64,000 nucleotides of DNA. It comes from Salibacterium aidingense DSM 18341. GTDB taxonomy: Bacteria; Bacillota; Bacilli; Bacillales; Marinococcaceae. This document shows, piece by piece, positions 1-64,000 of this stretch. The translations under genes and the position numbers were made by a program. Numbering within the stretch: position 1 is the first letter of the stretch; the number at the start of each line of letters is the position of its first letter. The notes under the pieces were generated by a model. The model searched no databases and was not told where the DNA came from. It worked only from the letters and a program-made list of their open reading frames with translations. The stretch is taken from positions 248,001 through 312,000 of the forward strand of contig NZ_AUCI01000001.1 of NCBI RefSeq assembly GCF_000429685.1, given 5' to 3'.

Positions 1-827
1 ATGCACCGGCCGTCTTTTACGGGGCGCCCGCATAGATGAGCAAGATACCATTCGCCCTGCTGTGTTTCGACCAAGCTTCCGTGCCCGCCCTTCTGCAAAT
101 AGGCATCGGTTCTATGAGATGTCAATACAGGGTTGGTTGGATCTACTTCATAAGGGCCGAAAAGAGAAGGACTGCGTGCGATGGTTACGGCATGTTCGTA
201 ACCAGTTCCGCCTTCTGCTGTCACTAAATAATAGTAGCCATTCCGCTTATACACGTGGGGAGCTTCCGTCACGCCAAGTTCTGTCCCCTTGAAAACATTA
301 GTGACCGGTCCGACAAGCCTTCTTTTTTCCGGAGAATACTGCTGAATAACAATCCCGGCAAAAGAGTGGTTTCCGGATCGATAATCCCACAGCATATTTA
401 ACAGCCATTTGCTGCCGTCTTCGTCGTGAAACAGAGAAGGATCAAACCCGCTGCTGTTCAAATAGATGGGTTCAGACCATGGCCCTTCTATATTTTCAGC
501 TGTTACTAAGTAATTATGGGAGTCTTTATAAGCTCCTGTTCTGCTTTTCATATCTGTATAGATGAGATAAAAAAGACCGTCCGAATAGCTGAGACATGGG
601 GCCCACACCCCGCCGGAATCAATATTTCCTATCATATCAAGCTGAGACCTTCTCTGTAATGGCGAGGGCAGAAGCTCCCAATGTTCCAGATCCTTCGAAT
701 GGTAAAGTTCCACCCCTGGAAACCACTCAAAGGTAGACGTCGCGATAAAATAATCATCTCCCACCCTGAGAATAGAAGGATCAGGATGAAAGCCCGGAAG
801 TACTGGATTTACTATTTTCTTTGTCAT
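1..827 (-). CDS. xynB: GH43 beta-xylosidase/arabinofuranosidase, 3' end cut by window edge
   Basis: Reading the minus strand from ATG 827-825 gives an uninterrupted reading frame of about 275 residues that runs off the window. It carries the family 43 glycosidase landmarks: HPDPSI near residue 15 (general base Asp), [12 protein letters not shown] in the middle (pKa-modulating Asp), TEAPHVYK (general acid Glu) and, near the cut end, [10 protein letters not shown], typical of bacterial xylan 1,4-beta-xylosidases. No signal peptide is visible, so the enzyme should be cytoplasmic and cleave imported xylo- or arabino-oligosaccharides from the non-reducing end. A ribosome site (AAAGGCGG) precedes the ATG. 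It is the last visible gene of an operon with two ABC permeases and a solute-binding lipoprotein. The family is secure; xylosidase versus arabinofuranosidase specificity is not. Confidence 0.9.
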
Positions 828-864
828 GTTACAGCCGCCTTTCTGTAAGGGTATTCAACAATTG

Positions 865-1686
865 CTATCCTTTTACCGATCCTGCAGCCAATCCCTTGAT
901 AATTTTTTCCTGAGCAACAAAATATACCAGTAACAATGGAATGCTGGCTAAGGAAAGGGCCGCCATCAACCCCGGAATATTAACAGAAAACTCTCCATAA
1001 AATTCCCTTAACCCAATCGGGAGCGTGGCCGCTTCATCTGAGTTCGTCAGAACCAAAGCAAAGATAAATTCATTCCATATATGAATGAAATTGTAAATGG
1101 CGACTGTGGAAGTGGCTGGTATCAATAAAGGAAAAAGAATCTTCCAGAACAGTTGAAAATGTCCACAGCCATCAATTTTTGCAGACTCTTCCAGTTCTTT
1201 CGGCAGTTCTGACATAAACTGCGTATAAATAACCACCGATATCGGAAGAGCAAACGCAACATAAGGACCTATCAATCCCCATATTGTGTTATAAAGCCCC
1301 AGATTCTGTGTCAGCAAAAAAATTGGGATTAACGTGGTATGAATGGGAATCATCATTCCGACCATAAATAACAGCAGCAGCGGCCGGTTTAACTTGAATT
1401 TCATTCTGGAGATGGGATAACTGGCCATAGCACCGAAAATAATAACCAGCACGACCGATATCACGGAAACTACTAAACTATTCCAGAAGAAATGAAAGAA
1501 GTTGGTTTCGAACAAGGCGGTATAATTTTCAAAGGAGAAGTTCTCTGGTAATGCCCAGGGGGCAGAACTGAATTCTCCCTGATCTTTAAACGATGTATTC
1601 AGCATGATGAAAAACGGGAGCCCTGTGAATAAAAGAATAAGAATCGCAACGATGTACAGCGGGGTCTGCTTGATTTTTTTCAGCAT
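865..1686 (-). CDS. Carbohydrate ABC transporter permease, MalG type
   Basis: 273-residue inner-membrane permease with six predicted hydrophobic segments. The cytoplasmic EAA loop reads EESAKIDGCGHFQLFWKI and is followed by FPLL, as in the MalG/UgpE group. It ends in the AAGSVKG tail common to these proteins. The gene starts one base after the partner permease stops, so the two are probably translationally coupled. Together with the upstream permease and lipoprotein it forms an importer for an oligosaccharide, probably one hydrolysed by the adjacent GH43 enzyme. No ATPase gene is present; importers of this kind in Bacillus use a shared MsmX-type ATPase. Confidence 0.9.
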   Translation of the reverse strand: MLKKIKQTPLYIVAILILLFTGLPFFIMLNTSFKDQGEFSSAPWALPENFSFENYTALFETNFFHFFWNSLVVSVISVVLVIIFGAMASYPISRMKFKLNRPLLLLFMVGMMIPIHTTLIPIFLLTQNLGLYNTIWGLIGPYVAFALPISVVIYTQFMSELPKELEESAKIDGCGHFQLFWKILFPLLIPATSTVAIYNFIHIWNEFIFALVLTNSDEAATLPIGLREFYGEFSVNIPGLMAALSLASIPLLLVYFVAQEKIIKGLAAGSVKG

Positions 1687-1687
1687 A

Positions 1688-2626
1688 TCAATAATCCGCC
1701 TTTCGTTTGTTGTCTAACGTGATAATAATTACCGTAACGATGAATGCGATGATAAACATCATGGAAGACACCGTGCTCCCATATCCCATGTTAAAATTGG
1801 TAAAGGTTTGATCATACATATACGTAGCCATTAAATCCGTGGCATTATTAGGGCCTCCGCCTGTCATGATGTATATTAAGTCAAAATACTTCAAAGCCCC
1901 GATAATGGACAAAATAGCAGATGTCACGATAATTGGTTTCAACAGCGGAAATGTGATGTTTGAAAACCGCTTCCATCCCGTCGCACCATCGATGTCCGCC
2001 GCCTCATACAATTCTTCCGGAATTCCTACAATCGCAGCTCGGAATAGAATCATATAAAACGGGGCGAACTGCCAGCAAATCGTCACGATGACCGCCCAGA
2101 TTGCTGTATCCTCATTACCAAGCCACCCGCGCTGCAGGGAATCCAGCCCTACGGCTCCAAGCAGCTGGTTAACCAGCCCAAAGTTGGCATCGTAGATATA
2201 GATGAAAAGAATACCAATGGCAACGGTAGACATCAGAAACGGCATAAAGTACACCGTGCGGAATAACCTCATTCCTTTCACCGGACTGAAGAGTAATAAA
2301 GCCATGATCAGCCCGAGAGGTATCTGAGTAAATAAGGACGCAGCAATGAGCAGGGTATTATTCTTTAATGACTGCCAGAAGGTTAGGTCCTGAAATAATG
2401 TAATGTAATTCTGAATCCCGATGAAATCAAAGTTCGCATCAATTCCTGACCAGTCAAACATACTGTAATAAAAGGTCATTCCGATGGCATAGACGACGTA
2501 TAACCCGTATATAATTAGAGCCGGAGCCATAAAGCCCAGAATCACCAGGAATTTTTTTCTTTTTTCTTTTTTTCTATATGTGCCTGCACTTGTATTTAAT
2601 TGCTGACTCGGTTCGTTTATCGCCAA
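1688..2626 (-). CDS. Carbohydrate ABC transporter permease, MalF type
   Basis: 312-residue permease with a basic N-terminal cytoplasmic stretch (about residues 18-26, rich in Lys and Arg) and six predicted membrane segments. The EAA loop contains EAADIDGATGWKRF followed by FPLLKP. The later GGGPNNAT segment is also characteristic of MalF/LacF-type sugar permeases. It lies between the solute-binding protein and the MalG-type permease and is cotranscribed with both. The specific sugar cannot be read from the permease; context with GH43 favours a xylo- or arabino-oligosaccharide. Confidence 0.9.
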   Translation of the reverse strand: MAINEPSQQLNTSAGTYRKKEKRKKFLVILGFMAPALIIYGLYVVYAIGMTFYYSMFDWSGIDANFDFIGIQNYITLFQDLTFWQSLKNNTLLIAASLFTQIPLGLIMALLLFSPVKGMRLFRTVYFMPFLMSTVAIGILFIYIYDANFGLVNQLLGAVGLDSLQRGWLGNEDTAIWAVIVTICWQFAPFYMILFRAAIVGIPEELYEAADIDGATGWKRFSNITFPLLKPIIVTSAILSIIGALKYFDLIYIMTGGGPNNATDLMATYMYDQTFTNFNMGYGSTVSSMMFIIAFIVTVIIITLDNKRKADY

Positions 2627-2652
2627 AAGAAGTTCACCTCTATTTTAAGGAG

Positions 2653-2684
2653 TGCATCAGGCTGTAGGAAAACAGCCTGATGCA
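2653..2684 (-). terminator. Intergenic hairpin between solute-binding protein and permease genes
   Basis: Perfect 13-bp inverted repeat (TGCATCAGGCTGT with ACAGCCTGATGCA) around a 6-nt loop, just downstream of the solute-binding protein stop. There is no strong T tract on the minus strand, so it is more likely a partial terminator or an mRNA 3'-end stabiliser that lets the binding protein be made in excess over the permeases. The same arrangement recurs after three other binding-protein genes in this window. Confidence 0.65.
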
Positions 2685-2690
2685 GCCAAG

Positions 2691-4028
2691 TTATTCGTCC
2701 AACGTTTCCTTCGCTGTTTCTTCCACTTCCTGCGCTGCTTCCTCTGGAGTAATTGATTGGCCGAATAGTCCCTGCGTGGTATCTAAGTGGACCTGCGCTA
2801 CCTCCGGAGGCAGCGTCTGATCATAAAACGTCTGCAGGTAATCTGCTTCATTCAGCGTATTGCTTAACCGCTCCACATAGTCATCTTCATAATCTACACC
2901 CTTGATGGCTGAGATATTTCCGCTTCGGTTAGATAATCCCTGCGCCGTTTCCTGACTGCTCAATTCCTTTAGAAGCTCGACAGCGAGCTCCGGATTTTCG
3001 GTTTTTTCAGAAACTGAAAATGCGGGACTTACACCGCCGACAGCATGATTCTGACTACCTTCTCCGCCTTCAATCTCAGGAAACAAGAAGTAATCTAAAT
3101 TTTCCTCGAATTCAGGCATTTCATCTCTTACGTTATTCAGCATGGCACCGCTGTTCATGATTTCCATTGCCGCATCTCCGGAATACATCAGCTGCCTGGA
3201 CTGCCCATTGTCGTAATTCATTCCATTTACACCATCAGGAAAAGCACCCATTTCAACCAATTCCTGAATTTTTTCTCCCGCTTCGACATAGGCTTCATCA
3301 TCAAATGTTCTGCCGGAACGATTAAACGCTTCATCGAATAAGTCCGGGCCTCCCGTGCGCTCCGCTAAGTACATAAGATAGAACGCCCCGGGCCACTGGG
3401 GTTGATTTGCCAGGGCAAACGGAATAATATCATTGGCCGTTAACGTTTCCACAACCTCTAACAGCTCATCATAAGTTTCAGGTACTTCCAGGCCATGCTC
3501 TTCAAATATTTCTGTGTTATACCATACAGGAGTAAGTTCCATCCCTACAGGCACCCCGTAGATTTCATCATCAAAGGTGACTGTATCAAGGCCTGTCTGT
3601 AAAAATCTATCCGTTTCCACATCATCCGTTACGTTCATGACCTGATCGGAATTGACAAAGTTTTCAAGCCAGCCGCCTCCCCAGGAATGGAAAATATCGG
3701 GCGGAGAATTTCCTCCCATCGCTGTGATTATCTGTTCTTTATAGGCATCATTCTGATACTGGTTCAATTCCACCGTCACACCGTCATGCTCTTCTTCAAA
3801 TCGATCCGCCGCTTCCTGCAGCACTTCCTGGGCATTACCAGTTTCAATATGCCACACCGATAATACGTCGTCGCCTTCGGAAGCAGCATCCTCAGAACTA
3901 TCTTCTTCCCCGGACTCTCCCCCGGACTCCGATTCTCCGTCCGGTGTTTCCATGTTCTCCGAGGAAGGCTGGCATCCGGCAGCCATCAACAATACAGCTC
4001 CCATTAAAAGAAATAATAGATTTTTCAA
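2691..4028 (-). CDS. Sugar ABC transporter solute-binding lipoprotein (family 1)
   Basis: Binding protein of about 445 residues with a lipoprotein signal peptide; the lipobox LMAAGC puts the lipidated Cys near residue 19. An acidic Glu/Ser/Asp linker follows, and then a family 1 fold (DVLSVWHIETGN, later PPDIFHSWGGG and YGVPVGMELTPVWYNTE). I chose the TTG at 4028-4026 because a GGATGGGGG ribosome site sits at the right distance from it. The upstream in-frame ATG (4046) has its only AAGG directly abutting it and would add six residues before the signal peptide. It heads the operon with two permeases and GH43. The two candidate promoters imply a leader of about 140 or 240 nt. The high acidic content fits a halophile. 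Confidence 0.87.
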   Translation of the reverse strand: MKNLLFLLMGAVLLMAAGCQPSSENMETPDGESESGGESGEEDSSEDAASEGDDVLSVWHIETGNAQEVLQEAADRFEEEHDGVTVELNQYQNDAYKEQIITAMGGNSPPDIFHSWGGGWLENFVNSDQVMNVTDDVETDRFLQTGLDTVTFDDEIYGVPVGMELTPVWYNTEIFEEHGLEVPETYDELLEVVETLTANDIIPFALANQPQWPGAFYLMYLAERTGGPDLFDEAFNRSGRTFDDEAYVEAGEKIQELVEMGAFPDGVNGMNYDNGQSRQLMYSGDAAMEIMNSGAMLNNVRDEMPEFEENLDYFLFPEIEGGEGSQNHAVGGVSPAFSVSEKTENPELAVELLKELSSQETAQGLSNRSGNISAIKGVDYEDDYVERLSNTLNEADYLQTFYDQTLPPEVAQVHLDTTQGLFGQSITPEEAAQEVEETAKETLDE

Positions 4029-4181
4029 AATAAACAAAACCCCCATCCTTTTTGATATCGCTTACAAAATACAAAAAATAAAAAATGCTCCATCTGGCCT
4101 TTCGTCTGTTATCGCCCTCCTTCACATAATGATAGCTGTTTAGTTAGTTTGTTCATCCGATAAACTTAGTTGTTTTATTAC

Positions 4182-4210
4182 ATAGTAACTGATGTTTTTT
4201 TATTTTACAA
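4182..4210 (-). promoter_or_regulatory. Candidate sigma-A promoter P2 for the ABC/GH43 operon
   Basis: On the minus strand TTGTAA, a 17-bp spacer and TACTAT. It lies about 150 bp upstream of the binding-protein start, downstream of the stronger-looking P1. Confidence 0.45.
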
Positions 4211-4251
4211 GTCATTTTTAGATAATTTATTAAATCATTTTGGTTCCACTT

Positions 4252-4261
4252 TAAACGTTTA
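4252..4261. promoter_or_regulatory. LacI-type operator or degenerate cre site
   Basis: TAAACGTTTA is a perfect 10-bp palindrome with the central CG typical of LacI/GalR operators. It falls at the expected transcription start of promoter P1, where a bound repressor would block initiation. It matches the core of a CcpA cre site but not its flanking TG and CA. It differs from the AATCGWTTAC sites of the LacI regulator at 32337, so a different repressor is likely. A longer flanking repeat GGTTCC/GGAACC brackets it. Confidence 0.5.
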
Positions 4262-4271
4262 TCTAGGAACC

Positions 4272-4300
4272 ATAGTAAATGGAATGAGGAATATTGTCAA
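4272..4300 (-). promoter_or_regulatory. Sigma-A promoter P1 for the ABC/GH43 operon
   Basis: TTGACA (4300-4295), exact 17-bp spacer, TACTAT (4277-4272) on the minus strand. This is one of the best promoter matches in the window, and the palindrome at 4252-4261 sits immediately downstream. Confidence 0.7.
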
Positions 4301-4354
4301 TTTAATAAAACAATGTTCTATATTATAAAATATATTAGTATAAAACAGACCTAA

Positions 4355-4379
4355 GGGCATGGCCGTTTCAGCCATGCCC
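4355..4379 (-). terminator. Terminator of the TRAP/HPr-like operon
   Basis: GGGCATGGC pairs perfectly with GCCATGCCC (9 bp, 7-nt loop), about 40 bp after the HPr-like stop codon. The T tract on the minus strand is broken (TTAGGTCTGTTTTAT), so termination may be moderate. Confidence 0.6.
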
Positions 4380-4417
4380 CTGTCCCCCGCTGTTTTAAAA
4401 AAATATTCAATTAATAG

Positions 4418-4675
4418 TTAGGTCAAAAAGTTAATAACTTTGGCTGCAGCTTCTTCAGCATCAGACCCAACGGCGCGGACAGTTACCTGATCTCCATTTT
4501 GAATATGCATACTAACCAGGCCAAGCAGGCTTTTCACATTTGCCTCGACCACATGCCCTTCCGAACGATTCATCAAATAGACTTCCGATTTGAATGGCTG
4601 AAGCAGCTGCCCCAGTTCTATCACCGTCTGATTTTCCTCAATCTGAATGATAATATTTTTCTGAAACTCTTCCAT
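4418..4675 (-). CDS. HPr-like regulatory protein without the active-site histidine
   Basis: 85-residue protein that aligns with HPr/Crh over its full length. The second half is well conserved: VKSLLGLVSM matches the Ser46 site (KSIMGVMSL in HPr) phosphorylated by HPr kinase, followed by NGDQVTV and a C-terminal AEEAAAKVINFL helix. The first half lacks the GLHARPA loop: where HPr has His15 and Crh has Gln15, this protein reads ENQTVIELGQ and is a few residues shorter. It therefore cannot act as a PTS phosphoryl carrier at His15 but could be modified at Ser46, so a regulatory, Crh-like role is inferred. It lies 33 bp after dctM and is probably the last gene of the TRAP operon. Ribosome site AGGAGG. 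Confidence 0.8.
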   Translation of the reverse strand: MEEFQKNIIIQIEENQTVIELGQLLQPFKSEVYLMNRSEGHVVEANVKSLLGLVSMHIQNGDQVTVRAVGSDAEEAAAKVINFLT

Positions 4676-4708
4676 CCTTACCTCCTGCCGCTTTCATTTG
4701 TATTCATC

Positions 4709-5989
4709 CTATCCTCGGAACGACGGTAAAAACATCGAGAGTTCCGGAATAAATATAATAATAAACAAGGTGATCAGCATCGCTATGAAAAACGGAATAA
4801 TTGCTTTTGACAGTTCTTCCAGCGACAACCCGGAAATCCCGGAGCCGACAAACAAATTAACGCCTAACGGCGGGGTGATAAACCCTATTGCCAAATTGAC
4901 AATCATAATGATCCCAAAGTGGACAGGGTGATATCCGATATCTGCCGCAATCGGGAGAAGAAGCGGCGTTAATATAATAATAGCTGCAAGTGTATCCATA
5001 AAGCAGCCTACTATTAATAACAGTAAAGTGATTAATAAAATTAGTACAATTGGATTTTCAGAAACGGACAGCATACCATCGGCCACCTGACTTGGAATCT
5101 GTTCGCGCGTTAACAACTTTCCAAAGGCGGTGGCGGTCCCCACGATAATAAGAACCGTCGCTGTAGTTAAAGCACCTGCGGAAATAACCCCGGGTAATTG
5201 GGTAATGCTTAATTCCCGATGTAATACCATACTGACAAATAGTCCGTAAACAACAGCAATCACTGCCGCCTCTGTTGGGGTAAAAACGCCTCCGTAAATC
5301 CCGCCCAGGATGATCACAGGGATAAGCAGCGCCCATTTGGCGTGCCAGATTGTTTTCCCAAATACTCTCCAGGAAAAAGCTTCATCGGAAGATTTATAGC
5401 CCATTTTTTTCGAATAATAATAGGCATAGATAATTAAGCCTATGGCTACAATGATTCCTGGCAGGATACCTGCGATAAATAAGTCCCCGATCGAGGTGGA
5501 ACCGACTACACCATAAATAACCATCGGAATACTTGGTGGAATAATAACCCCTAACGATCCGGCAGCGGCCACCGTTGCCGTCGCAAATCGTTTATCATAC
5601 CCCATGCGCACCATGGCCGGAATCATAATTCCCCCGATAGCCGCAACCGTAGCAGGAGCCGAACCGGAAATCGCAGCAAAAAACATACATGTAATAATCG
5701 TTGCAATCGCAAAACCGCCCGTTTTATTTCCTACAAGAGCATTGGCAACGCCGAACAATCTGTCCGTGATGCCGCCTCTTCCCATTATCTCTCCCGCAAG
5801 AATAAAGAACGGCACCGCCATTAATGGAAAGGAATCCACAGACGTTACCAGTTCCTGCGCTAGAAACTCTACCGGCATTGCCCCGGAATAGGTAATCGAA
5901 ATGAGCGTCGCCAGACCCAGCGCAATCCCTACCGGCACACTTAATAATAAAAGGATCGCAAAACTAACAAATAAGATCGCTGCTGTCAT
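4709..5989 (-). CDS. dctM: TRAP transporter large permease DctM
   Basis: 426-residue, roughly 12-segment membrane protein of the DctM (IT superfamily) type. Recognisable features are PFFILAGEIMGRGGITDRLF near residue 60, the SGSAPATVAAIGGIMIPAM segment, GVIIPPSIPMVIYG, GGIYGGVFTPTEAA, and the C-terminal NLAIGFITPPLGVNLFVG. It is the Na+-coupled translocation subunit and works with DctQ and the DctP binding protein. The ribosome site (AGGAGG) overlaps the dctQ stop region, 11 bp away. Confidence 0.95.
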   Translation of the reverse strand: MTAAILFVSFAILLLLSVPVGIALGLATLISITYSGAMPVEFLAQELVTSVDSFPLMAVPFFILAGEIMGRGGITDRLFGVANALVGNKTGGFAIATIITCMFFAAISGSAPATVAAIGGIMIPAMVRMGYDKRFATATVAAAGSLGVIIPPSIPMVIYGVVGSTSIGDLFIAGILPGIIVAIGLIIYAYYYSKKMGYKSSDEAFSWRVFGKTIWHAKWALLIPVIILGGIYGGVFTPTEAAVIAVVYGLFVSMVLHRELSITQLPGVISAGALTTATVLIIVGTATAFGKLLTREQIPSQVADGMLSVSENPIVLILLITLLLLIVGCFMDTLAAIIILTPLLLPIAADIGYHPVHFGIIMIVNLAIGFITPPLGVNLFVGSGISGLSLEELSKAIIPFFIAMLITLFIIIFIPELSMFLPSFRG

Positions 5990-6000
5990 TGAAGTTCCTC

Positions 6001-6579
6001 CTAACCTTTCGGATCCGGACGCTCATTTTGGTTCACATCTTCTACCAGATCTTCCTGATCCTCTAACGCTTTTTGATGCTCCATTTCCACTTCAAAGGAG
6101 TCTTTTCCAAAGAGGGCTTTCCCCTGTTTCAAAAGCTGCTGTATTAATCTTATGACCGTCAGTCCCATACCAGCAGGAGTCGCCAGATAAACCACCCCCA
6201 TAGGGAGATGAAGGGCCGGGGACTGCTGTCCCAGTTCCCATATACGTAACGCTATATCCTGACCATAATAAATAATAACGATAGCAAAAATCATAAATAT
6301 AAGATTGGCCAGCATATTCATCGCAATTTTTCCTCGTTGTTTAAAAAAAATCAGCATGGCATCTACTTTAATATGTCTCTGTTTTTTCACCCCGTAGCTG
6401 ATGCCAATATAAACGAGCCAAATGAAACAATATCGTGCCAGTTCCTCCGACCAGGACAAGGAGTCCCCCATGACATAACGCATAAATACCTGCATCGCGA
6501 TAACAACAACCATGATCGAGGAAAACACAACGAGCAGAAATTCTTCAAAATGTTCATCCAGCCAGCGTACAACGCGCAT
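6001..6579 (-). CDS. dctQ: TRAP transporter small permease DctQ
   Basis: 192-residue protein with four predicted membrane segments and the DctQ signature: SWSEELARYCFIWLVYIG near residue 40 and the basic GVKKQRHIKVD loop after it. The C-terminus (from about residue 155) is a charged cytoplasmic tail. It scaffolds DctM and lies between dctP and dctM in the standard P-Q-M order. Ribosome site AGGTGG before ATG 6579. Confidence 0.93.
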   Translation of the reverse strand: MRVVRWLDEHFEEFLLVVFSSIMVVVIAMQVFMRYVMGDSLSWSEELARYCFIWLVYIGISYGVKKQRHIKVDAMLIFFKQRGKIAMNMLANLIFMIFAIVIIYYGQDIALRIWELGQQSPALHLPMGVVYLATPAGMGLTVIRLIQQLLKQGKALFGKDSFEVEMEHQKALEDQEDLVEDVNQNERPDPKG

Positions 6580-6687
6580 TCATTCCACCTGCCTTCTTCT
6601 TCTTAACAAGAAAAGATAAACAAAACAATGAGCTTCTAAAACCATTAAAATAATAATTCTTTTCCGATCTTTTCTATTCTTATGAAG

Positions 6688-6716
6688 GGAAGGAACTGTG
6701 ACGGACAGTCCCTTCC
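6688..6716 (-). terminator. Hairpin between dctP and dctQ
   Basis: GGAAGGAACTGT and ACAGTCCCTTCC pair over 12 bp with one mismatch around a 5-nt loop, 10 bp after the dctP stop. No strong T tract follows. It probably attenuates read-through so that the binding protein is made in excess. Confidence 0.6.
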
Positions 6717-6725
6717 AATTTCTAT

Positions 6726-7814
6726 TTATTCTACACTTTCCTCCGCTTCTTCTACAGCTTCATATACTTCATCCACGAAATCCGTACCGATATCTTCGGC
6801 ATATTGATCAATAACAGGCTGGACAATATCTGCCATTTCAGAACGGGCCTCATCCGACACTTCTGTTATCTCCATGCCTTCTTCCTCAAGACTGCCAAGA
6901 AGCTCTTCGTTGGCTTTACGATTCTGCTCCCGCTGGAATTCGCCGGCTTCCACTGCGGCGTCTTTCACAATAGTCTGATATTCATCCGGAAGGCTGTCAT
7001 AAAACTGTTTACTCATGAGAAAAACAAATGGACTATATACATGATGGGTATCGGAATAGTAATCCTGTACTTCATAAAACCCTTCCAGATAGATGGTTGC
7101 CAGCGGGTTTTCCTGTCCATCCACCGTTCCTTGCTGCATGGCCGTGAACAGCTCGCCAAAGGCCATTGGGGTAGGATTGGCTCCCAGTTCTTCAAAGGCA
7201 TCCAGGTGCAGGTCATTTTCCATCGTACGGAGGGTAAGACCGTTAAAGTCTTCTGCTGTTTCTACCGGGTGCTGACTGTTTGTAAGATCACGGAATCCGT
7301 TTTCCCAATAGGCTAACCCAACCATTTCTTCTTCTTCTAATTTATCCAGCAGACGGTCCCCGATTTCTCCATCCAGTACTTTATCCGCTACTTGTTCATT
7401 TGGAAATAAGAATGGAAAATCAAATACAGTAAATTCTTCCACAAAATTGGCCATGGGAGCTGTAGAAGGAATGGTCACCTCCTGGGTATTCAGCTGCAAT
7501 GCTTCCATCATCTCCCGGTCATCACCCAGCTGACCGCTGTGGTATGTTTCTACATGAATATCTCCATCTGTTTCTTCTTCTACAATATCTTTAAACTCAA
7601 GCAGCCCTTCATATTGGGGATGTTCGTTATTAAGTCCAATCCCCGCTTCAATAGTGTAGGATGCTTCACCATTTGAATCGTTACCGTTTTCCGATGCTGT
7701 ATCTTCTCCTTCGGAAGCGCTTCCATTTTCGGAATCCGCTTCTTCTCCTCCTCCGCAAGCTGTAAGACCAATCAGTGTAAGCGAGAATATACTTGCCAGA
7801 AATACTTTTTTCAT
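6726..7814 (-). CDS. dctP: TRAP transporter solute-binding lipoprotein DctP
   Basis: Mature DctP-family binding protein with a lipoprotein signal (MKKVFLASIFSLTLIGLTAC, lipid Cys 20) and an acidic linker. The family landmarks are LTLRTMEN, whose Arg normally salt-bridges the ligand carboxylate, and VDGQENPLATIYLEGFYEVQ. The start at 7814 is set by a GGGGGAGG ribosome site 5 bp upstream; the reading frame stays open a further 37 codons without a plausible site. Because the Arg is present, the ligand is probably a small organic or sugar acid. Neighbouring hydroxyacid dehydrogenase and RpiA genes hint at a sugar acid, but the ligand is not determined. Confidence 0.93.
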   Translation of the reverse strand: MKKVFLASIFSLTLIGLTACGGGEEADSENGSASEGEDTASENGNDSNGEASYTIEAGIGLNNEHPQYEGLLEFKDIVEEETDGDIHVETYHSGQLGDDREMMEALQLNTQEVTIPSTAPMANFVEEFTVFDFPFLFPNEQVADKVLDGEIGDRLLDKLEEEEMVGLAYWENGFRDLTNSQHPVETAEDFNGLTLRTMENDLHLDAFEELGANPTPMAFGELFTAMQQGTVDGQENPLATIYLEGFYEVQDYYSDTHHVYSPFVFLMSKQFYDSLPDEYQTIVKDAAVEAGEFQREQNRKANEELLGSLEEEGMEITEVSDEARSEMADIVQPVIDQYAEDIGTDFVDEVYEAVEEAEESVE

Positions 7815-8159
7815 TTTCCTCCCCCTCAAGATTATAAATAATAATTTATATGGAAGAACCAGCAGCAGTGTATACAGCTCCCGCTGATTCACACCAACAT
7901 TGTTCGGTAAGTATGTACTTTCCATTCGAATGGCACTTTCCGGAGAATAGACTCCCGGAGCAGGTTATCTGCTGGGCAGCGGACCTTCTCCTCTGCCGAC
8001 GCATCCATTGGATGGAGCCACTTAGTTAAAACGCTTTCATAAGTCCTGTTAATCAACACAACAAATTCATCATCCAAGACTAATTCTATGAGGACAGAAG
8101 ATATTTCTCCAGTCGTCCAGTAAATGGAAACCATGTCAAAATTATTTTCGATTAATCTT

Positions 8160-8187
8160 ATTATACAATAAAATATTTTTCAATCAA
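8160..8187 (-). promoter_or_regulatory. Sigma-A promoter for the dctPQM-HPr operon
   Basis: Minus strand TTGATT, 16-bp spacer, TATAAT. It lies about 345 bp upstream of dctP in the 509-bp divergent intergenic region, which leaves a long leader in which I found no recognisable riboswitch. Confidence 0.5.
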
Positions 8188-8210
8188 CCCGTTAATAGAA
8201 AAAAATTTTT

Positions 8211-8239
8211 TTGATATGGAACCGCTTTATCTGTAAGAT
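8211..8239 (+). promoter_or_regulatory. Sigma-A promoter for the dehydrogenase-rpiA operon
   Basis: TTGATA, exact 17-bp spacer, TAAGAT, about 85 bp before the GTG start at 8324. It is back to back with the promoter of the TRAP operon, so both could share a regulator bound in the AT-rich middle, possibly the AraC protein at 10314. Confidence 0.5.
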
Positions 8240-8323
8240 AAAGATAAAAGATATTTCCATAGACTTCAGTCCATTCTGGAATCGCGGAGGAACACGAAAT
8301 GAATTTGGGAAGGAGCTTTCAAA

Positions 8324-9301
8324 GTGAGTAAATGGAAAGTACTGGTTACAGATTATACCTATGATACACTGGCGCCAGAAAGGGACGTTCTCAAAACAGT
8401 GGATGCGGAGCTTATACCAGCGCAATGCCGCACGGAGGAAGATGTAATCGATGCGGCCCGGAAAGTTGATGGTATTATCAACCAATACGCCCCCCTATCA
8501 AAAGAGGTGATACAGAGCCTGAGTCGTTGTAAAATCATTTCCAGATACGGCGTGGGATTTGATACGATCGACGTGAACACGGCGACAAAACATGGAATTA
8601 TGGTGAGCAACGTCACCGATTACTGCGCAGAGGAAGTCTCCAATCATGCCTTTGCCCTGCTGCTGGCATGTGCAAGAAAAATCGTCCAGCTCCATGAGTC
8701 TGTCAGAAACGGAAATTGGGATCCTAAGATTATGAAACCCGCCTACCGGATGAGCGGACAAAAGCTGGGACTCATTGGTTTTGGGAACATACCACAAATG
8801 TTAAGCAAAAAGGCACAGGCCTTTGGATTAGAAGTTATGGCTTACGACCCCTTTGCTTCTTTAAAAACTGCGGCATCCATGGGTGTTCATATGGTAGATC
8901 TGGACATCCTCTGCCGGGAATCAGACTTCATTTCTGTTCATCCTCCATTAAATGAAAAAACAAGGGGGATGTTAAGTGATGATCAATTTTCGTTAATGAA
9001 AACAAGCGCTTTTGTTATTAATACATCCCGGGGGCCGGTGATAGATGAAGCAGCATTGATCAGAGCCCTTCAGACCGAGGAAATCGCAGGTGCCGGGCTG
9101 GATGTGCTGGAAACAGAACCAATGATGCCTGATCATCCGCTGCGGGACATGGACAACGTTATTTTAACCCCGCACGCTGCGTATTACTCCACAGCGTCGG
9201 AATTAGAGTTAAAACAAAAAACCGCGCAAAATGTTGCAGACGTATTGTCCGGCAGGACCCCCTCCTACCTGGTCAACCAGGAGCTTAAACAATCCAATTG
9301 A
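8324..9301 (+). CDS. D-2-hydroxyacid dehydrogenase, CtBP/SerA-like
   Basis: 325-residue NAD(P)-dependent D-2-hydroxyacid dehydrogenase. The substrate half contains ISRYGVGFDTIDVNTA. The nucleotide-binding motif is LGLIGFGNIP, where the third Gly of GxGxxG is replaced by Pro. The catalytic triad is present: Arg in INTSRGPVIDE, Glu in GLDVLETEPM and His in LTPHAAYYS. The start is GTG with a GGAAGGAG ribosome site. It is followed 13 bp later by rpiA and is divergent from the TRAP importer, so it probably oxidises or reduces the imported acid or a derivative. The substrate is unknown; a serine-biosynthetic role is unlikely because the C-terminal ACT domain is absent. Confidence 0.88.
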   Translation: MSKWKVLVTDYTYDTLAPERDVLKTVDAELIPAQCRTEEDVIDAARKVDGIINQYAPLSKEVIQSLSRCKIISRYGVGFDTIDVNTATKHGIMVSNVTDYCAEEVSNHAFALLLACARKIVQLHESVRNGNWDPKIMKPAYRMSGQKLGLIGFGNIPQMLSKKAQAFGLEVMAYDPFASLKTAASMGVHMVDLDILCRESDFISVHPPLNEKTRGMLSDDQFSLMKTSAFVINTSRGPVIDEAALIRALQTEEIAGAGLDVLETEPMMPDHPLRDMDNVILTPHAAYYSTASELELKQKTAQNVADVLSGRTPSYLVNQELKQSN

Positions 9302-9314
9302 TAGGAGAAGTGAA

Positions 9315-10019
9315 ATGGGCAAGCAGAACCACTATACCAAATTAACAACACAGCGGGACGTTGATAAAAAAAGGGCAGCTGAAAAATCCGTAGACTTTAT
9401 GGAAGATGGCATGACCATCGGACTAGGATCTGGATCCACCGTATATTGGATGATGAAAAAATTAAAAGAGAAAATGAAACAAGGTCTTCATATAACCGGT
9501 GTGCCTTCTTCCACTCGCACCGAGAAATGGGCAGTAGAATGGCAGATTCCTCTTACAAATTTTCATGAAGTTCAAACGATTGATGTAGCGATTGATGGAG
9601 CTGATGAAATAGACGCCCATCTAAACCTGCTAAAGGGCGGCGGCGGTTCTCTCGTAAGAGAAAAAATTGTCATTCAGGCTTCCAAACAGGTTGTGATCAT
9701 TGGAGAACAATCCAAGCTCGTCTCCCGTTTAGGCGCCGCCCCCCTTCCCGTCGAAGTACTTCCATTCGGCTGGGAGGCCGTGGCAGCCCATATTTCGGAA
9801 CTGGGATGTATCCCTGATTTAAGAAAAAAGAATGGAGAAGTGTTCGTTTCCGACAACGGGAACTATATATTGGATTGTCCGTTTCACACCATTCATGACC
9901 CAAAAGCTCTCGATGACAAAATTAAAAATATCGCCGGCGTAGTCGATACCGGATTGTTTGTCCAGGCAGCAGATACTGCCATTATCGGAGAAAATAATGA
10001 CGTTCAAATACTCCCATAA
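9315..10019 (+). CDS. rpiA: Ribose-5-phosphate isomerase A
   Basis: 234-residue RpiA, interconverting ribose 5-phosphate and ribulose 5-phosphate in the cytoplasm. All landmark motifs are visible: GLGSGSTVYW (phosphate loop), VAIDGADEID with the two active-site Asp, and LLKGGGGSLVREKIV with the catalytic Lys and Glu. I chose ATG 9315 because AGGAGAAG lies just upstream; the frame is open further back but that part overlaps the dehydrogenase gene. Bacilli usually carry RpiB for the housekeeping reaction, so this RpiA in a TRAP/dehydrogenase cassette may process a catabolic pentose phosphate or a related substrate. Confidence 0.92.
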   Translation: MGKQNHYTKLTTQRDVDKKRAAEKSVDFMEDGMTIGLGSGSTVYWMMKKLKEKMKQGLHITGVPSSTRTEKWAVEWQIPLTNFHEVQTIDVAIDGADEIDAHLNLLKGGGGSLVREKIVIQASKQVVIIGEQSKLVSRLGAAPLPVEVLPFGWEAVAAHISELGCIPDLRKKNGEVFVSDNGNYILDCPFHTIHDPKALDDKIKNIAGVVDTGLFVQAADTAIIGENNDVQILP

Positions 10020-10024
10020 CTACG

Positions 10025-10061
10025 GAGAAGAGGATCTTGGCAGGGTCCTCTTCTCTTTTTT
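10025..10061 (+). terminator. Terminator after rpiA
   Basis: GAGAAGAGGA pairs with TCCTCTTCTC (10 bp, 11-nt loop), then a T6 tract. It lies 6 bp after the rpiA stop. Confidence 0.9.
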
Positions 10062-10313
10062 GTCATGTAAACTCTATCTGAGGACACCCAGTACGTCATA
10101 CGGGCGTTTGGATTATACATAAGCTCCGCCCCTCCCTTTTGTCTTTAATATTTCTCTATATTTCATTAGAAGTGACACATCCAACATTGATGTTCTTATA
10201 TATGGAACCTTCGTAGAATTTTGTGGTATTTTACTTCATTTTAACCTTTGTTTTGCATAATAAGGGTAAATAGCAATTTTCGCATATATTTGGCAAAAGG
10301 GGAGGTCTCCAGG

Positions 10314-11456
10314 ATGAGCGGACTCGAAAAATATCGAAGCAGAGTGGAAAAAGTAGTGCGACGTTTCTACCATACCACCGGTATTCCAATTGGTTTCTTT
10401 ACGCAAGATGAATGGGTGTATCCCAAACAGGAATATCATCACCTGTTCCATTATCACAAAAAAAACATTCAGGCCTTGCTCCCTTCCGGCTTAAAGCCGG
10501 ACGCAGAAGAAACCGTTGTGAAAGACCAAGAAGCCTGTTATTTATTTACGAGCGCTGAAGATGTCATCGAGGAAGGCTGTTTTGTGGCAGGTCCCTTTTT
10601 TTACGAGAAAACTCATGAAATCCAGGCTCCGGCAAAGCTTGCAGATTTATTTTCCCGGGAACCGTTCCGGTGCCTTCGATCCCTTCATGAAATTAAGATC
10701 CTGCTCCAGCAGTTAAAACAGGAACATTTTCATTTATCGGAAAAAGAACGGATGGAAGCCCTTCAGATCGAATACCAAAAGGAAGGAATGGCACATCATC
10801 CGTATGAACAGGAAAAGGCATTTCTGGAGGCAATGAAAGAGGGAAATCCTGCTGCGTTTGAATGGCTGGAGACGATTGAACAGAACTCAAATATTACCCT
10901 TGGCTCTTCCCACCCGCTCCGCCACTTGAAAAATAAATTAATTATGGCCTGTGCCATACTCTGCAGAGCTGCAATGGAAAATGGGACGGATCCGAATGAA
11001 GCAATGACCATGAGTGATTACTTTCTGCGTGAGATTGAGCGGAAACAGAGCGTCGAAGCGCTCGCCGGAATGGAAAAACAAATATACACCACTTTTTTTA
11101 ATATGATGCAGCAGAAAGAAGCTTCCCACTACAGTGTGTTTGTATGGAAAATACGGGAACTGGTTAAAAGTAATGTAACGGAAGGGATCAACCTTGAATT
11201 CATTTCTGAATATGTGAACCGGACCCCCGGTTATATCTCTACCGTTTTCAAAAAAGAATGCGGTATCACCTTAAAGCAATTTATCGTTCAGGAGAAGATA
11301 AAAGAAGCGAAAAAATACTTACTGCACACAGATGACAATATATTAGATATTGCTGTCCAGTTTCACTTTAAGGACCAGACCTATTTCACGAAGGTATTCA
11401 AAAAATACACCGGACAAACTCCGCATCACTTCCGCCAGTACGGTCCCGTTTCCTAA
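10314..11456 (+). CDS. AraC-family transcriptional regulator
   Basis: 380-residue regulator. The C-terminal 100 residues are a double helix-turn-helix of the AraC/XylS type: LEFISEYVNRTPGYISTVFK, then ILDIAVQFHFKDQTYFTKVF and the closing TGQTPHHFRQY. The N-terminal 270 residues do not match the cupin sensor; they resemble the large N-terminal regions of Firmicute AraC regulators of unknown ligand. I chose ATG 10314 with ribosome site GGGGAGGT over an upstream in-frame start. Its position beside the TRAP/dehydrogenase/RpiA genes makes it the likely local regulator. Confidence 0.87.
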   Translation: MSGLEKYRSRVEKVVRRFYHTTGIPIGFFTQDEWVYPKQEYHHLFHYHKKNIQALLPSGLKPDAEETVVKDQEACYLFTSAEDVIEEGCFVAGPFFYEKTHEIQAPAKLADLFSREPFRCLRSLHEIKILLQQLKQEHFHLSEKERMEALQIEYQKEGMAHHPYEQEKAFLEAMKEGNPAAFEWLETIEQNSNITLGSSHPLRHLKNKLIMACAILCRAAMENGTDPNEAMTMSDYFLREIERKQSVEALAGMEKQIYTTFFNMMQQKEASHYSVFVWKIRELVKSNVTEGINLEFISEYVNRTPGYISTVFKKECGITLKQFIVQEKIKEAKKYLLHTDDNILDIAVQFHFKDQTYFTKVFKKYTGQTPHHFRQYGPVS

Positions 11457-11691
11457 TACACACCCTGTGCCTGCCTCCTCCATAAAAGCCAGCCGGCTGC
11501 AGCGCACCCGGCAGGCCTGGGAGCTAAGAAAGCAGAGTCCCGAAAAAACCTTCCCGGAGCTCTATTTTTCTTAGGTCTTTCTTATCGATTTTTTATTTCG
11601 ACAGTTTACGGGTGGTTTTTACAAATGCTGATATGGTATAAATACTTCATGACTTTATACTTATTTATCAGCAGAAAGGGACGTTAGGCTC

Positions 11692-13398
11692 ATGATAAAG
11701 AGAACATGGAACAACCTTAATATTGGAAAAAAATTCGGGGCAGCTGTCACACTTACCATTGTACTATTTATTATTTCCACAGCCATTGTATCCATTCAGC
11801 TGAACAACGTAGAAGACCGGATTGATGCGATGGAACGCCGGGCCGAGCGGTCTGTTAATATCACAGATATGATCTCTCTGTTCCGCGCAAAAGACGCCCG
11901 CATCGCGGATTATATTGTTTCAGAAGACGATGCCCTCTTAGATGAATATGAAAACAGCCGTGAGGCATTTAACGAACTTCAGGAGACCATTGCTCCTAAA
12001 ATGGAAACCGAGAAGCAGCAGGAATTGTTTGAACAAATCAAGAAAAAGAACCAGGAAGCCAACAACTATTTTCTTAATCAAATCGTCCCCGCTATAAAAG
12101 GCGGAAATGACCACGGGGTTCAGACTTTTAGAGATCGGACCATCGCGCTTCGCTCCGAAAGCAATGAGATGTTGAATCAACTCCGCGGCATTGTGGACGA
12201 AGACCGGGAGGCTGCCGTACAGGAGGCCAAAACACAGGCCGATTTTGCCTTCTGGATTTTAATAGGTTCCATTGTCGCTTCTGTCCTGTTAGGCGGACTT
12301 GTCGTTCTGTTGGTCAGCCGGCTCGTCAGCCGGAACTTGAAAAAAGTGGTCGATATCAGTAACAACGTGGCTGAAGGAAATCTGGCTGTCGAGACCTTGT
12401 CCTATCAAAGTAAGGATGAAATAGGGCAGATCGCAGCGGGAGTGGATACAATGGTAGAAGGGCTGCGGGAGACCGTTTATCAAATCCAGGACATCTCGGA
12501 ACTGGTGAGCAGTCAAAGTGAAGAATTGACCCAGTCTTCCCAGGAAGTCAGTTCGGGAGCAGAACAAATTTCCTCCACCATGGAAGAGCTATCTTCCGGG
12601 GCCGAGGAACAAGCTGGGTCTTCCAATGAAATTTCTTCCATTATGACAGAGCTGAATGAACACATTAATGAATCCAATGAAGAAAGCCGGGAACTCGAGG
12701 AAGCTTCTAAAGAAGTCGGAGCAAAGTCGCAGGAAGGGAAAAATCAGATGGAGCAGTCCGTAAGCCAAATGAATCACATTACGACTCTCGTCCATGACAC
12801 CTCTAAAAAAGTGAAGGGGCTGGAACACCGCTCCCAGGAGATATCCAAACTTATTGAAGTCATTGAGGATATCGCAGAACAAACGAATCTGCTGGCCTTA
12901 AACGCAGCCATCGAGGCAGCCAGAGCCGGCGAATCTGGAAAAGGGTTTGCCGTCGTGGCAGAGGAAGTCCGCAAGCTGGCCGAACAGGTCTCCAATTCCG
13001 TTTCTGATATTACCGGTATTATTCACGGTATCCAGACAGAAACCAATGCCGTCGTGCAGTCCCTTGAAACCGGGGCCGGTACCGTAGACGAAGGAAGCCG
13101 CCAGATTCAAGCAAGCCGTGAACACTTTGAAACAATTAATGAAGCCATCTCGGCCATGCAGGACCGCATTCAAACCGTTGCTTCCAATCTATCAAACGTT
13201 GCCTCTTACAGCGTCAAAGTAAGGGAATCCGGCAGTGAAATTGCTTCCACCTCCGAAGAAACATCCGCAGGTATCGAGCAAGTCTCCGCCACTGCCCAGC
13301 AGCAGACGTCGTCCATGCAGGAAGTCGCCGGCAGTGCAGAATCTCTTTCGAAGATGGCAGAAGAGCTAAATACCCTGACAAAAAAATTCCGGCTCTAG
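11692..13398 (+). CDS. Methyl-accepting chemotaxis protein (four-helix-bundle sensor)
   Basis: 568-residue chemoreceptor. Membrane segment 1 is at about residues 15-35, followed by an extracellular helical domain of about 150 residues with predicted coiled-coil character and no Cache fold signature. Membrane segment 2 is at 183-206, then a HAMP domain to about 262. The signalling hairpin tip is highly conserved ([20 protein letters not shown]), followed by [16 protein letters not shown] sequence resembling the sigma-D -10 element (GCTGATAT) lies at 11627-11634, without a good -35. It is a stand-alone gene; the ligand is unknown, perhaps one of the solutes imported by neighbouring transporters. 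Confidence 0.92.
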
Positions 13399-13410
13399 CA
13401 GAATATTAAA

Positions 13411-13445
13411 GTGCTTGCGGACACATAAGTCTGCAAGCACTTTTT
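13411..13445. terminator. Bidirectional terminator between MCP and DUF4870 genes
   Basis: 12-bp stem GTGCTTGCGGAC/GTCTGCAAGCAC (one G-T wobble, 6-nt loop) followed by TTTTT on the plus strand. On the minus strand it ends in CTTTAAT, so it can serve both convergent genes. Confidence 0.9.
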
Positions 13446-13446
13446 G

Positions 13447-13815
13447 TTATTTCGATTTTTCTTCTGCCATATCCCCGAGCACCGGAAGTTTAAACCAATT
13501 TCCTTTGTAGGCCTGCCACATCAGCACCAGCCAAAGAATAAAACTCAACGGCGCAAGAAGCAGACTGAACACCCAGCCTATGACCGGTACGGCCGTAAGA
13601 ATGACGTTTAAAACAAATAATACTACGAAGATAAATGTCGACTGCATCGCATGAAAACGCACAAAACGATTTTCTTTTTCCAGCACTAAAAAAATAACAC
13701 CTGTAATGATTCCAAGCAAATAACATAACAAGCCTGCGACATTTTCATCGAGATCCATGGAGGTTTTGTTCTTGGTTTTCTGCGCGCCGTCTTCTGTTCT
13801 TTCCTCTTCCGTCAT
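13447..13815 (-). CDS. DUF4870-type small membrane protein
   Basis: 122-residue protein with a charged N-terminal tail of about 25 residues and three hydrophobic segments. The pattern LLCYLLGIITGVIFL followed by FVRFHAMQST and AVPVIGWVFSLLL matches the DUF4870 (Tic20-like) family of Bacillus membrane proteins, whose function is not established. I chose ATG 13815 because AAGGAGG sits 8 bp upstream; the frame is open 14 codons further but without a ribosome site. It is monocistronic. Confidence 0.82.
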   Translation of the reverse strand: MTEEERTEDGAQKTKNKTSMDLDENVAGLLCYLLGIITGVIFLVLEKENRFVRFHAMQSTFIFVVLFVLNVILTAVPVIGWVFSLLLAPLSFILWLVLMWQAYKGNWFKLPVLGDMAEEKSK

Positions 13816-13960
13816 TATTTCATCCTCCTTCTCTAATATTATAAGGAATAAAAACACTACTTCTATTTTATAGAACGAAGGTTAAAATGAGGTTAAAAAT
13901 CAAAAATAGTAAGAATTATAGCAATTTTTAAGGATTATTTTTGGATTTTCTGAAAAAAAG

Positions 13961-13997
13961 GCACTGCTTTTCACTGAGCTTCACTGAATGTCACTGA
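13961..13997. promoter_or_regulatory. Four phased 10-bp direct repeats (operator array)
   Basis: The heptamer TCACTGA occurs at 13971, 13981 and 13991, and a degenerate GCACTGC at 13961, each exactly 10 bp apart, i.e. one helical turn. The array ends 35 bp upstream of the -35 box at 14033, the usual place for an activator that binds one DNA face. No known regulator is recognised for this motif. Confidence 0.65.
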
Positions 13998-14032
13998 CGA
14001 TTCTAACCTCAGGTAATAGCCGGTCATCAACT

Positions 14033-14061
14033 TTGGAGCTGTAAAACGGCTGTGATAACAT
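14033..14061 (+). promoter_or_regulatory. Sigma-A promoter of the amidohydrolase-Rieske-reductase operon
   Basis: TTGGAG, 17-bp spacer, TAACAT, about 60 bp before the ATG at 14125. The -35 box is weak, consistent with activation from the phased repeats upstream. Confidence 0.5.
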
Positions 14062-14124
14062 ATCTCTCAGTTGAGCTAATACAGGCTGCGCCTATTCACA
14101 AAGGGCGCCAAAGGAGGATACAAG

Positions 14125-15162
14125 ATGATTATTGATACAGATGTGCACGAACGAGTCTTATACGAAGAACTGCTTCCTTACCTGGAGCAGCCATGGAGAA
14201 GGTATATCGAAGACTGCCACTGGATTCAGGAAAAGCATATGCCTTATACCCAGCCTGCCGTAGCCGGTGTCGATCGGGCCGATGCTCGAATACCGGATGG
14301 ACGCCCGGCAGGAACAGACCTTGCGTTTATGCAGGAACAGCTTCTCAACGCTAACAGTCATGAAAAAGCAATTTTAACAGGGGCCCTGGACCCCTCCCCA
14401 TCTTCAATGCACGGCTGGTATGAAATGGCCACGGCGCTTGCCTCTGCCTATAACAACTGGCAGATCGATAAATGGCTTGATCAGGATGAACGTCTGTATG
14501 GCTCGATTCACATTGCCGCGCAGGAACCGCAGAACGCCGTGAAAGAAATTGAACGGGTCGGTTCCCACCCAAAAATGGTGCAGGTCCTTCTTCCGATTGA
14601 TGACAAGTTATGGGGCGATCCCTATTATCACCCAATCTTTGAAGCAGCCCAAAAGCATAATCTCGCGATCGGTATGCACCATAACGAGCCCCCGCTCTAC
14701 TATGGAAAATGGCCGAAATACTTTATCGAGTGGCACACGCTGATTCCGACATCGCATATGAATATGATAACGAACATGGTATTTAACGGTGTATTCGATA
14801 AATTCCCGAATCTAAAACTTATCATGATTGAAGGCGGCTTTACTTACGTCCCATTCTTAATGGGAAAAATGGATCAGCAATACACCGATCTCCGTCATGA
14901 AGTGCCCTGGGTCAAACGAATGCCAAGTGACATTGTACGGGAACAGATGCTGTTCACGACCCAGCCGCTGGAAAGCATGAAGAAAAAAGATTTCATGCAG
15001 ATTGTCGATCAAATGGGATCGGAGGAGATTATTTCGTTTTCCACCGATTACCCGCACTGGGACTACGATTCCCCGGTCGAAGCCCTGCCGCCAAACCTGG
15101 ACGGTGACTTTAAGAAAAAATTATTTACTGAAAATGCAAGAAAGTTTTATCCAAAATTTTAA
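14125..15162 (+). CDS. Amidohydrolase-2 family metal-dependent hydrolase
   Basis: 345-residue TIM-barrel protein of the amidohydrolase-2 family (which includes ACMSD-type decarboxylases). Visible metal-site candidates are the N-terminal DTDVHE, the mid-barrel MHHNEP, the HTLIPTSHM segment and the C-terminal FSTDYPHWD, whose Asp is the usual catalytic residue. The first strand has D-x-D-x-H rather than the canonical H-x-H, so metal ligation may differ. It starts after AAAGGAGG and heads an operon with a Rieske ferredoxin and a flavin reductase. Hydrolysis or decarboxylation of a ring-derived acid is plausible; the substrate is unknown. Confidence 0.85.
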   Translation: MIIDTDVHERVLYEELLPYLEQPWRRYIEDCHWIQEKHMPYTQPAVAGVDRADARIPDGRPAGTDLAFMQEQLLNANSHEKAILTGALDPSPSSMHGWYEMATALASAYNNWQIDKWLDQDERLYGSIHIAAQEPQNAVKEIERVGSHPKMVQVLLPIDDKLWGDPYYHPIFEAAQKHNLAIGMHHNEPPLYYGKWPKYFIEWHTLIPTSHMNMITNMVFNGVFDKFPNLKLIMIEGGFTYVPFLMGKMDQQYTDLRHEVPWVKRMPSDIVREQMLFTTQPLESMKKKDFMQIVDQMGSEEIISFSTDYPHWDYDSPVEALPPNLDGDFKKKLFTENARKFYPKF

Positions 15163-15183
15163 TAACAACAGGAGGTGCCTGAC

Positions 15184-15540
15184 ATGGAACAAGTTGTATG
15201 CCATACAGACGAACTCCAGCCCGGAGAAATGATGGAAAGTACGCTTGGAAAACATTCCATTGTTGTCTGCCGGGCCTCGGACGGCCATTATTATGCTTTT
15301 TTAAACCGCTGCATTCACCAGGGTGCCCCACTTTCAAAAGGGAAACTGTGCGGGGCCCCTGCCCCTACCGATAATATTGGGGAATATAACTTTGAAAAAG
15401 ACGGCGACATCCTCCGCTGTCCCTGGCACGGCCGCGAATTTGATGTCAAAAACGAAGGCCGGATGCTCGTTAATGAAAAGTACAAGGTGAAAAATTTTCA
15501 CGTAACAGTCGAAAATAATCAAGTAATTGTTTACAATTGA
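15184..15540 (+). CDS. Rieske [2Fe-2S] ferredoxin-like protein
   Basis: 118-residue single-domain Rieske protein. The cluster ligands are C43-x-H45 in CIHQGAP and C79-x2-H82 in CPWHGREF. The 33 residues between the two motifs include an extra Cys-containing segment (KLCGAPAPTDNIGEYN). There is no signal peptide and no oxygenase catalytic domain, so it is a soluble electron carrier. The start at 15184 is preferred because GGAGGTG lies 6 bp upstream. Sandwiched between the amidohydrolase and an NAD(P)H flavoprotein, it probably passes electrons from that reductase to a terminal enzyme not encoded in this window. Confidence 0.92.
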   Translation: MEQVVCHTDELQPGEMMESTLGKHSIVVCRASDGHYYAFLNRCIHQGAPLSKGKLCGAPAPTDNIGEYNFEKDGDILRCPWHGREFDVKNEGRMLVNEKYKVKNFHVTVENNQVIVYN

Positions 15541-15556
15541 GGGTGGGTGATGTTAT

Positions 15557-16552
15557 ATGATTAATGAAGAAGAGCTTTACGATATAGCCATAATCGGCGC
15601 CGGGCCGACCGGCCTTTTCGCCGCATTCTACGCAGGTATGCGCGGAATGAGTGTTAAATTGATCGACAGCCTCCCTCAGGTAGGCGGGCAATTGTCCACT
15701 CTCTATCCGGAAAAATATATATATGATGTTGCCGGATTCCCGGCAGTCCGGGCTCAGAAACTCGTGGATGACCTAGCGGAACAGGCCTATGCGTTTGATC
15801 CGACGGTGGTGCTGGAAGAAACCGTCCAGGAAATTGATAAAGATCCGGATGGACGCTTCGAACTTTCCACCAACGAAAAAACTCATTATGCCAAAACAGT
15901 TGTGGTGACAGGCGGCATTGGCGCCTTTGAACCGCGCCGCCTGAAAATGGAGGAGGCTCGGGAATTTGAGGGTAAAAACCTTCATTATTTCGTTGACGAT
16001 CTGCAGGCGTTCTCCGGGCATAACGTCCTCATCTCCGGGGGCGGAGATTCCGCCCTCGACTGGGCATTGATGCTAGAGCCGATCGCGAAAAACGTCACGA
16101 TCGTCCACCGGCGGGAAAAGTTCCGTGCCCATGAACACAGCGTGGAGCAGCTTTTCCAGTCCGGCATGACGGTGAAAACCCCGACCGAAATTTCCAGGTT
16201 TGAAAGCGAGGACGGAAAAATCAAGCGGGCCGTGCTGAAAAACGTCAGCAGCGAAGAAGAAGAAGGATTGGACGTTGATTCCGTTATCGTCAATCACGGA
16301 TTTATTTCTTCAATCGGTCCAATTAAAGAATGGGGCCTTGACATTCAAAAGAATTCGATTGTCGTGAACTCCCGGATGGAAACGAACATCGAAGGACTGT
16401 ATGCGGCCGGCGACATCTGCACGTATGATGGAAAAGTGAAATTAATTGCAACTGGATTTGGTGAGGCTCCGATTGCAGTGAACAATGCGAAACATCTTAT
16501 CGATCCAAAAGCAAAAGTACAACCGCAGCACAGCACAAGCTTATTTTCTTGA
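15557..16552 (+). CDS. Ferredoxin-NAD(P)+ reductase, thioredoxin-reductase-like
   Basis: 331-residue FAD protein. It has an N-terminal [14 protein letters not shown] dinucleotide fold, a second NAD(P) fold at [10 protein letters not shown], and the C-terminal FAD motif [11 protein letters not shown]. The redox-active CxxC of thioredoxin reductases is missing, as in the YumC-type ferredoxin/flavodoxin-NADP+ reductases of Bacillus. It follows the Rieske gene by 16 bp (ribosome site GAGGGTGGGTG), so its electron acceptor is probably that Rieske protein. The operon ends here at a strong terminator. Confidence 0.9.
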
Positions 16553-16625
16553 TGGGGACAGGCGGACACAGGATCCGCTGCCTCCGTTTTCATTTCGGCA
16601 ACAGGCGTACTTACCCAGGGCCTCA

Positions 16626-16655
16626 GGGGACTGTCTCCATAGACAGTCCCCTTTT
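16626..16655 (+). terminator. Terminator of the Rieske operon
   Basis: GGGGACTGTC and GACAGTCCCC form a perfect 10-bp stem with a 6-nt loop followed by TTTT. Confidence 0.85.
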
Positions 16656-17177
16656 CTACGTTTAGTAGATAAAATAAATTGGAACAAAAGCCTCGACAGG
16701 ACGCATTTTAAATGTGATATTTTAGCTGCACTTGCTTTATTCCATAGCACTTTTGTGTCTCGTAAAAGGTATTTTCATTTGCAATCGGGAACGCTTATCT
16801 AAAGCAGCATTGGAGGCCGCTGCCTACCAGGTCTACGTTCTTATTATCCTCCAAACCAGTTATTGAACCCATTAGCAGGAAGAAAAGGAAAAGCAGCCTC
16901 CTCCGCCAAGTTTTTGAGAACACGATCGCAAAGCATGAGTTACCTGCTTTTCTCCAACCCTCCCCTGACTCCCATTAGCACAAAATATCTCCGTTTTACT
17001 GTCCTCCAGCAGCCCTCTGAAGAATCTATCGCGACAGACTGTTCAAATAGGTGCTTCCCAGTATGCCCCAGACATTTTAGCCGTTGGGCATTTTTGGGGG
17101 CCGGCTTCTCAGCGCCCGGGCGCTTGGGTCCGGAAACGTCGCGGCTTCACAGGGCGTTTGTGGTCTTCTAAAAATCC
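16656..17177. other. Non-coding stretch between Rieske operon and putP
   Basis: No credible gene on either strand. A weak hairpin (ATGCCC/GGGCAT, then TTTTT) lies near 17062-17100. From about 17100 to 17150 a GC-rich stretch read on the minus strand (CAAGCGCCCGGGCGCTGAGAAG) resembles part of the dispersed repeats at 24791 and 46380. Otherwise I see nothing in it. Confidence 0.4.
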
Positions 17178-18647
17178 TTACCCGCGTGCCTTGTCGAACT
17201 CTCTCAGCACTGCTTCTTCAGGTTCTGCCGTTCCCAGACTGACAAGAATAACAGCAAAGCCGCCCAAAAGAAATCCAGGAACGAGTTCATACAAGTCAAA
17301 AATCCCCCCGCTCGGAAGTGCCCATAATATCACAGTCAAGCCCCCTGTAACCATTCCAGCCAGGGCTCCCCATTTGCTGGTGCGCCGCCAAAACAAGGAA
17401 AGGAGAAGCACCGGTCCGAAAACAGCCCCAAATCCGGCCCAGGCATATTCCACCAGCTCCAGCACCGTACTTTCCGGATTATATGCCAATAACGTCGCGA
17501 TAAGTGCAATAAGAAGAACACCAAAGCGTCCGACCCAGACGAGTTCTTTATCACTTGCATTCGGCTTCAGCATTCCTTTGTAAAAATCTTCGGCCAATGC
17601 ACTGGAGGAGACCAGCAGCTGGGAATCGATCGTACTCATGATCGCAGCCAGAATCGCCGCCAGCAAAAACCCTGCCACCCAGGGGTTAAATAACACTTGA
17701 GTAAATACGATAAATACCGTTTCCTGCGCTCCATCAGCCAGAGGGGCACCCCCTGCTTCCCCTGCAAAATACGCAATCCCGACAAACCCAGTGAAGATCG
17801 CGCCAAATAAAGAAAGCACCATCCAGGTCATACCTACAAAACGGGCTTTAGGTATTTCTTCTTCCGATCGGATCGCCATAAAACGGGATATAATATGGGG
17901 CTGGCCAAAATAACCAAGACCCCAGGCCAATAGCGAAATAATGCTTATGGCAGAAGTTCCGGCAAAGACGTTCAGATAAGAAGCATCCACTTCCGCCGTG
18001 GTTTGGATCATTTCCGTCCAGCCGCCCATTTCCTGAACCGCTGCGATGGGGACAATAATAAGCGCGAGAAACATTAGAATGCCCTGAAAAAAATCGGTCC
18101 AGCTGACAGCCAGAAATCCTCCCAGAAAGGTATAAATAATAATAACCGATACTCCAATCCAAAGCGCGGTCGTATATTCCCAGCCAAAAGATTGCTGAAA
18201 CAACGTAGCTCCCCCTACCAGCCCGGAAGAAGTATAAAAGGCAAAAAAGAGCAATATAAAGACAGCGGAGACCATACGAAGTATTTTCGACTGATCGCGA
18301 AATCGATTTTCGAGAAAATCAGGAATAGTAATGGAGTCCTTTGCCACTTTCGTATAGCGGCGCAGCCGGAGTGCTAAAAACTGCCAATTCAAATAGGCGC
18401 CGGCTGCCAGTCCGATCGGGAGCCAAATCTCACTCATTCCCCCGATGTACATGGCACCAGGCAGCCCAAGTATCAGCCAGCTGCTCATATCCGAGGCGCC
18501 GGCACTTAATGCCGCAATACTTCCTCCTAATTTCCGTCCGCCTAGAACATAATCCGAAAGATCGCTCGTTAACCTGTAAAAAATAATACCGATCCCAAAC
18601 ATACCTGCCAAATAAACGATAAAAGTTAAAATCGTTGCGCCATCCAT
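17178..18647 (-). CDS. putP: Sodium/proline symporter PutP
   Basis: 489-residue member of the sodium:solute symporter (SSS) family with about 13 hydrophobic segments. Characteristic pieces are the N-terminal FYRLTSDLSDYVLGGRKLGG, ASDMSSWLILGLPGAMY (a conserved Na+/proline site in PutP), the WGLGYFGQPHII segment and AAIMSTIDSQLLVSSSAL. It imports proline as nutrient or osmolyte, driven by Na+. It lies 3 bp downstream of a 38-codon accessory gene and is read from a sigma-54 promoter at 18800-18817. The rest of the proline pathway is divergent from it. Confidence 0.95.
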   Translation of the reverse strand: MDGATILTFIVYLAGMFGIGIIFYRLTSDLSDYVLGGRKLGGSIAALSAGASDMSSWLILGLPGAMYIGGMSEIWLPIGLAAGAYLNWQFLALRLRRYTKVAKDSITIPDFLENRFRDQSKILRMVSAVFILLFFAFYTSSGLVGGATLFQQSFGWEYTTALWIGVSVIIIYTFLGGFLAVSWTDFFQGILMFLALIIVPIAAVQEMGGWTEMIQTTAEVDASYLNVFAGTSAISIISLLAWGLGYFGQPHIISRFMAIRSEEEIPKARFVGMTWMVLSLFGAIFTGFVGIAYFAGEAGGAPLADGAQETVFIVFTQVLFNPWVAGFLLAAILAAIMSTIDSQLLVSSSALAEDFYKGMLKPNASDKELVWVGRFGVLLIALIATLLAYNPESTVLELVEYAWAGFGAVFGPVLLLSLFWRRTSKWGALAGMVTGGLTVILWALPSGGIFDLYELVPGFLLGGFAVILVSLGTAEPEEAVLREFDKARG

Positions 18648-18650
18648 GCG

Positions 18651-18767
18651 TTACGCCCCTTTCTTTTTTTTGAACTGGCTTACATAGGAAATAAAAGACG
18701 AGATAATTAAAAGCGGCATCGGTACAAGGAGCCAAAACCATGTGGCTCCGGTCAGAGCTGTTTCCAT
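18651..18767 (-). CDS. Small accessory membrane protein of the symporter (38 aa)
   Basis: Short gene ATG 18767 to TAA 18651. It encodes one hydrophobic helix (about residues 8-30, WFWLLVPMPLLIISSFI) ending in a basic QFKKKKGA tail. A near-perfect AGGAGGAGAACGG ribosome site precedes it and its stop lies 3 bp before the putP ATG, so both are translated together. Tiny proteins of this shape are annotated as symporter small accessory proteins ahead of SSS-family genes in other Bacilli, analogous to MetS with MetP. Role inferred: assembly or stability of PutP. Confidence 0.85.
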   Translation of the reverse strand: METALTGATWFWLLVPMPLLIISSFISYVSQFKKKKGA

Positions 18768-18799
18768 CCGTTCTCCTCCTTTCCTCTCTGCCTATTTAA

Positions 18800-18817
18800 T
18801 TGCAAGAAAAGTGCCAA
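18800..18817 (-). promoter_or_regulatory. Sigma-54 promoter for putP
   Basis: Minus strand TTGGCACTTTTCTTGCAA: an exact TGGCAC-N5-TTGCA match to the -24/-12 consensus, 33 bp before the accessory-gene start. Confidence 0.88.
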
Positions 18818-18875
18818 CATTCAAGATTCTATTCAAGCCGTATTATCTAAGATTTGACGAAAATACCATCAGGAA

Positions 18876-18893
18876 GGTGCAAAATTTTGCACC
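18876..18893. promoter_or_regulatory. Upstream activating palindrome for the RocR-like activator
   Basis: GGTGCAAAATTTTGCACC is a perfect 18-bp palindrome about 60 bp upstream of the putP -24 element and about 80 bp before the activator gene. The TGCAAAA/TTTTGCA half-sites resemble the RocR activating sequences of Bacillus as I recall them. It could serve both putP activation and autoregulation of the activator. Confidence 0.75.
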
Positions 18894-18973
18894 GCTTTTA
18901 CTACTTTTCCGGCTTCTTTAAGATTATGATAGGATATATAAAACAAGACTAAGATGGAGAAAGGAGCATCGTT

Positions 18974-20386
18974 ATGACACCGGAGGCTTCTTTAACTGCA
19001 CAGGAAAAACAGGATATCTTCCGAACCATTATGAATCGGCTCGATGAAGGAGTGCGGATCATTGATGTGGAGGAAAGGCTGCTTTTATACAATGAAAAAA
19101 TGCGGAAGATTGAATCCATGAGCTATGAGGATTTTGATAACAAAGGAATGATGGAAGCCTTCCAGTTTCAGGATGAACGGGACAGCCGGCTTCTTCAGGC
19201 TATTAAACACGGAAAATCAACCAGGCATCAAAAACAGCATTATTACAACTACCGCGGCAAAGAAATCATGACCATGAATGAGACCTTTCCGATTTACTCC
19301 AACAACCATATTGTGGCAGCGGCTGAAATTGCAAAAGATATCACCCGGGAAGTGAAACTCGTCCGGGAGAACCAAAAAAAGGCTGATTCGTCCCTTTTCA
19401 CCTTCCAGCAGATTATCGGACGTTCTCATAAAATCAAAACCGTTATCGAAGAAGCCCGGCGCGCAACCCGTACGGCATCTTCTGTATTAATCACCGGAGA
19501 AACAGGAACGGGTAAAGAATTATTCGCCCAAAGTATCCACAGTGAAAGCGAACGGGCCAATGCCCCGTTTATCTCTCAAAATTGTGCTGCTCTGCCGGAG
19601 ACACTGATCGAAGGCATTTTATTCGGAACGGTAAAGGGAGCGTTTACCGGCGCCACAGACCGGGCCGGTTTATTTGAAGAAGCCGGCGGCGGCACGCTGC
19701 TGCTGGATGAAATCAACTCCCTTGCGCCCTCTCTTCAAGCGAAACTGCTGCGAGTCCTGCAGGAGAAAAAAGTCACCCGGATTGGTGATCATAAAGCCCG
19801 TCCAGTGAATGTTCGTGTCATCACAACCATGAATGAGGATCCCTATAAAGCGATGGAAGAAGGACGTCTCCGCGAAGATTTGTATTACCGGTTGAGCGTC
19901 GTTTCCTTGCTCATTCCCCCGCTGCGTGAACGAATGACAGACGTAGAGCCATTAACCGAAACCTTCATTTCTAAATACAATCATAGGTTTCAAATGCAGG
20001 TGGACGCTGTGGCCGACGATGTACTGGAAGGTTTTAATTCTTACAGCTGGCCCGGGAATATCCGCGAACTCGAGCACGTCATTGAAGGAGCGATGAACCT
20101 TATTATTGGAGAGAACATTTTACAAACAGCTCATCTTCCTTCCCATTTCAGAAATAAAATCGATTCGAAAGCCAACACCCCCGTTTCCCGAACAGAAAAG
20201 CAGCCCCCAAAAAAGCTCCGGGAACAGCTGCTTGCTACAGAATATGAACTGATCACGCAGGCTCTCACCCATACACAGGGTAACCTCGTGCAGGCGGCCA
20301 GGGAACTTGGCATCAGCCGGCAGAGTTTGCAGTACCGTATGAAAAAATTAGAACTAGGCCGTTTTCCTTTTCTGGATACACCATGA
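18974..20386 (+). CDS. rocR: Sigma-54-dependent transcriptional activator, RocR-like
   Basis: 470-residue enhancer-binding protein in three parts. An N-terminal PAS-like sensor covers about 10-120. The AAA+ domain covers about 140-380 with Walker A GETGTGKE, the sigma-54 contact loop GAFTGA and [12 protein letters not shown] (Walker B). A C-terminal Fis-type helix-turn-helix is near 425-460 ([20 protein letters not shown]). RocR of Bacillus subtilis responds to ornithine/citrulline and activates arginine/ornithine catabolic genes; here the flanking targets are proline transport and oxidation genes, each with a sigma-54 promoter. Proline or P5C as the inducer is an inference. Confidence 0.9.
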
Positions 20387-20406
20387 ATTTTTCTGCAAAT
20401 TATAAA

Positions 20407-20423
20407 TTGGCATAACTTTTGCA
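20407..20423 (+). promoter_or_regulatory. Sigma-54 promoter for the P5C dehydrogenase-proline dehydrogenase operon
   Basis: TTGGCATAACTTTTGCA: TGGCAT-N5-TTGCA, one mismatch to consensus, 39 bp before the ATG at 20463. No clear second copy of the 18876 palindrome is next to it, only a TCTGCAAATT half-site just upstream. Confidence 0.8.
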
Positions 20424-20462
20424 TAAATAGAGGGTATATTCAGAATAAAGGAGAGGATCGAT

Positions 20463-22010
20463 ATGGTCACAGCTTATAGACATGAACCCTTTACGGATTT
20501 CACCCTCGAAGAAAACCAGCGCGCCTATGACGAAGCACTGGCTTATGTAAAAAAACAGCTCGGAAAAGAATATCCCTTGATTATAAATGGGCGGCCGGTG
20601 ACAACAGAGAGGAAAATCACATCTATCAACCCAGCCAATACAACAGAAGTCATCGGTACAGTATCCAAAGCGGAGGAATCACAGGCTGAAGCTGCGATGC
20701 AGGCCGCCCGCGAAGCGTTTAAAACCTGGAGCAAATGGGATCCTGCTGCCCGGGCCAATGTTCTTCTCCGCGCCGCCGCCCTCATCCGGCGCCGTAAGCA
20801 TGAATTTTCCGCATGGATGACGTATGAAATCGGCAAAACGAGAAAAGAAGCAGACGCCGACACTGCCGAGGGAATTGATTTTCTCGAATATTATGCACGT
20901 CAGATGATCGAGCTGAAACCCGGCATCCCGGTAAACAGCCGTGATATGGAAAACAATGAATTTCACTATTTTCCTCTTGGACCGGGTCTGACGGTATCGC
21001 CATGGAACCTGCCATTTGCTATTATGACGGGAACGACCGTCGGCCCGATGGTGGCCGGCAATACAGTGATGCTGAAACCTGCCAGCAATACCCCGGTCAT
21101 TGCCTATAAGCTGATGGAGGTCTTAATGGAAGCCGGTATGCCCGACGGGGTGGTGAATTATATTCCTGGGAGCGGCTCGGCAATCGGGGATTATCTCGTC
21201 GATCATCCCCATACCCACTGGATTAATTTCACCGGCTCCAAAGAGGTGGGCACCCGTATTTATGAACGGGCGGCCAAAATCCAGCCCGGCCAGCAGCACT
21301 TGAAACGCACCGCGATAGAAATGGGCGGCAAGGATACCATTATTGTGGATAATGATGCGGATTTAGATCTTGCCGCGGCATCCATTTTGTATTCGGCCTA
21401 CGGCTTTTCCGGGCAAAAATGCTCTGCCTGCTCGCGCGCCATCGTGCACGAGGATGTATATGAGGATGTGTTGGAAAAGACACGGAAACTCGCGTCCGAA
21501 GCGGTCACCGGTGATCCGGTTCAGCGGGAAACGTACATGGGACCGGTCAAAGACCAGGAAGCTTACGATAAAATTATGGAATATATAGAAATCGGGAAAA
21601 AAGAAGCCCGCCTCGTCATCGGGGGCGATGGAGATAACAGCACCGGTTTCTTCATAAAGCCGACCATTTTTGCCGAAGCATCCCCCGACGCCCGCATCAT
21701 GCAGGAAGAAATATTTGGCCCAGTGGTGGCCTTCTGCCAAGCCCGAGATTTTGATGAGCTGATTGAGATTGCCAATAACACGGAATACGGATTAACCGGA
21801 GCCGTCATTTCCAATAACCGGGCTCACCTCGAGCAGGCACGCACAGACTTTCATGTGGGCAATTTATATTTCAACCGCGGCTGCACGGCAGCTATTGTCG
21901 GATACCAGCCGTTTGGCGGGTTTAAGATGTCCGGTACCGATGCCAAAGCCGGCGGCCCAGATTACCTCCTCCACTTTATGCAGCCTAAAACAGTGACAGA
22001 TCAGTTCTAA
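20463..22010 (+). CDS. rocA: L-glutamate gamma-semialdehyde (P5C) dehydrogenase
   Basis: 515-residue class 4 aldehyde dehydrogenase (RocA/PutC type) that oxidises glutamate semialdehyde to glutamate with NAD+. Seen are the N-terminal [17 protein letters not shown], the cofactor-binding [17 protein letters not shown], the catalytic Cys in [14 protein letters not shown] and the general-base Glu in IEMGGKD. The C-terminal [20 protein letters not shown] is typical of the P5C group. It directly follows a sigma-54 promoter and is cotranscribed with proline dehydrogenase 44 bp downstream. Confidence 0.95.
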
Positions 22011-22054
22011 GGTTGAATCGGTAAAACGCTTCAATAGAAGAGGAGGGAGATTCT

Positions 22055-22963
22055 GTGAATATGTCACGCAGCTTTTTTCTATTTCTTTCGAAAAACAAAG
22101 CATTGAACAAAAGCGCCAAGAAATGGGGACTGCGTCTTGGTGCCTCCAAAGTGGTAGCCGGCGTGACGATCGATGAAGCGATTACTTCGATTCAACGGCT
22201 GAACGAACTAGGATTAAAAGCAACCATCGACCATCTCGGCGAATTTGTGACTGAACGGGAAGAAGCGGAAAACGCAGCCAGTGCGTGCCTGGACATTTTA
22301 GAAGCGATCGAGCGCAATCACGTCGATGCCCATATTTCCGTCAAATTAACGAAGCTGGGGCTGGATATCAGCCGGGAAATGTGCCTGGAGCATCTATATC
22401 GTATTCTGGACACCGCCCGTCAGCACGGAAATTTCATCAATATTGATATGGAAGATTACGCCCATTACCACGAAACGATCGACCTCGTCCTCGAGCTTCG
22501 GAAAACTTACGATAATGTAGGAACCGTGATGCAGTCGTATGTACGGAGCGGCCTCGAAGATATCGAAAGATTGAAAGGAATCCCGCTTCGAATCGTAAAG
22601 GGAGCTTACCAGGAAGACAGCGCGGCGGTGTATCAGGACAAAGAAACGATTGATGAGGTATTTTTGGAAATGGTGAAAAACCATTTGAAAAGCGGAAGCT
22701 ATACCGCTGTGGCTACGCATGACGACAGCCTTATTAGAGCTATTCAAACGTTTGTTCAAGACCACAACGTCCCCCGGGACCAATTTGAATTCCAAATGCT
22801 GTATGGCTTCCGGCACGAACTGCAGCTGTCTCTCGCCGAACAGGGGTGGCCCTTCCGCACCTACGTCCCCTTTGGCCAGGACTGGTATGGCTATTTTATG
22901 CGCCGCCTTGCCGAACGGCCGCAAAACGTTACCTTCGCCCTCCGCGGCATGCTGTCCAAGTGA
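22055..22963 (+). CDS. putB: Proline dehydrogenase (monofunctional)
   Basis: 302-residue FAD-dependent PRODH barrel that oxidises proline to P5C. Landmarks are ISVKLTKLGLD, NIDMEDYA, LRIVKGAYQE (the FAD/substrate Lys region), ATHDDSLI, EFQMLYGFR and the C-terminal YVPFGQDWYGYFMRRLAERP with the paired Arg that bind the proline carboxylate. The start is GTG 22055 after AGGAGGGAG, with ATG 22061 possible. It completes the pathway proline to P5C to glutamate with the gene upstream. Confidence 0.95.
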   Translation: MNMSRSFFLFLSKNKALNKSAKKWGLRLGASKVVAGVTIDEAITSIQRLNELGLKATIDHLGEFVTEREEAENAASACLDILEAIERNHVDAHISVKLTKLGLDISREMCLEHLYRILDTARQHGNFINIDMEDYAHYHETIDLVLELRKTYDNVGTVMQSYVRSGLEDIERLKGIPLRIVKGAYQEDSAAVYQDKETIDEVFLEMVKNHLKSGSYTAVATHDDSLIRAIQTFVQDHNVPRDQFEFQMLYGFRHELQLSLAEQGWPFRTYVPFGQDWYGYFMRRLAERPQNVTFALRGMLSK

Positions 22964-23121
22964 CAATAATAAATGAACCCGGGACAAGGCAGAAATGGCT
23001 TCAGACAATGAAAAAATTCTCCGGCATAAGGAGTAAATGCTCCAGGACAAGAAGAAAACGGCCGGCGTAATTAGAAAATTCTTTTTAGCAGCAAATTAAA
23101 TACTCTGAGACAAGATATAAT

Positions 23122-23166
23122 AAAAAAGGTGCCAATCATCGAAAAACGATGATTAGCACCTTTTTA
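23122..23166. terminator. Strong bidirectional terminator after the proline operon
   Basis: AAAAGGTGCCAATCATCG and CGATGATTAGCACCTTTT form a stem of about 18 bp with one wobble and an A5 loop, flanked by A and T runs on both sides. It lies 160 bp after the proline dehydrogenase stop. Confidence 0.9.
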
Positions 23167-23198
23167 ATAGTTGAGGCTAGTTATGCCATTCCCTATCA

Positions 23199-23315
23199 TC
23201 AAAACAGCAATAGCCCACCGCTAATTCGGTGATGTAGACCACCATAAAAGGTAATCGCCAACAATAAAGTGCTGATGGACATTCCGATAAGCCCAATCAG
23301 AATAACAAATTGCAC
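23199..23315 (-). pseudogene. Possible remnant of a major-facilitator transporter
   Basis: A 38-codon open stretch on the minus strand reads VQFVILIGLIGMSISTLLLA and then TFYGG, resembling a transmembrane segment of MFS efflux proteins. It has no ribosome site, no continuation on either side and sits between a strong terminator and a 23-bp palindrome. I treat it as a possible decayed fragment; it could be chance. Confidence 0.3.
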
Positions 23316-23330
23316 CCTATGGTTTGAAAA

Positions 23331-23353
23331 TTTATCCTATAATTTAGGATAAA
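23331..23353. repeat. 23-bp inverted repeat
   Basis: TTTATCCTA and TAGGATAAA are perfect 9-bp arms around TAATT. There is no T tract to call it a terminator. It abuts the MFS-like remnant, so it might be an old regulatory site or insertion scar. Confidence 0.45.
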
Positions 23354-23525
23354 TCTATTTGATGGTTTCTGAACTGTTAGTAGGAACTGAACAGTGGCAA
23401 AAAAGTAAAAGTACCGTCTTTGACGTATGGTTAAATTACAAATGTAAGTCACCAAGAAGAGCGCGGTAGGAGAACGAGTGGAAATCTGTATTGAATAAAC
23501 TATTGTATGATTAGGAGTGTGACTG

Positions 23526-23927
23526 ATGAAAAAACATATTCTCTTTCTTCTTTTGTTTATTCTAAGTGCTTGTCAAAACTCAGATAAAGCAGAAGTTGAT
23601 CAAATCGTTACTGAAATAAAGATGGAAGACTTACCAATTGAAACAGTTGAAATAAATGAAGAAACAGAAACGGTTTTTAATTCATCACTACATGGGGTTG
23701 AACCATATCGCTTTAAAATTAGAAACAACTCTTTGTATGTTTTTCTTTTTTCATCTAAAAGGGAACGTGAAGAAGGTTACAGAGAATTCTTGGATATTAT
23801 AGCGAATATGAATTTGGTATCTTATGAAACTTTTCAACAAGATGGCATATTATTGTTTTTAGTATTCGATAAATCAAAAAATGAAGAATTAATACGAAAA
23901 ATTAATTCTGCAATTGATCGGTTATAA
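23526..23927 (+). CDS. Small hypothetical lipoprotein
   Basis: 133-residue protein with a lipoprotein signal (MKKHILFLLLFILSAC, lipid Cys 16) and a mature domain of about 117 residues of mixed alpha/beta character: PYRFKIRNNSLYVFLFSS, then GILLFLVFDKSKNEEL. No family is recognised. The ribosome site is TTAGGAG. The gene and its flanks are clearly more AT-rich than the surrounding genes and it is isolated between terminators, so it may be acquired. Confidence 0.72.
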   Translation: MKKHILFLLLFILSACQNSDKAEVDQIVTEIKMEDLPIETVEINEETETVFNSSLHGVEPYRFKIRNNSLYVFLFSSKREREEGYREFLDIIANMNLVSYETFQQDGILLFLVFDKSKNEELIRKINSAIDRL

Positions 23928-24091
23928 ATATATATAAAATTCAAAAATAAAAATGGAAATTGTTTTATTTTTCCTTTATTATTGAATGATAAAATAGAAA
24001 AGGCATAGATGATAAATTAGTAATGTATCTAAAGAAACGGGTTTTCTTTTGTATTTCACATTGAATTCCTCATGTAACGCTCTGTATCCAT

Positions 24092-24132
24092 AAAAAATCA
24101 CATGTGAATTATATAAAGCATCACATGTGATT
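24092..24132 (-). terminator. Terminator of the DJ-1/PfpI gene
   Basis: Minus strand AATCACATGTGA and TCACATGTGATT form a 12-bp stem with a 13-nt loop followed by TTTTTTA. Each arm is itself a TCACATGTGA palindrome. Confidence 0.75.
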
Positions 24133-24150
24133 CAAAAATGGCTTTTCTCA

Positions 24151-24705
24151 TTATTGCAGCTGTTTTATAAATTCGCGCATGATCGCGGGGAGATCAGGCC
24201 AGGCATGGCCGGAGACAAGGTTGCCGTCGACGTAATCCATTTCATTGATGTATTCGGCGCCGATGCTTTCGACTTCAGGCTTGCAGGCGGTATAAGCTGT
24301 CAGCTTCCGTCCTTTCACCTTCTCCGCAATCGGAGTCAGCACCAGACTGCCATGGCACATGATCGCGATTGGCTTGTTTTCATCAAAAAAGTGGACGACG
24401 ATATCAAGCAGGTTCTGATCCATCCGGATATGTTCCGGCGCTCGTCCGCCTGGGATAATCAACCCATCATAGTCCGCTGCGTTCACGTCCGCAAATGTCG
24501 TATTCGCATCAATGCCATATCCACGCTTTTCCGTGTACGTTTCCCAGTCTTCGAAATCATGAATGACCGTATTCAGCTTTTTTTGATGAGGGGCAGCAAT
24601 GTCTGTTTCAAAGCCTTCTTCCAGGCAGCGGAAGTACGGATAATACACTTCCAGCGCCTCCACTGCATCTCCTGTGACAATAAGAATTTTTTTCGATTCT
24701 GCCAT
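24151..24705 (-). CDS. DJ-1/PfpI family protein
   Basis: 184-residue cytoplasmic protein of the DJ-1/PfpI superfamily. It has the N-terminal KKILIVTGDAVEALEVYYP, GLIIPGGRAPEHIR in the middle, the nucleophile elbow AIMCHGSLVL with the reactive Cys, and SGHAWPDLPAIM near the end. Relatives act as glyoxalases/deglycases or stress proteins; the exact activity is not readable. It is monocistronic with an AAGGAGGG ribosome site. Confidence 0.88.
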   Translation of the reverse strand: MAESKKILIVTGDAVEALEVYYPYFRCLEEGFETDIAAPHQKKLNTVIHDFEDWETYTEKRGYGIDANTTFADVNAADYDGLIIPGGRAPEHIRMDQNLLDIVVHFFDENKPIAIMCHGSLVLTPIAEKVKGRKLTAYTACKPEVESIGAEYINEMDYVDGNLVSGHAWPDLPAIMREFIKQLQ

Positions 24706-24790
24706 ACCAATCCCTCCTTTTTGAATAGTATACCATTTATTGGAGCAAACGTTGGACCGTTAATCTATTTTTCATCTCAATTTTACATAA

Positions 24791-24930
24791 GAAAGGCGCA
24801 AGCGCCCTGGGCAGCCGCGACAGGTTCTGGACCGGGCGACTCCGGGCAGCAGGCTGCCCGGAGTCGCCCGGGAAGAAACCCCGAGTAGCTGGACGCTGAA
24901 GCTGGATCTCGAAAACGCCCAAAATTTATA
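24791..24930. repeat. Dispersed Bacillaceae-type repeat with a 40-nt hairpin
   Basis: Starts GAAAGGCGCAAGCGCCC and ends GAAAACGCCCAAAATTTATA; its start and end resemble the element at 46380-46580. Inside it, 24832-24850 (CCGGGCGACTCCGGGCAGC) and 24853-24871 are perfect 19-bp inverted arms separated by only 2 nt. It is non-coding and much more GC-rich than its flanks. Confidence 0.6.
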
Positions 24931-25015
24931 TTTTCCTATATAATAAAGTAAAATTTTTTAGCACGGCGAAGAACCGCACGACCATCCACCCATGTGGCTT
25001 ACTCCGCCAATCACC

Positions 25016-25984
25016 TTACGCCCACCACATCTCTGCCGGAGGCTCTTCGATCTGCACCGCTTTCAGGTTTGCGACTGCCTTCCGAAAACCCTCATCTATC
25101 GACATAATCGGATCCTCATGTTCGATACTGATAACATGGTCGTAGCCGTGTGTTCTCAGCGCACTCACCATATTCGCCCATTCCTGTATGCTGTGGCCGT
25201 AGCCGACTGAACGAAACGTCCACGCTCTTGATGACACCTCCGCATAGGGCTGCATATCTGTGAGACCGTACATGTTTACATTGTCTTGATCAATATACGT
25301 GTCTTTGGCATGAAAATGATAGATCGCCTCTTCCCTGCCAAGTATTTTAATAGCGGCAACCGGGTCAATACCCTGCCACCATAAATGACTCGGGTCCAGA
25401 TTCGCCCCGATTGCCCCGCTTGTTTCTTTGCGTAGCTTGAGCATTGTATATGGCGTATGAACAAGAAAACCGGCATGCAGCTCCAGTCCAATTTTCACCC
25501 CGTACTCCTCGGCCATCTCCCCCATTTCTCTCCAGTAAGGGATCAGCTTGTGCCTCCACTGCCACTTGAGTATTTCGGTAAATTCCGAAGGCCACGGCGT
25601 CACTGGCCAGTTTGGTGTTTTGTCGGATTCGGACCCTCCCGGAGTCCCGGAGAAAGTATTCACTACAGGAACGCCGAGCATGGAAGCCAGCTTGATTGTT
25701 TTTTTTAGTGTCTCATCAGAGGAAGCAGCCACTTTTGGGTCAGGAGAAATGGGATTGCCGTGGCAGCTGAACGCACTGATCGTCAGCTCCCGGCTCGTCA
25801 CTTTTTCTAAAAAATCCGAGCGTTTTTCTTCGCTGGCAATTAATTCATTTACCGGACAGTGATCGGCGCCGGGATATCCTCCCGTCCCGATCTCCACTGC
25901 TTTTAACCCGGACTGTTTCACATGATCAAGCATCTCTTCCAAAGGTTTGTCTCCAAATAACACGGTGAATACGCCTAGTTTCAT
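25016..25984 (-). CDS. Sugar isomerase/epimerase-type TIM barrel (YcjR/LgdB-like)
   Basis: 322-residue protein of the xylose-isomerase-like TIM-barrel family. The divalent-metal site is intact: Glu in GLELHAGF, Asp and His in NLDPSHLWWQGID, His in YHFHAKDTY and Glu in ISIEHEDPI. Family members with this HAKD signature include 3-keto-glycoside epimerases (YcjR) and the beta-eliminases/hydratases of levoglucosan breakdown. It is the last gene of the operon. I chose ATG 25984 over a TTG two codons upstream because GGAGAG is better spaced. With two dehydrogenases next to it, a lyase or epimerase acting on a 3-keto sugar is inferred. Confidence 0.87.
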   Translation of the reverse strand: MKLGVFTVLFGDKPLEEMLDHVKQSGLKAVEIGTGGYPGADHCPVNELIASEEKRSDFLEKVTSRELTISAFSCHGNPISPDPKVAASSDETLKKTIKLASMLGVPVVNTFSGTPGGSESDKTPNWPVTPWPSEFTEILKWQWRHKLIPYWREMGEMAEEYGVKIGLELHAGFLVHTPYTMLKLRKETSGAIGANLDPSHLWWQGIDPVAAIKILGREEAIYHFHAKDTYIDQDNVNMYGLTDMQPYAEVSSRAWTFRSVGYGHSIQEWANMVSALRTHGYDHVISIEHEDPIMSIDEGFRKAVANLKAVQIEEPPAEMWWA

Positions 25985-26005
25985 CTCCAACTCTCCATTC
26001 TATAT

Positions 26006-27046
26006 TTATGATAATCTCACAGCTGAACGTTTCGAACTGCTTTGATAAATCGCTTCAATCATCCGATTTACACGAAGGGCCTGTTCCGGCTGGACGATGG
26101 GCTCTTCTTCTCCCAGACAGCAGTTTACAAAATGACGCGCCTGCAGAACCCCCGCATCCTCTACCGCTTCCGGAAGCTTCACCACGCTATCCCAAAGACT
26201 GCCATACTTGGCTTGATAGAGTTCAAAAGGATAGACCTGCATCCCTCCGTCGACACCGGATAGGCTGAGAGACGTATGATCTTCTTTAATATTGGCCGCC
26301 CAGGAGCATTCGAATTGCATCGATAAACCATTCGTAAAAGTGATATAACTTGTAACATGGTCATCGACATCAAACGTTTCATGATCAAAGGAGCCCCAGT
26401 CGTTCACAAGGCCCGGCGTCTTACTGAGACGGTTATATGTGGTCCCTGTTACTTCTACCGGCTCTGGATCATCCAGCAGCCACAGGGCTAAATCAAGAAG
26501 GTGGCAGCCAAAATCTATTAAACTGCCTCCGCCCTGCAGCTCCTTATTTGTAAAGACTCCCCATCCCGGGACCTTCCGCCGGCGCATCGCCTGTACTCTG
26601 GCTACAAGGGGCTCCCCGATCTCACCCTGGCTTACTACTTTTTTGGCAATGTCTGCTTCCGGAGTATACCGGTAATGGTAGCCGATTAAAAGCACTCGTT
26701 GATGCTGTTTTGCCGCGCGAACCATCGCTTCCCCTTCTGCAGCTGTCACCGCCATCGGTTTCTCACATAACACGTGGACGCCCGCTTGTAACGCGGCAAT
26801 CGCCATGTCCGCATGAAACTTGTTCGGAGTACAGATAACCACCGCATCGACTTCTTCCAGCAGACCGGCCGCTTCATCAAACACAAGGGGGATCGAAAAC
26901 CTCTCCGCCACTTCGGAGGCCCGTTCCTTGTTTACATCATGGACTGCTGTGAATTCCACTTTTCCTTTCAGTTCTGAAAACGCAGGAAGATGCCGCCCCT
27001 GGGCAATACCTCCAACGCCGATAAAACCAATTTTTAACGCTGTCAT
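26006..27046 (-). CDS. Gfo/Idh/MocA family oxidoreductase (first)
   Basis: 346-residue NAD(P)-dependent sugar dehydrogenase. The N-terminal Rossmann fold reads KIGFIGVGGIAQGRHLPAF, the catalytic-lysine motif is CEKPMAVTAAEG, and the GGGSLIDFGCHLLDLALWLL segment carries the catalytic Asp/His pair of this family. Relatives include glucoside 3-dehydrogenase (YcjS), levoglucosan dehydrogenase and inositol dehydrogenases. It is 9 bp from the second oxidoreductase. Sequence identity between the two is low outside motifs, so they probably catalyse different steps, such as the initial oxidation and the final reduction. Confidence 0.9.
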   Translation of the reverse strand: MTALKIGFIGVGGIAQGRHLPAFSELKGKVEFTAVHDVNKERASEVAERFSIPLVFDEAAGLLEEVDAVVICTPNKFHADMAIAALQAGVHVLCEKPMAVTAAEGEAMVRAAKQHQRVLLIGYHYRYTPEADIAKKVVSQGEIGEPLVARVQAMRRRKVPGWGVFTNKELQGGGSLIDFGCHLLDLALWLLDDPEPVEVTGTTYNRLSKTPGLVNDWGSFDHETFDVDDHVTSYITFTNGLSMQFECSWAANIKEDHTSLSLSGVDGGMQVYPFELYQAKYGSLWDSVVKLPEAVEDAGVLQARHFVNCCLGEEEPIVQPEQALRVNRMIEAIYQSSSKRSAVRLS

Positions 27047-27055
27047 TGTTATCCC

Positions 27056-28084
27056 CTACTCTGTTTTTAATAATGTGGACCGGTTTTCTGCATCGATTGC
27101 TGCCAGAATGACTTCTAAAGACCTTTTTCCTTCTTCCCCATCTATAAGCGGCTCTCTATCATACAGGACACAGTCTACAAAATGATCAATGACATAAGAC
27201 CCCGTCTGGCCGCCTTCTTCGTTGGATGCGATCCGGCCGAGCTCATATTTGACTTTATTACCGTTTGCATACTGTATCACCAAAGAATGCTCCGGATCCT
27301 CTTCCAGATGCATCGTCCCTCGTTCTCCATAAATGACAGTCGAATTATCCTCTTCTGATTGATAAGCCCAGCTTGCCGCCATCGTTCCAATCACACCGGA
27401 TTCCGAACGAAGAATACAAACGGCATTATCATCGACCGTAATCTCTTTTTTAGCATTGTTTTCTATAAAACCGGCAATCTCTGAAAATTCTTCCCCGAGA
27501 AGCCAGCGAAGCAAATCGGCTTTGTGCACCCCGAGATCACCCATCGCTCCGATAATCGCCTTTTCTTTTTCAAAAAACCAGCTGTTAACTCCATCGGCAC
27601 TCCAGCCTTCCGGACCGCCGTGGCCAAAGGTGGTTCGGAAGCTGTATACTTTCCCTAGTTCACCGGCACGAAGAAGCTGATACGCTTTTTGATGGGAAGG
27701 GACAAACCTTTGATTGTGACCGATCATTAATTTTTTTCCATTCCGTTTGCAGGCCGTAATCATATCTTCTGCTTCCCGGCTGGAGGCGGCCATTGGTTTT
27801 TCGCATAATACATGTACGCCGGCGTCCAGTGCTTGGATGGATACCGGAGCATGGAGATAATTCGGGAGACAGATGCTGACTAGATCGAGGTTTTCCTGCT
27901 TGAGCAGCTCTTCATAATCCGTATACCACCGGGCTCCGTATGGTTCTGCTGTCCTTTCTGCTCTCTTTTTAACAAGATCACAGACAGCCGTGATTTCCAC
28001 GGATGGATTTGCCTCATATTCCGGCAGATGGCGGTTCCGGGCAATACTGCCGCATCCTATTACCGCTGTTTTTAATATTGTCAT
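27056..28084 (-). CDS. Gfo/Idh/MocA family oxidoreductase (second)
   Basis: 342-residue paralogue with AVIGCGSIARNRHLPEY, CEKPMAASSREA and GAMGDLGVHKADLLRWLLG as Rossmann, Lys and Asp/His motifs. GHGGPEGWSADGVNSWFFEK in the C-terminal domain lines the usual substrate pocket. It has a GGAGGAG ribosome site and lies 12 bp downstream of the ThuA-like gene. It presumably acts on the imported glycoside or its keto product in the cytoplasm. Confidence 0.9.
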   Translation of the reverse strand: MTILKTAVIGCGSIARNRHLPEYEANPSVEITAVCDLVKKRAERTAEPYGARWYTDYEELLKQENLDLVSICLPNYLHAPVSIQALDAGVHVLCEKPMAASSREAEDMITACKRNGKKLMIGHNQRFVPSHQKAYQLLRAGELGKVYSFRTTFGHGGPEGWSADGVNSWFFEKEKAIIGAMGDLGVHKADLLRWLLGEEFSEIAGFIENNAKKEITVDDNAVCILRSESGVIGTMAASWAYQSEEDNSTVIYGERGTMHLEEDPEHSLVIQYANGNKVKYELGRIASNEEGGQTGSYVIDHFVDCVLYDREPLIDGEEGKRSLEVILAAIDAENRSTLLKTE

Positions 28085-28096
28085 CTCTATCTCCTC

Positions 28097-28816
28097 CTAT
28101 TTTTTTGAAATATGTTCAATCGGAGCTGCGTTTCCATACACAGGACGGGAGGTATCTGTATTTTTCACCCATTTCACCGCATTCTTGATGACCTTTTGTA
28201 CGTCTTTATGATAATACGTCGGATAGGTTTCATGACCCGGGCGGAAATAGAAAATCCTGCCGCGGCCACGCTTAAACGCTGCGCCGCTTCGGAACACCTC
28301 TCCGCCTTCAAACCAGCTGATAAATATCAATTCGTCCGGCGCGGGAATATCGAAATGTTCGCCGTACATTTCCTCCTTTTCGATTTCTATATAAGGTCCC
28401 AACCCCTCTGTAATGGGGTGGGAAGGATCGACCACCCACATCCGTTCGCGATCATCTGCTTCCCGCCACTTTAAATCACAGGTCGTTCCCATCAGTTTCT
28501 GAAATACTTTGGAAAAATGGCCGGAATGCAGCACAATCAGTCCCATGCCATCGAGCACCCGCTGTTTCACTGCTTCAGCAGTCTCTTCTTTCACTTCGTC
28601 ATGCGCCTTATGCCCCCACCAGAGTAAAACGTCTGTGCGTTCCAGCACCTCCTGGGAAAGTCCGTGTTCTTCTTCATCCAGTGTAGCCGTAGTGACCGTA
28701 TGTCCGGCTTCTTGTAGAAACCCTGCAATAGCATGGTGAATCCCATCCGGGTATATGCCGGCGACTGCCGGATTTTCTTTTTCATGCCGATACTCATTCC
28801 AAACGGTAATATTCAT
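28097..28816 (-). CDS. ThuA-like protein (trehalose utilisation family)
   Basis: 239-residue member of the ThuA family, which has a glutamine-amidotransferase-like fold. Recognisable pieces are [66 protein letters not shown] and the closing KVIKNAVKW. ThuA proteins accompany ThuB-type dehydrogenases in trehalose/sucrose catabolism through 3-keto sugars. Its location between the transporter and two dehydrogenases suggests the same chemistry here. Confidence 0.9.
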
Positions 28817-28834
28817 CCTTTTTCCTCCTCTTTT

Positions 28835-29659
28835 TTATTTGACCGCGCCTTCTGAAACTCCATCAATGATTTGTTTCTGGGCAAAAAAGTACCCGATGAT
28901 GACCGGAATAACCGCAATGGTCAAACCAGCCAGCGCCAATTCCCACTGTCTGGTATACTGCCCGAAGAAATAGAACATTTTTAGTGGAATGGTCGCTGAA
29001 CTTTCACTCAGGACAAGAGACGGCAGCAGATAATCATTCCATATCCAAATGGTGTTTAATATTCCTACCGTTACGCTGATTGGTTTTAATAAGGGAAAAA
29101 TAATATACCAAAAAAGCTGAAAACGGCTGGCTCCATCTATAATGGCAGCTTCATCTAACGTTCTTGGAATCCCTGTCATCGCTCCATGATATAGAAAAAT
29201 GGAAAGACTGCAGCCGAAACCAAGGTACATAAAAATTAAACCGCCTCCATGCAGCATATCCACCATGCCGAACAAAGAAATGAGCGGAATCATCACGGAC
29301 TGGAACGGGATCAGCATCGCCCCGACAAAAACAAAGAAAATAACACTGCTGATTTTACTTTTATTCCGGGCTAGAGCATACCCTGCCATGGATGAGAACA
29401 GAATAAGAATGAGAATGCTGAGACCCGTAATCATGACAGAATTAAACAGGGATTTTAGAAAGTCAAGATCCACAAACGCTTCTACGAAATTTTCCAGACG
29501 CAAAGACTGAGGCAGGCCCAGCACCCCTTCAAAAATGTCACGCTTGGATTTAAAAGCATTGACAATCATGAGGTAGAAAGGAGAGATCCAAAGCAGGCCG
29601 AGTACTATGCCAACTATTTCTATAACACGTAAATTCCGTTTTTCCCTGCTTCTTTTCAT
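28835..29659 (-). CDS. Carbohydrate ABC transporter permease, MalG type
   Basis: 274-residue permease with six predicted membrane segments, EAA loop DEAAIIDGASRFQLFWYI followed by FPLLKP, and the terminal IDGVSEGAVK. Its ATG overlaps the partner permease stop (TAATG). It belongs to the LacI-controlled importer of this operon; the ATPase must come from elsewhere. Confidence 0.92.
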   Translation of the reverse strand: MKRSREKRNLRVIEIVGIVLGLLWISPFYLMIVNAFKSKRDIFEGVLGLPQSLRLENFVEAFVDLDFLKSLFNSVMITGLSILILILFSSMAGYALARNKSKISSVIFFVFVGAMLIPFQSVMIPLISLFGMVDMLHGGGLIFMYLGFGCSLSIFLYHGAMTGIPRTLDEAAIIDGASRFQLFWYIIFPLLKPISVTVGILNTIWIWNDYLLPSLVLSESSATIPLKMFYFFGQYTRQWELALAGLTIAVIPVIIGYFFAQKQIIDGVSEGAVK

Positions 29660-30519
29660 TACATCTCCACCTCTCGTTTCTTATTGTAGTAGACCTGGGT
29701 CAGTGCAATGACAGCCACGATCAAAAAGAAAATGACTGCCTTCGCCTGCGCGTAAGCCATTTCATTATCAGAAAAAGCCGTCCGTACGATATCCATCGCA
29801 AGCATTTGCGTGGAATTAGCCGGGCCGCCGTCCGTCAAGGAGAGGTTTTGATCGTATATCTTAAACGTCATCGAAAGCGTGAGAAACATACTGACCGTAA
29901 AAGCCGGGGCGACGAGTGGAAACGTCACATTCTTAAAACGCTGCAGACTGGTGGCTCCGTCTATTTTTGCAGCTTCGATTAAATCTTTCGGTATGTTTTC
30001 CAGATAGGCGATATAAATAATCATAATGTAACCGGCCATCTGCCAGGCTGTTAAAATAACGAGACCCCAAAAGCCGGTTCTTGTTGTAGAAAGCCAACCC
30101 TTCATCCCTTCAATATGGAACATTTCTCCAAGATCTCCAAACACACTCACGAAAATAAACTGCCAGATAAAACCTAATATCAGGCCGCCAATCAAATTAG
30201 GCATAAAAAAGATCGTCCGCAGAAGATGGTTGGACTTGATCTTGCGGGTAACAATAAGGGCCAGACCGAGACCAATGGCATTCAGCAGAAGAACAGTAAC
30301 CACGGCAAACTGAATCGTAAAAATAAGCGCGTTTATAAATTCGCTTTCCTGAAATAAAGCCCTGTAGTTCTCGAATCCAGTGAACTCCGTTACCCTTAAA
30401 CCATTCCAGTCGGTAAAAGAAAAAATAAAACCGTACAAGAATGGAAAAGCAACGACGATTCCTAAAGCTAAAAGAACGGGTGTGATAAAGAGCCAAAACC
30501 AGAGGCTGCGATTGTACAT
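29659..30519 (-). CDS. Carbohydrate ABC transporter permease, MalF type
   Basis: 286-residue permease with a short N-terminus, six predicted membrane segments, EAA loop EAAKIDGATSLQRFKN followed by FPLVAP and the LTDGGPANST loop. Ribosome site GGGGGAG. Together with the MalG-type partner it forms the channel of the importer fed by the lipoprotein at 30605. Confidence 0.92.
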   Translation of the reverse strand: MYNRSLWFWLFITPVLLALGIVVAFPFLYGFIFSFTDWNGLRVTEFTGFENYRALFQESEFINALIFTIQFAVVTVLLLNAIGLGLALIVTRKIKSNHLLRTIFFMPNLIGGLILGFIWQFIFVSVFGDLGEMFHIEGMKGWLSTTRTGFWGLVILTAWQMAGYIMIIYIAYLENIPKDLIEAAKIDGATSLQRFKNVTFPLVAPAFTVSMFLTLSMTFKIYDQNLSLTDGGPANSTQMLAMDIVRTAFSDNEMAYAQAKAVIFFLIVAVIALTQVYYNKKREVEM

Positions 30520-30566
30520 GCTGTCTCCCCCAATGCTTTTTTGATGAAAGTCGAGTAAGAGAACGA

Positions 30567-30591
30567 GGCAGAAAGGCGGTGCCTTTCCGCC
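30567..30591 (-). terminator. Hairpin between solute-binding protein and permease genes
   Basis: GGCAGAAAGGC and GCCTTTCCGCC pair over 11 bp (one wobble) around a 3-nt loop, 13 bp after the binding-protein stop. No T run follows at once on the minus strand, so partial attenuation or 3'-end protection is more likely than full termination. Confidence 0.6.
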
Positions 30592-30604
30592 GATTCCTCC
30601 TTTG

Positions 30605-31915
30605 CTATTGCCGGGATTTTTCCCATCCCTCTATCGACTGCTCTTCCACTTCCTCCCACGTTATATCACCAGAAATATACTCCTGCATCGCTGCACCTAA
30701 CACATCTTCTGTCCACGAGGTCGGAGCCCCTAAAAAGACCCATCCCATCGTATTTCCTTCCGTAGAATAACGATATACTTCTTCCGATAAAGGATCAGCT
30801 ATATCTAAATCTTCATATCCTTCATAAGCAGGAACAAAACGGAATTCATCTACCACAAACTGCTTTCCTTCCTCAGACGTATACATCCAGTCGAGAAATT
30901 CTTTACTTGCTTCCACTACTTCATCGGCGGATTCCTTATTGACGGCCCAATAATTCGGTACGCCCACCGGAATACGGCCTTCATACCCTTCCACCGGAAT
31001 CGGGAGCAGGCCGACATTCTCCTCTGCAAACTCGGGATCCATCGATTCTATCGTGTTATAGACCCAGTTCCCCTGTTGAATCATGGCTACATTGCCAAGG
31101 GAAAAATGTTCCTCCACCTGCTGCGAATAGTCGAGATTCAGCGTAGGCTGTATCGAGTAATCATTCTGCAGGTCAAAAAAGCGCTGCATCTGATCCCCCA
31201 TTTCAAACGCCACAGAGTCAGAATCATAGGCTTCCATCACATCATGGTCAAACTCATCAGCAAGAAAGGCGTTAGCCAGATGATTTCCCATGACCCACTG
31301 CTCTTTTGCCGGAAAGGCAAAGGGCGCTTCAATACCCAGTTCCTCTTTTTGACTATCCAACGTTTCCACTGCTTCTTCCAGTTCCTCCTGCGTTTGAATC
31401 TCCCCGGCCTTGATTCCCGCTTTATCAAATATTTCTTTATTATAAAGAAGACCGTATCCTTCCTGATTAAACGGAAGGCCAAGGATCTCCCCGTTCCGTT
31501 CTACACTGTTCAATGTGCCTTCCAATGCTGCTTCCGCTGCTTTTGTGCCGGACACATCGGCCATATAGTCTTCGTACTGGTCGACATCAGGCGGTCCCCC
31601 CACGTTAAAAATATCCGGTTCTTCCCCTGAATTAAAGGCAGATGTTAAAGCCTGACCGTAGTCATTACCGCCGCCTACCGTCTTCACATTAATCGTTACT
31701 CCCGGATTACTTTCTTCATAGATTTCAACCAATTCTTCAAATTGATCCTTGAATTCCACTTTAAACTGGAAAATATCAACCGTGACCTGGCCTCCGCCGT
31801 CATGACCGTCTTCTCCCCCGGATTCCGTGTCGCCGCCGGAAGAAAACGAACACCCTCCCAGAACAATTGCCAAACAGAACGCACCGATTAAAAAATATAG
31901 TTTCTTTCCCTTCAT
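30605..31915 (-). CDS. Sugar ABC transporter solute-binding lipoprotein
   Basis: 436-residue family 1 binding protein. The signal peptide is MKGKKLYFLIGAFCLAIVLGGC with lipid Cys 22, followed by an acidic Gly/Asp linker. Later motifs are PDIFNVGGPPDV, LPFNQEGYGLLYNKEIF and AMIQQGNWVYNTI. It is the first gene of the LacI-regulated operon (ribosome site AAGGAG) and should determine substrate specificity, inferred to be a glycoside or disaccharide. Strongly acidic, as expected for an extracytoplasmic protein of a halophile. Confidence 0.93.
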   Translation of the reverse strand: MKGKKLYFLIGAFCLAIVLGGCSFSSGGDTESGGEDGHDGGGQVTVDIFQFKVEFKDQFEELVEIYEESNPGVTINVKTVGGGNDYGQALTSAFNSGEEPDIFNVGGPPDVDQYEDYMADVSGTKAAEAALEGTLNSVERNGEILGLPFNQEGYGLLYNKEIFDKAGIKAGEIQTQEELEEAVETLDSQKEELGIEAPFAFPAKEQWVMGNHLANAFLADEFDHDVMEAYDSDSVAFEMGDQMQRFFDLQNDYSIQPTLNLDYSQQVEEHFSLGNVAMIQQGNWVYNTIESMDPEFAEENVGLLPIPVEGYEGRIPVGVPNYWAVNKESADEVVEASKEFLDWMYTSEEGKQFVVDEFRFVPAYEGYEDLDIADPLSEEVYRYSTEGNTMGWVFLGAPTSWTEDVLGAAMQEYISGDITWEEVEEQSIEGWEKSRQ

Positions 31916-32014
31916 CTACTTGTCTCCTTCTTTTAAAAAATTTAATGTATGCGCTTCCATATACAGAAAAAATATAAGGGCCCGGACCCAGCCTTTTTCT
32001 CCGTCTTCTCTTTT

Positions 32015-32026
32015 GTAATCGATTAC
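32015..32026. promoter_or_regulatory. LacI-type operator O1
   Basis: GTAATCGATTAC, a perfect 12-bp palindrome with central CG, in the leader of the transporter operon. It is the best of three similar sites in the divergent region. Confidence 0.75.
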
Positions 32027-32122
32027 TTATAAGTCCATAAAACTAGTACTTAATATTGCATCAACCCTCCTTTTTCCCAATAATCAGGCCTTAATACCCC
32101 ATATTACATCATCATAATAAGA

Positions 32123-32133
32123 AAACGATTACA
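32123..32133. promoter_or_regulatory. LacI-type operator O2
   Basis: AAACGATTACA (minus strand TGTAATCGTTT) lies immediately downstream of the transporter operon -10 box, where repressor binding would block initiation. Confidence 0.7.
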
Positions 32134-32145
32134 ACTATAATTCAA

Positions 32146-32174
32146 ATCCTATATACTTTCCCTGAAAATGTCAA
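32146..32174 (-). promoter_or_regulatory. Sigma-A promoter of the glycoside operon
   Basis: Minus strand TTGACA, 17-bp spacer, TAGGAT, with operator O2 at the expected start point. The leader to the first gene is about 225 nt and contains operator O1. Confidence 0.6.
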
Positions 32175-32250
32175 CCCAATGATTGGCTCGTTTTTTCTTA
32201 AAATTTAATCTGGAAATCAACAAAAACAACGCAGCTTCCGAGGTAGTAAA

Positions 32251-32279
32251 TTGACAATGCTGTTAAATTAGAATAACAT
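32251..32279 (+). promoter_or_regulatory. Sigma-A promoter of the LacI-type gene
   Basis: TTGACA, 17-bp spacer, TAACAT. Operator O3 begins 16 bp after the -10 box, implying autorepression. Confidence 0.65.
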
Positions 32280-32295
32280 AGAAACCAACAATGTA

Positions 32296-32308
32296 GTAAT
32301 CGTTTACA
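32296..32308. promoter_or_regulatory. LacI-type operator O3
   Basis: GTAATCGTTTACA, matching the O1/O2 pattern (G)TAATCGWTTAC, positioned between the lacI-type promoter and its ATG. Confidence 0.7.
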
Positions 32309-32336
32309 TCAACAAGGAAATGCGAGGATTGTTATT

Positions 32337-33350
32337 ATGCCGACGATCAAGGATGTGGCGAAACACGCCAATGTGTCTGTTGCCACCGTTTCCCGGGTTT
32401 TAAGTAAAACAGGAACCGTATCGGAAAAGAATACACAAAATGTTCTCGAAGCGATAAACGCTTTAAATTATAAACCAAATGCGCTGGGACGTTACCTTCG
32501 GACGGCCCATACTCAGACTATTCTCGTCGTGGTCCCTGACATTACCAACCCTTTTTTCTCCAATGTGATGAAAGGTATTCAAACCATGGCCAATGAACAA
32601 GGATACGACGTCTTGGTGATGGATGCGGAACATGCCCACTTTGACAGTCGGAAGTGTTTTGATATGCTCGAGCAAAAGCAGGTTGACGGGCTAATCATGT
32701 TAACTTCACGTGTCGACCGGAACGTGCTTCTCGATTTGGGAAAAGAACATGCTATTGTGCTTGCCTGCGAGTATCTGGAAGGAACGACCCTGCCCACGGT
32801 TTCCATTGACAATATCAGTGCTGCTCGTAAAATGACCGAATACCTCCTGGGACTTAATTATACAAACATCGCCCATATTACAGGCCCGATGGAAACCGTC
32901 CTGGGGGTCGATCGACTGAGGGGTTTTAAACAGGCCCTTCAAGCTAAAAGCGTGGATGTTAAATCCTTGAATATTCAGGAAGGGGATTTCAGTATCGAAT
33001 CAGGATATAACATCATGGGTAAGCTGCTTTCTCTGGAAGACCGTCCAGAGGCGGTATTCGCTGCGAACGATGAAATGGCGATGGGAGCTGTTAACGCCGC
33101 AAAAGCTTATGGATTAAACGTTCCCGGGGATATTGCGGTAACCGGTTTTGATGATATTAAAATGGCTTCCATGTTCACTCCGCAGTTGACTACTATTTCC
33201 CAGCCTACCTTTGAAATCGGACGAAAATCCATGGATCTGCTTTTTCATCTTTTGAACAAAGAAGTTTTGGTCCAGTCTCAATTTGTGTTAGAAGATACGC
33301 TGGTGATCCGGGAATCCTGCGGCCATCTAAAAGAGCAGCCGTTACAATGA
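32337..33350 (+). CDS. LacI-family transcriptional repressor
   Basis: 337-residue repressor. The N-terminal helix-turn-helix and hinge are textbook: TIKDVAKHANVSVATVSRVL then LNYKPNALGRYLRT. The sugar-binding core includes VVVPDITNPFFSNVMKGI, AVFAANDEMAMGAV and DIAVTGFDDIKMASMF. It is divergent from the ABC/ThuA/dehydrogenase operon, and three TAATCGWTTAC-type operators lie between them, so it almost certainly represses that operon and itself until an imported sugar or derivative binds. Confidence 0.93.
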   Translation: MPTIKDVAKHANVSVATVSRVLSKTGTVSEKNTQNVLEAINALNYKPNALGRYLRTAHTQTILVVVPDITNPFFSNVMKGIQTMANEQGYDVLVMDAEHAHFDSRKCFDMLEQKQVDGLIMLTSRVDRNVLLDLGKEHAIVLACEYLEGTTLPTVSIDNISAARKMTEYLLGLNYTNIAHITGPMETVLGVDRLRGFKQALQAKSVDVKSLNIQEGDFSIESGYNIMGKLLSLEDRPEAVFAANDEMAMGAVNAAKAYGLNVPGDIAVTGFDDIKMASMFTPQLTTISQPTFEIGRKSMDLLFHLLNKEVLVQSQFVLEDTLVIRESCGHLKEQPLQ

Positions 33351-33364
33351 ACGACTGCTCTTTT
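33331..33364 (+). terminator. Terminator of the LacI-type gene
   Basis: GAGCAG pairs with CTGCTC, with an inner CGTT/AACG helix, and a TTTT tract follows. The 5' arm lies inside the last codons of the repressor. Confidence 0.65.
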
Positions 33365-33367
33365 GCA

Positions 33368-33493
33368 TTATCTTCCGTACTTATCTTTCATGTCGTCTCC
33401 TTTTTCTTTAATCACATCTTTCAACCTATCTCCTTCCGCATCCACCGTCTCCAGCAATGCGTCGAATTCGTCCCCGAATTCCCAGGGCCGCAA
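33368..33493 (-). CDS. Possible small acidic protein or gene remnant
   Basis: Minus-strand frame from TTG 33493 to TAA 33368, 41 residues with regular charged helix character: WEFGDEFDALLETVDAEGDR then VIKEKGDDMKDKYGR. An in-frame TAG lies shortly upstream and AGGAAA is only a modest ribosome site. Codon and residue use look coding, so it may be a real small protein or the 3' remnant of a lost gene. No family recognised. Confidence 0.35.
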   Translation of the reverse strand: MRPWEFGDEFDALLETVDAEGDRLKDVIKEKGDDMKDKYGR

Positions 33494-33955
33494 TCTACTA
33501 ATTTCCTATAACTATTTCCCCTGTTGCTCAATGATATGTGTTGGATAGCCGCCACGTTTATAAGGAAAATTTCCCACTGACCCATCCGGAAATTAACGAG
33601 CTGCGTTCAGGGAGGACAGAATCAGTTTGAAAGTGTTCAATAACCGAGAATAAGAGCCATTTTGCCAGCTTTCCCATTTCCTTTTGTCCATTAAAACTCA
33701 TTATTGGTCATTTAATCTTCTTTTTCCCTTTCCCGTGTCTACCATTTTTCTGAACAGCCTGCGCTGCAAACGGACGCTTTTACTCCAGAGCATATAAGCG
33801 GCATCAGCTCCTTTTCTAAATCGGCACAATTGGAACTTCTACTAAAAGCGGGTAGTCCGCCGGCATAGACCTCTGTATAACCAATTTTCTGCCGGCCCAC
33901 AGCCTCCTCGTGAAGCACAAAGGCTGCCCTATCATTTGAGACAGCCTTTGTTTCC
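33494..33955. other. Non-coding stretch before the second chemoreceptor
   Basis: No gene is supported on either strand. Near its right end (33921-33954) ACAAAGGCTG and CAGCCTTTGT form a 10-bp stem that may end the chemoreceptor transcript on the minus strand, although no T tract follows. Confidence 0.4.
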
Positions 33956-35983
33956 TTAAAATTTAAATTTGTTTACTGCTGTCTGAAGATCTTCTGCCAG
34001 GGAGCTCAGGGATTGAGCAGACGAATCTATTTCTTCACTGGAAGCGAGTTGTTCTTCGGAGGCGGCGGCTACATTCTGGGTCCGGCCTGAATTGTCTTTG
34101 GAAATCTGCGCGATTTCGCTGAAGGAATCCGATACCTGCTGGGAGCTTGCCGCAATCTGCTCCGATGTCGCAGCCATATTTTCAATCTGTTCCGCTACCA
34201 TCCCGGTATACTTCTGGATTTCTTCGAAGCTTTTCTGGGAACCATCAGCGAGAGTCAGACCTTCCTGCACCTCTTCCGTTACTTCCCCGATCGAATGGAG
34301 CGATTCATGGATATCATGCTGGATATCGTGAATAATATTTGTAATCTGCTGGGAGGACGATTGCGATTCTTCCGCAAGCTTTCTCACTTCTTCGGCGACC
34401 ACAGCGAATCCGCGCCCGCTTTCACCGGCTCTGGCCGCTTCGATGGCAGCGTTTAACGCCAGCAGATTGGTTTGTTCTGCAATACTGGTAATGACCTGCA
34501 GTATTTTCTCGATTTCCTGGGAACGTTGGTTCAACGACTCATTCACACTGTTGGATGCTTCCACAGACCGGTGGATGGAATGCATTTTTTCCAAGGTACG
34601 GTCGACCTTTCCGCCGCCTTCTTTGCTTTTTTCCATCGTGGCCGCGGCATTTTCCGAAACGGAAGAGGCACTTTCAGCAACATCCTGCACCCCTCTTGTC
34701 ACTTCTTCCATCACGCCGGCACTTTCATTAATGCTTTCCGACTGGGATTCTGAACCAGCGGCGACTTCCTGAATCGATTCAGAAATTTCTTCGGAGGAGC
34801 GGCTCGATTCTTCGGCACTGGCCTGCAGTTCTTCCGATGAAGCACTGACCATCTCCGCGCTTTCCCGTACCTGATTCAGGAGAGCCTTAAGGTGCTTTGT
34901 CATTTGATTGAAATGGTCGGCCAGCTGTCCGACCTCATCATTGGACTTCACGTAAATTTCTTCTCCCGTCAAATCTCCGTCTGCCACCAGCTGTACTTTT
35001 TCCGTTACCCGCTGAATCGGGCGGCTGATCGTATTGGCAATGACCCGTGCCAATACAATAATAATGACAGCTGCGACTGCCACCATAAGAGCGGCATGCA
35101 GCTGCAGGGAATCCGTGACATGCAGCACCGTGTCCATCGGCACCGCAAAGTATACCCCGTACCCGGCCATTTCCAACGGCGCGTGAGCCAGCACCTTATC
35201 CTCTTCCTGCAGGACTTCTGAACCTACATTTGTTTTTCCTTCGTCCAGCCGCTGCTTATAAGTCTCACTAATATCCGCCTCGGCGATAGGCTGCCCCATC
35301 AGTTCTTCCTGAGCGTGAAGCTGAATATTATTACTGTTATCCACCATAATCGGCTGGAGCCCTTCTTTATTCAAATTCTTCTCCGATAAGAATTGTTGTA
35401 ACAACGCATCAAAATCAGCAACCGCACTCAATACCCCGATGATATTATCGGCCTCGTCATAGACCGGAACCGCCAGTACAATCACACGATTTCCGCTGTC
35501 TTTGGACACCAGCGCCTCGGAGATGACTTTTTCTCCGTTCATGCCCTGCTGGAAATAATCCCGGTCATTTAAATCCAGGGTGTCGATATTTTCCTCCGAT
35601 GTATCAGCCCGCACGATGCCTTCTGTGTCTGTAAATACGACGTTTTCATAGGTTTCATCGCTGTCTTTCATAATATTGGCCATCCGCAGCTGCCGGTCCT
35701 TCTCTTCTGACATGATTTCCTCGGACGAGGCCAACAATGTCAATTGCGACATTCGTTTATCCAGCCACTGCTCCATTCCATCCGATGTGCTTTCTGCGAG
35801 TGACTCCAGACTTTCTCTTTCTTTTGCAATAATTTCATCCGTGCTGGTTTGATAAATAAAAAATCCAATGAGAACGGTGGGGACTAAACCGATGAAGAGT
35901 AAAAAAACCGTCAGTTTATTTTTCAATGAGCCTCTGAAAGAAAAAGTTCTGCCTTGTGATACTTTGCTGCCTCGTCTTACCAT
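33956..35983 (-). CDS. Methyl-accepting chemotaxis protein with dCache sensor
   Basis: 675-residue chemoreceptor. Membrane helix 1 is at about 24-46, and an extracellular double-Cache-type domain lies at about 50-300 with the [17 protein letters not shown] signature of ligand-binding Cache domains. Membrane helix 2 is at about 300-322, HAMP follows to about 380, and the signalling hairpin has [20 protein letters not shown] then [15 protein letters not shown]. Cache sensors of this type often bind amino acids or organic acids. It starts after GGGGGA. The two chemoreceptors in the window share only the signalling half, so they sense different ligands. Confidence 0.93.
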
Positions 35984-36173
35984 TCTTTTCCCCCTGTTTA
36001 TAATGAGTAATTTAACTATACATTTTATCGGCAGATCAAATACATAATTAAAGAGTTATACACTTTTACTATAAAATTATTTTTCGCCTAAAAAACGAAT
36101 CCATGTTCAGAAGGGTTCTTTCTACCTTTGTCGAATTTTTAGATTAGAGAAAACATACAAAGGAGAGACAAAA

Positions 36174-36977
36174 ATGAATAACCATGAAATTGATTATGAG
36201 CTCCATGGAGACGATATGCAGTTTGTGGAAGTCGAATTAGACCCCGAAGAGACTGTGATTGCTGAAGCCGGCGGGCTGATGATGATGGATGAGGACATTC
36301 AAATGGAGACCATATTTGGCGATGGATCCGACAACAGCGGCGACGGGCTGATGGGGAAATTATTCGGTGCCGGCAAGCGTGTACTGAGCGGAGAAAGCTT
36401 ATTTATGACGACCTTTACGAACACCGGCCGGGGAAAAAAGCATGTTTCCTTTGCTTCTCCTTATCCCGGGAAAATTATGGCGATGGATCTAAGTGAAATG
36501 AATGGAAAAATAATCTGCCAGAAAGAAGCCTTTTTAGCCGCAGCCAAAGGCGTATCGGTTGGTGTAGAATTTCAGAAGAAGCTTGGCACCGGATTCTTTG
36601 GCGGGGAAGGGTTTATTATGCAGAAGGTGGAAGGCGACGGCATCGCTTTTGTCCATGCCGGCGGAACCATCCATAAAAAAGAACTGGAACCCGGACAAAC
36701 ACTCCGCGTCGACACAGGCTGCCTTGTCGCAATGACCGGTGATGTCCATTATGACGTCGAGTTTGTAGGCGGGATACGGACGGCACTGTTCGGGGGAGAA
36801 GGTGTATTTTTCGCCACCCTGCGCGGCCCGGGTTCGGTCTGGGTGCAGTCCCTGCCTTTCAGCCGTCTTGCCAGCCGTGTCTTTGCTGCTGCTCCTCAGG
36901 GCGAAGGAGAACAAAAGGGCGAAGGGAGTATTGCCAACAACCTGTTTCATAACTTTTTCGGCGGAGACCGGCGGTAG
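36174..36977 (+). CDS. AIM24 family protein (TIGR00266 type)
   Basis: 267-residue soluble protein of the AIM24/TIGR00266 family, a beta-rich fold related to tryptophan RNA-binding attenuator-like repeats. Landmarks are VELDPEETVIAEAGGLMMMD, GGEGFIMQKVEGDGIAFVHAGG, LRVDTGCLVAMTGDVHYDVE and GGEGVFFATLRGPGSVWVQSL. Its function in bacteria is not established. The C-terminal 30 residues (from about 235) are a Gly/Glu linker plus an NNLFHNFFGG tail. It has an AAAGGAG ribosome site and is monocistronic. Confidence 0.88.
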   Translation: MNNHEIDYELHGDDMQFVEVELDPEETVIAEAGGLMMMDEDIQMETIFGDGSDNSGDGLMGKLFGAGKRVLSGESLFMTTFTNTGRGKKHVSFASPYPGKIMAMDLSEMNGKIICQKEAFLAAAKGVSVGVEFQKKLGTGFFGGEGFIMQKVEGDGIAFVHAGGTIHKKELEPGQTLRVDTGCLVAMTGDVHYDVEFVGGIRTALFGGEGVFFATLRGPGSVWVQSLPFSRLASRVFAAAPQGEGEQKGEGSIANNLFHNFFGGDRR

Positions 36978-37045
36978 CCGGTGATTCTAAATAAGGCAGA
37001 TCTCGGGATATAGGCTGCACCCCGGGGCACCGCTTGCGCTACACA

Positions 37046-37309
37046 TGACATTTTCCTTTCACCCTTGTCATTGTAACGATTAGATCGGGTTTAACCCTTA
37101 CTTTTTTGGAATTCAGGGGAAAATGTCACTCCAAGCCAGGTTCCAAGCGTTTCTTTTCTTATCTTTTTCCGAAAAGGTGATGGTATGCGCCGTATTATGG
37201 GAGATTTTCCCGCTGGAACCTCTGTTTGAAAAAGAATCATTTCTTAAAGAAACGCAAATCCTATAATTTTTCAAACAAAACCGCCTGTTTCCCGGTGGTT
37301 TTGTTTTTT
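37046..37309 (+). ncRNA. Structured leader or small RNA candidate with terminator
   Basis: Four perfect long-range complementarities lie in 260 nt: TGACATTTTCC (37046) with GGAAAATGTCA (37118); AGGTTCCA (37138) with TGGAACCT (37214); GCGTTTCTTT (37147) with AAAGAAACGC (37246); and GTTTGAAAAA (37224) with TTTTTCAAAC (37267). The second and third cross each other (pseudoknot or mutually exclusive), and the last ends on the first base of a terminator arm. This is the layout of a regulatory leader, but I recognise no known riboswitch or T-box consensus. It precedes a sigma-factor gene. Confidence 0.45.
37276..37309 (+). terminator. Intrinsic terminator upstream of the sigma-factor gene
   Basis: CAAAACCGCC and GGTGGTTTTG form a 10-bp stem (one G-T wobble, 8-nt loop) followed by T6. 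It ends 174 bp before the chosen sigma-factor start and argues against any start codon further upstream. Confidence 0.85.
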
Positions 37310-37483
37310 AAAAAAATACCAAAAATTTCCTTTTATGAAGGCAAGAGAATAAACTCTTATACCAAACGTAAGTTCCTGTCTACCCTATCAATTCTTCGGT
37401 CATGTGCGCGATTCCAGTTTTACGATTATGCTCAAAGCACCATGGAAATTCTGGACGGCGCGCGTCAGTCGACTGGAGAAAAA

Positions 37484-37984
37484 ATGAAGAAGCAGGCAGC
37501 TCTTTCCTTTGAAGAAATTGTCCATGATTTTACCCCCTTACTTCTCAGCACCATCAAAAAACTGCGCATTTATAAGAACAAAGAGGAATATCTACAGATT
37601 GGGTTCATTGCACTGTGGCAGGCTTATGAACGCTATGAGGAGGAAAAAGGGCCGTTCGCCTCCTTTGCCGCCAAGTATGTAAAAGGGGAAATGTTAAATC
37701 AGCTCCGCAAAGAGGCGAAATATGAAGACATGAATGAATTAAACGACTTCGAGCGGATGACAAAAACCGCGCCCGAGAGCCTGACCCTCCGGCAGGAAGT
37801 AGACAGCCTTACGCCCTACCTGCGTATTCTCTCCCCCCGGGAACAGGACTGGGTGATCGAACACATCGTTTACGGCAGAAAAATTTCAGAAATTGCATCC
37901 TTGTACAGCGTCTCTCCCAACACCGTGAAATTCTGGCGCAGATCTGCTCTAACAAAACTCCGTCAGCTGCCATCTCCTATATAA
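37484..37984 (+). CDS. Small sigma-70 family RNA polymerase sigma factor
   Basis: 166-residue sigma factor. Region 2 covers roughly residues 8-85: EEYLQIGFIALWQAYERYEE is the core-binding helix and FASFAAKYVKGEMLNQLRKE the -10 recognition helix. Region 4 covers about 110-160: LSPREQDWVIEHIVYGRKI then ISEIASLYSVSPNTVKFWRR. There is no region 3, and the layout resembles the SigH/ComX/SigO-like minor sigma factors of Bacilli. I chose ATG 37484 because GGAG lies 6 bp upstream; the frame is open for 86 more codons, but a terminator lies inside that stretch. No anti-sigma factor gene adjoins it. Target genes are unknown. Confidence 0.8.
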   Translation: MKKQAALSFEEIVHDFTPLLLSTIKKLRIYKNKEEYLQIGFIALWQAYERYEEEKGPFASFAAKYVKGEMLNQLRKEAKYEDMNELNDFERMTKTAPESLTLRQEVDSLTPYLRILSPREQDWVIEHIVYGRKISEIASLYSVSPNTVKFWRRSALTKLRQLPSPI

Positions 37985-38027
37985 ACGAAAACTTTCATCA
38001 GCAGAGTGAAAGCAGTTCCTTATCATA

Positions 38028-38290
38028 GCGGAGGCCGGCCACGGAGACTCCTATAGGGATCGGCCGCAGCGATTGTACAGCGGCAGACTCCGTTCCTATT
38101 GGTTGTTTTAAGAGGGCAGATGCCGCATGAAAAAATCCGAACGACGCCAAATTTCTAATGGAAAAGATAATCGTTCGGATTTTTATCTGGCCTATATGAT
38201 TTTGTCCCAGCCCCTGTGATAAAGAAAATGTAGCTGAGGCGTGCCCGCGGCAAGCGTTAGCCTGCAGCGGATGCCTCAGCATGTAACGTT
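38028..38290. repeat. Degenerate copy of a Bacillaceae interspersed repeat
   Basis: Contains GCGGAGGCCGGCCACGGAGA and CTCCTATAGGGATCGGCCGC near 38028-38070, and GCTGAGGCGTGCCCGCGGCA with a matching GCCTCAGC near 38230-38285. These pieces resemble the long GGAGACTCCTGCGGGA and CCGCGGAAAGCG interspersed repeats I know from Bacillus and relatives. Between them, AAAAATCCGAACG (38131) and CGTTCGGATTTTT (38172) are perfect 13-bp arms of a hairpin. No credible coding sequence. Confidence 0.5.
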
Positions 38291-38572
38291 GGTCCAGCTC
38301 CTTCTTTAACAAAAACCAGAGGGAGAGAAGCGGATGGCTCCGTTTCAGCTGATTACTGTTACCTTTTTACCATTTCATTTACACAAATATGGTAAGGATC
38401 TTTTCCTTCGACAAATTTTTATGGAAGAAAATATTACAAAAGATACAGAAAGGAAAAATGGACAAAAAGACAAAAAAATTGATTTCTATATGTTCAAAAC
38501 ACCGACATATCAGTTATAATAATTACGGTAAATGAGGACAATACATAACAAACTAATGGTGACTTCGATAAC

Positions 38573-38592
38573 TTTTGTCTTTTTAGACAAAA
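38573..38592. promoter_or_regulatory. Palindrome and repeated AGACAA motifs upstream of dctP
   Basis: TTTTGTCT and AGACAAAA are perfect arms around TTTT. The same AGACAA/TTGTCT word recurs at about 38468, 38617 and 38671 within 240 bp before dctP, so it may be a regulator binding array or just AT-rich chance. It does not match the PucR box known from Bacillus subtilis. No clear promoter was found. Confidence 0.4.
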
Positions 38593-38706
38593 AAACAACC
38601 GTAAAATTATTAATTAAGACAAAGAAAATAAGATGTCTAAATTGTACGATAAGTTTAACGGAGATCACAATTGTCTTCTTTTTAACATGATAAGGGGGAA
38701 AAAAGT

Positions 38707-39780
38707 ATGAAATTACCAGCAAAATTTGTTGGAACCGCTGCTTTTGCATTTATGCTGACGCTTACGGCATGCGGCGGAAACGGGGAAGATTCAGAAGATA
38801 CAGGAGGGGACAGCGGAGAATCCGCGGATGCCGGCAGCGGTGAAGAACTTACGATCACTTTCAGTCATAACCAGCCGGAAGACAGCCCGGAACATACAGG
38901 TGCAGTGGCCTTCAAAGACCACATTGAAGAGGCAACAGACGGAAACGTTACGGTGGATCTCTATCCAGCCTCTCAAATGGGAAGCCTCCGTGAACAGGTG
39001 GAAGGAACACAGCTCGGAGAAATTGATATTACAATGCAGCCTTCCGCTGTGGTTACCCCATTTGTTGATTCTGTAAAACTGGTGGACCTGCCTTATCTCT
39101 GGCCGGCTAGCAATGAGCAGAAATACGAAGTTCTTGATTCTGAAGTCGGGGAAGAACTTCTCGGCACGCTTAACGAAGGCGGATTTGAAGGACTCGGCTA
39201 CTGGCCGGGAGGATTTAAACTCTTTACGACAAGCGGTACAGAGATTCATCAGCCTTCCGACTTTGAAGGACTAACAATGAGAACGATGGAATCTCCTGCC
39301 CTGATCAGCCAGTATGAAGGTTGGGGAGGCAACGCTGAACCGGTACCTTACGCTGAAGTTTACAATGCGCTGCAGCAGGGTGTGGTAGACGGTCAGGAAA
39401 ACCCGCTGCAAACCATTTATCTGAACGACTTCCATGAAGTACAGGATTATGTAATTGAAAGTTATCACGGCACCATGACTTATCTCTTGATGGCAAACCA
39501 GGATTGGTTCAATGGATTGGATGAAGGAACCCAGGAAGCGATCAAAGAAGCAGAAGTCGCCGGCGTAGAAGCAGCACGTGAGGATCTCGCTGCGACAGAA
39601 GACGAATACCGTCAAAACATTCAGGATTCCGAGACAGAATACTATGAACTGACAGAGGATGAAATTGCAGACTTCCGCGAAGCGTCTCAGTCCATCCACG
39701 ACGAGATCGTTCAAGATGCGGATCAGCAGGAACTTCTGGACAAGTTCAAAGATAAAATCAGTGAAGTAAAAGGCGAATAA
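38707..39780 (+). CDS. dctP: TRAP transporter solute-binding lipoprotein DctP
   Basis: 357-residue DctP-type binding protein with a lipoprotein signal (MKLPAKFVGTAAFAFMLTLTAC, lipid Cys 22) and an acidic Gly/Asp/Glu linker. The ligand-carboxylate Arg motif is LTMRTMES, followed by NALQQGVVDGQENPLQTIY. It heads a cluster of cyclic-ureide enzymes, so a heterocyclic acid such as orotate is a reasonable ligand guess. Clearly paralogous to the DctP at 6726 but only moderately similar, so ligands probably differ. Confidence 0.93.
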   Translation: MKLPAKFVGTAAFAFMLTLTACGGNGEDSEDTGGDSGESADAGSGEELTITFSHNQPEDSPEHTGAVAFKDHIEEATDGNVTVDLYPASQMGSLREQVEGTQLGEIDITMQPSAVVTPFVDSVKLVDLPYLWPASNEQKYEVLDSEVGEELLGTLNEGGFEGLGYWPGGFKLFTTSGTEIHQPSDFEGLTMRTMESPALISQYEGWGGNAEPVPYAEVYNALQQGVVDGQENPLQTIYLNDFHEVQDYVIESYHGTMTYLLMANQDWFNGLDEGTQEAIKEAEVAGVEAAREDLAATEDEYRQNIQDSETEYYELTEDEIADFREASQSIHDEIVQDADQQELLDKFKDKISEVKGE

Positions 39781-39790
39781 GAAAGCCCTG

Positions 39791-39828
39791 CAGGGAACCA
39801 GCACCGTTATTTGTCCGCTGGTTCCCTG
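39791..39828 (+). terminator. Hairpin between dctP and dctQ
   Basis: CAGGGAACCAGC and GCTGGTTCCCTG form a perfect 12-bp stem with a 14-nt loop, 10 bp after the dctP stop. There is no T tract, so partial attenuation or mRNA 3'-end stabilisation is likely. Confidence 0.6.
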
Positions 39829-39868
39829 TTCCATCTCATATTCTTTTACCGAAGGAAGGAGTTGTGCC

Positions 39869-40390
39869 ATGAACGCGCTGCGCAAAGGAATGCAGATTCT
39901 CTATAAAACGGAAGAGACATTGATCGGCCTTCTCATTATCATCGCTACCGCTGTTTTATTTTCCAACGTTGTGCTCCGGTATGGTTTTGATGCCAACACA
40001 AGCTGGGCGGCCGAGCTTATCCGTTATCTCATGATATGGATTACATTTATAGGAATGGCGTTATGTTTCCGGAGAGGGATTCATGTCGGAATCGATTTTC
40101 TTTTAAATTATTTATCAAAACGGATGACGAAACTGATCCAGCTGGTCGTTAATGTATTATCGATTGTATTTTTAATTTTTCTTGGGTCGTACGGTCTCGA
40201 ATTAGTTTTATTCTCGGTAGGCACCGGACAGATCACACCTTCCCTGGAAATCGGAATGTACTGGGTGTATTTGATTATCCCCATTGGATGTGCGCTATCC
40301 ATCCTTCACATCTGCGTCCTGACATTCCAGCTTCTTACCGGGAAGGAAGAGACATCTCTCAACAACATGAGTGAAGGAGACTCCCTATGA
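39869..40390 (+). CDS. dctQ: TRAP transporter small permease DctQ
   Basis: 173-residue, four-segment membrane protein with SWAAELIRYLMIWITFIG and the following RRGIHVGID loop, the DctQ signature. Its stop overlaps the dctM start (ATGA). Ribosome site GGAAGGAG. It supports the large permease in Na+-driven uptake of the ligand bound by DctP. Confidence 0.93.
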   Translation: MNALRKGMQILYKTEETLIGLLIIIATAVLFSNVVLRYGFDANTSWAAELIRYLMIWITFIGMALCFRRGIHVGIDFLLNYLSKRMTKLIQLVVNVLSIVFLIFLGSYGLELVLFSVGTGQITPSLEIGMYWVYLIIPIGCALSILHICVLTFQLLTGKEETSLNNMSEGDSL

Positions 40391-41664
40391 TTAACTTATT
40401 GCTCACACTTATTATTATCCTGTTATTTATCAGCACCCCTATCTTTGTTTCCCTGGGGCTGGCGTCTTTTGTAAGTGTCGTGCTGCTGAGTGAAACAGAA
40501 CCAATGATCCTCGTGCAGCGGATGTTTGCCGGACTCGATCAATTTGCTTTGATGGCGCTTCCATTTTTCATTCTGGCTGCCAACATCATGGAAGGCGGCG
40601 GCCTCTCCGACCGTTTGCTCCGCTGGGCACGCGCGCTTGTCGGTCATTTGGCCGGTGGAGTAGCCATGACCACCCAGGTCTCCAGCATGTTTTTCGGAGC
40701 GTTATCCGGCTCCAGTCCGGCCACGGTTATTGCCATTGGAAAAATCATGTATCCAGAGCTGGTACGCCGCAAATATGATCCGGCGTTTGCAGCCGGTCTT
40801 CTTGCATCGGCAGGCTCGGTTTCCTTGATCATCCCTCCCAGTATTACGCTGATTGTGCTCGCCTCGGTGATCACCACCGTGTCTGTAGGGGAATTGTTTA
40901 CTGCTGGAATCGGCGCCGGTTTAATTTTCGGCATTGCAGCTGTGGTTTACATCTACTGGTACTCGAAAAAACACGATATGCCAAGGGATAAAAAGGCTTC
41001 TGCCCAGGAGCTTCTCGATGCCACCCTGAAAGCATTTTGGGCGCTGTTAATCCCGGTTATTATCCTTGGTGGTATATATGCAGGAGTGTTTACTCCGACG
41101 GAAGCTGCCGGCATATCTGCTGTGTATGCTCTTGTCGTCAGTGCATTTATCTACCGGGAGATGAGCTGGAAAAAGTTTTATCAGGTTTGTGTCGATTCGG
41201 CCATCACTTCCGCTCAAGTACTGGTGCTCGTCGCTTCTGCGCAGATCCTGGGTTGGTTGTTAACGAGAAGCGGTGTGCCGCAACAGATAGCGGGATACGT
41301 TACCGAACATGTCGGTTCGATTGTTCTATTCCTTCTTTTAATTAACGTAGCTCTTCTTATCATGGGTATGTTTATGGAAGGTGTGGCTGCCATTATTATC
41401 GTCGCCCCCCTGATTTTTCCCGCTGCTATGAATCTGGGCGTGGACCCCATTCATCTGGGTATTGTGATGATTTCAAACCTTGCCATCGGTATGTATACGC
41501 CGCCTTTTGGCATCAATATATTTGTCACGCAGACGATTTCAAAATTAAACATGCTTGAAATGATGCCGGGGCTGAAACGATTTCTCATTGTCCAATTCAT
41601 TGCTCTTTTGATTATTACGTATATACCGGAATCAGCCCTTTTCTTACTTCATTTTTTTGAATAA
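40387..41664 (+). CDS. dctM: TRAP transporter large permease DctM
   Basis: 425-residue DctM protein with about 12 predicted hydrophobic segments. Seen are FILAANIMEGGGLSDRLLRW, FFGALSGSSPATVIAIGKIM, SLIIPPSITLIVLA, GGIYAGVFTPTEAAGISAVY and NLAIGMYTPPFGINIFV. It is translationally coupled to dctQ and 24 bp upstream of the PucR-type regulator, suggesting one transcript continues into the regulator. Confidence 0.95.
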   Translation: MINLLLTLIIILLFISTPIFVSLGLASFVSVVLLSETEPMILVQRMFAGLDQFALMALPFFILAANIMEGGGLSDRLLRWARALVGHLAGGVAMTTQVSSMFFGALSGSSPATVIAIGKIMYPELVRRKYDPAFAAGLLASAGSVSLIIPPSITLIVLASVITTVSVGELFTAGIGAGLIFGIAAVVYIYWYSKKHDMPRDKKASAQELLDATLKAFWALLIPVIILGGIYAGVFTPTEAAGISAVYALVVSAFIYREMSWKKFYQVCVDSAITSAQVLVLVASAQILGWLLTRSGVPQQIAGYVTEHVGSIVLFLLLINVALLIMGMFMEGVAAIIIVAPLIFPAAMNLGVDPIHLGIVMISNLAIGMYTPPFGINIFVTQTISKLNMLEMMPGLKRFLIVQFIALLIITYIPESALFLLHFFE

Positions 41665-41688
41665 CTTCTTAGAAACGGCGGGAGATAC

Positions 41689-43302
41689 ATGTCACTATTA
41701 TTACAGGATGCCATGAAAATAGGTGGTTTGCGGGAATGCCGTGTCATTGCCGGATACCAAGGCCTGGATAAAGAAATAAGCTACGTCACAATTATGGAAG
41801 TCCCTGATATCGTGCAGTGGCTCAAGGGAAATGAGTTGATGTTGACCAGTCTTTACCCCATTAAAGATGACCCGCAGGCCCAGCAGGAGTTAATTCAGCA
41901 GTTGTACGCCCGGGGAACCTCGGCTCTTGCCATCAAGCCCAATCGTTTCGTTGAAAACATACCGATGCCGATTCTTGAAGAAGCAGAAAAATATGGGTTT
42001 CCCATTATCGAAATTCCAGAGCGGGTTAGCTATTTAGATATCTTGTCCCCGGTGATGAATACGATTTTCGACCGCAAAGTTGTACTGCAGGAGGACCTTG
42101 AAGAAGCATATCGTTTATTAAATGAAGTGTCCTTGAATGAACCCGGCATCCATTACCTGATCGACATTCTCACCCATTTAACCAAACACAATATTTCCAT
42201 TGAAAGCCTGGTTTCGTTTGTCGATACGCCTTTAATGAACAGTCCTTTTCAGGATTTTAAATACCAGCAGATTGAAGAACTTGAACACGTCCAGCGTCCA
42301 ATCCGCCTGAAACGAAAGAACAGTGATGGAGAAACCGTGAGCTGTATCACTGCCCCTATTATAGTGGATGGAACATTATACGGAGCGATTTCAAGCTGGG
42401 ACGAAAACAAGGATCACATTGAAGCAGATCTGGCCATTCTCGAACGGGCTTCGTCCGTCCTGGCCCTTGAATTTATGCGGAAAAAAGTGCGTTATGAAGT
42501 AGAACTGCAATACAAAAGCGATTTTTTCCGCGCCCTGTTTAAAGGAAGCCTTCATCAAACCAAGGAACTTGAAGAAAAAGCAAAAGGATATAACATTCTT
42601 CCCGAACGGCATTATATGTGCTGTGCCGTCTATTTTGAACAAACCGCCGCCAGCGATACATTTTTAACAGATCATATGACGAAACTAGAAATGATGATCC
42701 ATCATATTGACCCTCACGCTGTCGTTGGTATGATGCACCACGTGTTGTACATTTTGTATCCAACAAGGGGAAAAGGCAGAGAGAAAGCGCTCGTGGATCT
42801 GCACCGCTTCATTCGGGAATTTGAAAAAATGTTTGCCCACCCCCCCTACGCTGGAGCTGGCAGAGTAAGCAGCGACAGTTTCCCCGAACTGCAGGAAAGC
42901 TTTGAACAGGCAGAGCTTGCTCTTTCCATCAGCCGTACCCTGCAGCTGAAAGACAGCCAGCTTGTTCTGTACGATGACCTTGGGGTATATCGTCTGCTTG
43001 CCCAAATGGATCAGCAGGATGAGCTGGTCAAGTTTTACAATGAAACGGTTGGAATTCTTGCAGACTACGATCAAAAGCACAATTTGGAACTCATTCGGAG
43101 TGTGGAGGAGTATTTTTACCAAAATGAATCGGTCTCCGCTGCCGCCGACAGCCTGTATATTCACGTGAATACCTTAAAATACCGTCTCCAGAAAATAAAA
43201 ACATTAACCGGGCACAGCTTTCAGGACTCAGAAGGTAAGCTGATGATTCAGCTTGGTTTAAAAATCGGCCACTTTATTAACAACAATTATCGATTACGCT
43301 AA
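41689..43302 (+). CDS. PucR-family transcriptional regulator
   Basis: 537-residue regulator of the PucR/CdaR family. The N-terminal PucR domain (about 8-125) contains VPDIVQWLKGNELMLTSLYP. A GAF/CdaR-like middle follows. The C-terminal DNA-binding helix-turn-helix is at about 475-525: VSAAADSLYIHVNTLKYRLQ. PucR-type proteins activate purine and related nitrogen catabolism in Bacilli. Lying between the TRAP genes and the amidohydrolase/PyrKD genes, it is the natural regulator of the cluster, with an imported or intermediate ureide as likely effector. Confidence 0.9.
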   Translation: MSLLLQDAMKIGGLRECRVIAGYQGLDKEISYVTIMEVPDIVQWLKGNELMLTSLYPIKDDPQAQQELIQQLYARGTSALAIKPNRFVENIPMPILEEAEKYGFPIIEIPERVSYLDILSPVMNTIFDRKVVLQEDLEEAYRLLNEVSLNEPGIHYLIDILTHLTKHNISIESLVSFVDTPLMNSPFQDFKYQQIEELEHVQRPIRLKRKNSDGETVSCITAPIIVDGTLYGAISSWDENKDHIEADLAILERASSVLALEFMRKKVRYEVELQYKSDFFRALFKGSLHQTKELEEKAKGYNILPERHYMCCAVYFEQTAASDTFLTDHMTKLEMMIHHIDPHAVVGMMHHVLYILYPTRGKGREKALVDLHRFIREFEKMFAHPPYAGAGRVSSDSFPELQESFEQAELALSISRTLQLKDSQLVLYDDLGVYRLLAQMDQQDELVKFYNETVGILADYDQKHNLELIRSVEEYFYQNESVSAAADSLYIHVNTLKYRLQKIKTLTGHSFQDSEGKLMIQLGLKIGHFINNNYRLR

Positions 43303-43420
43303 AAAACAAACTCATATTATGTCCTGATCACTGACGTATTACGAACCGTCAGAATATTAAAATGTAGATACAGACAATAAAATCCGAATACCCGATTTTA
43401 ATTAATAAGAGGTGGAACGT

Positions 43421-44683
43421 ATGAGTTTGGAACGTATTGATAAGTGGCTGGAACAGCTGAACCAGGTTGGACAGACGTCTTCACCCGGTTTGTACCGTCT
43501 GGCGTATACCACACAAGAACAGCAGGCAATGGACATTTTCCGCCGCCTTTGTGAAAAAGAAGACATGGACGTTCGGGAAGATGCGGCGGGGAATCTTATT
43601 GCGAGGCGGGAAGGCACCGCCCCTCTCCCTGCCGTGGCAATCGGCTCTCATTTGGATACCGTTTATGCCGGAGGACGTTATGACGGTACGCTTGGTGTTC
43701 TTGCAGGTCTTGAAGTGATCCACCGTTTAAATCAAAAAAATATCTACACCAAACACCCGCTGGAAATCATTGTGTTCCGCGCGGAGGAATCATCGAGATT
43801 CGGAATGGCCACGATAGGAAGCAAATTAATGAGCGGGGCTGTTTCGCTGGAACGTCTCGCTGCGTTAACGGATAAAGACGGCGTCACGTTTCCGGAAGCT
43901 GTTGAAGAGGCTGGCTATTCGTTTGACAGCCTGATCGAAGCCAAACGACCCGAAACCGATATAAAAACGTTTATGGAACTGCATATTGAACAAGGTCCAC
44001 TGCTTGAAAAAAACCGGCTTCCCGTAGGAATTGCCACCGGGATCGCGGCGCCGTTCCGCCTTCGCGTGAATGTGGAAGGAAAAGCCTCCCATTCCGGGAC
44101 AACAAGCATGGATATCCGCAAAGATGCGTTAACCGGTGCGTCCGAGCTCATTTTAGGGCTGGAAGCAGAAGCACGGAAGGAAAAGGAAAACAATACTGTA
44201 GCCACCGTGGGGCGGATTGAATCCCACCCTGGAGCCATGAATGTCATCCCCGGGCACTGTCAATTTGACGTTGACATCCGCAGTACAGATACAGCCTCCC
44301 GCCGTCAGGTGTACAGCCAGTTTAAAAAACAGGTCCAGAAGGTGGAAAAGGCACGGGGTCTGAAAGTAACAATGGAGACCATCTCCGAAGAAACTCCGGT
44401 GCCATTGCATGAGTCCATACAGGAATGTTTTGCTTCTACCTGCGGCAGATTGAACTTGACACCGTTCTTTATGCCAAGCGGCGCCGGACATGATGTGATG
44501 AATATGGCCAGAAAGTGGCCCGCCGGTCTTCTGTTTGTTCCATCCGTGGATGGCTTAAGCCACCATCCGGACGAATTTACGGCCCTGACGGATATGATCG
44601 CCGGTGTCGATGTCCTGGAGCACTCTGTGCGGTCGCTCGCAAATGAAGGACATCAGAAAGCCTTTCTGGAGGTGAAATCGTGA
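43421..44683 (+). CDS. N-carbamoyl-L-amino-acid hydrolase / allantoate amidohydrolase family
   Basis: 420-residue binuclear metal amidohydrolase of the peptidase M20 type. The metal and catalytic motifs are intact: GSHLDTVYAGGRYDGTLGVL, FRAEESSRFG, MELHIEQGPLLE and the dimer-lid GKASHSGTTSMDIRKDAL, with PSGAGHDVMNMA and GLSHHPDEF at the end. It removes the carbamoyl group of an N-carbamoyl amino acid, releasing CO2 and NH3. Next to PyrD/PyrK and dihydroorotase-like genes, N-carbamoyl-aspartate (ureidosuccinate) is an attractive substrate. ATG 43421 is chosen with AGAGGTGG upstream. Its stop overlaps the next gene. Confidence 0.9.
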   Translation: MSLERIDKWLEQLNQVGQTSSPGLYRLAYTTQEQQAMDIFRRLCEKEDMDVREDAAGNLIARREGTAPLPAVAIGSHLDTVYAGGRYDGTLGVLAGLEVIHRLNQKNIYTKHPLEIIVFRAEESSRFGMATIGSKLMSGAVSLERLAALTDKDGVTFPEAVEEAGYSFDSLIEAKRPETDIKTFMELHIEQGPLLEKNRLPVGIATGIAAPFRLRVNVEGKASHSGTTSMDIRKDALTGASELILGLEAEARKEKENNTVATVGRIESHPGAMNVIPGHCQFDVDIRSTDTASRRQVYSQFKKQVQKVEKARGLKVTMETISEETPVPLHESIQECFASTCGRLNLTPFFMPSGAGHDVMNMARKWPAGLLFVPSVDGLSHHPDEFTALTDMIAGVDVLEHSVRSLANEGHQKAFLEVKS

Positions 44684-45468
44684 TGAAACAACACCTGCTG
44701 CCGATTATCTCAAATGTTCAGGTTTCCTCAAGATATTGGCACATGAAAATTGACACCACCGAGATGAACGAAACGATTGAGCCCGGCCAGTTTTTTCATA
44801 TACGATGCTCGGAAGGAATATTCCCCTTTTTGCGGAGACCTTTCAGCATATACCGCATCAACAAGGAAGACGACACGATCGAATTTCTTTATCTTGTTAA
44901 AGGCGAAGGGACAAAAGATCTCACCCGCAAAAAACCGGGCGACACAGCCGACCTACTGGGTCCGCTCGGCTATGGGTTTCAGCTGCAGCCGGAATGTGAT
45001 GACATTCTTCTCACCGCCCGCGGCGTCGGTATTGCAACGCTCGCCGCTCTGGCGCAGGAAGCCGGCCGTAAAGGAGTACGCTGCACCGCTATTTTAAGTG
45101 CACGTTCCCGGGATGACCTGCTTGCTGCCGAAACCCTTCAGGATTTTGGAGCAGAGGTTCACAAAGTAACAGAAGAAGAAGGGACGAGCGGCGTAGATTC
45201 CGTGGAATCCCTGATGCGTGATATCATTAATAGAAAGAATATTAAAGCATTATATACCTGCGGTTCCCGGCGTCTCTCCCGCCTGAACCAGCGCCTGGCC
45301 GAAGAATATAAGCTTCCCGGTGAAATTGCCCTGGAAGAGCAGATGGGCTGTGCCATGGGAGCATGCTTTGCCTGTGTCTGTGATTTAGAGGAAGACGGGA
45401 AGCAGCGCTCGGTACGAGTTTGCTTAGAAGGGCCCGTCTTTCCATTAGAAAAGGTAGTGATTTCATGA
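44683..45468 (+). CDS. PyrK-like FAD/[2Fe-2S] electron-transfer subunit
   Basis: 261-residue flavoprotein. The FAD-binding RPFSIYRIN motif sits near residue 50, a NAD(P)-binding domain follows (LLTARGVGIATLAALA, a degenerate form of the usual Gly-rich turn), and the C-terminal [2Fe-2S] site is GCAMGACFACVCD with a fourth Cys in VRVCLEGPVF. This is the architecture of PyrK, which links NAD(H) to class 1B dihydroorotate dehydrogenase. It overlaps both neighbours by 1-4 bp. The biosynthetic pyrK lies in the pyr operon of Bacilli, so this is probably a second, catabolic copy working in the reductive direction. Confidence 0.9.
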   Translation: MKQHLLPIISNVQVSSRYWHMKIDTTEMNETIEPGQFFHIRCSEGIFPFLRRPFSIYRINKEDDTIEFLYLVKGEGTKDLTRKKPGDTADLLGPLGYGFQLQPECDDILLTARGVGIATLAALAQEAGRKGVRCTAILSARSRDDLLAAETLQDFGAEVHKVTEEEGTSGVDSVESLMRDIINRKNIKALYTCGSRRLSRLNQRLAEEYKLPGEIALEEQMGCAMGACFACVCDLEEDGKQRSVRVCLEGPVFPLEKVVIS

Positions 45469-46379
45469 TTGCACAACGGAATATGGAAGTATCCATCGGC
45501 TCGCTTTCCCTGCAGAATCCAGTGATGCCGGCTTCAGGCGCCTTTGGACCTGAAATGCACGAAGCGCTTGATTTCAATAAGATCGGTGCAATTATTCCAA
45601 AAAGTATTACGAAACATCCGCAGCCGGGAAATGATACCCCGAGAGTATGTGAAACTCACGGCGGCATGATTAACTCCATCGGTATCCAATCGAAGGGACT
45701 CGACGTTTATCTAAGCAAAACCATCCCTGAATTTTCCGCCTATGACGTCCCGCTGATTTCCAGTATTTCAGCGGAGTCTATTGATGAGTTTTGTGAAATG
45801 TCTGACGTGCTCGGCAGCCATCCGGATATTGATGCCCTGGAACTGAACATTTCCTGCCCTAACCTGAAAGGAGACGGTCTGGCATTTGGCATGGATGCAG
45901 AAGTGACCCGCGAACTGCTTACCCGAGTGCGCCAGGTTACAGATGTTCCGTTGATCGCCAAGCTGACACCAAACGTTACCAGCATCCAGGAAATTGCGAA
46001 AGCAGCAGATGCCGGAGGCGCCGATGCCTTAACCGTCGCCAACACGATTCTGGCGATGGCAATTGATACCGAAACGAAAAAACCGATGGTGGGAAATGTG
46101 ATGGGCGGGTTGTCCGGACCGGCTGTTAAGCCTATTATGGTACGAATGATTTACCAGACGTCTCAGGTAACGGACCTGCCCATTATCGGCTGCGGCGGAA
46201 TTATGAACGGTACCGATGCGATTGAAATGATTCTTGCCGGAGCTTCCGCGGTGCAGGTGGGAACGGCAAGCTTCATCACCCCTACCGCGCTGACGGATGT
46301 AGTCCAGGAAATCAGAGACTACATGGAACGCCATGACGTGAAAAACATTTACGACCTGGTCGGCAGTGTAGAATGCTAA
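45465..46379 (+). CDS. Dihydroorotate dehydrogenase-like catalytic subunit (class 1B)
   Basis: 304-residue FMN barrel. ASGAFGPEMHEAL and GGMINSIGIQSKGLDVYLSK near the N-terminus, LELNISCPNLKGDGLAFGMD with the class 1B active-site Cys, and GGIMNGTDAIEMILAGASAV with the FMN phosphate site all match PyrDB-type enzymes more closely than dihydropyrimidine dehydrogenase. It starts at ATG 45465, overlapping the PyrK-like stop (ATGA). In this context it would reduce orotate to dihydroorotate with electrons from the PyrK-like partner, the reverse of biosynthesis. Substrate is inferred, not shown. Confidence 0.9.
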   Translation: MIAQRNMEVSIGSLSLQNPVMPASGAFGPEMHEALDFNKIGAIIPKSITKHPQPGNDTPRVCETHGGMINSIGIQSKGLDVYLSKTIPEFSAYDVPLISSISAESIDEFCEMSDVLGSHPDIDALELNISCPNLKGDGLAFGMDAEVTRELLTRVRQVTDVPLIAKLTPNVTSIQEIAKAADAGGADALTVANTILAMAIDTETKKPMVGNVMGGLSGPAVKPIMVRMIYQTSQVTDLPIIGCGGIMNGTDAIEMILAGASAVQVGTASFITPTALTDVVQEIRDYMERHDVKNIYDLVGSVEC

Positions 46380-46580
46380 GAAAAGCGCAAGGCGCCCGCC
46401 TATATAAAGGTTCTTCTACTAAAACCGTGCACGCACTGTGCCGGGCGCTGAAGCCGCCACACCCTGTGGAAATACGTCCTGCGACAACACCGAACTGACC
46501 TGCATCCTGCAGGCCCTCGTGTGGGTCTTTCGAGCCGCTGGCTTCTGGAGCTGAATTTTGAAAACGCGTTTATATTTTCT
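46380..46580. repeat. Dispersed Bacillaceae-type repeat, second copy
   Basis: Begins GAAAAGCGCAAGGCGCCC directly after the PyrD-like stop and ends GAAAACGCGTTTATATTTTC, matching the ends of the element at 24791-24930. The interior differs. It separates the coupled carbamoylase/PyrKD genes from the dihydroorotase-like gene by 231 bp. I saw no clear promoter or terminator in it. Confidence 0.5.
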
Positions 46581-46610
46581 TACCTTATAAGAAAGAAAGG
46601 ATGATATGTT

Positions 46611-48029
46611 TTGGCATGGCAGCAGCGAATTAAAAACGGAACGATCGTCACAGGAAAAGACATGTATCAGGCAGATATTTATGTCCAGGACGGAAAAATC
46701 GCAGCCATCACCACAGAAGACCTGCCGGGAGAAGTAATAGAGGACATAGACGCCGGCGGCAAATATATTTTCTCCGGCTTCATGGATACCCATATTCATT
46801 CCCGCGATCCCGGTCCAACGCATAAGGAAGATTTCACCCATTCCACCCAGGCCGCGGCGGCAGGGGGATTGACGACCGTTTTTGAAATGCCGAATACCAA
46901 CCCCCCGGTAAATCATGCCGATAATTTTGACAGGCAGCACCAGCATTTAGGGGAGCAGGCCAGTGTTGACTTTGCACTCTGGGGAATTTGTCTCGGTCAT
47001 TTGAACGAAGAGCACATTCCAGACCTGCACGATAAAGGGGTAATCGCGTTTAAATTTTTCTGGGGCTACGCTGTCCACGAAGAGACCTTCCAGCTTATGT
47101 ATAACTACAAGCCTGGAATGGAAAACGTCATCCCGCCGTTTCATGACGGGGAAGTGTATAAAATGATGGAAAACGTCGCCCGGACCGGCCAGGTATTTGC
47201 AGTGCACGCAGAAAATAATGACTTAATTCAGACGCTTACCTCGCGTGTGGAAGAACGAGGAGGTTCTACGTATGAAGACCTGCTCGAGGGCCGCCCTGCG
47301 CTGGCTGAAGTTTTAACCGTCCAGACCGGGATCGAAATGGCAAGAGCGACCGGTGTCCGTTTTCACGTGCTTCATGTCAGTGCCGGCGAATCCGTCCGTC
47401 TGATCCGGGAGGCCCAGAGGGAAGGTCTGCCTGTCACCGTAGAGACTTGCCCGCACTTTTTGTTTTTATCAGCAGAAGACTTTGACCGGGTGGGACCGAA
47501 AATGAAAGTCTATCCTCCAGTGAAACACCGTTCAGACCAGGAAGCAATTTGGGAAGGAATCGCCGACGGTACCATTTCTCACATATGTTCGGACCACGCT
47601 CCCCATACGCAGGAGGAAAAAGACGGAAGCCTGTGGTCTATTCCGGCCGGGATGTGCGGCGTGGAAACGCTCGCTCCTCTCGTGCTGAACGCAGTCAGCG
47701 AAGGGCGGCTTACGCTGCAGCGCGCAGCCCAGCTCTTATCTGAAAACCCGGCGCAGCTGTTTGGCATTGCTCCTCAGAAAGGAACGATGCAGGCAGGATC
47801 CGACGCTGATTTCACGATCGTGGACATGAACAAGGAAGGGACCATCAAGCAGGACGAGCTCCACAGTAAAAGCAAGGTAACGGCCTATGACGGCTTTCCC
47901 ATTAAAGGATGGCCCGTTCAGACCATTGTCCGCGGGCAGACAGTGATGAAAGACGGGGAAATTGTCTCCAGCGGCAACGGACAAATCATTTATCCCACAA
48001 GTACAGGAAGAACCATACATGGAACCTAA
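46611..48029 (+). CDS. Dihydroorotase-like cyclic amidohydrolase
   Basis: 472-residue cyclic amidohydrolase. The metal ligands are in DTHIHSRDPG, FKFFWGY (Lys that is carbamylated in hydantoinase/dihydropyrimidinase/CAD types), HVLHVSAGE, and Asp in CSDHAPHT. In dihydroorotase the Arg after H-x-H and the Asn of MPNT bind the substrate carboxylate; both are kept here (HSRDPG, EMPNTNPP), whereas allantoinases and hydantoinases usually have other residues. That favours dihydroorotate, opened to N-carbamoyl-aspartate. It is longer than typical Bacillus PyrC (about 430). Start is TTG 46611 after AAAGGATG. Confidence 0.87.
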   Translation: MAWQQRIKNGTIVTGKDMYQADIYVQDGKIAAITTEDLPGEVIEDIDAGGKYIFSGFMDTHIHSRDPGPTHKEDFTHSTQAAAAGGLTTVFEMPNTNPPVNHADNFDRQHQHLGEQASVDFALWGICLGHLNEEHIPDLHDKGVIAFKFFWGYAVHEETFQLMYNYKPGMENVIPPFHDGEVYKMMENVARTGQVFAVHAENNDLIQTLTSRVEERGGSTYEDLLEGRPALAEVLTVQTGIEMARATGVRFHVLHVSAGESVRLIREAQREGLPVTVETCPHFLFLSAEDFDRVGPKMKVYPPVKHRSDQEAIWEGIADGTISHICSDHAPHTQEEKDGSLWSIPAGMCGVETLAPLVLNAVSEGRLTLQRAAQLLSENPAQLFGIAPQKGTMQAGSDADFTIVDMNKEGTIKQDELHSKSKVTAYDGFPIKGWPVQTIVRGQTVMKDGEIVSSGNGQIIYPTSTGRTIHGT

Positions 48030-48765
48030 AAACGACACAGCAGCCCTCATTCAGAACCATCGCTCGATCCGAAAATTTACGGAGGAGTCCGTCCCCAAAG
48101 AGGTTCTTGAGGATATCATAAGATCGGCCCAGTGGGCGCCGACTTCCCACAATGTCCAGGCCTATACCATCATTTCCGTGACCGACCCCGATCTGCGCGA
48201 AAAGCTCGAGGAATTATGCGGCCCGCAGGAATATGTAGGAGCTGCGCCGGTATTTCTCGTTTTCGTTGCCGATTTTCATAAACATGCTCTGATCAGCGAA
48301 GACCAGGGCACGGCGTTTGAAATGGAGGAAGCAGAAAATGTGCTTGTTGGAGCAGTCGACACCGCCCTTGCCGCTCAGAATGCTTTTATCACAGCAAAAG
48401 CCTATGGCCTTGGCGGGGTGATGATCGGCGGCATCCGTAATGCTCCGCATAAAGTCGCCCAGCTTTTAGAGCTTCCAACGTGGACATTCCCAGTAATGGG
48501 TATGTGTCTCGGCTATCCGGAGCACCTTCCCGGTCAGAAACCGCGCTTTCCTTTGCCCGGCGTATGGCACCATAACAAGTATCAGGAAAAAGAGGTGCAG
48601 GAGGCGCTTCCTGCTTTTGACCAAATTACTCGTTCATACTACCAAAACCGGCCCGTGAACCCTAAACGGGAAAGCTGGCTGGAACAGATGGCATCCTACC
48701 TTGCCGCTCCCCGCCGGCCACAGATGACGACGTTTTTAAAGGAACAGGGGTTTACTTTTAAATAA
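48019..48765 (+). CDS. NAD(P)H-dependent nitroreductase/flavin reductase family
   Basis: 248-residue FMN-dependent nitroreductase of the NfrA type: NHRSIRKFTEESVPKEVL, then APTSHNVQAYTIISV, GGVMIGGIRNAP, GMCLGYPEHLP and the C-terminal extension to EQGFTFK. It overlaps the dihydroorotase-like gene by 11 bp, so it is part of that operon. Possible roles are flavin reduction or reduction of a ring intermediate; the sequence does not say which. Confidence 0.88.
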   Translation: MEPKNDTAALIQNHRSIRKFTEESVPKEVLEDIIRSAQWAPTSHNVQAYTIISVTDPDLREKLEELCGPQEYVGAAPVFLVFVADFHKHALISEDQGTAFEMEEAENVLVGAVDTALAAQNAFITAKAYGLGGVMIGGIRNAPHKVAQLLELPTWTFPVMGMCLGYPEHLPGQKPRFPLPGVWHHNKYQEKEVQEALPAFDQITRSYYQNRPVNPKRESWLEQMASYLAAPRRPQMTTFLKEQGFTFK

Positions 48766-48781
48766 AGGAGAAAACCGCATC

Positions 48782-50080
48782 ATGACTGGACCGATTTCAT
48801 TAACGGCAGCCGGAGATTGTTTTATTACAAGACGATTGCCGGAACAAGCTCCGCAGGCTGCCCAGCTGAAACAGTTTTTATCACAGGCGGATGTCCGCTT
48901 TGCGAATCTCGAGGTGACAGCGCATCACCGGGAAGGGACGCCTTCCCCTGTCAGCGGGGGAACCTGGGCCATGGCAGCGCCTGATGTACTGGATGATATC
49001 GCCTATTACGGTTTCAACCTTCTCAACGGAGCTACCAACCATGCGCTTGATTACTTATACGGAGGCCTGGAAGCCACCGAACGATATGTCCGTGAACGAG
49101 GTTTTATGTATGCTGGAACGGGCGCGCATCTCGCAGATGCCTCTGCTCCCGCCTATTTGGAAACAGCAAATGGCCGGGTCGCAATGATAGCGTGCACCTC
49201 TACGTTTCATGATTCCTGGACCGCCGGAGAACAGGGACGGGACCTCCCCGGCCGGCCTGGAGTGAACCCGCTCCGCTATCACACTGTGCACCGTGTGAGC
49301 CGCGCCGACATGGAAGCATTAAGGCAGATTGCGGATAAAACAGACGTAAATGCCGATGCGAATCTAGCCGTAAAGGAAGGGTTTCTTCCCCCTCCGGAAG
49401 GAAAAACGCTGAAGCTCGGAGACATGGCGTTTGAGGAAGGAGCACCGGGCGGCACGGTCCGGTACCCTCATGCCGCGGATGAGCATCGCTTGATGGAGAA
49501 AGTAAAAGAAGCAAAACGACAGGCGGATCTTGTCCTCGTCAGTATCCATTCCCACGAGATGGAAGGCGAAGACAAAGCCAGACCTGCTGATTTTCACCAG
49601 GAAATAGCACACACCCTGGTGGATGCCGGGGCAGACAGTATCATCAGCCACGGTCCTCATATCCTGCGCGGCATTGAACTTTATAAAGGCAGGCCCATCT
49701 TTTACAGTCTCGGCAACTTTATTTTTCAAAATGATACCGTCACCCACCTGCCGCCCGATTTTTTCCAGAAATATCAGCTGGATGAACGGGCAAGTGTAGC
49801 AGATGCTCTTGATGTACGAAGTGATTATGGAAGAAAAGGACTGGGTGTCAATCCGGACGTATGGCGGTCCGTTCTGCCGTATTGGGAAATGGAGCAGGGA
49901 GAACTGACCGCCTTATCCCTCTATCCCATCGAATTGGGATACTCTCTTCCCCGCTATCGCAAAGGATGGCCGGCCTTTTCCAGAGACAAAAATACATTGG
50001 AGCATCTGCAGGCTTTGTCCGAACCATTTGGCACAGACATCATTATCCATCCAAACGGAACCGGAGAAGTGAAAATCTAA
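48782..50080 (+). CDS. CapA-like metallophosphoesterase-fold protein
   Basis: 432-residue protein of the CapA/PgsA (poly-gamma-glutamate capsule biosynthesis) family: TAAGDCFITRRLP, FANLEVTAHHREG, GATNHALDYLYGG, LVSIHSHEMEGE and ISHGPHILRGIELYKGRPIF. The calcineurin-like metal motifs are present. Unlike CapA, there is no N-terminal membrane anchor, so it is cytoplasmic. It follows the nitroreductase by 16 bp and ends the cluster. A role in capsule synthesis is unlikely in this context; a hydrolase or amide-bond enzyme linked to the pathway is possible but unproven. Confidence 0.85.
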   Translation: MTGPISLTAAGDCFITRRLPEQAPQAAQLKQFLSQADVRFANLEVTAHHREGTPSPVSGGTWAMAAPDVLDDIAYYGFNLLNGATNHALDYLYGGLEATERYVRERGFMYAGTGAHLADASAPAYLETANGRVAMIACTSTFHDSWTAGEQGRDLPGRPGVNPLRYHTVHRVSRADMEALRQIADKTDVNADANLAVKEGFLPPPEGKTLKLGDMAFEEGAPGGTVRYPHAADEHRLMEKVKEAKRQADLVLVSIHSHEMEGEDKARPADFHQEIAHTLVDAGADSIISHGPHILRGIELYKGRPIFYSLGNFIFQNDTVTHLPPDFFQKYQLDERASVADALDVRSDYGRKGLGVNPDVWRSVLPYWEMEQGELTALSLYPIELGYSLPRYRKGWPAFSRDKNTLEHLQALSEPFGTDIIIHPNGTGEVKI

Positions 50081-50100
50081 CGCACTTCTCCGGCTCTTTT
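50061..50100 (+). terminator. Terminator of the ureide cluster
   Basis: CCGGAGAAGTG and CACTTCTCCGG pair perfectly over 11 bp (loop 11 nt), then CTCTTTT. The 5' arm lies in the last codons of the CapA-like gene. Confidence 0.8.
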
Positions 50101-50107
50101 CCTCATA

Positions 50108-50299
50108 CTAAAATTCATTTTTTAAATGAAACTCTTCAAGAAACTCTTCATAATCAATCCCGATAATATTGCAGTACTTTTGGACATTTCCGAAAAAATC
50201 AAAGTCTTCCGATACCGGCTTGTCCCGGTTTTCTGAATAATACAACAACAATTCATACAGTTCTTTAAACGCCTGCACTTTCGTCAGTTCCTGACTCAT
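50108..50299 (-). CDS. Small hypothetical acidic protein
   Basis: 63-residue, mostly helical protein rich in Glu and aromatic residues (FKELYELLLYYSENRD, then YEEFLEEFHLKNEF). There is no signal or membrane segment. It has a good AAAGGAG ribosome site 8 bp before the ATG and its own upstream AT-rich region, so it is very probably expressed. I do not recognise the family. Confidence 0.7.
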   Translation of the reverse strand: MSQELTKVQAFKELYELLLYYSENRDKPVSEDFDFFGNVQKYCNIIGIDYEEFLEEFHLKNEF

Positions 50300-50608
50300 G
50301 GGTTCACTCCTTTATAAAAAAATCCTGACTTTCGTTATCATTTAACTCTATCCCCCAATGTTGAGAGAGATGGAATGAGGATAGAGGTTAAATTATAACA
50401 CAAAAATCAGGACAAAATAAAAACCTATTGAAGGGGTTACAATCTTATTGTCTCATGAATAATATCATTCGTGCGTTGTCGTTTTAACTAAAAAATTAGA
50501 AAATTCATTGTTTTAATCCACATATAATATTTTCCCCAGTGCTTTGGGTATGTTAACAGCAACAAACCTCCTGGCCTGGAGGGGCTGCCCTTTTTGACAA
50601 CCCGTGCT
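50300..50608. other. AT-rich intergenic stretch with a weak terminator
   Basis: No gene. On the minus strand CCTCC-AGGCCA-GGAGG at 50582-50567, followed by TTTGTTG, may end the transcript of the membrane protein at 50609. The rest is AT-rich and featureless apart from a possible promoter region for the 63-residue gene. Confidence 0.4.
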
Positions 50609-50905
50609 TTATCCTTTTCGACTGTCGTTTACAGCGCTTGCAATCAGCAAAATGGCCGCAATAGTGTGCAGAATCCAGCCAATAACAGGAATCCAGGCCA
50701 GCAGATTGGTAACAATGCCGAAGATATTCGGAGTTTTCGACGTACGGTACACAAACGTTATAATTAATGCGATGACATGAAGAAGAAGGGCGGTGCCAAG
50801 GGCTCCGTAGCCGCTGAAGACGACAATACTTCCCCCGAGAAATGGAATCGCCAGCAGAGCCTCATATCCACCCGTAATAAATTTCGCAATCGCAGATAGT
50901 TTCAT
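50609..50905 (-). CDS. Small hypothetical membrane protein
   Basis: 98-residue protein with three hydrophobic segments (about 18-34, 36-52 and 62-90) and a short NDSRKG tail. VIGWILHTIAAILLIASAV is reminiscent of DUF4870-like or general small Bacillus membrane proteins, but the family is not certain. The ribosome site AAAGGAGG is strong. It stands alone on the minus strand. Confidence 0.72.
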   Translation of the reverse strand: MKLSAIAKFITGGYEALLAIPFLGGSIVVFSGYGALGTALLLHVIALIITFVYRTSKTPNIFGIVTNLLAWIPVIGWILHTIAAILLIASAVNDSRKG

Positions 50906-51660
50906 TCTACCGCCTCCTTTACACAGCTAAATTTGCTCTCTTCTTACTCTTCCCGAAATCGACCAACTTCACGCATCTCTTTTGAATAGGTGCTAACGGA
51001 TGTTGTTATAATATGTGAAAGGAGGAGATATGGTTTCCATCTGCAGAGAAATAAAAAGGGGATTCTGGCATTGCGTTACCTTTTAGGTATTTCTGGCGGA
51101 GTCGGGTGTTTCCCTGCATTCGGATTAAATACCGGAACGGTTTTCTCGATTGTCATTACAGAATTTGAAACATTTGGAAGTACGGAAGGAAATCAGGGGA
51201 AAGATGAAAATCCCGTCCTGGATATGCGTAAGTGGATAACTAGGCATACCGCCAGATTACAATCGGCTGGTCAGGACTCCATGCGGACATTTATTCCGTT
51301 AAATCGCGGAATGACCGGGGAACAGCGGTTTTTTCGGACATTTGTTCCGCTATCCCGGCTCCGGACCCCTTCTTTTACACTGAAAAAGGGAAATAACGGA
51401 ACAAATGTCCAAACCCTCCTTCAAATTAGGCAAAATCATGGAAATAAAGGAATAAATGTCCGTCAACACAACACCCTCTTTCCCGCTCAAAAAAGCCGGA
51501 TGCCTAAAGTCTCAGGTCCTCCGGTCATTTTTTGTTTTTCTTTTTACAAGGGTGTCGATTCTGCTCAAAACGAAAGCATCGCTTTAGGAACAACAACCCA
51601 ATACCTTCTCAACTGTTTTTGGAATATTTAACATATTCACTAAAATGCTTACAATTTATG
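50906..51660. other. Unassigned stretch with a possible short peptide gene
   Basis: A TATAAT at 51007-51012 and an AAAGGAGGAGAT ribosome site precede ATG 51030, but only 18 codons follow (stop at 51084). The next frame reads GILALRYLLGISGGVGCFPA, hydrophobic and protein-like, so this may be the frameshifted start of a decayed gene. The right half is occupied by the nested palindromic repeat at 51284-51462. Confidence 0.3.
51284..51462. repeat. Nested palindromic repeat with GGACATTT-TTCC units
   Basis: Two forward units, CGGACATTTATTCCG (51284) and CGGACATTTGTTCCG (51335), are followed by two inverted units, CGGAACAAATGTCC (51397) and GGAATAAATGTCCG (51449). Unit 1 pairs perfectly with unit 4 and unit 2 with unit 3, the A/G difference being matched by T/C in the partner. 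It resembles intergenic repeats of other Bacillaceae. Non-coding. Confidence 0.7.
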
Positions 51661-51661
51661 G

Positions 51662-51667
51662 TACAAT
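51662..51667 (+). promoter_or_regulatory. Extended -10 promoter of the toxin mRNA
   Basis: TGGTACAAT: TACAAT with the TG extension, no clear -35. Transcription would begin near 51674, placing the toxin start about 55 nt into the message. Confidence 0.5.
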
Positions 51668-51727
51668 GAAAGCGCTAGTCCTTCTTTGCAGAATGAGTGA
51701 TCCTCTGGCAGGAGGAGGTGATTTTTG

Positions 51728-51805
51728 GTGAGTCCGTTTGAAGCACTAAGCCTGATGGTGAGCTTTGGCATGCTGATAGCGGTTGTGATTACGCGGAGAG
51801 ACTAA
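51728..51805 (+). CDS. Hol-Tox type I toxin peptide (25 aa)
   Basis: GTG 51728 to TAA 51803-51805 encodes a 25-residue peptide: MSPFEALSLMVSFGMLIAVV then ITRRD. It has a single hydrophobic helix after a short FEALSLM start and a charged end, the pattern of the putative holin-like toxin (Hol-Tox) family found with antisense RNAs in Firmicutes. A very strong GGAGGAGGTGA ribosome site precedes it; a TTG one codon earlier is the alternative start. The mRNA ends are complementary (GCAGAATGAGTG at 51688, CACTCATTCTGC at 51816), the typical device that hides the ribosome site of type I toxin messages. Confidence 0.75.
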   Translation: MSPFEALSLMVSFGMLIAVVITRRD

Positions 51806-51835
51806 TTCTGTATTACACTCATTCTGCTTTTTCGC

Positions 51836-51865
51836 CCGGGGTGTGAGGGCACCTCGGTGTTTTTC
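51836..51865 (+). terminator. Terminator of the toxin mRNA
   Basis: CGGGGTG and CACCTCG pair over 7 bp (one wobble) with a TGAGGG loop, followed shortly by TTTTTC. Confidence 0.65.
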
Positions 51866-52151
51866 TTTCTTTTCGCACAATTCTGATTATATCGCGTATT
51901 TATTAAAACTGCAACCTTATTTTTGGTTTAATCCATTTCTCTTGACCAGTATGACACATTGGCTGAAGCAGCATGCTCCAGCCAACGTTTTCGATGTCTA
52001 CAACTCTAGGTGATCTTCCATCTCTGAGGAAGAAATAGCGTCTTTCTGGTCTCGATCATACAACTGAATATGATTGGAAAACAATTGGAGTGATTGGCAC
52101 TACAGCCTTCCTCATAACCAGAACCTACATCGAGTTCATGACTTTCTTTTT
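51866..52151. other. Intergenic stretch with a hairpin downstream of the TAXI operon
   Basis: No gene recognised. TTGGCTGAAGCA and TGCTCCAGCCAA (51959-51985) form a 12-bp hairpin with one mismatch and a 3-nt loop. It has no T tract but may end the TAXI-TRAP transcript. An antisense antitoxin RNA for the toxin at 51728 would be expected to start on the minus strand here; I could not assign its promoter with confidence. Confidence 0.35.
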
Positions 52152-54119
52152 TTATAAATCACCCAATTGTTTTGGTTCGAACCTATCCTCTGTGTTTCTA
52201 TTTTTTTTAATATGAATACACTGCACACCGGTAATGATAACAATAACCAGGAAGCTGAAAGACGGGATCAGAACATTATTAAAACTGATCATTCCAAACG
52301 CAGCCAAAAATAGAACGATACGCTCCAGCCAGTTCATTTTCTGCAAGTAACATCCCACGATGGAGGCCGCCAGGATAATTACCCCTATCAGTGCAGTTAC
52401 CGTTGTATAAATAATCTCATACCATTCTCCCTGCATTAACAATTCATTATGAAACACAAAAATATAAGGAATGATAAACGCAGGAATGGCAATTTTAAAT
52501 GCTGTCAGGGATGTTCCCATCGGTTTTGAATCCGCGATCCCTGCGGCTGCATAAGATGAGATCGCAACAGGCGGAGTAATGCCCGAGAATACCCCAAAAT
52601 AAAGAGCAAATAAATGTGCTGCTAAAACACTGACTTCTAGTTCCACTAAGGCAGGTACGGCTATGGCTGCTACCATAATATAAGCTGCGCTTGTTGGCAG
52701 CCCCATACCTAAAATAATAGAAGCAATCATTACTAATGGCAGAATGATAAGAAATTGACCCTGGGCAAGACCAATTACCGCGGAAGCAAATGTAATACCA
52801 ATTCCCGTCTGACTGGCCACTCCAATGATAATCCCTGCAGTCGCACAGGTTACTGCAATCATTATGGTAGCCTTTGCCCCATCTCTTAAGGTAACAATTA
52901 TCTGTTTTAACGACATACGGGTCGCTTTTTTTATAGCTCCTACTACCACTACTGAAGCCAGTGCAATGAGAGCTGCCAAATAAGGAGTATAGCCAAGAAA
53001 TAAAGCAGTCACGATAACGATGAGCGGTATGGACAGGTGTACATTTTTCAGTACGCTGCTCCATTGCGGAACTTCTTCCTTAGAAAGACCGACGATGCCA
53101 TTCTTTACTGCTTGAAAATGCACAACAAACCCAACACTCACGAAGTATAAAAGCGCTGGAATCAGGGCAGCGATTATGACGGTAGTATAAGAAATTCCAA
53201 CGAATTCGGCTAAAAGGAAGGAGGCTGCCCCCATGACCGGAGGCAGAATTTGACCACCTGTAGAGGCTGCCGCTTCCACCCCGCCAGCAAAAGAGGGCTT
53301 ATAACCTACGTTTTTCATCAGCGGAATCGTATACGCTCCGGTAGATGTTACGTTAGCTGTAGAACTTCCGGATATGGAACCCATCAAACTGCTGGCCACC
53401 ACTGACATCTTCGCCGGACCTCCCCGGGCCCGACCAGCAAGCGCGTAGGAAAAATCGATGAAAAATTGACCGACCCCCGACTTTTCCAGAAATACTCCGA
53501 ATAAAACGAAAAGGAAAATGAACGTTGCCGATGCCGCAAGCGGAATACCGAATATTCCTTCTGTTGTAAATACCAGTTGTTCAATCATTCGATCAAATGA
53601 ATTACCGGTATGAGAAAAAGGACCTGGAAGGATATTTCCGTACAGAGCATAAAGCATAGCAATGATTGCAATAACAACCATGCTCCAGCCGATGATTCGC
53701 CTTGTGGCTTCCAATATACATAAGACCAACACCACTCCTGCTATCAAATCCAGAGCGGTTAGGCTGTCGACATAAGCAATTCTATTAATGATTCTTTCAT
53801 ACTCGAACACCCCTAAATATAATATGCTGAAAGCAGACATTATAAAAAAAGCTATATCAACCGTAAGCCATGAGCTTTCCTTTCTTTCTTTAAACATTGG
53901 AAACAGCAAGAAAGAAATCGGTAACAAAAAACCCAGATGCAGGCTGCGCATTTGATAAGCTTCCAGCACTCCGGTCAGCCCCAGATAGATATGATAAAGA
54001 GAGGCACTAACCGCAATAACAAAAACCAGCCTTTGAATTAGTTTTCTAATTTTAGAAATAGGTTCTGGAGGACCCGATGATGAATGGTTACTCATTATCC
54101 CCCTCCTCTCTGTTTCCAC
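52152..54119 (-). CDS. TRAP transporter fused permease (TAXI type, DctQM fusion)
   Basis: 655-residue membrane protein. An N-terminal four-segment DctQ-like part (to about residue 150) is fused to a DctM-like part of about 12 segments: FVLFGVFLEKSGVGQFFIDF, ARGGPAKMSVVASSLMGSIS, AAASTGGQILPPVMGAASFL, GLPTSAAYIMVAAIAVPAL and SGITPPVAISSYAAAGIADS. Such fusions pair with TAXI-type binding proteins, encoded immediately upstream 25 bp away. Substrates are usually carboxylates; here the linked DapA-family and enolase-superfamily enzymes suggest a sugar acid. Confidence 0.93.
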   Translation of the reverse strand: METERRGIMSNHSSSGPPEPISKIRKLIQRLVFVIAVSASLYHIYLGLTGVLEAYQMRSLHLGFLLPISFLLFPMFKERKESSWLTVDIAFFIMSAFSILYLGVFEYERIINRIAYVDSLTALDLIAGVVLVLCILEATRRIIGWSMVVIAIIAMLYALYGNILPGPFSHTGNSFDRMIEQLVFTTEGIFGIPLAASATFIFLFVLFGVFLEKSGVGQFFIDFSYALAGRARGGPAKMSVVASSLMGSISGSSTANVTSTGAYTIPLMKNVGYKPSFAGGVEAAASTGGQILPPVMGAASFLLAEFVGISYTTVIIAALIPALLYFVSVGFVVHFQAVKNGIVGLSKEEVPQWSSVLKNVHLSIPLIVIVTALFLGYTPYLAALIALASVVVVGAIKKATRMSLKQIIVTLRDGAKATIMIAVTCATAGIIIGVASQTGIGITFASAVIGLAQGQFLIILPLVMIASIILGMGLPTSAAYIMVAAIAVPALVELEVSVLAAHLFALYFGVFSGITPPVAISSYAAAGIADSKPMGTSLTAFKIAIPAFIIPYIFVFHNELLMQGEWYEIIYTTVTALIGVIILAASIVGCYLQKMNWLERIVLFLAAFGMISFNNVLIPSFSFLVIVIITGVQCIHIKKNRNTEDRFEPKQLGDL

Positions 54120-54144
54120 TCATTAGGATACGGACACCTCCCCT

Positions 54145-55203
54145 CTAGTTCTCTACTCCTTCTTCTTCATAATAACGCTCGGCCCCGGGGTGAAGAGGTG
54201 CTCCCAGACCGTCTGATGCTTTCTCCGGATCTGACAGAAATTCATTTACACCACTGTTGATATTTCCTAACGTATTATTACCTTCTTCAGAGTTCATCCA
54301 TTTCGTAACTTCATAAATCACTTCTTCCGGCATATCTTTATTGGCTATAATAACGACTCCGCCGCCAACTGTCTCCGCAGCTTCGCCCTGACCATTGTAA
54401 GTTTCAGCCGGAAGCTCCATTTTTTGATATCCGTATTTTTCTGCAAGGTTATCCCGGACTTCCTCTTCAAGATCAAAAAATTTCAGCTTGCGGGAAGCAT
54501 TCATTTCTTCAAACGGAGCAGATGGAAAACCAGCCAGAGACGTGACAGCTTCGATATGACCATCACGCATCAAAGAACTAGCATCTCCCATACTTACGTA
54601 TTCAATTCTTCCGCCCCAGTCTTCGATCTCCTCATACGTTATTCCGTACTCCTCGAGAATCCGGCGCGTCAATAATTCATTCTCTGTTCCTCTTGTTCCG
54701 ACGGAAAGTTTCAACGGATACTGCTGTTCTTTCACTTCTTTTAACGAGTCGACTTCGACATTTTCGCGCACCGCAAACTGCATCACCGATTCAAATACTT
54801 TTGCAATCGATCTTACATCCGGCAGCGCTTGATCATAGGGCTCCATTCCTTCTGTAGCTGCATAACTTAAACCAGAGCTTGAATGGCCCATCTGCGCTTC
54901 ATTACTGCCAACTAATTCCAGGTTGGCAAGTGCTCCTCCGACTTCAACTGACGTTTGCGCTCCTTCAAATTCATTACCGATAAATTCTCCAATGGAGGCA
55001 CCAATCGGATACATGGATCCCGACTGCTCTCCCATTGTCAGATCTACATTCAAGTCTGAAAAATCTTCCTCCGCAGCTGATCCTTCTTCCTGTCCTCCTG
55101 TATTTTCCTCACCTGTTGTCCCCTCTTCTCCCTCTCCACAAGCAGCCAGCATCAATACTGCCGTTATGAAAAGAAAAATTACATAATTCCATGGTTTTCT
55201 CAT
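54145..55203 (-). CDS. TAXI family TRAP solute-binding lipoprotein
   Basis: 352-residue TAXI binding protein with a lipoprotein signal (MRKPWNYVIFLFITAVLMLAAC, lipid Cys 22), an acidic Glu/Gly linker and the TAXI motif MGEQSGSMYPIGASIGEFI, then KLSVGTRGTENELLTRRI. Start at ATG 55203 with a GGGGAGAAG ribosome site. No hairpin separates it from the permease, unlike the other binding-protein genes here. Confidence 0.92.
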   Translation of the reverse strand: MRKPWNYVIFLFITAVLMLAACGEGEEGTTGEENTGGQEEGSAAEEDFSDLNVDLTMGEQSGSMYPIGASIGEFIGNEFEGAQTSVEVGGALANLELVGSNEAQMGHSSSGLSYAATEGMEPYDQALPDVRSIAKVFESVMQFAVRENVEVDSLKEVKEQQYPLKLSVGTRGTENELLTRRILEEYGITYEEIEDWGGRIEYVSMGDASSLMRDGHIEAVTSLAGFPSAPFEEMNASRKLKFFDLEEEVRDNLAEKYGYQKMELPAETYNGQGEAAETVGGGVVIIANKDMPEEVIYEVTKWMNSEEGNNTLGNINSGVNEFLSDPEKASDGLGAPLHPGAERYYEEEGVEN

Positions 55204-55219
55204 AATTTCTTCTCCCCTT

Positions 55220-56152
55220 TTAGATGCTTACTTCCCCATTCAAAGCAAGCAGATTAATTTCTTTGGTAATCAGGTCAAGCTCTTCTTTAATAGAAGCATC
55301 CATTGGAACATTAGGATTCCTTACTGCAGAAGAAGCAATAATCCCACCATCTTTTAGAATTTGCTTATGAACAGACATAGCGTACTTGGCAATCGTTCCC
55401 ATTCGAATCAGCGGCAGGTGTTTGTAAAAGTGCCTTTTCGCTTCCTCTTCTTTCCCAGCTTTAAACAAGTCAAAGATGGACACGCATACTTCTGGAAATT
55501 CACAAGCAGGCATTGTTCCAACTGCCCCCCGCCTTATTTCTTCAAATAAGTACATCCCATTCAATCCGCCGAATACTTTCAATCTCCCGTCTGTTTTTTT
55601 CAATACTTCCGAAATTTTCATAGTGGTCGGTGGAGCCTCGACTTTGACATATTGAATGTTTTCGTAATCCTCCGCGAGCTGTGCCATCACTTCCACAGGT
55701 ATGGATACTCCGCTTGCTATCGGAGCATCCTGCATCATGATAGGCAGGGAGACCGAAACCGCAATTTCTGCAAAATATTCATACATCCGCCTGGAATCAG
55801 GTTTCACCATATAAGGTGGCAGAACCATTAAAGCATCTGCTCCAGCTTTTTCTGCACGCTGACTCAACTGAACAGCCTGCGGGATACCTGTTGCTCCTGT
55901 ACCGAATACCACAGGTACTTTTCCCTTCACTTCTTCTATAACTATTTTGCTGATATGTTCCCTTTCCTCTTCCGTAAGCGCATACATTTCGCTCGCATTT
56001 CCAAAGATAGAGATCCCATCTACTTTAGCTTCCAACTGAAAATGAATCAGTTTCCTCAAACTGGGAACGTCTATTTTATAATCATCCGTGAAAGGAGTTG
56101 CTAAAATCGGAAACACACCTTCCAGTTCTCTTGCTGACGTCATGTTATTCAT
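55220..56152 (-). CDS. DapA-family lyase/aldolase lacking the catalytic Tyr motif
   Basis: 310-residue (beta/alpha)8 barrel of the dihydrodipicolinate synthase/N-acetylneuraminate lyase family. It has GVFPILATPFTDDYKIDVPS, the GNASEMYALTEEEREH segment and the Schiff-base Lys in YVKVEAPPTT. The usual YNxP motif carrying the second catalytic Tyr is replaced by QDAPIASG, so the proton relay differs from DapA itself. It overlaps the enolase-superfamily gene by 8 bp. In this TAXI-TRAP cassette a 2-keto-3-deoxy sugar acid aldolase or dehydratase role is likely, not lysine synthesis. Confidence 0.88.
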   Translation of the reverse strand: MNNMTSARELEGVFPILATPFTDDYKIDVPSLRKLIHFQLEAKVDGISIFGNASEMYALTEEEREHISKIVIEEVKGKVPVVFGTGATGIPQAVQLSQRAEKAGADALMVLPPYMVKPDSRRMYEYFAEIAVSVSLPIMMQDAPIASGVSIPVEVMAQLAEDYENIQYVKVEAPPTTMKISEVLKKTDGRLKVFGGLNGMYLFEEIRRGAVGTMPACEFPEVCVSIFDLFKAGKEEEAKRHFYKHLPLIRMGTIAKYAMSVHKQILKDGGIIASSAVRNPNVPMDASIKEELDLITKEINLLALNGEVSI

Positions 56153-57317
56153 GCTCCTTTCGATTCACGGCATAATAACGTACTTTTTCTTCATCTACTG
56201 TCACCCCTAATCCAGGAGTATTTGGCAGTTCATAGAAACCGCTTTCGCAATGAAGAGTATCACTTAGCATATCATTGGCGACTGGAAATACAGTTGGCTG
56301 GAATTCAAGCATATAAAAATTATTTATGGAGGAACTGACGTGAAGAGATGCAGCAATACAAATACCCAGCCCTACACTTAAATGAGGAGCAATTCGTACA
56401 TTAAAGGCTTCGGCCATATAAGCTATTTTTTTGGTTTCTGTAATACCGGCTCTTCCTACATCAGGCTGCAGAATATCAGCAGTGCGCCTGACCAAACGCT
56501 CTTTAAACTGATATTTTGTTCGAATTGCTTCTCCAATTGCTATAGGAATATTGGAATTTTCTACAACTAACCGGTTTCCCTCTATATCCTCCGGGAGTAC
56601 CGGAGCTTCTAAAAACAATACGTCGTAAGGTTCGAGCATTTTTGACAGCATAATGGCTTCTTTTGGCGAATAATGCCAGTGGGCGTCCACCATAAATTGC
56701 ATATCCGGGAAGGTTTCCTTTAAATGAGAAATAATTTGAACATCCTCCCTCATCCCATATCCCAGATGCAGCTTTATTTTATCGAAGTTTTGCTGCTGCC
56801 ATTTGCCGGCGAGTACCTTTTTATCTTCTAATTTGGGTTCAGGAAGACCTGATACATAGGCTGGTATCCGATTGCGGTAGTTTCCACCCAATAGCTGATA
56901 GACAGGTGATCCATAAGTTTTCCCTGCTATATCCCACAGTGCAATATCAACAGCCGTTATGGCGTCTACCATAAAACCAGAGAAGTACCCGCGTTCCCGC
57001 ATAGAATCATATAATTCATTCCAAATCACTTCCACTTGCAAAGGGTTTTTTCCAATGAGAAAAGAAGAGAACAACGTTTGTACAATAGCAGCCGGCACTT
57101 CTGGAGCAACCGGTGCCAGACATTCCCCCCACCCATATGTTCCATCACTTGTCGATACTTTCACTAATAATGATTCCAGCTTTTTAGAATAAAAAGAGCG
57201 ATATTCCGGGCGAAGATAATAGTCTTTGTCGGCACCTTTTAATCCGCTAGATTCTCCTAAATAAATAATTCCTTTATCAATTTTTACTGGAAAAACTTCA
57301 ATATTTGTTATATGCAA
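56145..57317 (-). CDS. Enolase-superfamily (mandelate racemase/muconate lactonising type) dehydratase
   Basis: 390-residue enolase-superfamily enzyme. The capping domain includes GYFSGFMVDAITAVDIALWD. The barrel has the K-x-K base motif in FDKIKLHLG, metal ligands Asp in MVDAHWHY, Glu in LEAPVLPED and Glu in AIGEAIR, and the Asp-His pair in LQPDVGRAG and IAPHLSVGLG. This set defines the MR subgroup, many of which dehydrate sugar acids to 2-keto-3-deoxy acids, matching the adjacent aldolase-like gene. The start is TTG 57317, preceded by GGGGGATG. The exact acid is not determined. Confidence 0.9.
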   Translation of the reverse strand: MHITNIEVFPVKIDKGIIYLGESSGLKGADKDYYLRPEYRSFYSKKLESLLVKVSTSDGTYGWGECLAPVAPEVPAAIVQTLFSSFLIGKNPLQVEVIWNELYDSMRERGYFSGFMVDAITAVDIALWDIAGKTYGSPVYQLLGGNYRNRIPAYVSGLPEPKLEDKKVLAGKWQQQNFDKIKLHLGYGMREDVQIISHLKETFPDMQFMVDAHWHYSPKEAIMLSKMLEPYDVLFLEAPVLPEDIEGNRLVVENSNIPIAIGEAIRTKYQFKERLVRRTADILQPDVGRAGITETKKIAYMAEAFNVRIAPHLSVGLGICIAASLHVSSSINNFYMLEFQPTVFPVANDMLSDTLHCESGFYELPNTPGLGVTVDEEKVRYYAVNRKEHE

Positions 57318-57535
57318 CGATTTTTCATCCCCCGTTCCTTCCCTTTTGAAATTTACAGCTGTTTTATCATAAACCTCCCTTTTTATTATGGATTTTTAAT
57401 TCAATATATGGATTTACAATCCGCTTAATGTTATTTAAACATCAAGTTTGAATAATAGCAACAACTATTTTAAAAAAAATTGTACAATTCCATCCGTTTA
57501 TTAAAGGTTATCTTTTAAAAATGAATTAATTAAGC

Positions 57536-57541
57536 TATAAT
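57536..57541 (+). promoter_or_regulatory. Probable -10 element of the IclR-type gene
   Basis: TATAAT 37 bp before the TTG start at 57578; the -35 region (TTTTAA) is weak. The 260-bp divergent region also carries two copies of TATGGATTT (about 57387 and 57405), which may be regulator half-sites. Confidence 0.4.
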
Positions 57542-57577
57542 ACAAATAACAAATTCATATAATGGAAGGTGTAATCA

Positions 57578-58363
57578 TTGTCTAGCACAAATGGGAAATC
57601 ACAAAGTGTGGATCGAGCGTTACAATTACTTGCATGCTTTTCCGATGCACAATTTGAATTAAGAGTCGCCGATTTTTGTCACCAATTGAATATGTCTCAA
57701 AGCAGCGTCTCACGATTGCTTACAACTCTGGTAGACCATGGTTTCGTAGAAAAAAATCATTTTTCTGGTGCCTATTTTCTAGGAAAAAAAGTTATTTCTT
57801 TGGCAGGAATTTCTCTTAACAACTACGAAATCAGGAAGCAGGCCCTGCCTGAGCTGTATAACCTGGAGCAGAAAACAAATTTGGGAGCCAATCTTGCAGT
57901 ATTGGATGGAGAAAAGATGTTCTATCTCGCGCACGTAGACAGCCGGAGATCACCGCGTATGTACACCCTCGTCGGCTACACAAACCCCCTGCATGCCACA
58001 GGAATTGGAAAAGTTTTATTGTCACATATTGAAGAGAATAGAGAACAATTTATTAAAAATCTTTCCTTAGAGCCATACACGGTAAAAACAATTGATCGGA
58101 AAGAAGAACTGTTGCAAACAATGGAAAACACGCGACAGTACGGCTATGCTACCGAAATCGAGGAACTTGCGTTGGGAAGAGCTTGCATTGCTGCCCCTGT
58201 GAGAGATAGAGGAGGCCGCGTCGTCGCAGGGGTCAGTCTATCTGGTCCGTTATCTGAAATTAATCTTCAGGAACGGGAACAGGAACTCGCCAGTATATTA
58301 ATAGAAGCTACCGATCTCATCTCCCTCAAAATGGGTTTCATGTCCTCTTCTGCCCGAACCTAA
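57578..58363 (+). CDS. IclR-family transcriptional regulator
   Basis: 261-residue regulator. The N-terminal winged helix is KSQSVDRALQLLACFSDAQF followed by FCHQLNMSQSSVSRLLTTL, and the C-terminal effector domain includes LGANLAVLDGEKMFYLAHVD, LHATGIGKVLLSHI and ALGRACIAAPVRDRGGRVVA. The start is TTG 57578 with GGAAGGTG upstream; no ATG fits. It is divergent from the TAXI-TRAP/dehydratase/aldolase operon and is its probable regulator. Monocistronic, ending at a strong terminator. Confidence 0.92.
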   Translation: MSSTNGKSQSVDRALQLLACFSDAQFELRVADFCHQLNMSQSSVSRLLTTLVDHGFVEKNHFSGAYFLGKKVISLAGISLNNYEIRKQALPELYNLEQKTNLGANLAVLDGEKMFYLAHVDSRRSPRMYTLVGYTNPLHATGIGKVLLSHIEENREQFIKNLSLEPYTVKTIDRKEELLQTMENTRQYGYATEIEELALGRACIAAPVRDRGGRVVAGVSLSGPLSEINLQEREQELASILIEATDLISLKMGFMSSSART

Positions 58364-58376
58364 TATCATCTTCATA

Positions 58377-58410
58377 TAAAGAAGCTGCCGGGCCGGCAGC
58401 TTCTTTATTT
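58377..58410 (+). terminator. Terminator of the IclR-type gene
   Basis: TAAAGAAGCTGCC and GGCAGCTTCTTTA form a perfect 13-bp stem with a 5-nt loop, then TTT. Confidence 0.9.
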
Positions 58411-58475
58411 TGCTTTCCTTTTCAAATACCCCTTCGACATATTACGACAATTCCCGGGTGGTGACAGGCACGGAA

Positions 58476-58526
58476 TGACCGTTTTAGTTATTTTTCTTTA
58501 ACTTTTTGTGTTAAACGGTCAGTTTT
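58476..58526. promoter_or_regulatory. Inverted repeat upstream of the HAD/Ugp-like operon
   Basis: TGACCGTTT and AAACGGTCA are perfect 9-bp arms 28 nt apart, followed by GTTTTTG. It may be an operator pair or a weak terminator. An extended -10 element (TGCTATAGT) follows near 58574, about 30 bp before the HAD gene start. Confidence 0.4.
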
Positions 58527-58613
58527 TGATAAAAACCTTTTACTATCGGTTAATACGGCTTTTACAAGGTATTGCTATAGTGAAGGTGAACGCGGATAAA
58601 GGAGAGACGTGAT

Positions 58614-59282
58614 ATGAGGGAGCCGGTGAAGGCTGTATTGTTTGATTTGGACGGGACCTTGCTTGACAGCAGGGACATGTTAGTAGAAGCAGTTTATCAG
58701 ACGATGCAGCGCTTCAATTATACGACGATTTCGCACCAGACCATTCTTCACCGTTTTGGAACGAATTTCACAGATTATCTTTCTGAATTAACAGCGGGGA
58801 ACGAGGAAGTACGCCGGTTTTTCCTGGAAAAGAAGGCCATGGTTTATTCGGCTAACCCCTTGTTTCCCAAAGTCAAGGAGGGGCTGCAGGAGTTACGGGA
58901 TCGAGGGATCCGCCTTGGAATGGTAACCAATCAAGAACGAGAGTTAGTGGACACTATCCTAAAGAAACATGGGATCGCTTCCTTGTTTGAAGTGGTCCTA
59001 GCCCGGGAGGATGTACCCGAGGCCAAACCGTCCCCGGTTCCACTTCTTCATGCGATTCAGCAAATGGATCTCACTCCATCAGAAGTAATGATGGCCGGGG
59101 ATACATACTTTGATTGGAAAGCAGCAAAAAATGCAGGAAGTTCCTGTGTGTTGTTTCAATTTTACGATACAATTGCCGGGATTGAGCAAAAAAAGGACAA
59201 CCTGTTTTTCGATTTTCCTCAGTTTTTGGATTACGTTATTCCATCTCGTAAAGGAGGGAGTGAAACATGGCTAAAAAACTAA
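58614..59282 (+). CDS. HAD-family phosphatase
   Basis: 222-residue HAD hydrolase of the phosphoglycolate phosphatase/beta-phosphoglucomutase-like subfamily. Motif I is AVLFDLDGTLLDSRD with both catalytic Asp, a helical cap domain covers about 18-85, motif II is LGMVTNQE, motif III Lys is in EAKPSPVPLL and motif IV is MAGDTYFDWKAA. It overlaps the following permease by 16 bp, so it is the first gene of the Ugp-like importer operon and probably dephosphorylates a metabolite of the imported compound. Confidence 0.9.
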   Translation: MREPVKAVLFDLDGTLLDSRDMLVEAVYQTMQRFNYTTISHQTILHRFGTNFTDYLSELTAGNEEVRRFFLEKKAMVYSANPLFPKVKEGLQELRDRGIRLGMVTNQERELVDTILKKHGIASLFEVVLAREDVPEAKPSPVPLLHAIQQMDLTPSEVMMAGDTYFDWKAAKNAGSSCVLFQFYDTIAGIEQKKDNLFFDFPQFLDYVIPSRKGGSETWLKN

Positions 59283-60217
59283 CAGAACTTCAAGCCCCTG
59301 GCCTTTCGTCCAAAGATAATTATCAAAAGAAAACATTGGTGCTGCAGCGGTGGAAAGAAAATATTCTTGGTTATGGATTTATCTTCCCAGCCTTTCTTAT
59401 TCTAGGTGCCTTTGTTTTCTACCCTTTTTTTCAAAGTGTGTATTTAAGTTTTTTCACTACCGATCCTTCTGGGAACATAGCAGAGTTTGCAGGGTTTCAG
59501 AATTATATTCATCTGTTCACGAATTCAGAATTTCTCAGCAGTCTCGGAATTACACTTCTGTTCACCCTGTATACGGTACCTGCGAGTATTATTCTTGCCC
59601 TGCTGCTGGCTGTGCTCACTTATAACAAGTGGAAGGGGATGCAAATATTTCAATTGATATTTTCCCTGCCCATCGCCATGACCATCGGTACCTCCTCCTT
59701 GATATGGATGCTTCTTTATGATCCATCAACCGGTTTGTTTAACTATCTTTTACATCATTTAGGTCTGCCTTCTATTCAATGGTTGAATGACCCCTCCTGG
59801 GCATTGATCTCCGTATCTATTATGAGCATCTGGATGTCGCTCGGTTTGAATTACATCATTCTGCTGGCGGGGGTGCGTCATGTCCCGGAGGAAATATATG
59901 AGAGCGCCCGGGTGGATGGGGCAGGATCATTACGGATTTTGCTGCAAATGACGATTCCCCTGATGTCGCCTTATCTATTTTTTGTCTTCGTGACATCTGT
60001 CATCAGCTCCCTCCAAGCCTTCGGTCAATTCAATATTTTAACAAACGGCGGCCCGGCGGACAGTACAAATGTTTTTGTGTATTCCCTTTATCAGGAAGCC
60101 TTTGTCAATTTTCAATACGGATTGGGAAGTACACGGGCCCTCATTTTGTTTGTTGTCATTATGCTGCTGACCTGGCTTAATTTTAAATTCGGGGAACGGA
60201 GAGTGCATTACCAATGA
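59267..60217 (+). CDS. ABC transporter permease, UgpA/MalF type
   Basis: 316-residue permease with six predicted membrane segments, EAA loop ESARVDGAGSLRILLQM followed by IPLMSP, and the TNGGPADSTNVFVYSLYQEA loop typical of UgpA-type permeases. It overlaps the HAD gene and is coupled to the second permease (ATGA overlap). Substrate inferred from the binding protein: a glycerophosphate-like or sugar compound. Confidence 0.92.
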   Translation: MAKKLTELQAPGLSSKDNYQKKTLVLQRWKENILGYGFIFPAFLILGAFVFYPFFQSVYLSFFTTDPSGNIAEFAGFQNYIHLFTNSEFLSSLGITLLFTLYTVPASIILALLLAVLTYNKWKGMQIFQLIFSLPIAMTIGTSSLIWMLLYDPSTGLFNYLLHHLGLPSIQWLNDPSWALISVSIMSIWMSLGLNYIILLAGVRHVPEEIYESARVDGAGSLRILLQMTIPLMSPYLFFVFVTSVISSLQAFGQFNILTNGGPADSTNVFVYSLYQEAFVNFQYGLGSTRALILFVVIMLLTWLNFKFGERRVHYQ

Positions 60218-61053
60218 CAAACGGTATAGGTCTGAAAAAAGTTTTCATTAACGGCCTTCATTACGCTTTTCTTTTAGTCATGGCCCTCCTTGTAGTTTAT
60301 CCAATCTATATGGCTTTTTCTTATACCTTTATGACTCCGCAGGAGGTGAACAGTCCCGGTCCGAACTTTTTTCCGGAAAGTTTTTACTTAGGAAATATTC
60401 AAGAGGTTCTGCAGTCGACACCCATTCTTCGTTTTATTTTCAACAGTTTTTTAGTAGCTGTCCTGGTTATGATTGGAGAAATCGTCACTTCTGCTCTTGC
60501 GGCATATGGATTCACTTTTCTTTCTTTTAAAGGAAAAAATATTATTTTCGCTTTATTTCTCGCCACTCTCATGGTGCCGTCGGAAGTAACAGTCATCCCG
60601 AGATATCTTATGATGCAGGCATTTGGATGGGTGGATACTTACCAGGGATTGATTGTTCCGCATATTGTTACGGTTTTTGGCATTTTTCTGTTAAGGCAGT
60701 CTTTCAAACAGCTGCCGCGGGAACTGCTTGATGCAGCAAGAATGGATGGAGCAAGTCATTTTCGTATGTTTCTTTCTATTGTGGTGCCTCTGTCGCGGCC
60801 GGCGATTGGTGCCCTCGGCGCCATTTCTTTTCTCGGCACGTATAACCATTACTTGTGGCCGCTTCTGATGACGAATTCCGAGGAAATGAGAACCGTGCAG
60901 ATTGGAATCACCATGCTGCAGAATGAAGAATTTTTAAGTTGGAATATTGTGCTGACCGGTGTTGCCATTGTTCTTCTTCCTTCCCTAACCATTTTGATCG
61001 CTGGCTTAAAACAATTAGTTGCAGCCATGACGGGAGGTGGTTTGAAACAGTAA
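60214..61053 (+). CDS. ABC transporter permease, UgpE/MalG type
   Basis: 279-residue partner permease with EAA loop DAARMDGASHFRMFLSI followed by VPLSRP and GTYNHYLWPLLMTNSEEMRT, a segment typical of UgpE. Its ATG overlaps the UgpA-type stop. No ATPase gene follows, so a shared MsmX/UgpC-type ATPase is needed. Confidence 0.92.
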   Translation: MTNGIGLKKVFINGLHYAFLLVMALLVVYPIYMAFSYTFMTPQEVNSPGPNFFPESFYLGNIQEVLQSTPILRFIFNSFLVAVLVMIGEIVTSALAAYGFTFLSFKGKNIIFALFLATLMVPSEVTVIPRYLMMQAFGWVDTYQGLIVPHIVTVFGIFLLRQSFKQLPRELLDAARMDGASHFRMFLSIVVPLSRPAIGALGAISFLGTYNHYLWPLLMTNSEEMRTVQIGITMLQNEEFLSWNIVLTGVAIVLLPSLTILIAGLKQLVAAMTGGGLKQ

Positions 61054-61118
61054 GCAACAGGATATCCCGTTTCGTTTTTTCTCAGTTTCATTTTCAAAGA
61101 ATAGGAGGAATAACTAAG

Positions 61119-62492
61119 ATGGTATGGAAAAATTTCTTTCGTTCAAGCGCAGCCCTTGCTTTGCTTCTTGCCGGATGTTCCAGCGGAGAAGACACTCCTT
61201 CCAATTCGGATGCCAGGGAATCTTCCGGCGGGAATATGGACGAGCCAGTGGAAGTAACATTCTGGCATTCGATGACAGATAAAAATGGAGATGCGATTGA
61301 AACGTTTGTTGAAGACTTTAATGCCTCCCAGGATGAAATAGAAGTGGAAGACGTGTATCAGGGAAGTTACGATGAAGCCTTTACAAAATTAAGGACCAAT
61401 CTAAATTCAAATAGCGGACCTACCCTGTTTCAATCGAATTTTATCCGCAGCGGTCCTATGGTGGATACGGACATGATTACCCCAATCCAGAACTTTGTGG
61501 ATCAGGGGGATTATGATTTATCCTCCCTCGATCCAAATGTACTAAGTGCCTATGAAATGGAAGACCAGTTGTTTTCAATGCCGTTCAATGCCTCGACCCT
61601 GCTAATGTACTATAACAAAGATATGTTTGAAGAAAATGGTCTGGACCCGGACAATCCCCCCCGAACCTATGAAGAAGTGACAGAAACGGCACAGACGTTA
61701 ACCGACGATAATCAATACGGGGCTTCGTTTGCGATGACGTCTTATTTCCTGGAACAGTTGATCACCGTGCAAGGCGCAGAACTGGTGAATAACGGCAACG
61801 GCCGCGATGGATTGGCAGATGAATCGCTGATCGATTCAGAAGAAGCATTAAACACTTATTCCTGGTGGGCAGACCTTGTCGATAATGGATATATGCTCAA
61901 TGTCGGAACGGACGGCCAAGATGCACAACAGGCCTTTTTATCCGGCCAGTCCGGCATGACGTTGAATTCTACGGCCGTCCTCGGTCAAATGATTGAAGGG
62001 GCGGAAGGAAATTTTGAAGTCGGAACAACCTTTATTCCTTACCCGGAAGACAGAGAAGGGGATGGCGGAGTTTCTGTTGGAGGAGGAAGCCTCTATATCA
62101 TGAATAACACTTCAGAGGAAGAACAGAATGCCGCATGGGAATTTATTAAGTACTTAATGGAGCCCGAGCAGCAGGCATACTGGTATACAGAAACAGGCTA
62201 TTTCCCTGTTAATACCGACGCCTTCGAAGAAGAAACCGTGCAAGACACCTTAGAAATGTATCCTCAATTTGAAACTGCCATCGACCAATTAGAGCTCGCT
62301 CTTAAAAACGACTCCGGCAACAATGCTGGAAAAGGACCCGTCATTGGCATGTATCCTGAAGTTCGAGACATTCAGACAACGACCCTTGAGGAAATTGTAA
62401 ATAGTGACATATCTCCAAAAGAAGCCTTGGAAAAAGCTCAGACAGAAATAACGAATGAATTACAAAACTACAATAACACCATGGAAGAATGA
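61119..62492 (+). CDS. ABC transporter solute-binding lipoprotein, UgpB-like
   Basis: 457-residue binding protein. The signal peptide is MVWKNFFRSSAALALLLAGC with lipid Cys 20, and a Ser/Glu linker follows. EVTFWHSMTDKNGDAIETFV, YQGSYDEAFTKLRTNLNSNS, MPFNASTLLMYYNKDMFEEN and GGSLYIMNNTSEEEQNAAWE are UgpB-like, the class that binds sn-glycerol-3-phosphate or glycerophosphodiesters. ATG 61119 is set by AGGAGGAA 9 bp upstream; the frame is open 60 codons further but overlaps the permease gene. Confidence 0.9.
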   Translation: MVWKNFFRSSAALALLLAGCSSGEDTPSNSDARESSGGNMDEPVEVTFWHSMTDKNGDAIETFVEDFNASQDEIEVEDVYQGSYDEAFTKLRTNLNSNSGPTLFQSNFIRSGPMVDTDMITPIQNFVDQGDYDLSSLDPNVLSAYEMEDQLFSMPFNASTLLMYYNKDMFEENGLDPDNPPRTYEEVTETAQTLTDDNQYGASFAMTSYFLEQLITVQGAELVNNGNGRDGLADESLIDSEEALNTYSWWADLVDNGYMLNVGTDGQDAQQAFLSGQSGMTLNSTAVLGQMIEGAEGNFEVGTTFIPYPEDREGDGGVSVGGGSLYIMNNTSEEEQNAAWEFIKYLMEPEQQAYWYTETGYFPVNTDAFEEETVQDTLEMYPQFETAIDQLELALKNDSGNNAGKGPVIGMYPEVRDIQTTTLEEIVNSDISPKEALEKAQTEITNELQNYNNTMEE

Positions 62493-62509
62493 AAGAAAGG
62501 AGCAGGCGG

Positions 62510-63913
62510 ATGACAACATCTCTAACTTTCTTTGGGGGACTCCATTCTGTAGGCGGCGTTCAAATATTATATGGACATAACAACACAGGTCTGCTGTTTG
62601 ATGCCGGCATTTCTCATCATGATCTTTTTCAGGCGCCGTTTATTCATCTGAAAGAACCTTTATCACGGCCGATGCCTCATCGTGAATTAAGACAATATCT
62701 TTTAACCCGCATGGCACCGCCCATTTTTGGGTTATATGATCAAAAGGAGCTGGGTTCCCTGACAGAACAGGATCTACTACGAATTTGGGGAAAAACTTCC
62801 TTTCCTGCTTTCGACCACATGCATGTTTTTGTCAGTCACATCCATCAGGATCACATGGCTCTGCTCCCGTTTTTACATGCAGGCATAACCGTGCACATGC
62901 ATGAAGATGCACTCGGTGTGTATAACGCTTTAACCGAGGCCGGTTACTATGATGGAACCAATGCCGTCATTGCACCGTTTCAAAGCAATGAAAAGATTAT
63001 GATGGATGGAATCGAACTTCAGACTCTGGAAGTCGATCACAATACTCCTGGGGCCTCTGGATTCATCTTAAAGGAGGAAGGGTTCACTTTAGCCAACACA
63101 GCAGACTGGCGGACGCACGGACCTCACGGGGAACGAATGGAACATTTTATTACACAGTGTCAGCAGGAAGACGTGGATATACTGATTACGGAGGCAACGA
63201 GGGTAAATAAAAAATCGATCACTACCCGGCAGAAAAATACACCGGAAGCTGATTTTTTCAAGCAGTACATGCAACTCATAGAAAACGCGCAGGCGCTTGT
63301 CTATTTACTGACGCTGCCCCTGGATGCAGAAAGAATGGCAGGAATCATGAAAAAAACGAAAGCTTCTGGTAAAACGCTTGTGCTGGAGGAAAAAACAGCA
63401 CTTTTCTGGAACGAAATAATAGCCAATAACGTTTGCTCGCTCGCTGAGGATCCAGTTCTTCAAGACGAAAACCTCTTTAGCGTATTGGAGCCGGACTCCT
63501 TAACAAAGCAGAAGCTTCCTTATCCGGCCCGGACCGTTTCGGAGATCACACAGACGAAACAGAACTATGTCCTTCATCTGCACTATACGTCTGTCCCATA
63601 TCTGGCCGAATTTGAAAAACTGGGACCGTCGGTTTCGGAAAATTCTACCATGATTCATGCTGATGCTCCTGTCCATCAAAACCATTTACAAAATTGGCTG
63701 GATGAGTTTCAGATTTCCTATCATAATATCAGTACCAAGGGGCATGCTGCACCCCATGAAATCACCAAATTGACCGAACGTATTGCGCCCGGTGTGGTAG
63801 TCCCCGTTCACGGCAGGCACCCACATCTAGTAGATAGCAAAAGCGTAAAAAAATACCTTCCAGAACGCGGGGAGACGCTTACCCAGGACACCTTAGCTGA
63901 GATTTTATCATAA
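62510..63913 (+). CDS. Metallo-beta-lactamase-fold hydrolase with RNase J-like C-terminus
   Basis: 467-residue MBL-fold protein. The metal motif is FVSHIHQDHMALLPFLHAG (H-x-H-x-D-H), with further ligands in TLEVDHNTPGASGF and NTADWRTHGP. The end, STKGHAAPHEITKL and VVVPVHGRHPHLVDS, matches the beta-CASP/RNase J layout. There is no membrane segment. Start ATG 62510 is preferred (AAAGGAG upstream) over an ATG 21 bp earlier. It is cotranscribed with the Ugp-like importer, unlike housekeeping RNase J, so hydrolysis of an imported phosphodiester or lactone is conceivable. Function not established. Confidence 0.85.
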   Translation: MTTSLTFFGGLHSVGGVQILYGHNNTGLLFDAGISHHDLFQAPFIHLKEPLSRPMPHRELRQYLLTRMAPPIFGLYDQKELGSLTEQDLLRIWGKTSFPAFDHMHVFVSHIHQDHMALLPFLHAGITVHMHEDALGVYNALTEAGYYDGTNAVIAPFQSNEKIMMDGIELQTLEVDHNTPGASGFILKEEGFTLANTADWRTHGPHGERMEHFITQCQQEDVDILITEATRVNKKSITTRQKNTPEADFFKQYMQLIENAQALVYLLTLPLDAERMAGIMKKTKASGKTLVLEEKTALFWNEIIANNVCSLAEDPVLQDENLFSVLEPDSLTKQKLPYPARTVSEITQTKQNYVLHLHYTSVPYLAEFEKLGPSVSENSTMIHADAPVHQNHLQNWLDEFQISYHNISTKGHAAPHEITKLTERIAPGVVVPVHGRHPHLVDSKSVKKYLPERGETLTQDTLAEILS

Positions 63914-63936
63914 CGGGGCCGCAAAGGAGATATTGT

Positions 63937-64000
63937 ATGAAAGCTTCCAAACGAAGAGCTGCCATCCTGCAGCTGATGCAAAGCCGTACAAATGTGACGG
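63937..64000 (+). CDS. DeoR-family regulator, 3' end cut by window edge
   Basis: ATG 63937 after AAAGGAGA opens a frame reading MKASKRRAAILQLMQSRTNV to the window end. The R-R-x-x-I-L-x-L-x pattern is the start of DeoR/GlpR-type winged helices. It is 23 bp after the MBL gene and would be the regulator of the HAD/Ugp-like operon. Confidence 0.7.
   Translation, partial: MKASKRRAAILQLMQSRTNVT

Follow-up and report, generated by a model that had tools for sequence, protein, structure and literature searches.

A gene at the end of a TRAP transporter operon in Salibacterium aidingense DSM 18341 encodes a small HPr-like protein, here termed HPrL, which is an operon-dedicated paralogue of HPr that retains only the Ser46 site and is distinct from Crh. 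Because the histidine has been lost while the serine that in HPr reports nutritional state has been kept, and this within operons for sugar-acid uptake, HPrL may serve as a private on/off switch of one uptake system. Most likely, HprK/P phosphorylates HPrL, and HPrL matches either TRAP transport or a local repression by CcpA to the carbon status of the cell. More specifically, we tentatively favor phospho-switched control of TRAP sugar-acid uptake, a private and Crh-like form of inducer exclusion, with a probability of roughly 0.4.

The HPrL gene and its predicted fold

The window, meaning the whole stretch of 64,000 nucleotides that was analyzed, carries on its minus strand dctP for the TRAP solute-binding lipoprotein (6726..7814; PF03480, 351 bits; TIGR00787, 281 bits), dctQ for the small permease subunit (6001..6579; PF04290, 117.7 bits), dctM for the large permease subunit (4709..5989; PF06808, 408.6 bits; TIGR00786, 442 bits) and, 33 bp after dctM, the HPrL gene (4418..4675), with stop codons counted in throughout. 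The longest open reading frame of dctP begins at 7925, and the start that gives a lipoprotein signal lies at 7814. A ribosome-binding site, AGGAGGT, can be read just 5' of the HPrL ATG (4680..4686, minus strand), and a terminator-like hairpin of 13 pairs with a T-rich tail is located 3' of the gene (4353..4381, minus strand); four terminator-like sites occur near this end against a shuffle mean of 4.0, the other three having only 6-8 pairs. Divergent from the operon, on the plus strand, are genes for a D-2-hydroxyacid dehydrogenase (8324..9301; PF02826/PF00389; cluster c7, found in 24/54 related loci) and a ribose-5-phosphate isomerase A paralogue (9309..10019; TIGR00021, 260 bits; cluster c17, found in 4/54).

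An earlier note on this DNA had placed an 85-residue HPr-like protein at the end of the TRAP operon, and this is borne out by the open reading frame and by its match to PTS-HPr (PF00381), which at 47.9 bits lies well above the gathering cut-off of 23. The HPr fold, for which the same note had proposed a structure prediction, was indeed obtained: the AlphaFold2 model has a pLDDT of 92.8 and the b-a-b-b-a-b-a topology of HPr, and it superimposes on 3ihs (Z 14.0, rmsd 1.7, 81 residues) and on Crh 1zvv (Z 13.1, 79 residues). The ribosome-binding site, the operon spacing, the fold model and the existence of a 57-member family together rule out a chance reading frame or an annotation artefact. A SpoVS-like match remained below the cut-off (E 0.03), no PHROGs match was found, and a search of a plasmid collection gave no match that would suggest a plasmid-borne gene.

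In the alignment, VKSLLGLVSM is the counterpart of the Ser46 helix, so that Ser49 of HPrL corresponds to Ser46 of HPr, and EENQTVIEL stands in place of the His15 loop (GLHARPA); there is no histidine among residues 1-30. Since His15 is absent, HPrL cannot accept phosphate from Enzyme I at that position, and its sequence retains K-S-x-L-G-L, the putative target segment of HprK/P.

A family linked to TRAP genes

HPrL proteins form a well-separated family, bounded by a profile score of at least 100 bits, with the next matches below 50 bits; the five of these lower matches that were examined (L127-L131) are Crh proteins encoded with a WhiA homologue. A profile search found 49 loci in 48/397 genomes of the order sample, covering 16 GTDB families and 23 genera, and 3 further genomes among the 299 of the class sample, with none in the phylum sample (398 genomes) besides that of the window. 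Family counts given here refer to 57 loci, i.e., 54 tabulated loci and 3 from the class sample. All 57 members match PTS-HPr at E <= 0.001, and none matches another domain at that threshold. Thr17, Lys48, Ser49, Leu51, Gly52 and Leu53 are invariant in 57/57, whereas histidine is found at positions 12-22 in 0/57 and at position 11 in just 8, which upholds the claim of a kept Ser46 kinase-site segment and a missing His15 loop. The usual replacement of the GLxAR(P/S)A loop is E-x-Q-T-I-x-E-L. Because HPrL is conserved over 16 families of the order sample, mere decay is unlikely, and the reading of HPrL as a misplaced or degraded Crh was rejected on this conservation and because the genome of the window has its own Crh and HPr. 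Besides HPrL, that genome encodes a normal HPr, Crh (after WhiA), HprK and CcpA.

The association with TRAP genes extends far beyond one genome: they occur in the cluster of HPrL at 56/57 loci, mostly alongside genes of the hexonate (galactonate-type) kind. Among the 397 order genomes, HPrL is present in 45/54 that encode a DctM at least 70% identical to that of the window and in 3/343 of the others; HPrL thus mainly follows one TRAP subfamily. In the remaining 9/54 the TRAP genes are kept without HPrL, which makes it an accessory component. HPrL lies immediately 3' of dctM in 22/54 loci, and also in L134, and in most others it is located elsewhere in the cluster.

The TRAP genes are constant while the catabolic genes around HPrL vary between settings: galactonate dehydratase, KDPG aldolase and KDG kinase; DhaK/DhaL/TIM with LacI, together with DeoR in 2/3 loci (L037, L038, L051); and a shikimate-kinase-like setting. 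In the three DhaK/DhaL loci HPrL lies beside LacI or LacI/DeoR regulators, divergent from TRAP genes that resemble those of the window less, and in L037 and L038 it directly follows the DeoR regulator gene. In L124 HPrL is 3' of galactonate dehydratase, AEC is also kept, and the sole TRAP set seen is distant (28-39% identity) and about 10 kb upstream.

HprK, cre boxes and the possible roles of HPrL

HprK scored above the cut-off in 51/54 HPrL genomes searched, the other three being incomplete or contaminated assemblies, and a match was present in 49/49 of those of good quality. The search gave no match in the B. subtilis control genome, although an HprK gene is known from B. subtilis; absences are therefore unsafe, and presences remain valid. 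Because HprK is, to our knowledge, general among these bacteria, its presence weakly supports a phosphorylation switch. Additional full-length HprK copies occur in 5/54 HPrL genomes (seven copies); a second HprK as a dedicated HPrL kinase was rejected, as no HPr-like gene adjoins it in the five loci examined out of these seven copies.

As an operon-dedicated HPr paralogue outside the PTS, HPrL would be phosphorylated by HprK/P at Ser49 when glycolytic intermediates are high, and the phosphate would switch its binding to a partner in the TRAP sugar-acid uptake module, with the DctQM permease as the most probable candidate. In the presence of a better carbon source, the import of hexonates and related acids would thereby be restrained at the level of the protein, i.e., HPrL would bring about inducer exclusion, its gene being placed like that of TeaD, a TRAP regulator in Halomonas. 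A stricter version, which makes HPrL a regulatory subunit of the TRAP transporter that is switched by phosphorylation, with P-Ser49 leading to bound DctQM and closed uptake, is doubtful, though it deserves consideration.

Control might instead be exerted on transcription, with P-Ser-HPrL, produced only when the operon is on, acting as a local CcpA co-repressor that represses the operon via cre, in the manner of P-Ser-Crh, and Crh is the nearest solved sequence relative of HPrL. Using a cre consensus given in a part of PMC4591507, boxes with at most 1 mismatch were found upstream of 13/30 readable same-strand runs containing HPrL, against a mean of 1.0 (sd 1.0, largest 4) in 60 shuffles; these 13 regions are not independent, however, because some come from close relatives. 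A co-localized cre site was rejected for the window, where only 2-mismatch sites lie upstream of dctP; a perfect site at 4052-4067 precedes a neighboring ABC binding-protein-like reading frame, not the TRAP operon. Moreover, CcpA, though encoded in the genome of the window, is already served there by normal HPr and Crh, and HPrL is devoid of the loop bearing His15 and Arg17, which we take to be CcpA contacts. We consider a co-repressor role rather unlikely on balance.

Another product of the cluster could also be the target, be it the AEC transporter, galactonate dehydratase, a sugar-acid kinase or a local regulator, comparable to the inhibition of MgsA by unphosphorylated Crh; passages of PMC9631020 and PMC13130090 describe an action of Crh on this enzyme that depends on the Ser46 state. 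HPrL adjoins an AEC-family transporter gene in 20/54 loci, nearly matching the arrangement of dctM followed by HPrL, and AEC could therefore be a partner. Distance correlation with HPrL is highest for AEC (0.64), followed by DctQ (0.58), galactonate dehydratase (0.57), DctM (0.50) and DctP (0.21); these values single out no gene, and DctM as sole partner by co-evolution was rejected. The arrangement of L124 and the position of HPrL directly after the DeoR regulator gene in L037 and L038 likewise point toward such a product. Yet AEC (34/54), galactonate dehydratase (26/54) and RpiR (18/54), counted over fetched flanks that are short at some loci, are each less constant than TRAP, and a target of this kind is less probable than a co-repressor role.

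The least probable reading is that HPrL is not phosphorylated at all and is a constitutive adaptor that does not report carbon status, with Ser49 and Thr17 acting as helix N-caps. In the model, helices start directly after these two invariant residues (18-24 after Thr17; 50-55, helix B, after Ser49), so the role of Ser49 is possibly structural and its conservation alone is no proof of phosphorylation; the serine is also present in E. coli NPr, and we know of no HprK in E. coli. However, the invariance of Lys48, Leu51, Gly52 and Leu53 seems to go beyond what a cap would need.

HPr and Crh are global proteins, and a single cellular pool reports carbon status. If control of uptake by HPrL holds true, cells would attach the HprK signal to a single transporter through an HPr paralogue confined to one type of uptake operon, and closure of DctQM by P-HPrL would mean that a private HPr exerts inducer exclusion on a secondary transporter that depends on a binding protein. 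HPrL offers a compact, testable system in which to study non-PTS inducer exclusion and the regulation of TRAP transporters. It also calls for caution, in that HPr-family proteins of Bacillales include members unable to carry the His15 phosphate.

Comparison with known systems

In the open-licence PubMed Central literature searched, we found no description of a TRAP-linked HPr or of an HPr-type control layer for TRAP systems. We know of one precedent for the regulation of a TRAP transporter, namely TeaD. Like HPrL of the window, TeaD of Halomonas elongata is a small protein encoded directly 3' of a TRAP operon, but it is a universal stress protein of an unrelated family, a domain that is missing from HPrL (57/57). 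Deletion of teaD, which follows teaABC, increased ectoine uptake and left teaA mRNA unchanged, as stated in part of PMC2964678.

HPrL resembles HPr (PtsH) in fold, Ser46 helix and C-terminal helix but has neither His15 nor the GIHARPA motif, and HPrL of the window scores 38.6 against TIGR01003 (PtsH), below the cut-off of 47.9. Its best single-sequence PDB match is E. coli NPr (PtsO; 5t17, E 4e-5), which keeps the serine of the Ser46 segment without its Lys and Gly, whereas HPrL has all three; the phosphohistidine is retained in E. coli NPr. The HPr domain of DhaM and HPrL are both HPr relatives linked to dihydroxyacetone-kinase-type enzymes, in the case of HPrL at the three loci with DhaK/DhaL-like genes; however, the DhaM model matches just 9/57 members (best E 2.7e-5), and DhaM requires a histidine that HPrL does not have.

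The closest comparison is with Crh of Bacillus, which shares with HPrL the HPr fold, the absence of His15 and the retained Ser46 site, and which is its nearest solved relative by profile (1zvv, 45 bits). Crh retains G-L-Q-A-R, whereas HPrL lacks the entire loop, including Gln15, and carries four additional residues between its second and third strands. Against PRK13782, presumably the Crh-type NCBIfam model, HPrL of the window scores 32.7 bits, below the equivalog cut-off of 123. Three genes for an "HPr-like protein Crh" are listed for Bacillus endophyticus in a portion of PMC4527741. That Crh is not encoded with TRAP genes, as the earlier note had held, agrees with the gene neighborhoods: a WhiA homologue accompanies Crh in the genome of the window (L001) and in 5/5 Crh-type loci and is absent from all 57 HPrL loci (54 tabulated, ORFs of at least 100 aa, and 3 from the class sample), so that the Crh gene is found with WhiA and HPrL with TRAP genes.

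The TRAP operon and its HPr-like protein

The TRAP operon of the window lies on the reverse strand and comprises dctP (6726-7814), dctQ (6001-6579) and dctM (4709-5989), all assigned by Pfam and NCBIfam, followed 33 bp past dctM by an 85-residue ORF (4418-4675) matching PTS-HPr, whose product, a His15-less HPr-like protein, is termed HPrL here. AGGAGGT stands immediately 5' of its ATG, and a 13-pair hairpin (4381-4353, reverse strand) lies 3' of this last gene. A 2-hydroxyacid dehydrogenase, RpiA and an AraC regulator are encoded divergently, and the substrate of the system is probably a sugar acid. A perfect cre-consensus match at 4052-4067 (reverse strand), one of two in the whole window, lies just 5' of an ABC-type binding-protein-like ORF (2691-4046); the window holds 10 cre-like sites with at most one mismatch against a chance mean of 6.0, an unclear excess.

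HPrL scores 47.9 bits against Pfam PTS-HPr (gathering 23; residues 21-84) and 38.6 against the NCBIfam HPr subfamily model, whose cut-off of 47.9 it does not reach, and it falls far under the NCBIfam equivalog cut-offs for HPr, NPr and PRK13782. All 57 HPrL members match PTS-HPr, with no second Pfam family at E 0.001. AlphaFold2 gave a pLDDT of 87.1 from a 7-sequence alignment and of 92.8 (pTM 0.83) from a 57-sequence alignment, the latter model having strand 3-9, helix 18-24, strands 31-38 and 41-46, helix 50-55, strand 63-69 and helix 73-84. With the 7-sequence model, Foldseek retrieved HPr and Crh entries (E down to 7.8e-6), its top 38 rows all being HPr, Crh or NPr entries, some in complexes. 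In VIA-align, the 57-sequence model matched 3ihs at Z 14.0 (rmsd 1.7, 81 residues) and Crh in 1zvv at Z 13.1 (rmsd 1.6, 79 residues), the best unrelated row reaching Z 5.2. The HPr fold that the earlier note proposed is thus borne out by HMM search and structure prediction alike.

Thr17, Lys48, Ser49 (Ser46 of HPr), Leu51, Gly52, Leu53, Gly70, Asp72 and Ala76 are invariant in the 57 members; residue 18 is always Ile or Val, residue 20 is acidic in 55, and His is absent from positions 12-22 throughout (His11 occurs in 8). Between strands 2 and 3, HPrL has four residues that the HPr and the Crh encoded in its genome lack. Judged by these residues, the segment facing HprK is preserved and the loop facing Enzyme I has been lost, so that the presence of the Ser46 site and the loss of the His15 loop, claimed initially for this one protein, extend to the whole set. 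Conservation of the serine by itself is weak evidence, because Ser49 immediately precedes helix 2 in the model and the serine is also found in E. coli NPr, where the adjoining Lys and Gly are missing; conservation of the whole Ser49 segment is stronger evidence. Since helix 1 starts immediately after Thr17 and residues 17-20 read T-x-x-E, the pattern of a helix capping box, a closed turn looks to take the place of the open active-site loop of HPr.

Two other His15-less HPr-like ORFs occur in the same genome. One, of 140 residues (L004:1450-1869; G000:C2, about 222562; PTS-HPr 35.8 bits, NGKSTLG site), is flanked by genes for an MscS-family channel and an HD-domain protein, and similar frames of 144-161 residues are found in several genomes of the GTDB family. 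The other (L005:1426-1686; G000:C6, about 90291; 36.6 bits, NGKSILG site) has a UPF0180 ORF and a metallo-beta-lactamase-fold/HHH ORF at its locus. Together with HPrL, the genome therefore has three non-Crh His15-less HPr paralogues with a Ser46 site.

Distribution and genomic setting

The 57 distinct loci comprise 49 from a profile search of the order, 3 from the same-family search, 2 from named genomes and 3 from the class. A protein search of the window's GTDB family (29 genomes, the window's own among them) gave 7 true members scoring at least 65 bits and a remainder below 30; the named-genome scan gave 10 loci, in Salibacterium (2), Texcoconibacillus, Salipaludibacillus, Alteribacillus, Geomicrobium (2), Halalkalibacter, Gracilibacillus and Pontibacillus. 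At a score of at least 100 bits, a 12-sequence profile found 49 loci in 48 of 397 genomes from the order, spanning 16 GTDB families and 23 genera by our count. The next matches scored below 50 bits; the five inspected all carry the Crh-like GLQAR motif and a WhiA homologue 64-68% identical to the WhiA encoded next to Crh in the window's genome. Another 3 members (86-115 bits) lie outside the order among 299 genomes of the class, and 398 genomes of the phylum gave no match at E 1e-13 except the window's own genome.

Across the order and named-genome sets (54 loci), HPrL lies immediately 3' of dctM in 22 (gaps of about 0-81 bp), farther along the same-strand run on the downstream side in 20, and downstream of a TRAP set outside the first-fetched region in 4 (L106, L108, L109, L116); in L090 an opposing 134-residue ORF breaks the run. 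Three loci (L085, L091, L094) have HPrL 5' of a co-oriented TRAP set, and in three (L037, L038, L051) it is divergent from nearby TRAP genes, beside LacI or LacI plus DeoR regulators. In L124 it lies 3' of galactonate dehydratase, and the sole TRAP set seen, distant (28-39% identity) and about 10 kb upstream, was excluded from the count. With TRAP upstream in all three class loci (L144, L145, L146), 56 of 57 clusters contain TRAP, and the expected co-occurrence beyond this genome is found. In a Geomicrobium assembly (L041:3570-6422), dctP and dctM are each divided between two ORFs, which may mean disrupted genes or sequencing errors; the HPr-like ORF is unbroken.

Reciprocally, the window's DctM had a counterpart of at least 70% identity in 54 of the 397 genomes, 45 of them with HPrL, which occurs in 3 of the 343 others (G019, G157, G382; Fisher p about 1.5e-46, shared descent ignored); the 45 is somewhat low, as the DctM frame beside HPrL in G157 is 76% identical but shortened. 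At 58-62% identity, 1 of 13 genomes has HPrL. The nine genomes with this TRAP but without HPrL gave no family-profile match (E 0.01) in 8.5-12.5 kb around dctM, and HPrL is therefore accessory, as expected of a regulator, rather than a core subunit. Nor is it restricted to this TRAP subfamily (more distant TRAP genes in L038, L051, L085 and L134).

Hexonate operons are the usual setting. Scanning one representative per gene cluster identified galactonate dehydratase (709.9 bits, cut-off 311), KDPG-type aldolase (TIGR01182, 187, cut-off 156) and 6-phosphogluconate dehydrogenase of the gnd_rel kind (469, cut-off 297), with a KDG-type kinase and an FGGY gluconokinase-like gene under their cut-offs, and also an RpiR regulator and an AEC-family transporter. 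At least one dehydratase, aldolase, sugar kinase, 6PGDH or FGGY cluster is present in 40 of 54 loci, or 46 with AEC and 2-hydroxyacid dehydrogenase added; the remaining eight have DhaK/DhaL/TIM (L037, L038, L051), a shikimate-kinase-like gene (L039, L040, L041, L091) or LacI only (L085). TRAP is the constant element. The shikimate-kinase-like gene recurs near TRAP-HPrL (L039:5529-6128; SKI-like ORFs in L040, L091, L142); the L039 ORF, the sole one scanned, is under every NCBIfam cut-off shown, and it is possibly a kinase of a different kind.

Possible carbon control and partners

The HPrL proteins form a genuine and conserved Ser46-only subfamily of HPr paralogues linked to a TRAP sugar-acid module, a subfamily of which we found no description in the open-licence PubMed Central literature searched. 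We favor, with a probability of about 0.4, the reading that HPrL would directly control TRAP uptake. Distance correlations with ten cluster genes (AEC 0.64, DctQ 0.58, galactonate dehydratase 0.57, KDPG aldolase 0.55, KDG kinase 0.54, DctM 0.50, 2-hydroxyacid dehydrogenase 0.40, DctP 0.21, RpiR 0.17, 6PGDH 0.06) do not indicate DctQM as its partner and count against direct control. Action on another partner in the cluster is rather unlikely, and that HPrL is not phosphorylated at all appears improbable.

HprK exceeds its cut-off in 51 of the 54 HPrL genomes searched (those of L046 and L051 lay outside the search), the other three being 62%, 80% and 90% complete, the last with 6% contamination. 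CcpA is present in the window's genome, and a cre-like box (at most one mismatch) precedes the HPrL-holding run in 13 of 30 readable loci, some from close relatives and hence not independent, against a mean of 1.0 (sd 1.0, largest 4) in 60 shuffles. By these predicted boxes HPrL operons look like CcpA targets, which speaks for HPrL as a local CcpA co-repressor, although the window's own upstream region has only 2-mismatch sites; we consider this role doubtful, and the boxes are compatible with transporter-level and CcpA-level roles alike. Extra full-length HprK paralogues (332-349 bits, over cut-off) occur in five genomes (G391, G129, G150, G047, G949), G949 having three extra copies in an assembly with 7% contamination; no HPr-like gene lies beside the extra HprK in the five loci inspected (L159-L163).

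If direct control of TRAP uptake holds, HPrL would combine a Crh-like switch with a TeaD-like gene place. Its proposed switch resembles that of Crh, and its gene place that of TeaD, the Halomonas elongata regulator encoded after its TRAP operon; by sequence and location, HPrL is a member of neither.
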